A stretch of DNA of 11,214 nucleotides. Source: Chitinophagaceae bacterium. Its GTDB lineage: Bacteria; Bacteroidota; Bacteroidia; Chitinophagales; Chitinophagaceae. Of this stretch, positions 1-11,214 are shown piece by piece (position 1 is the first letter of the stretch; each line of letters starts with the position of its first letter). Both the position numbers and the translations under genes were made by a program. The DNA lies in contig DPFD01000152.1 in assembly GCA_003534175.1 (NCBI GenBank), positions 8,587-19,800 of the forward strand. The letters run 5' to 3'. The notes beneath the pieces were generated by a model. That model was not told where the DNA came from. It saw only the letters and a program-made list of their open reading frames with translations, and did not search any database.

Positions 1-867
1 TGGCTGCAACTGTGCATGGAGAAAATTATTGAACGTTACGGGTTGAACAACATCCACGAAATGTGGCCCAACCTTGGAGTATACGTGCATGGAGGAGTGG
101 CCATGGAGCCTTATAAGAAGGGATTGCAAAAGTTATTGGGCAAGCCGTTGATTTATATTGAAACCTATCTGGCCAGCGAAGGATTTCTGGCATACCAAAC
201 CCGGCCTGATACACGCGGCATGCAGCTTGTAATCAACAACAACATCTATTTTGAGTTTGTGCCTTTTGATGAGAGAAATTTTGATGCAGACGGTAACCTG
301 CTGCCCCACGCAGAAGTACTGATGATACATGAAGTAGAGGAAGATAAGGATTACGCCATACTCATCAGCACCAACGCAGGTACCTGGCGCTATGCCATCG
401 GTGATACCATTCGTTTTGTAAACAAGGAGCGCTGCGAAATCATCATCACAGGACGTACCAAGCATTTCCTGAGTTTAGTGGGAGAACACCTGAGTGTGGA
501 TAATATGAACAAAGCAGTTGCCAACGTGGCTGCTGATTTGAACATCTCTATTCCGGAGTTTACGGTAACGGGTATTCCTTACGAAACTTCGTTTGCCCAT
601 CACTGGTATATAGCCACCGATGATGAAGTAGATTCCAACTTGCTCATTCAGCGCATCGATGAACAACTGAAAAAACTGAATGACGATTATGATGTGGAAC
701 GCCGGCATGCGCTGAAAGCCGTTATGGCAACCGTTTTACCCGAAAAGGTTTTTCTGGGTTTCATGGAATCTAAAGGCAAAGTGGGCGGACAACACAAGTT
801 TCCAAGGGTGTTGAAGGGAACGATGCTGGCCGACTGGCAGCAATATCTTTCAACGATTAAATCATAA
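1..867 (+). CDS. GH3 auxin-responsive promoter family protein, C-terminal part (5' end outside window)
   Basis: The reading frame is open from base 1 (first visible codons W-L-Q-L-C before the ATG at 16), so this is the 3' part of a longer gene; about 288 residues are visible and GH3 proteins usually have about 500. The family is the ANL-like acyl-adenylating/amidosynthetase fold; in plants it conjugates amino acids to auxin or jasmonate, while substrates of the bacterial members are not established. Counting from the visible Met, family-type motifs are YLASEGFLAYQ (51-61), the YAIGDTIRF block (126-134, like the nucleotide-binding Y-x-x-G-D motif) and TGRTKHFLSLVGEHLS (145-160), the hinge into the mobile C-terminal domain. 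No membrane segment is visible. It ends 43 nt before the LysE gene, which appears to have its own promoter. The family call is fairly sure, the reaction is not. Confidence 0.85.
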   Translation, partial: WLQLCMEKIIERYGLNNIHEMWPNLGVYVHGGVAMEPYKKGLQKLLGKPLIYIETYLASEGFLAYQTRPDTRGMQLVINNNIYFEFVPFDERNFDADGNLLPHAEVLMIHEVEEDKDYAILISTNAGTWRYAIGDTIRFVNKERCEIIITGRTKHFLSLVGEHLSVDNMNKAVANVAADLNISIPEFTVTGIPYETSFAHHWYIATDDEVDSNLLIQRIDEQLKKLNDDYDVERRHALKAVMATVLPEKVFLGFMESKGKVGGQHKFPRVLKGTMLADWQQYLSTIKS

Positions 868-871
868 AACA

Positions 872-903
872 TTTGTCTGGCGCGTGCAGACGCTTTATAT
901 TGG
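872..903 (+). promoter_or_regulatory. Candidate Bacteroidota-type promoter of the LysE gene, with inverted repeat in the spacer
   Basis: TTTG at 872-875, then 20 nt, then TATATTGG at 896-903. This fits the Bacteroidota consensus TTTG-N19-21-TAnnTTTG with one mismatch in the -7 box. Transcription would start around 908-911, almost at the ATG at 911, giving a very short or absent 5' UTR. The spacer contains GTCTG (875-879) and CAGAC (887-891), a 5-bp inverted repeat with a 7-nt centre, which could be an operator or a weak hairpin at the end of the GH3 transcript. The ten bases GCTTTATATT at 892-901 recur at 5150-5159 in front of the asnA leader. Confidence 0.5.
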
Positions 904-910
904 ATGAATT

Positions 911-1537
911 ATGACAGATGCGGTACTAACAGGACTATTTCTGGGGCTGGCCCTGATATTTTCTGTAGGCCCGGTAATTTTTACACTCATTAAACTGAGA
1001 ATTAATTACGGGCTGGCACCGGCATTTTATTTTATTTCTGGTGTATGGCTGAGTGATTTATTGTGGATACTGACCGCCAATTTTTTCAGCAGCCTCCTCG
1101 GACAGCTCAATGCCTATAAAACCACCATTGGTTTACTCGGTGGAATCTTCCTCATGACTTTAGGGATTTATTATCTGTTTTTTAAAAAGTATCACACCAA
1201 GGAAGAGTTGGATGCGGGCGTACAGATTGGTAAATCCACACATATCCGCCTGTTTCTTACAGGGTTCTTCATTAATACCCTGAACCCAGGAGTAATTGCG
1301 TTGTGGTTTGCCGCAGCCGCTCAAACCATCCAGAATACTAACCAGCAAAAGCTCGTCATCTTCGGATTATGTATTTCAATTACAGTATTGGCGGATATCT
1401 TAAAGATTAACCTGGCCGGTAAACTGAGGAGAAAACTTACCAACAGAAATATCATCATCATCAATCGCGCGGCAGGTATTTTATTTGTGGTTTTTGCAGT
1501 GGCACTGATAGCCGGGGTACTGTTTAGTAAAGAATAA
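911..1537 (+). CDS. LysE/RhtB-family amino acid exporter
   Basis: A 208-residue inner-membrane protein of usual LysE-family length with about six hydrophobic segments (roughly 5-27, 36-60, 69-90, 112-135, 147-167, 185-204). Family signatures are the GPV motif in the first segment (LIFSVGPVIFTLIK, residues 15-28) and the NPGVIALWF motif (124-132), which corresponds to the NPxxxxxW signature. Members export amino acids or related metabolites by proton-motive force; the substrate here cannot be read from sequence. The ATG at 911 follows the candidate promoter directly. The next gene, mtgA, begins 25 nt after the stop with no terminator between, so the two are probably cotranscribed. The family is confident, the substrate unknown. 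Confidence 0.85.
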   Translation: MTDAVLTGLFLGLALIFSVGPVIFTLIKLRINYGLAPAFYFISGVWLSDLLWILTANFFSSLLGQLNAYKTTIGLLGGIFLMTLGIYYLFFKKYHTKEELDAGVQIGKSTHIRLFLTGFFINTLNPGVIALWFAAAAQTIQNTNQQKLVIFGLCISITVLADILKINLAGKLRRKLTNRNIIIINRAAGILFVVFAVALIAGVLFSKE

Positions 1538-1562
1538 TAACGTTCATACATACACGAAAAAT

Positions 1563-2240
1563 ATGTGGCGTATCCTCAAAAAAATATTCCTATACCTGTT
1601 TGTGTTTCAGTTTGTATATATCATAGCCCTACGCTGGGTGAACCCACCCATAACCATCACCCAACTGAGTAACTGGATTTCGGGAAACGGACTGGCAAGA
1701 GATTATGTAGATTATAATGAGATGAGCGCGTCGGTTAAGCTGGCGGTGATTGCAGGAGAGGATCAGTTGTTTGCCGAACACAATGGATTTGATATGCGAA
1801 GCATCCGCAAGGCGATGAAGTACAACGAAAAAAATCCGAATAAAAGAAGGGGCGCCAGTACCATCAGTCAGCAAACCGCTAAGAATGTTTTTCTGTGGCA
1901 GGGTGGAGGTTTTTTCAGAAAAGGGCTGGAAGTATATTTTACATTTATGATTGAACTTTTCTGGCCCAAGGAACGTATCCTGGAAGTGTACCTTAATGTG
2001 GCAGAAACCGGCAAAGGGGTGTTTGGTGTAGAAGCTGCGGCCCGCAGGTATTTTAATAAAAGCGCATCACAGTTAACCGATACGGAGGCCGCGCGAATTG
2101 CTGCGGCATTGCCCAACCCTAAACGATATACCGTTAAGCCGCTGAGTAACTATGTGTCTAAACGCTCAGCTAAATTACTGCGCCAGATGAACAACCTGGA
2201 GGGCGATCCCGCCATTCAGAAAGTGATACAGGCCCGATGA
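1563..2240 (+). CDS. mtgA: Monofunctional biosynthetic peptidoglycan transglycosylase
   Basis: A 225-residue GT51 glycosyltransferase that polymerises lipid II into glycan strands. It has one N-terminal membrane anchor (residues about 7-24) and no transpeptidase domain, which with its length separates it from the bifunctional class A PBPs. Conserved GT51 blocks are in order: AGEDQLFAEHNGFD (64-77) with the catalytic Glu66 and His73; RRGASTISQQTAKN (95-108); KERILEVYLNVAETGKGVFGVEAAARRYF (136-164) with the second active-site Glu141; and TDTEAARIAAALPNPKRY (172-189). All key residues are present. It lies 25 nt after the LysE gene and converges with the NadR-like kinase gene. The 73-nt gap after its stop shows only a weak GCGG/CCGC pairing and no clear terminator. 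Confidence 0.95.
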   Translation: MWRILKKIFLYLFVFQFVYIIALRWVNPPITITQLSNWISGNGLARDYVDYNEMSASVKLAVIAGEDQLFAEHNGFDMRSIRKAMKYNEKNPNKRRGASTISQQTAKNVFLWQGGGFFRKGLEVYFTFMIELFWPKERILEVYLNVAETGKGVFGVEAAARRYFNKSASQLTDTEAARIAAALPNPKRYTVKPLSNYVSKRSAKLLRQMNNLEGDPAIQKVIQAR

Positions 2241-2313
2241 GACGGAAGAAATTTTCGGTGGATACATTCTCTTGACGTGCGGCTGATTTCAATCCCGCTT
2301 TGATGCCTGTATT

Positions 2314-2844
2314 TTATACATGCGGACAATACCTTTTTACCGCTTCGATAGCTTGTTGAACCCTTGCGCTTTCTGTGCCATGGATTATTTCAAAAGGCAC
2401 GGATTGCTGCACCAGGGTATCATGATAATAATGAAACAATCGGCGTCGGGTTTCCAGGTCAGGATACTCACGTAGTGCATCCGCTTCCCAGGGCAGGTCG
2501 GTATCGCATAAAAGATACAGGTTGTACTGCCGGCGGGCAATGTGTTGCAGGATGCGGTTGTCGCACCGGTTAAACACAAATTCACTCCAAACCCGAATAA
2601 CATGTAAATCCGTGTCGATAAACAGCAGGGGTTTATTCGTTAAATCAGCAGTGGCTTTACTTTCAAGCGCCAGTTGTCCCATGGCAATAGTGTACAAATC
2701 TTTGTACGTATATTCCTTCTCGTTAGTAAGTAGGTATTCACGGGCATATTCCTCCACCCAGCCCGTATTGAAATGGGCTGCCAAAGACCGGGCGAGTGAA
2801 CTTTTTCCGGTTGATTCTGGTCCTATAATAACCACTTTATACAT
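2314..2844 (-). CDS. NadR-like nicotinamide riboside kinase (P-loop ATPase, AAA_28 type)
   Basis: 176 residues resembling the C-terminal ribosylnicotinamide kinase domain of NadR, without the NMN adenylyltransferase or repressor domains. A Walker A motif GPESTGKSS lies at residues 8-16. VEEYAREYL (30-38), FIDTDLHVIRVW (75-86) and LLCDTDLPWEADALRE (110-125) are the conserved NadR-kinase blocks. The likely reaction is ATP-dependent phosphorylation of nicotinamide riboside to NMN in the cytoplasm. The start codon overlaps the end of pnuC by 8 nt (ATGTATAA), so translation is probably coupled, and the pairing supports the assignment because phosphorylation traps the substrate brought in by PnuC. 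A different nucleoside substrate cannot be excluded, since PnuC relatives also carry thiamine or riboflavin. Confidence 0.85.
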   Translation of the reverse strand: MYKVVIIGPESTGKSSLARSLAAHFNTGWVEEYAREYLLTNEKEYTYKDLYTIAMGQLALESKATADLTNKPLLFIDTDLHVIRVWSEFVFNRCDNRILQHIARRQYNLYLLCDTDLPWEADALREYPDLETRRRLFHYYHDTLVQQSVPFEIIHGTESARVQQAIEAVKRYCPHV

Positions 2845-3478
2845 GCGTTGTATCTCTGTGGGCTTTTTGTTTCCAGGAATACCAACCGAAAAATGCCATT
2901 ATGAGTAAGATGAAGTAATACACGCTGGTGAGCGACATGTCCTTCACAAAATACAGCGGTATGGATACGATGTTGGTAATGATCCAGTAAATCCAGCTCT
3001 CCACTTTTTTTCTTGCCATCAGCCACATGGCAGTAAACGCGGCAGCACTCGCCAGCGCATCAGCCCAGGGAATAGCACCGGGCCAGAACGCTTTTTTCAT
3101 GTAGGTGAGTGCAGCAAACAATGCCACATACAATATCAGAAAAAACGCGATGCTTTGTCGTTGTTCCGCTGCAGTGTTGAAACGGATATTCCAAACGGGC
3201 CGCTTGGATGCCTCATACTTCCTGCTCCATAAATACCAGCCATATACATTCATGATGGTATAATACACATTCACCGCGGCTTCTCCTGCCAAATGAGCCT
3301 GCAGGCTTAAATAAGAGTAAATCATCGTGTTCACTAACCCTACCGGATACACGAGAATATTTTCGCGCTTGCTGAGCCATACACTGATGATGCCGGTAAT
3401 TACCGCAATCCACTCCAACAGGTTGGCGCGCTGAACAGAATCAATAAAGGTTTGCCAGATTGTGGCAGGAGCATCCAT
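2837..3478 (-). CDS. pnuC: PnuC-family nicotinamide riboside transporter
   Basis: A 213-residue, multi-helix inner-membrane transporter. Aromatic motifs typical of the family are MNVYGWYLWSRK (76-87) and FFGWYSWKQK (196-205), each containing W-x-x-W, plus RKKVESWIYWIITNIVSIPLY (156-176) near the end. PnuC proteins carry the unphosphorylated vitamin by facilitated diffusion and rely on a kinase to trap it, here the overlapping downstream gene. I place the start at the ATG at 3478 (M-D-A-P-A-T-I). An in-frame ATG at 3523 would add 15 residues, but that extension would be translated through the nfu terminator hairpin and its T-tract. A related transporter for thiamine is possible, but the NadR-like kinase next door favours nicotinamide riboside. 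Confidence 0.88.
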   Translation of the reverse strand: MDAPATIWQTFIDSVQRANLLEWIAVITGIISVWLSKRENILVYPVGLVNTMIYSYLSLQAHLAGEAAVNVYYTIMNVYGWYLWSRKYEASKRPVWNIRFNTAAEQRQSIAFFLILYVALFAALTYMKKAFWPGAIPWADALASAAAFTAMWLMARKKVESWIYWIITNIVSIPLYFVKDMSLTSVYYFILLIMAFFGWYSWKQKAHRDTTHV

Positions 3479-3482
3479 GCGG

Positions 3483-3520
3483 TAAAAATAAATAAAAAGG
3501 CTGCCGGGAATGACAGCCTT
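3483..3520 (-). terminator. Intrinsic terminator after the Nfu gene
   Basis: Read on the minus strand, AAGGCTG (3520-3514) pairs perfectly with CAGCCTT (3503-3497) around a 10-nt loop and is followed by TTTATTTATTTTTA. On the plus strand no T-run follows, so it acts on minus-strand transcription. It lies 22 nt past the Nfu stop and just before the chosen pnuC start, so pnuC needs its own promoter or read-through. TATTTTTA (3490-3483), inside the T-tract, resembles a -7 box but no -33 partner is evident. Confidence 0.8.
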
Positions 3521-3542
3521 CACTCAATTTCATTGAACAGGT

Positions 3543-4142
3543 TTATTCTGATTCAGCCACTACTTCTTTCACTTCCGGAATCATGCGCTTCATCATGCCT
3601 TCAATTCCGGCCTTCAGTGTGATCATACTCGAAGGACAACCACTGCAACTTCCCTGCATCACCAGGTTTACTCGACCGTCGTCATAACTCTTAAACTGAA
3701 TGGCACCACCATCCATTTCCACAGCAGGTTTTACATAGTTCTCCAGCAATTCCTTAATTCTTTTCACCACATCATCATCGTCGGCCAGTACAATATTGCT
3801 GCTGTCTGTTTTAAGGGTAGCCGCCAACTCTTCGTTTACAATTACTTTGTTTTCCTCCATGTAGTTCTTCAGGAACTGCTTGATGGTTGGAATGATATCC
3901 TGCCAGTCTTCGGCCTCTGATGTTTTGGTGAGCGTTACAAAATTACTGGCGATAAATATGGATTTGATGAAGGGAAAAGTAAACAACTCCTGCGCTAACG
4001 GAGATGCTTTGGCACTTTCTTCATCAGGTATATCAATGCTTTTGCCTGGGTATAATAATTTATTGGCCACAAATTTCATCGTCTCCGGATTCGGCGTCAT
4101 CTCTGTATAAATGCTGATTACCGGATTGCCTGTTTTAATCAT
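3543..4142 (-). CDS. NifU/Nfu-type iron-sulfur cluster scaffold or carrier protein
   Basis: A 199-residue cytoplasmic protein with the two-domain Nfu layout. Residues about 9-97 match the Nfu N-terminal domain (IYTEMTPNPETMKFVANKLL at 11-30). Residues about 122-197 match the NifU C-terminal domain, with the cluster-binding Cys-x-x-Cys as CSGC (166-169) in GSCSGCPSSMITLKAGIE. Such proteins carry 4Fe-4S clusters to apo-enzymes. I chose the ATG at 4142 (M-I-K-T-G-N-P). The longer frame from 4184 would put a perfect -7 promoter box inside the coding region, and the family's conserved N-terminus begins soon after residue 8. A strong terminator follows, so it is probably monocistronic. Function as carrier rather than assembly scaffold is family inference. 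Confidence 0.9.
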   Translation of the reverse strand: MIKTGNPVISIYTEMTPNPETMKFVANKLLYPGKSIDIPDEESAKASPLAQELFTFPFIKSIFIASNFVTLTKTSEAEDWQDIIPTIKQFLKNYMEENKVIVNEELAATLKTDSSNIVLADDDDVVKRIKELLENYVKPAVEMDGGAIQFKSYDDGRVNLVMQGSCSGCPSSMITLKAGIEGMMKRMIPEVKEVVAESE

Positions 4143-4168
4143 AATAAAAGATTTTAATTCTTCCACCG

Positions 4169-4176
4169 CAAAATTA
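4169..4176 (-). promoter_or_regulatory. Candidate -7 promoter box of the Nfu gene
   Basis: Minus-strand TAATTTTG matches the Bacteroidota -7 consensus TAnnTTTG at every fixed position and lies 26 nt upstream of the ATG at 4142, leaving a 5' UTR of about 20 nt. No good TTTG -33 box is visible at the expected distance, so confidence is moderate. Its position is the main argument against the upstream ATG at 4184. Confidence 0.45.
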
Positions 4177-4309
4177 CGAAACATCGGGCAGCCTTTGCCG
4201 CTTTCCGGTTTATTTTAAGCTTTATGTAATGTGGAGCTGATTTTTTAACAGAATTCTTCGTTTTTCAACTGCCAAATGTGTACCTTATATCCCGTTAAAT
4301 GTTAACCCT

Positions 4310-5095
4310 ATGTTCAAAATAACCTGGTTGTGTGTGCTTTCCGTCTTTTTGGGAACGTATGCTAACGCACAGCGTGTTAAAAGAAAAGGCGTGGATCCTA
4401 TCCCCCTGAAACAGCCTCCAACCAAAACCACTACACTCAATGCTTCCCTTTTTAACGGAAAATGGCAGGAAACCCGTAGAATGGATTCTAAGGGAAAGGC
4501 GGTTTCATTTTCAGATACTTTGTATGTGCATTTTTTGCAGCAGGATTCGGTTTCGGTACGATTGGGAAGATCTATGACCATGAAAGGACTGACTCAATTG
4601 GAAGGCAATATCATATCGCTGGCGGGCGATGATTATCAGGTACTAAAACAAACGGCGTCTCAACTCACCCTCGATGATGGGGATTACCGGCGCGTGTTGG
4701 AAAAGACAAATTCCTTTTATTGGGAAGAAGCGGAACGTACCCGGATAAGCCGTAAAGAATACAGCCAGCCTGTTGCTTTGAACGCAGCACACTTTCCCGG
4801 AAAATGGGGAGTGTACCGAACTCAGTCTGCCCCCGGTGAACTCCCAAAGAAACATGAACCATTGCGGTCGCTGTCGGTTGATTCTGTGTGGCACGCCACC
4901 CAATGGTCGGGCACGGCAACTACCGTAGTGCAGGGTAAAAATCAAACCTACTCCGTACAGTTTGAACAAAAAGGCACCGTACTGGCTATTTCCGGAGAGC
5001 AATACAACCAGCAATTCAATGTGCTGGAAAGCAGTGAGAAAGAACTGGTGATAGAACAAAACAACATCAAATACTTTTTTAAGAAACTGAACTGA
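4310..5095 (+). CDS. Secreted protein of unknown function with two lipocalin-like repeats
   Basis: 261 residues. The first 20 (MFKITWLCVLSVFLGTYANA) form a signal peptide with probable cleavage at ANA-Q; there is no lipobox Cys, so it is likely periplasmic or secreted rather than a lipoprotein. A short basic, proline-rich linker follows (22-42). Two copies of one unit come next: about 43-132, starting LNASLFNGKW, and about 157-261, starting LNAAHFPGKW. Both continue with beta-rich sequence and a G-[DE]-x-Y turn (GDDY at 106-109, GEQY at 229-232) leading to a final strand and a basic end (RRVLEK / YFFKK). The F-x-G-K-W opening is typical of lipocalin-like domains that bind small hydrophobic ligands. 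I do not recognise a specific family. A poor promoter-like TTCG-N20-TACCTTAT (4257-4288) precedes it. Confidence 0.7.
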   Translation: MFKITWLCVLSVFLGTYANAQRVKRKGVDPIPLKQPPTKTTTLNASLFNGKWQETRRMDSKGKAVSFSDTLYVHFLQQDSVSVRLGRSMTMKGLTQLEGNIISLAGDDYQVLKQTASQLTLDDGDYRRVLEKTNSFYWEEAERTRISRKEYSQPVALNAAHFPGKWGVYRTQSAPGELPKKHEPLRSLSVDSVWHATQWSGTATTVVQGKNQTYSVQFEQKGTVLAISGEQYNQQFNVLESSEKELVIEQNNIKYFFKKLN

Positions 5096-5132
5096 TGCGA
5101 TGGGTGAGGAGGATAACGCCTGAAAAAAAATG

Positions 5133-5161
5133 TTGATTTAAAAATTTCTGCTTTATATTCA
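5133..5161 (+). promoter_or_regulatory. Candidate promoter of the asnA leader transcript
   Basis: TTG (5133-5135), 18 nt, then TATATTCA (5154-5161), which matches four of six fixed positions of TAnnTTTG. It shares the ten bases GCTTTATATT with the candidate LysE promoter at 892-901. A start near 5167 would give about 27 nt before the first leader peptide and would include both attenuators in the transcript. This is the only plausible promoter I find between the preceding gene and the first leader ORF. Confidence 0.4.
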
Positions 5162-5193
5162 CCATACAAATCAAAAAAAGAATACCGGAACAC

Positions 5194-5262
5194 ATGAACC
5201 ACTCTATGCTCAATAATAATAATAATTTTAACCGGACAACTGTTCTTACAGGGGGCGTATAG
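5194..5262 (+). CDS. asnA leader peptide 1 (22 aa, Asn-rich)
   Basis: A short ORF from ATG 5194 to TAG 5260-5262. It starts M-N-H-S-M-L, then has five consecutive AAT codons (5212-5226), Phe, and another Asn (AAC 5230-5232), then R-T-T-V-L-T-G-G-V. Seven of 22 residues are Asn. Such a run directly before a terminator and an asparagine synthetase gene is the hallmark of a sensor peptide: ribosomes slow when charged tRNA-Asn is scarce. The last codons (ACA GGG GGC GTA) also contain the 5' half of a possible antiterminator (5249-5256). The start is not supported by a Shine-Dalgarno sequence, which is normal here. The peptide itself probably has no function beyond being translated. Confidence 0.82.
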   Translation: MNHSMLNNNNNFNRTTVLTGGV

Positions 5263-5296
5263 CAATTCATCCAACAAAATATTTGAAGCCCGCCTG
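5249..5296 (+). promoter_or_regulatory. Candidate antiterminator 1
   Basis: CAGG (5249-5252) plus GGGC (5253-5256) can pair with GCCC (5288-5291) and CCTG (5293-5296), giving eight base pairs with G5292 bulged. This uses up the 5' arm of terminator 1, so the two structures exclude each other. A ribosome held on the Asn codons (5212-5232) would leave 5249-5256 free, while one at the TAG (5260-5262) would cover it. Pairing is visible by inspection; its use in the cell is inferred. Confidence 0.6.
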
Positions 5297-5315
5297 ATGA
5301 GAGCGGGTTTTTTTA
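5286..5315 (+). terminator. Attenuator terminator 1 of asnA
   Basis: CCCGC (5289-5293) pairs with GCGGG (5303-5307) around a 9-nt loop, extended by a G-T and A-T pairs into the tail, and is followed by seven T's (5308-5314). It begins 26 nt after the leader 1 stop. It shares the 11 bases GCCCGCCTGAT (5288-5298) with terminator 2 but has one fewer G-C pair, so it should be the weaker of the two. Confidence 0.85.
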
Positions 5316-5334
5316 TGTCGATCAACAAACAACC

Positions 5335-5391
5335 ATGCGTACAACACTTCAATATTCAAATAATAATAATAACAATCCGGCATCACCCTGA
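5335..5391 (+). CDS. asnA leader peptide 2 (18 aa, Asn-rich)
   Basis: A second short ORF from ATG 5335 to TGA 5389-5391, encoding M-R-T-T-L-Q-Y-S, six consecutive Asn codons (AAT x4, AAC, AAT at 5359-5376), then P-A-S-P. It begins 20 nt after terminator 1 and 141 nt after the start of leader 1, so the whole module appears duplicated. The Asn reading frame is set independently of leader 1 and again ends about 28 nt before a GC-rich terminator. An overlapping frame from ATG 5315 reads the repeat as Ile and runs into terminator 2, so it is a poorer candidate. Confidence 0.82.
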   Translation: MRTTLQYSNNNNNNPASP

Positions 5392-5427
5392 CAGGCGATC
5401 GTTTTGTTGTAACACAAGGCCCGCCTG
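5392..5427 (+). promoter_or_regulatory. Candidate antiterminator 2
   Basis: CAGGCG (5392-5397), immediately after the leader 2 stop, is perfectly complementary to CGCCTG (5422-5427) in the 5' arm and loop of terminator 2. Between them a small TTGT/ACAA hairpin could form and bring the halves together. A ribosome at the stop codon covers 5392-5397 and permits termination; one waiting on the Asn codons (5359-5376) leaves it exposed. It is shorter than antiterminator 1 but has no bulge. Confidence 0.55.
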
Positions 5428-5445
5428 ATTGGCGGGTTTTTTTAT
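5416..5445 (+). terminator. Attenuator terminator 2 of asnA
   Basis: CCCGCC (5420-5425) pairs with GGCGGG (5431-5436) around the 5-nt loop TGATT and is followed by seven T's (5437-5443). It lies between leader 2 and the asnA start at 5466. A canonical strong terminator placed just upstream of a gene on the same strand must be conditional if the gene is to be expressed from upstream, which supports attenuation. Confidence 0.87.
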
Positions 5446-5465
5446 TCACCACTAAAAAACACATC

Positions 5466-6473
5466 ATGAACACAACAGAAAAACTTCAGACTGAATCAGC
5501 CATTCAATTTGTAAAATCTACTTTTTCCGGGGCGCTGGAAAAAAAACTTAACCTCACCTATGTTTCAGCGCCTATGATTGTGCAGGAACATACCGGAATT
5601 AACGACGATTTAAACGGAGTGGAGCAACCCGTGTCTTTTCCGCTCAGGGCATTGAGCCCTTATCGTGCAGTGGTGGTACATTCGCTGGCCAAATGGAAAC
5701 GGATGCGGTTGAAGGAATATGGTATTGAAGCAGGCAAAGGAATATGGACGGATATGCGCGCCTTGCGGCCGGATGAAGAGTTGTCGCCCCTGCATTCTGT
5801 ATATGTAGATCAGTGGGATTGGGAGAAGCATATCACCGAGCCTGAAAGAACCGTAACCTATCTGCAGGATACGGTGGAGCAGATTTATGAAGCATTGAAG
5901 GAAACCGAAAGGCAAACGGCACTCCGGTATCCATTTGTTACTCCTGTATTGCCCGATCAGATTCATTTTATTCATGCAGAAACGCTATTGCAACAGTATC
6001 CTGGTTTAACAGCGAAAGAACGCGAGGCAGCTATTGCACGTAAATATGGTGCCGTGTTTATTATGGGGATAGGCGGCACTTTATCGAACGGAGAAGCGCA
6101 CGACGGTCGCGCGGCGGATTATGATGATTGGTCAACCCCCACTGAATCAGGACTGCCCGGCTTGAATGGAGATATCATTCTGTGGCATCCGGTGCTGGAG
6201 TGTGCATTCGAAGTGTCATCAATGGGCATTCGTGTGAATCCACTGGCCTTGGTGCGTCAGTTGAAAGAAAAGGATTGCACAGAACGAAGTACATTGCTGT
6301 ATCATAAACAGTTGCTTTCAGGTCAGTTGCCCCAGAGCATGGGAGGAGGAATTGGTCAGTCGAGAATCTGTATGTTTATGCTTCGAAAAAAACACATCGG
6401 AGAAGTGCAGGTAAGCATCTGGCCCGAGGCCATGCGAACAGCTTTACGTGAGGAAGGCGTTTACCTTTTGTAA
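5466..6473 (+). CDS. asnA: Aspartate-ammonia ligase (ammonia-dependent asparagine synthetase)
   Basis: 335 residues, the usual length. AsnA makes asparagine from aspartate, ammonia and ATP via an aspartyl-adenylate; its fold is related to class II aminoacyl-tRNA synthetases. Family blocks visible are SAPMIVQEHTGINDDLNGVE (34-53), SLAKWKRMRLKEYG (73-86), GIGGTLSNGEAHDGRAADYD (201-220) and the class-II-like end SMGGGIGQSRICMFML (291-306). The protein has only seven Asn residues. The start at 5466 follows an A-rich stretch 20 nt after terminator 2. Regulation is very likely by the two leader-peptide attenuators upstream, so expression should rise when charged tRNA-Asn falls. alkB begins 10 nt after the stop and is probably in the same transcript. 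Confidence 0.96.
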   Translation: MNTTEKLQTESAIQFVKSTFSGALEKKLNLTYVSAPMIVQEHTGINDDLNGVEQPVSFPLRALSPYRAVVVHSLAKWKRMRLKEYGIEAGKGIWTDMRALRPDEELSPLHSVYVDQWDWEKHITEPERTVTYLQDTVEQIYEALKETERQTALRYPFVTPVLPDQIHFIHAETLLQQYPGLTAKEREAAIARKYGAVFIMGIGGTLSNGEAHDGRAADYDDWSTPTESGLPGLNGDIILWHPVLECAFEVSSMGIRVNPLALVRQLKEKDCTERSTLLYHKQLLSGQLPQSMGGGIGQSRICMFMLRKKHIGEVQVSIWPEAMRTALREEGVYLL

Positions 6474-6483
6474 GAAAAACCAC

Positions 6484-7068
6484 ATGAATAATCTGTTGCA
6501 CAAAGAGGGGGATGCATACTATTATGGCAGGGTGCTGGATGAAGCTTCTGCCTGGCAATACTATGATGTGTTGTGGAATGAAATTGAGTGGAAACAAGAT
6601 GTGGTGAAGCTTTATGGAAAGGAATGGATTACCCGGCGAAAGACGGCATGGTATGGTGATAACGGTATTGCATATACGTACGGTAAGTTAACAAGGTATG
6701 CATTGCCATGGACGCCCGCCTTGCTGGCACTGAAAGCACTAACAGAAAAAATTACCGGATCAACGTACAATAGTTGCCTGTTGAATTTGTATCATCACGG
6801 AAATGAAGGCATGGGCTGGCATAGCGATGATGAACCCGAAATGAAACGGCATGCCTCTATTGCGTCACTGAGTTTGGGGGCAGCGCGCCGGTTTGATTTT
6901 CGTCACCGAACTACGGGTGAAACCCTTTCAGTTGTACTGGAACATGGCAGTTTACTTGAAATGAAAGGGGTTACGCAACATCACTGGAAACATCAGATGC
7001 CTAAAACAACAAAAGTGCTGCAACCACGCATCAACCTCACTTTCAGAACGGTTGTACCGTTGGTCTGA
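6484..7068 (+). CDS. alkB: AlkB-type 2-oxoglutarate/Fe(II)-dependent DNA or RNA dealkylase
   Basis: 194 residues resembling the ALKBH2/3-like branch. Such enzymes remove methyl groups from 1-methyladenine and 3-methylcytosine by oxidation. The iron ligands are visible as H113-x-D115 in GWHSDDEPEM (111-120) and H170 in HHWKHQMPKT (166-175). The 2-oxoglutarate-binding arginines are in PRINLTFR (R182, R188). NLYHHGNEGMG (101-111) and SIASLSLGAARRFDFRH (125-141) are further family blocks. I chose the ATG at 6484, 10 nt after the asnA stop. The in-frame ATG at 6448 lies inside asnA and would add 12 residues before the natural start. Sharing a transcript with asnA is likely from spacing, but no functional link is obvious. 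Confidence 0.92.
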   Translation: MNNLLHKEGDAYYYGRVLDEASAWQYYDVLWNEIEWKQDVVKLYGKEWITRRKTAWYGDNGIAYTYGKLTRYALPWTPALLALKALTEKITGSTYNSCLLNLYHHGNEGMGWHSDDEPEMKRHASIASLSLGAARRFDFRHRTTGETLSVVLEHGSLLEMKGVTQHHWKHQMPKTTKVLQPRINLTFRTVVPLV

Positions 7069-7133
7069 ATCAGAAACGGGTGTCGGGAAAAATGGGTATA
7101 TTCACAGAGGTAATCTGAGAAAATGTTAGGTAT

Positions 7134-7613
7134 ATGAAAGAGCAGGTATTTAAAACTACTACAGGCACTATCACACTGAAGCAGGATACGTTGATTTTTA
7201 ACAGACTCATTGGCGAAGATGATAGTCGGTACCGTTACCATTCGTTTATATTGCTTACGCTGGTTATTGTTTTGCGATGGTGGTGGTCAGAATCCGACAG
7301 AAAAGCAGAATCAGATTTTGAAACATTTCAATCAGTGGTGTGGACAGCTATATTTTTGTATTGGATGTACCCTCATTTAAAGTATGCATTTAACTGGTTG
7401 TTCAGGTTTACCTGGAGGAATCGTATTCCGATGAGTCGCATTCAGTCTGCTGAAAAAATTGAAACGGAGAATGAACTCGAATGCGGGGTGCGTTTACACC
7501 TGCAAAGCGGCAGGGTAAAGGAAGTGATGTTCAGAAGGGAAGAAGGGTATGCGGAAAAGTTGCTACAGTTGTTTGAACCCCAGGGCATAACCATTCAGCC
7601 GGGATTGGTATAA
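7134..7613 (+). CDS. Hypothetical two-helix membrane protein with PH-like C-terminal part
   Basis: 159 residues that I do not recognise as a named family. A short beta-type N-terminus (TTTGTITLKQDTLIFNR, 8-24) is followed by two hydrophobic segments (about 37-52 and 67-90) separated by an acidic loop. A cytoplasmic-looking beta-strand region comes next (RNRIPMSRIQSAEKIE, 95-110, and VRLHLQSGRVKEVMFR, 119-134), then a final helix (YAEKLLQLFE, 139-148). This strand-TM-TM-strand-helix layout resembles small bacterial PH-like membrane proteins that measure residues of a membrane-bound partner, but the match is only by layout. It starts 65 nt after alkB; TATATTCA (7097-7104) in that gap looks like a -7 box but has no -33 partner. 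It may be the third gene of the asnA transcript. Confidence 0.7.
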   Translation: MKEQVFKTTTGTITLKQDTLIFNRLIGEDDSRYRYHSFILLTLVIVLRWWWSESDRKAESDFETFQSVVWTAIFLYWMYPHLKYAFNWLFRFTWRNRIPMSRIQSAEKIETENELECGVRLHLQSGRVKEVMFRREEGYAEKLLQLFEPQGITIQPGLV

Positions 7614-7687
7614 ACTCCCTGCACAGGGATTGTTGAGGGCGTCATGTGGCAATGGTAAGCCCAAATAAATTACCAGGATATTTATTT

Positions 7688-8464
7688 ATGAAACCTTTTG
7701 TAGCACATGATTCCATCGTCAGAAAAATCTGGGGCAGCAGCGATACCGTGCTGTTTATTTTTGCCGGTGCCGCGGCAGAGTTTGCGCTCAACAAAGCGGT
7801 AGACTGGCTCTACTTTACGGGCAAATTACCGGCCGATCCGATAGGGCGACTCTTCTCTACGGTAAGGTATGCACGAAATATAGTGTTTGCTCCTGAAGAG
7901 GTGGCCCTGAAAACCATCGATACCATCCATCACATTCATTCATCAGTGGAAGAAAAACGCGGCAGCCACATCCCCGAATGGGCATACCGTGATGTATTGT
8001 TTATGCTGATTCATTATTCCATTGCAGCGTACGAATTATTGAACAGGCGTTTGTCTGTACACGAAAAGGAAGAAGTGTACAACGTTTTTTACCGGCTGGG
8101 CACAAGGATGCAGGTGAAAGATTTACCGGATACCTACAGCGAATGGTTGCCGGTGCGTGAAGCACACTTAATCAATCATCTCGAAAACAGCCACTTTACC
8201 ACAGACCTGTTTAAACAATACAAAAAGCATCTGGGCAGTGCCCGGTATGCCATACTGATTGAAGCGCAAAAGCTTGTAGTACCGGCGCACGTGAAGCAAC
8301 TGCTTGGGTTCTCCTCCAGGCATTGGCTGGCACCTGCTGTACCTCTTTACGCTTTCAGCCGGAAAATAAAAATGGATGGTTGGGTGCGTACACTTCTACT
8401 GCCTTCAACATACAAAGCACAAATCGATGCCATCAATAATCCTCCAACATTCAACCGGGTGTGA
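7688..8464 (+). CDS. DUF2236 / MpaB-like putative oxygenase
   Basis: 258 residues that match the layout of DUF2236, the family of latex-clearing protein Lcp and fungal MpaB, all-helical b-type heme oxygenases. Recognisable stretches are the opening DSIVRKIWGSSDTVLFIFAGAAAEFAL (8-34), DPIGRLFSTVRYARNIVFAPEEVALKTIDTIHHIHSSVE (50-88), and RDVLFMLIHYSIAAYELLNRRLSVHEKEEVY (101-131). H84 and H109 lie where heme-linked histidines are expected. No signal peptide, so probably cytoplasmic, with C-terminal hydrophobic surface. The substrate is unknown. The start is uncertain: GTG 7646 and ATG 7652 are in frame upstream, but ATG 7688 has an A/T-rich upstream region and sits just before the conserved part. 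It converges with the HNH gene, whose stop is 15 nt away. Confidence 0.75.
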   Translation: MKPFVAHDSIVRKIWGSSDTVLFIFAGAAAEFALNKAVDWLYFTGKLPADPIGRLFSTVRYARNIVFAPEEVALKTIDTIHHIHSSVEEKRGSHIPEWAYRDVLFMLIHYSIAAYELLNRRLSVHEKEEVYNVFYRLGTRMQVKDLPDTYSEWLPVREAHLINHLENSHFTTDLFKQYKKHLGSARYAILIEAQKLVVPAHVKQLLGFSSRHWLAPAVPLYAFSRKIKMDGWVRTLLLPSTYKAQIDAINNPPTFNRV

Positions 8465-8479
8465 ACTCAATGATAAAAA

Positions 8480-9238
8480 TTATTTCGCGGCTTGCACATC
8501 AGCCCAGTTCTCTCCCCGCTTAATCCGAAGAATCTGCGTTTCAGTTACTTTGAAAATTTTCACCAACTGCTTGATGGGTTTGTTTTCATTCAGTAATTTT
8601 TTGAGCAGCATCACCTTTGTTACGGAGAGTTTGGTGTTTTTATGCGGGGGCGTTAATCTTAATCTTCGCTTGTTGATTTCTGCCTGTACACTCGGACTAT
8701 TCACCCGGTGTTTATGAATTTCTTCTGTTGTCATCCAGCGCAGATTATCTACGCGGTTGTTCAGTTTGTTGTAATCCAGATGCGCGATGATGTTGGCATC
8801 GGGAGAAGGTTTAGGCAGAAAATAGGTAGCTACCAAACGGTGCACCAGTGCATGGTAGTGCATGGTACGACGGGACAGGTCTTTTACAAATGCCTTACTT
8901 AATGCTGCTTTCTTTTCCTCATAAAGTTGTGTGAGGGTATTGATTTCTTCTTCAGAAGCATTTTCTTTCACCAACTGCTTTTTCTTTGCCAGCAGTTGAG
9001 CTACTTCTTTTTGTTCGTTTTTGAATTGTACTTCAAGTTCAGGTTCGCGCGGTTTGTAAAACTTCAGTCGAATAATGCGGTATCCTTCACTCATAGAACC
9101 TTTCATGATACGGCCGCTACCCAGTTTCGTGTACGTACGTATCCTACCCCAGTTCGATACTTCCAATCGGTACTTATTGGTAAACTCAAAATCAAACTCA
9201 ACTTCCTTCCACTGTTCGAGCCAATAACCATTATTCAT
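8480..9238 (-). CDS. Free-standing NUMOD4-HNH nuclease-like protein with coiled-coil insert
   Basis: 252 residues. Residues 7-62 resemble NUMOD4 (WKEVEF at 10-15, YRLEVSNWGRIRTY at 23-36, EGYRIIRLKF at 51-60). Residues about 66-118 are charged and helical (QKEVAQLLAKKKQLVKENAS and following), probably a coiled coil inserted between modules. An HNH_3-type core follows: VHRLVATYFLPKPSPDANII (132-151), AHLDYNKLNNRVDNLRWMT (152-170), with the expected His and Asn residues. The C-terminus (NTKLSVTKVMLLKKLL at 201-216, VTETQILRIKRGENWADV at 231-248) looks like the helix-turn-helix module common in these proteins. NUMOD4-HNH proteins are often homing endonucleases in introns or phages; here no intron, split gene or phage gene adjoins. 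I chose ATG 9238 because ATG 9253 lies upstream of a perfect -7 box. Confidence 0.82.
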   Translation of the reverse strand: MNNGYWLEQWKEVEFDFEFTNKYRLEVSNWGRIRTYTKLGSGRIMKGSMSEGYRIIRLKFYKPREPELEVQFKNEQKEVAQLLAKKKQLVKENASEEEINTLTQLYEEKKAALSKAFVKDLSRRTMHYHALVHRLVATYFLPKPSPDANIIAHLDYNKLNNRVDNLRWMTTEEIHKHRVNSPSVQAEINKRRLRLTPPHKNTKLSVTKVMLLKKLLNENKPIKQLVKIFKVTETQILRIKRGENWADVQAAK

Positions 9239-9242
9239 AAGA

Positions 9243-9250
9243 CAAAGATA
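9243..9250 (-). promoter_or_regulatory. Candidate -7 promoter box of the HNH gene
   Basis: Minus-strand TATCTTTG matches TAnnTTTG exactly and ends 4 nt before the ATG at 9238, so the message would be almost leaderless. The nearest TTTG (9282-9279) is 28 nt away instead of the usual 19-21, which lowers confidence. Confidence 0.4.
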
Positions 9251-9296
9251 CATTTTTTGATATGACCATGCGCATATACAAATAACGAAGAACTTA

Positions 9297-9316
9297 TATT
9301 AAACGCCGGTTTAATA
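9297..9316. repeat. 20-bp palindrome upstream of the HNH gene
   Basis: TATTAAAC (9297-9304) and GTTTAATA (9309-9316) form a perfect 8-bp inverted repeat around GCCG. No T-run follows on either strand and the A/T-rich arms would make a weak RNA hairpin, so a DNA-binding site is more likely than a terminator. It lies about 47 nt upstream of the HNH -7 box and 70 nt past the helicase stop. The rest of the 9254-9385 gap shows nothing I can name. Confidence 0.45.
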
Positions 9317-9385
9317 CAACGGAAACAAACGTACGAAAGAGGTGTTACGAATAAAAAAATTCAATGCGTTTATGCCACACCGTTA

Positions 9386-11214
9386 TTAATCTTCCACAAT
9401 TCTCAGTTTAGCATAATTCAGCATGATTTTTTTCTCTCCGTTCAGTTTAAACTGTATAGTGGCAATAGGATTGTGTGAAGCGCCTTCCATTTTAGTTACT
9501 TCTCCAAATCCGAATTTCAAATGCTCTACTTTATGTCCGGCACGAAGTTCTTTTAAATCACTCGCCACAAAATTTTCAGTGGGTACGTGTTCTACAGTTT
9601 TGGGCCGGGCAGAAAGGCTCGAGTACACATTGCTACCCTGGGGTTTGGGAGAGGAAGGCTTTGCAAATCCGCGCTGCATACGCTCATACGCACTGCCCAT
9701 GTTGGCGTTTTGTGAGCGTGCAGAGGAGCCGGCCAGTTTATAATCAATATACTCCTGAGGGATTTCTTCCAGAAAACGACTGGGTTCATTTTGCTGAAGC
9801 TGACCAAAACGGTAACGCGCATTCGCAAAACTCAGATACAATAATTTCTTGGCGCGGGTAACGGCCACATAAAACAAACGACGCTCTTCCTCCAGCTCTT
9901 CGCGGGTGTTGATTGACATTGCATTGGGGAAAATCGTTTCTTCCAAACCTCCCACGAACACCACCGGAAACTCCAGTCCCTTAGAAGCGTGAATGGTCAT
10001 GAGTTTCACCACATCGCCATCTTCTTCCTGTTCAGCCGGATCAGTCAGTAACGCAATCTGCTGCAAATACGCCCCCAAATCTTTTTCTCCCACTTCGCCA
10101 TCTTCTGTATTCATCGGTGTTTCGGTAAACTCCTTGATGGAGTTCAGTAACTCCTGTACGTTTTCATACCGTTGTAATCCTTCCACCGATTTATCATTAA
10201 ACAACTCTTTCACCAGCCCGGTTTCCTTGCCCACCATAAAGGCCACATCATAGGCATTCTTTTTGGGCAGCTCACTTTGAAACATCTGCACCATGGTAGC
10301 AAAATCCTGCAGCGCTTCCAGGGTAGAGGCTTTGAAGCCATACGTTGATGCTTTGGTAATTACCTCCCACATGGAAATGTTATTCATGTTGGCAGCTAAA
10401 ATAGCCCGCTCGATGGTGGTTTTACCAATACCTCGCGCAGGATAATTGATGATGCGCTTCAGTGCTTCTTCATCATTCGGGTTTACCACTACACGCAGGT
10501 AAGCGAGCATATCTTTCACCTCTTTGCGCTGGTAAAAACTCATGCCTCCGTAAATTTTATAGGCAATGCCCATGCGCCTCAACGCTTCTTCAAACGAACG
10601 GCTTTGCGCATTGGTTCTGTAAAGGATGGCAAAATCGCGGTTGAAATAATGCTTACGTAATTTTAAATCCTGTATGGTATCGGCCACCATGCGGCCCTCG
10701 TCGTTGTCTGATTGCGTGCGGATGAGATTGATTTTATCTCCTTCCACATTATCAGTAAACAACTTCTTTTCTATCTGTCCTTTATTGTTCGAGATTACCT
10801 GATTGGCTACGTGCAGAATGTTTTTTGTACTTCTGTAATTCTGCTCCAGCTTAATCACCTTTACTTCATCATAATCTTTATTGAACTGCAGGATGTTTTG
10901 AATGGTAGCTCCGCGGAAACTGTAAATACTTTGGGCATCATCTCCCACCACACACACATTCTCATGCATGGCCCCGAGCAATTTTACAATTTCATACTGA
11001 GCAGGGTTGGTATCCTGATACTCATCAATCAGAATATATTTAAACTTATGCTGGTATTTACTCAATGCCTCCGGAAACCGCGTGAGGAGTGTGTGCATGT
11101 TCAGCAACAGGTCGTCAAAATCCATCGCCCCGTTTTTAAAACAACGCTTGCAATACTGCAGATAGATTTGATGAAACATCGGTTTGTTGGTACGCGCATC
11201 TTCCTGAATCAACT
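9386..11214 (-). CDS. uvrD: UvrD/PcrA-type superfamily 1 DNA helicase (N-terminal end outside window)
   Basis: About 609 residues of a 3'-5' DNA helicase that unwinds DNA in nucleotide excision repair, mismatch repair and replication-transcription conflicts. The frame runs off the window end; the first visible ATT/TTG codons are internal. Roughly 170 residues are missing, including the Q motif and Walker A. Counting from the codon at 11212, visible motifs are: DEYQD (63-67, motif II), VVGDDAQSIYSFRGA (88-102, motif III), QNYRST (motif IV), TIHASKGLEFPVVFVGG (motif V) and EEERRLFYVAVTRAKKLLYL (motif VI). A Ser/Asn-rich linker leads to a C-terminal Tudor-like domain (GHKVEHLKFGFGEVTKMEG and following), which in PcrA/UvrD contacts RNA polymerase. 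pcrA and uvrD names cannot be separated from sequence alone. Confidence 0.95.
   Translation of the reverse strand, partial: LIQEDARTNKPMFHQIYLQYCKRCFKNGAMDFDDLLLNMHTLLTRFPEALSKYQHKFKYILIDEYQDTNPAQYEIVKLLGAMHENVCVVGDDAQSIYSFRGATIQNILQFNKDYDEVKVIKLEQNYRSTKNILHVANQVISNNKGQIEKKLFTDNVEGDKINLIRTQSDNDEGRMVADTIQDLKLRKHYFNRDFAILYRTNAQSRSFEEALRRMGIAYKIYGGMSFYQRKEVKDMLAYLRVVVNPNDEEALKRIINYPARGIGKTTIERAILAANMNNISMWEVITKASTYGFKASTLEALQDFATMVQMFQSELPKKNAYDVAFMVGKETGLVKELFNDKSVEGLQRYENVQELLNSIKEFTETPMNTEDGEVGEKDLGAYLQQIALLTDPAEQEEDGDVVKLMTIHASKGLEFPVVFVGGLEETIFPNAMSINTREELEEERRLFYVAVTRAKKLLYLSFANARYRFGQLQQNEPSRFLEEIPQEYIDYKLAGSSARSQNANMGSAYERMQRGFAKPSSPKPQGSNVYSSLSARPKTVEHVPTENFVASDLKELRAGHKVEHLKFGFGEVTKMEGASHNPIATIQFKLNGEKKIMLNYAKLRIVED

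What the first reader, a model, noticed from the sequence alone, without database searches (positions are those of the whole stretch)
5133..5466. Two tandem asparagine-codon leader-peptide attenuators in front of asnA
Seen directly: two short ORFs (5194-5262 and 5335-5391) carry five and six consecutive Asn codons. Each is followed about 26 nt after its stop by a GC-rich hairpin with seven T's (5286-5315 and 5416-5445), and then comes asnA. Known: runs of the regulating amino acid's codons in a leader peptide before a terminator are the signature of ribosome-mediated attenuation (trp, his, leu, phe). Inferred: low charged tRNA-Asn stalls the ribosome and lets transcription pass into asnA. A leader sensing asparagine is unusual in itself, because asnA is better known under AsnC-type repressor control, and a series of two complete modules is rarer still. 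If each module terminates a fraction of transcripts independently, read-through multiplies and the response becomes steeper.
Basis: partly seen in the sequence, partly recalled or inferred. Interest (0 to 1): 0.93.

Follow-up and report, generated by a model that had tools for sequence, protein, structure and literature searches.

The report
Doubled asparagine-sensing switch before asnA
In front of this bacterium's asparagine-making gene asnA lie two modules in a row, each a tiny reading frame packed with asparagine codons followed by a predicted transcription stop hairpin; together they likely act as switches that let the gene be copied only when asparagine runs short, and the same doubled arrangement recurs in several other Bacteroidota lineages.

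Summary
Two short ORFs (5194-5262, 5335-5391) carry runs of 5 and 6 Asn codons; each is followed by a predicted terminator, then asnA (5466). No other five-Asn-codon run exists in the held 2.1 Mb assembly; 0 of 1000 shuffles gave two modules.

Comparison supports the attenuation reading. Of 174 unique asnA loci, 38 have an Asn-rich leader ORF plus terminator (22 of them in one genus), against 1 of 356 other ORFs. A same-genus species keeps both modules while leader peptide 1 is otherwise rewritten. Antiterminator pairings are predicted, though neither window module reaches p 0.05 in the linker test.

I found no paper on an Asn leader. The nearest doubled case, Salmonella mgtCBR, senses two different signals. 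Asn-tRNA sensing, termination and multiplied read-through remain inferred.

The parts
5133..5161 (+). Candidate promoter: TTG (5133-5135), 18 nt, TATATTCA (5154-5161)
   Evidence: Fits the Bacteroidota -33/-7 consensus (recalled, not from a call). A pattern scan finds the -7-like site once in 5100-5200. TATATTCAC is identical in same-genus locus L231. The sigma-70 scan found no + strand site in 4800-6000.
5194..5262 (+). Leader ORF 1, MNHSMLNNNNNFNRTTVLTGGV*, Asn run 5212-5226
   Evidence: Sequence. Counterpart in L231 is MTYLNYYNLNDNGNRNHNRTAGVL*: 7 Asn in each, the rest mostly changed.
5240..5256 (+). Module 1 region 2 (antiterminator 5' strand), overlapping the end of leader ORF 1
   Evidence: Pairs with 5288-5306 in the MFE fold, -25.0 kcal/mol, swallowing the terminator.
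5286..5314 (+). Terminator 1: hairpin 5286-5310 with T tract 5308-5314
   Evidence: Fold -13.5 kcal/mol, z -3.93; terminator scan. GC stem and T tract kept in L231, loop changed.
5335..5391 (+). Leader ORF 2, MRTTLQYSNNNNNNPASP*, Asn run 5359-5376
   Evidence: Sequence. L231 has MHTTIQFSNNNNNTASP*.
5369..5410 (+). Module 2 protector hairpin (1:2): 5369-5375 in the Asn run pairs with TTGTTGT 5404-5410, enclosing region 2
   Evidence: MFE fold of the untranslated state. Asn run to linker pairing p 0.01 against shuffles.
5392..5397 (+). Module 2 region 2, CAGGCG, pairing with CGCCTG in the 5' arm of terminator 2
   Evidence: MFE of the state stalled at the last Asn, -20.1 kcal/mol; pre-region-4 fold. 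Identical in L231.
5416..5443 (+). Terminator 2: hairpin 5416-5440 with T tract 5437-5443
   Evidence: Fold -16.2 kcal/mol, z -3.65; terminator scan, 10 pairs.
5466..6473 (+). asnA, aspartate-ammonia ligase, the gene presumed controlled
   Evidence: PF03590 E 2.6e-99; ORF.

Best explanation
The region 5133-5465 holds two leader-peptide modules in series ahead of asnA, each with an Asn-codon ORF, a predicted antiterminator segment and a predicted intrinsic terminator, and they likely work as two ribosome-mediated transcription attenuators that both respond to scarce charged tRNA-Asn. Steps inferred from anatomy: with ample Asn-tRNA the ribosome reaches the leader's stop codon and covers region 2, so the terminator folds and RNA polymerase stops. 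When Asn-tRNA is scarce the ribosome would stall in the Asn run, leaving region 2 free to pair with the terminator's 5' arm, so transcription would continue. A transcript would have to pass both gates to reach asnA, so read-through would be the product of the two and the induction ratio larger than one gate gives. The two gates are predicted to differ when no ribosome is present: module 1 folds into the antiterminator (reads through), while module 2 hides region 2 in a 1:2 hairpin made with its own Asn codons and terminates.
For: Specificity: 38 of 174 unique asnA loci have a terminator-coupled short ORF with at least 4 Asn in 14 codons. The next amino acid is Leu, 13 of 174; at a threshold of 5 it is Asn 37 and Leu 5. 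Other ORFs of 200+ codons by the same criteria: 1 of 356. Among regions with any terminator it is 38 of 68 against 1 of 68. Conservation: same-genus locus L231 keeps both modules, region 2 segments, both terminators and gene order, while leader peptide 1 is otherwise mostly rewritten. Antiterminator: in 39 of 44 modules tested the linker pairs with the terminator 5' arm at p 0.05 or less against its own shuffles; region 2 begins 5-17 nt after the last Asn codon in 43 of 44. Folds of the window: module 1 stalled -25.0 (antiterminator), at stop -15.2 (terminator); module 2 stalled at the last Asn -20.1 (antiterminator), at stop -16.7 (terminator). Before region 4 is made, all four modules of the window and L231 fold as antiterminators. 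Geometry: gap from leader stop to terminator stem, 45 modules, median 24 nt, quartiles 22-29.
Against: No expression data of any kind. Both window modules miss p 0.05 in the linker-shuffle test (0.113 and 0.077), and the longer leader folds of the window are only mildly better than shuffles (z -1.2 to -2.4). The full fold of L231 module 2 in the stalled state is the terminator, not the antiterminator. A stall on the first Asn codon of module 2 is also predicted to leave the 1:2 hairpin and terminator, so only stalls late in the run would induce. The module 1 antiterminator is so stable that it is predicted whenever region 2 is uncovered, so termination there would depend on a ribosome still sitting at the stop codon. 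136 of 174 asnA loci have no such leader, including the 5 other family members; 22 of the 38 positives are one genus (g114). Ribosome-polymerase coupling in Bacteroidota is assumed.
Confidence: 0.87

Rival explanations
1. The AAT runs are microsatellites made by slippage, and the hairpins are ordinary terminators; there is no regulation.
For: Both runs are mostly AAT (10 of 13 Asn codons in the two leaders). Terminator 1 could also end the upstream gene (4310-5095).
Against: AAYx5 occurs nowhere else in the held assembly. In L231 leader 1 the Asn codons are interspersed, not a repeat. 38 of 174 asnA loci against 1 of 356 other ORFs have the arrangement. Region 2 complementarity would not be expected (39 of 44 modules).
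Confidence: 0.03
2. Nascent-chain arrest: the leader peptides act as sensors inside the ribosome (TnaC-like, recalled), reading free asparagine rather than charged tRNA.
For: Leader 2 peptides of tandem loci often hold PP: 5 of 7 second modules, 0 of 7 first modules, 0 of 31 single. Pro before a stop is known to slow termination (recalled).
Against: A Pro anywhere after the first Asn is not special to second modules (6 of 7, against 3 of 7 first and 21 of 31 single). Peptide sequences differ between lineages and between the window and L231 module 1 apart from Asn content; arrest peptides need specific residues (recalled).
Confidence: 0.04
3. Only one of the two modules is functional; the other is a decaying or neutral duplicate.
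For: 31 of 38 leader-bearing loci have a single module. In the window the two terminator 5' arms share GCCCGCCTGAT, as a duplication would leave.
Against: Both modules are intact in L231 at 83% AsnA identity and in 3 genomes of family f84.
Confidence: 0.12
4. T-box or riboswitch binding tRNA-Asn or asparagine directly.
For: T-boxes for amino acids are common in Firmicutes (recalled; passages of PMC2494555).
Against: No Rfam family at gathering threshold. The permissive scan of 5090-5500 gave 7 sub-threshold matches, the best to the Phe and Trp leader families and none to a T-box.
Confidence: 0.02

Closest known systems
Classical amino-acid leader-peptide attenuators (trp, his, phe, leu; recalled)
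   Same: Short ORF rich in codons of the product amino acid, region 2 after the codon run, terminator with T tract, biosynthetic gene downstream. Weak Rfam matches to Phe_leader and Trp_leader.
   Different: Amino acid is Asn and the gene is asnA; two modules in series; no Rfam family reaches threshold.
Salmonella mgtCBR tandem attenuators (PMC3641672, abstract and section list seen)
   Same: Two leader ORFs and attenuators in one leader RNA.
   Different: There the two respond to different signals (ATP, charged tRNA-Pro), which the abstract calls a singular example. Here both carry Asn runs, so both would read one signal.
Tandem T-boxes and tandem riboswitches (for example B. subtilis thrZ; recalled, the search found nothing)
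   Same: Repeated same-signal elements upstream of one gene.
   Different: Those bind tRNA or metabolite directly; here translation of a leader ORF would be the sensor.
Leader-peptide attenuation suspected in flavobacteria (PMC9723704, passages seen)
   Same: Same phylum; clues of leader-peptide attenuation upstream of amino-acid operons.
   Different: The main text does not mention asnA (0 occurrences); its supplementary tables were not seen.

Membership tests
Ribosome-mediated leader-peptide attenuator | Short translatable ORF with a run of codons for the product amino acid | tested here: met
   Both ORFs; Asn stands out among 20 amino acids over 174 loci. Translation itself not tested.
Ribosome-mediated leader-peptide attenuator | Intrinsic terminator between leader ORF and structural gene | tested here: met
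   Predicted for both modules.
Ribosome-mediated leader-peptide attenuator | Mutually exclusive antiterminator pairing, freed by a stall and covered at the stop codon | tested here: met
   As fold predictions for both window modules at a stall on the last Asn of the run. 39 of 44 modules p 0.05 or less in the linker test, but neither window module; the L231 module 2 full fold goes the other way.
Ribosome-mediated leader-peptide attenuator | 1:2 protector hairpin giving termination without translation | tested here: inconclusive
   Predicted for module 2, not for module 1; 30 of 45 modules p 0.05 or less overall.
Ribosome-mediated leader-peptide attenuator | Conserved arrangement before orthologous genes | tested here: met
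   38 of 174 asnA loci against 1 of 356 other ORFs; L231.
Ribosome-mediated leader-peptide attenuator | Read-through rises on starvation for that amino acid | not testable with these tools
   Needs experiment.
Tandem attenuators (mgtCBR-like) | Two leader ORFs with separate attenuators in one leader RNA | tested here: met
   By sequence and fold; that one RNA spans both is inferred.
Tandem attenuators (mgtCBR-like) | The two modules respond to different signals | tested here: not met
   Judged on codon content alone: both are Asn runs. The response is untested. Not filed as an mgtCBR type.
T-box | Match to the T-box family model | tested here: not met
   No Rfam match at gathering; no T-box in the permissive list.

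The most novel reading that the evidence does not exclude
A serial double gate: two same-signal leader-peptide attenuators in tandem, arrived at or lost several times in Bacteroidota, with a division of labour. Gate 1 closes only if its leader is translated; gate 2 is closed by default because its own Asn codons lock region 2 in a hairpin. The pair multiplies read-through into a steeper, lower-leak switch for asnA, and asnA moves between lineages with its attenuator attached.
Probability: 0.45. Interest if true: 0.82.

Novelty: new variant of a known kind. Interest (0 to 1): 0.72.

Why it matters
If true, it adds asparagine and asnA to the amino acids under leader-peptide attenuation, in a phylum where that mechanism is little tested as far as my searches show. 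It also supplies a natural, recurrent case of two same-signal attenuators in series. That makes an old question testable: whether serial gates raise induction ratio and steepness by multiplication, using single and tandem natural variants of one gene as matched pairs. It also implies that transcription and translation are coupled closely enough in these bacteria for a stalled ribosome to steer RNA polymerase.

Tried and rejected
Early scans read minus-strand loci from the genome search in the wrong orientation and missed leaders there. This was corrected and redone with tblastn placement. The first tree held a misframed duplicate (L142) and is replaced. The first counts (34 of 171 at threshold 5) are replaced. 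One search was made on the set plus L197 and L198, so L161, L231 and L232 are not in it.

asnB-like genes (PF00733, a family that also holds paralogues) in relatives: of 30 loci taken from a longer list of matches, 29 could be examined and 0 had an Asn leader. The other five family members with asnA that one search found (L003-L007) have no Asn leader. In family f11, asnA was found in 230 of 251 genomes; 30 of those loci were kept, and none of the f11 loci is among the leader-bearing ones. In family f84, 2 of 5 asnA loci (L199, L200, with divergent AsnA) have none.

Cross-module pairing (the free 3' arm of terminator 1 with the 5' arm of terminator 2) was considered by eye. It is possible in the window but not general, as the arms differ in L084, L089 and L148 (hairpins).

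A His-run search as a genome control gave one site, with no terminator found in the fetched stretch and not a his leader by eye. No structure prediction was run. Paper searches returned no paper; two returned unrelated ones, judged by listing only.

Full report
WHAT IS THERE. The window (G000:C158, family f1) carries asnA at 5466-6473 (PF03590, E 2.6e-99). Family f1 is Chitinophagaceae by inference: G055 of the same family has a contig of the same length (7,287,640) and asnA position as CP128386.1, titled Chitinophagaceae bacterium DXS. Upstream lie leader ORF 1 (5194-5262, MNHSMLNNNNNFNRTTVLTGGV*), terminator 1 (5286-5314), leader ORF 2 (5335-5391, MRTTLQYSNNNNNNPASP*) and terminator 2 (5416-5443). 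The gaps from stop codon to stem are 23 and 24 nt.

IS IT MORE THAN CHANCE. Five consecutive Asn codons occur nowhere else in the held assembly (65.9% complete). Of 1000 dinucleotide shuffles of 5100-5465, 3 had one Asn module and 0 had two. Asn counts of 7 of 22 and 6 of 18 have P 5e-5 and 1e-4 under the Asn frequency of eleven window genes.

CONSERVATION. Retrieval was capped at 30 or 80 best per call: for example loci for 30 of 67 matching genomes, 30 of 230, and 80 of 592 or more stretches. The fractions below are therefore not prevalence. One search took 192 loci including the window, after I had left out 9: own-genome copies L001, L002 and L147, pattern loci L058-L060 and weak partial hits L164-L166. 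It dropped 3 with short upstream sequence (L068, L099, L103) and 15 duplicates, leaving 174. Of these, 68 have any upstream terminator and 38 have a terminator-coupled short ORF with at least 4 Asn in 14 codons: 31 single and 7 tandem. At the same threshold the next amino acid is Leu with 13; at 5 or more it is Asn 37, Leu 5, Ser 4. Two modules for one amino acid were found for Asn at 7 loci and for Leu at 1. The positives are clustered: 22 are the kept loci of one genus (g114 of family f9, 22 of 22), while 9 of 9 kept loci of genera g261 and g262 of that family have none. The same criteria on 356 other ORFs of 200+ codons in fetched loci gave 1 hit, a Gly-rich stretch. Fisher P for 38 of 174 against 1 of 356 is 6e-19; kinship between loci makes this optimistic.

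THE CLOSEST RELATIVE. In the genus, 3 of 93 genomes have asnA. L231 (AsnA 83% identical) has the same neighbours and both modules. Leader 1 is MTYLNYYNLNDNGNRNHNRTAGVL*, so the number of Asn is kept (7 and 7) while most of the rest differs. Leader 2 is MHTTIQFSNNNNNTASP*. Region 2 segments, terminator stems and the -7-like box are aligned. L232 (AsnA 60%) has one clear module (MINICINNNRTNNNRNNSITKVGIL*) and a possible second. With these two, 40 of 176 loci have a leader and 8 are tandem.

TANDEM PAIRS. They are the window and L231 (one genus), L148 (family f73; the only asnA in 36 genomes of that family), L156, L197 and L198 (family f84; 3 of its 5 asnA loci), L084 (Bacteroidales MAG) and L089 (uncultured Mesonia). 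On an AsnA tree of 43 representatives of the 176 proteins, the tandem label needs 5 changes (4-5 over bootstraps, at least 3 forced by well-supported branches; shuffled mean 7.5). The pairs therefore arose or were lost more than once; the tree does not say which. Its bootstrap had not fully settled. Asn leaders also occur in Hymenobacter; L066 groups with L020 of family f9 (100/99), and L064 carries a leader peptide identical to that of L040 of family f9. This suggests that gene and leader move together.

ANTITERMINATORS. In 44 modules (L161, L231 and L232 not included), the linker between Asn run and terminator pairs with the terminator's 5' arm at p 0.05 or less against its own shuffles in 39. 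The five misses are L019, L089 module 2, L156 module 2 and both window modules (0.113, 0.077). Folding by ribosome position: module 1 stalled gives the antiterminator (-25.0), at the stop the terminator (-15.2). Module 2 stalled at the last Asn gives the antiterminator (-20.1), at the stop the terminator (-16.7), and with no ribosome or a stall at the first Asn a 1:2 hairpin plus terminator. Leader 1 without a ribosome is predicted to read through. Before region 4 is made, all four modules of the window and L231 fold as antiterminators. Against this, the full-length stalled fold of L231 module 2 is the terminator, and module 1 would terminate only while a ribosome still covers region 2. The footprint used (12 nt past the A-site codon start) is an assumption.

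MECHANISM. Shown: the anatomy, its specificity for Asn and asnA, its conservation, and the predicted alternative folds. Inferred: the ribosome stall on scarce Asn-tRNA, escape of RNA polymerase, and multiplication over two gates. I put ribosome-mediated attenuation at 0.87 (lowered from 0.88 on re-reading for module 1) and the functional double gate with division of labour at 0.45.

KNOWN OR NEW. The kind is known (leader-peptide attenuation). Rfam has no family that reaches threshold here; sub-threshold matches are led by Phe_leader and Trp_leader. Searches for an Asn leader or an asnA attenuator in the held open-access library found none (listings only, apart from the papers named next); subscription papers are mostly not held, so this is weak evidence of absence. 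Salmonella mgtCBR (abstract and section list) is the nearest doubled case, with two different signals. Attenuation in flavobacteria has been suspected for amino-acid operons (passages of PMC9723704), and leader-like sORFs noted in Bacteroides thetaiotaomicron (passages of PMC7366714). The Actinobacteria survey PMC1262725 holds no mention of asparagine (find in main text).

Noticed in passing
window 6484-7068: A 2OG-Fe(II) oxygenase (PF13532) starts 10 nt after asnA and may be co-transcribed under the same leader; the order is kept in L231.
   Followed up: partly
window 5359-5391 and second modules of L084, L148, L156, L197, L198: Second-module leaders of tandem loci often hold PP between the Asn run and the stop: 5 of 7, against 0 of 7 first modules and 0 of 31 single; 3 of 7 end in Pro (window, L148, L198). 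A single Pro is not special to them. A pause at the end of the leader would hold the ribosome on region 2. Three of the seven are close kin.
   Followed up: partly
window leaders; 45 modules: Asn runs prefer AAT: 10 AAT, 3 AAC in the two leaders against 71:70 in eleven window genes; over the Asn stretches of 45 modules 249:66. AAT may stall more or pair better with downstream UUGUU segments.
   Followed up: no
L064, L066 upstream of asnA: Hymenobacter asnA genes carry leaders like those of family f9, one identical in peptide, suggesting transfer of asnA with its attenuator; contamination was not excluded.
   Followed up: partly
L022, minus strand, 2385-2453: A genome of the same phylum outside the class (family f36) has a leader with Asn at alternate positions (VNANLNSNLNLNANNNAMTAGG) before asnA; codon density rather than an unbroken run seems to matter.
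   Followed up: partly
window 8480-9253, minus strand: HNH endonuclease with NUMOD4 motif between ordinary genes, possibly a mobile homing-type gene.
   Followed up: no
L232, oriented 1392-1475: A second short ORF (MTNNNPSLHCGNTNPVF...) with a weak hairpin and T tract lies between the clear module and asnA; it may be a degenerate or incipient second module.
   Followed up: no
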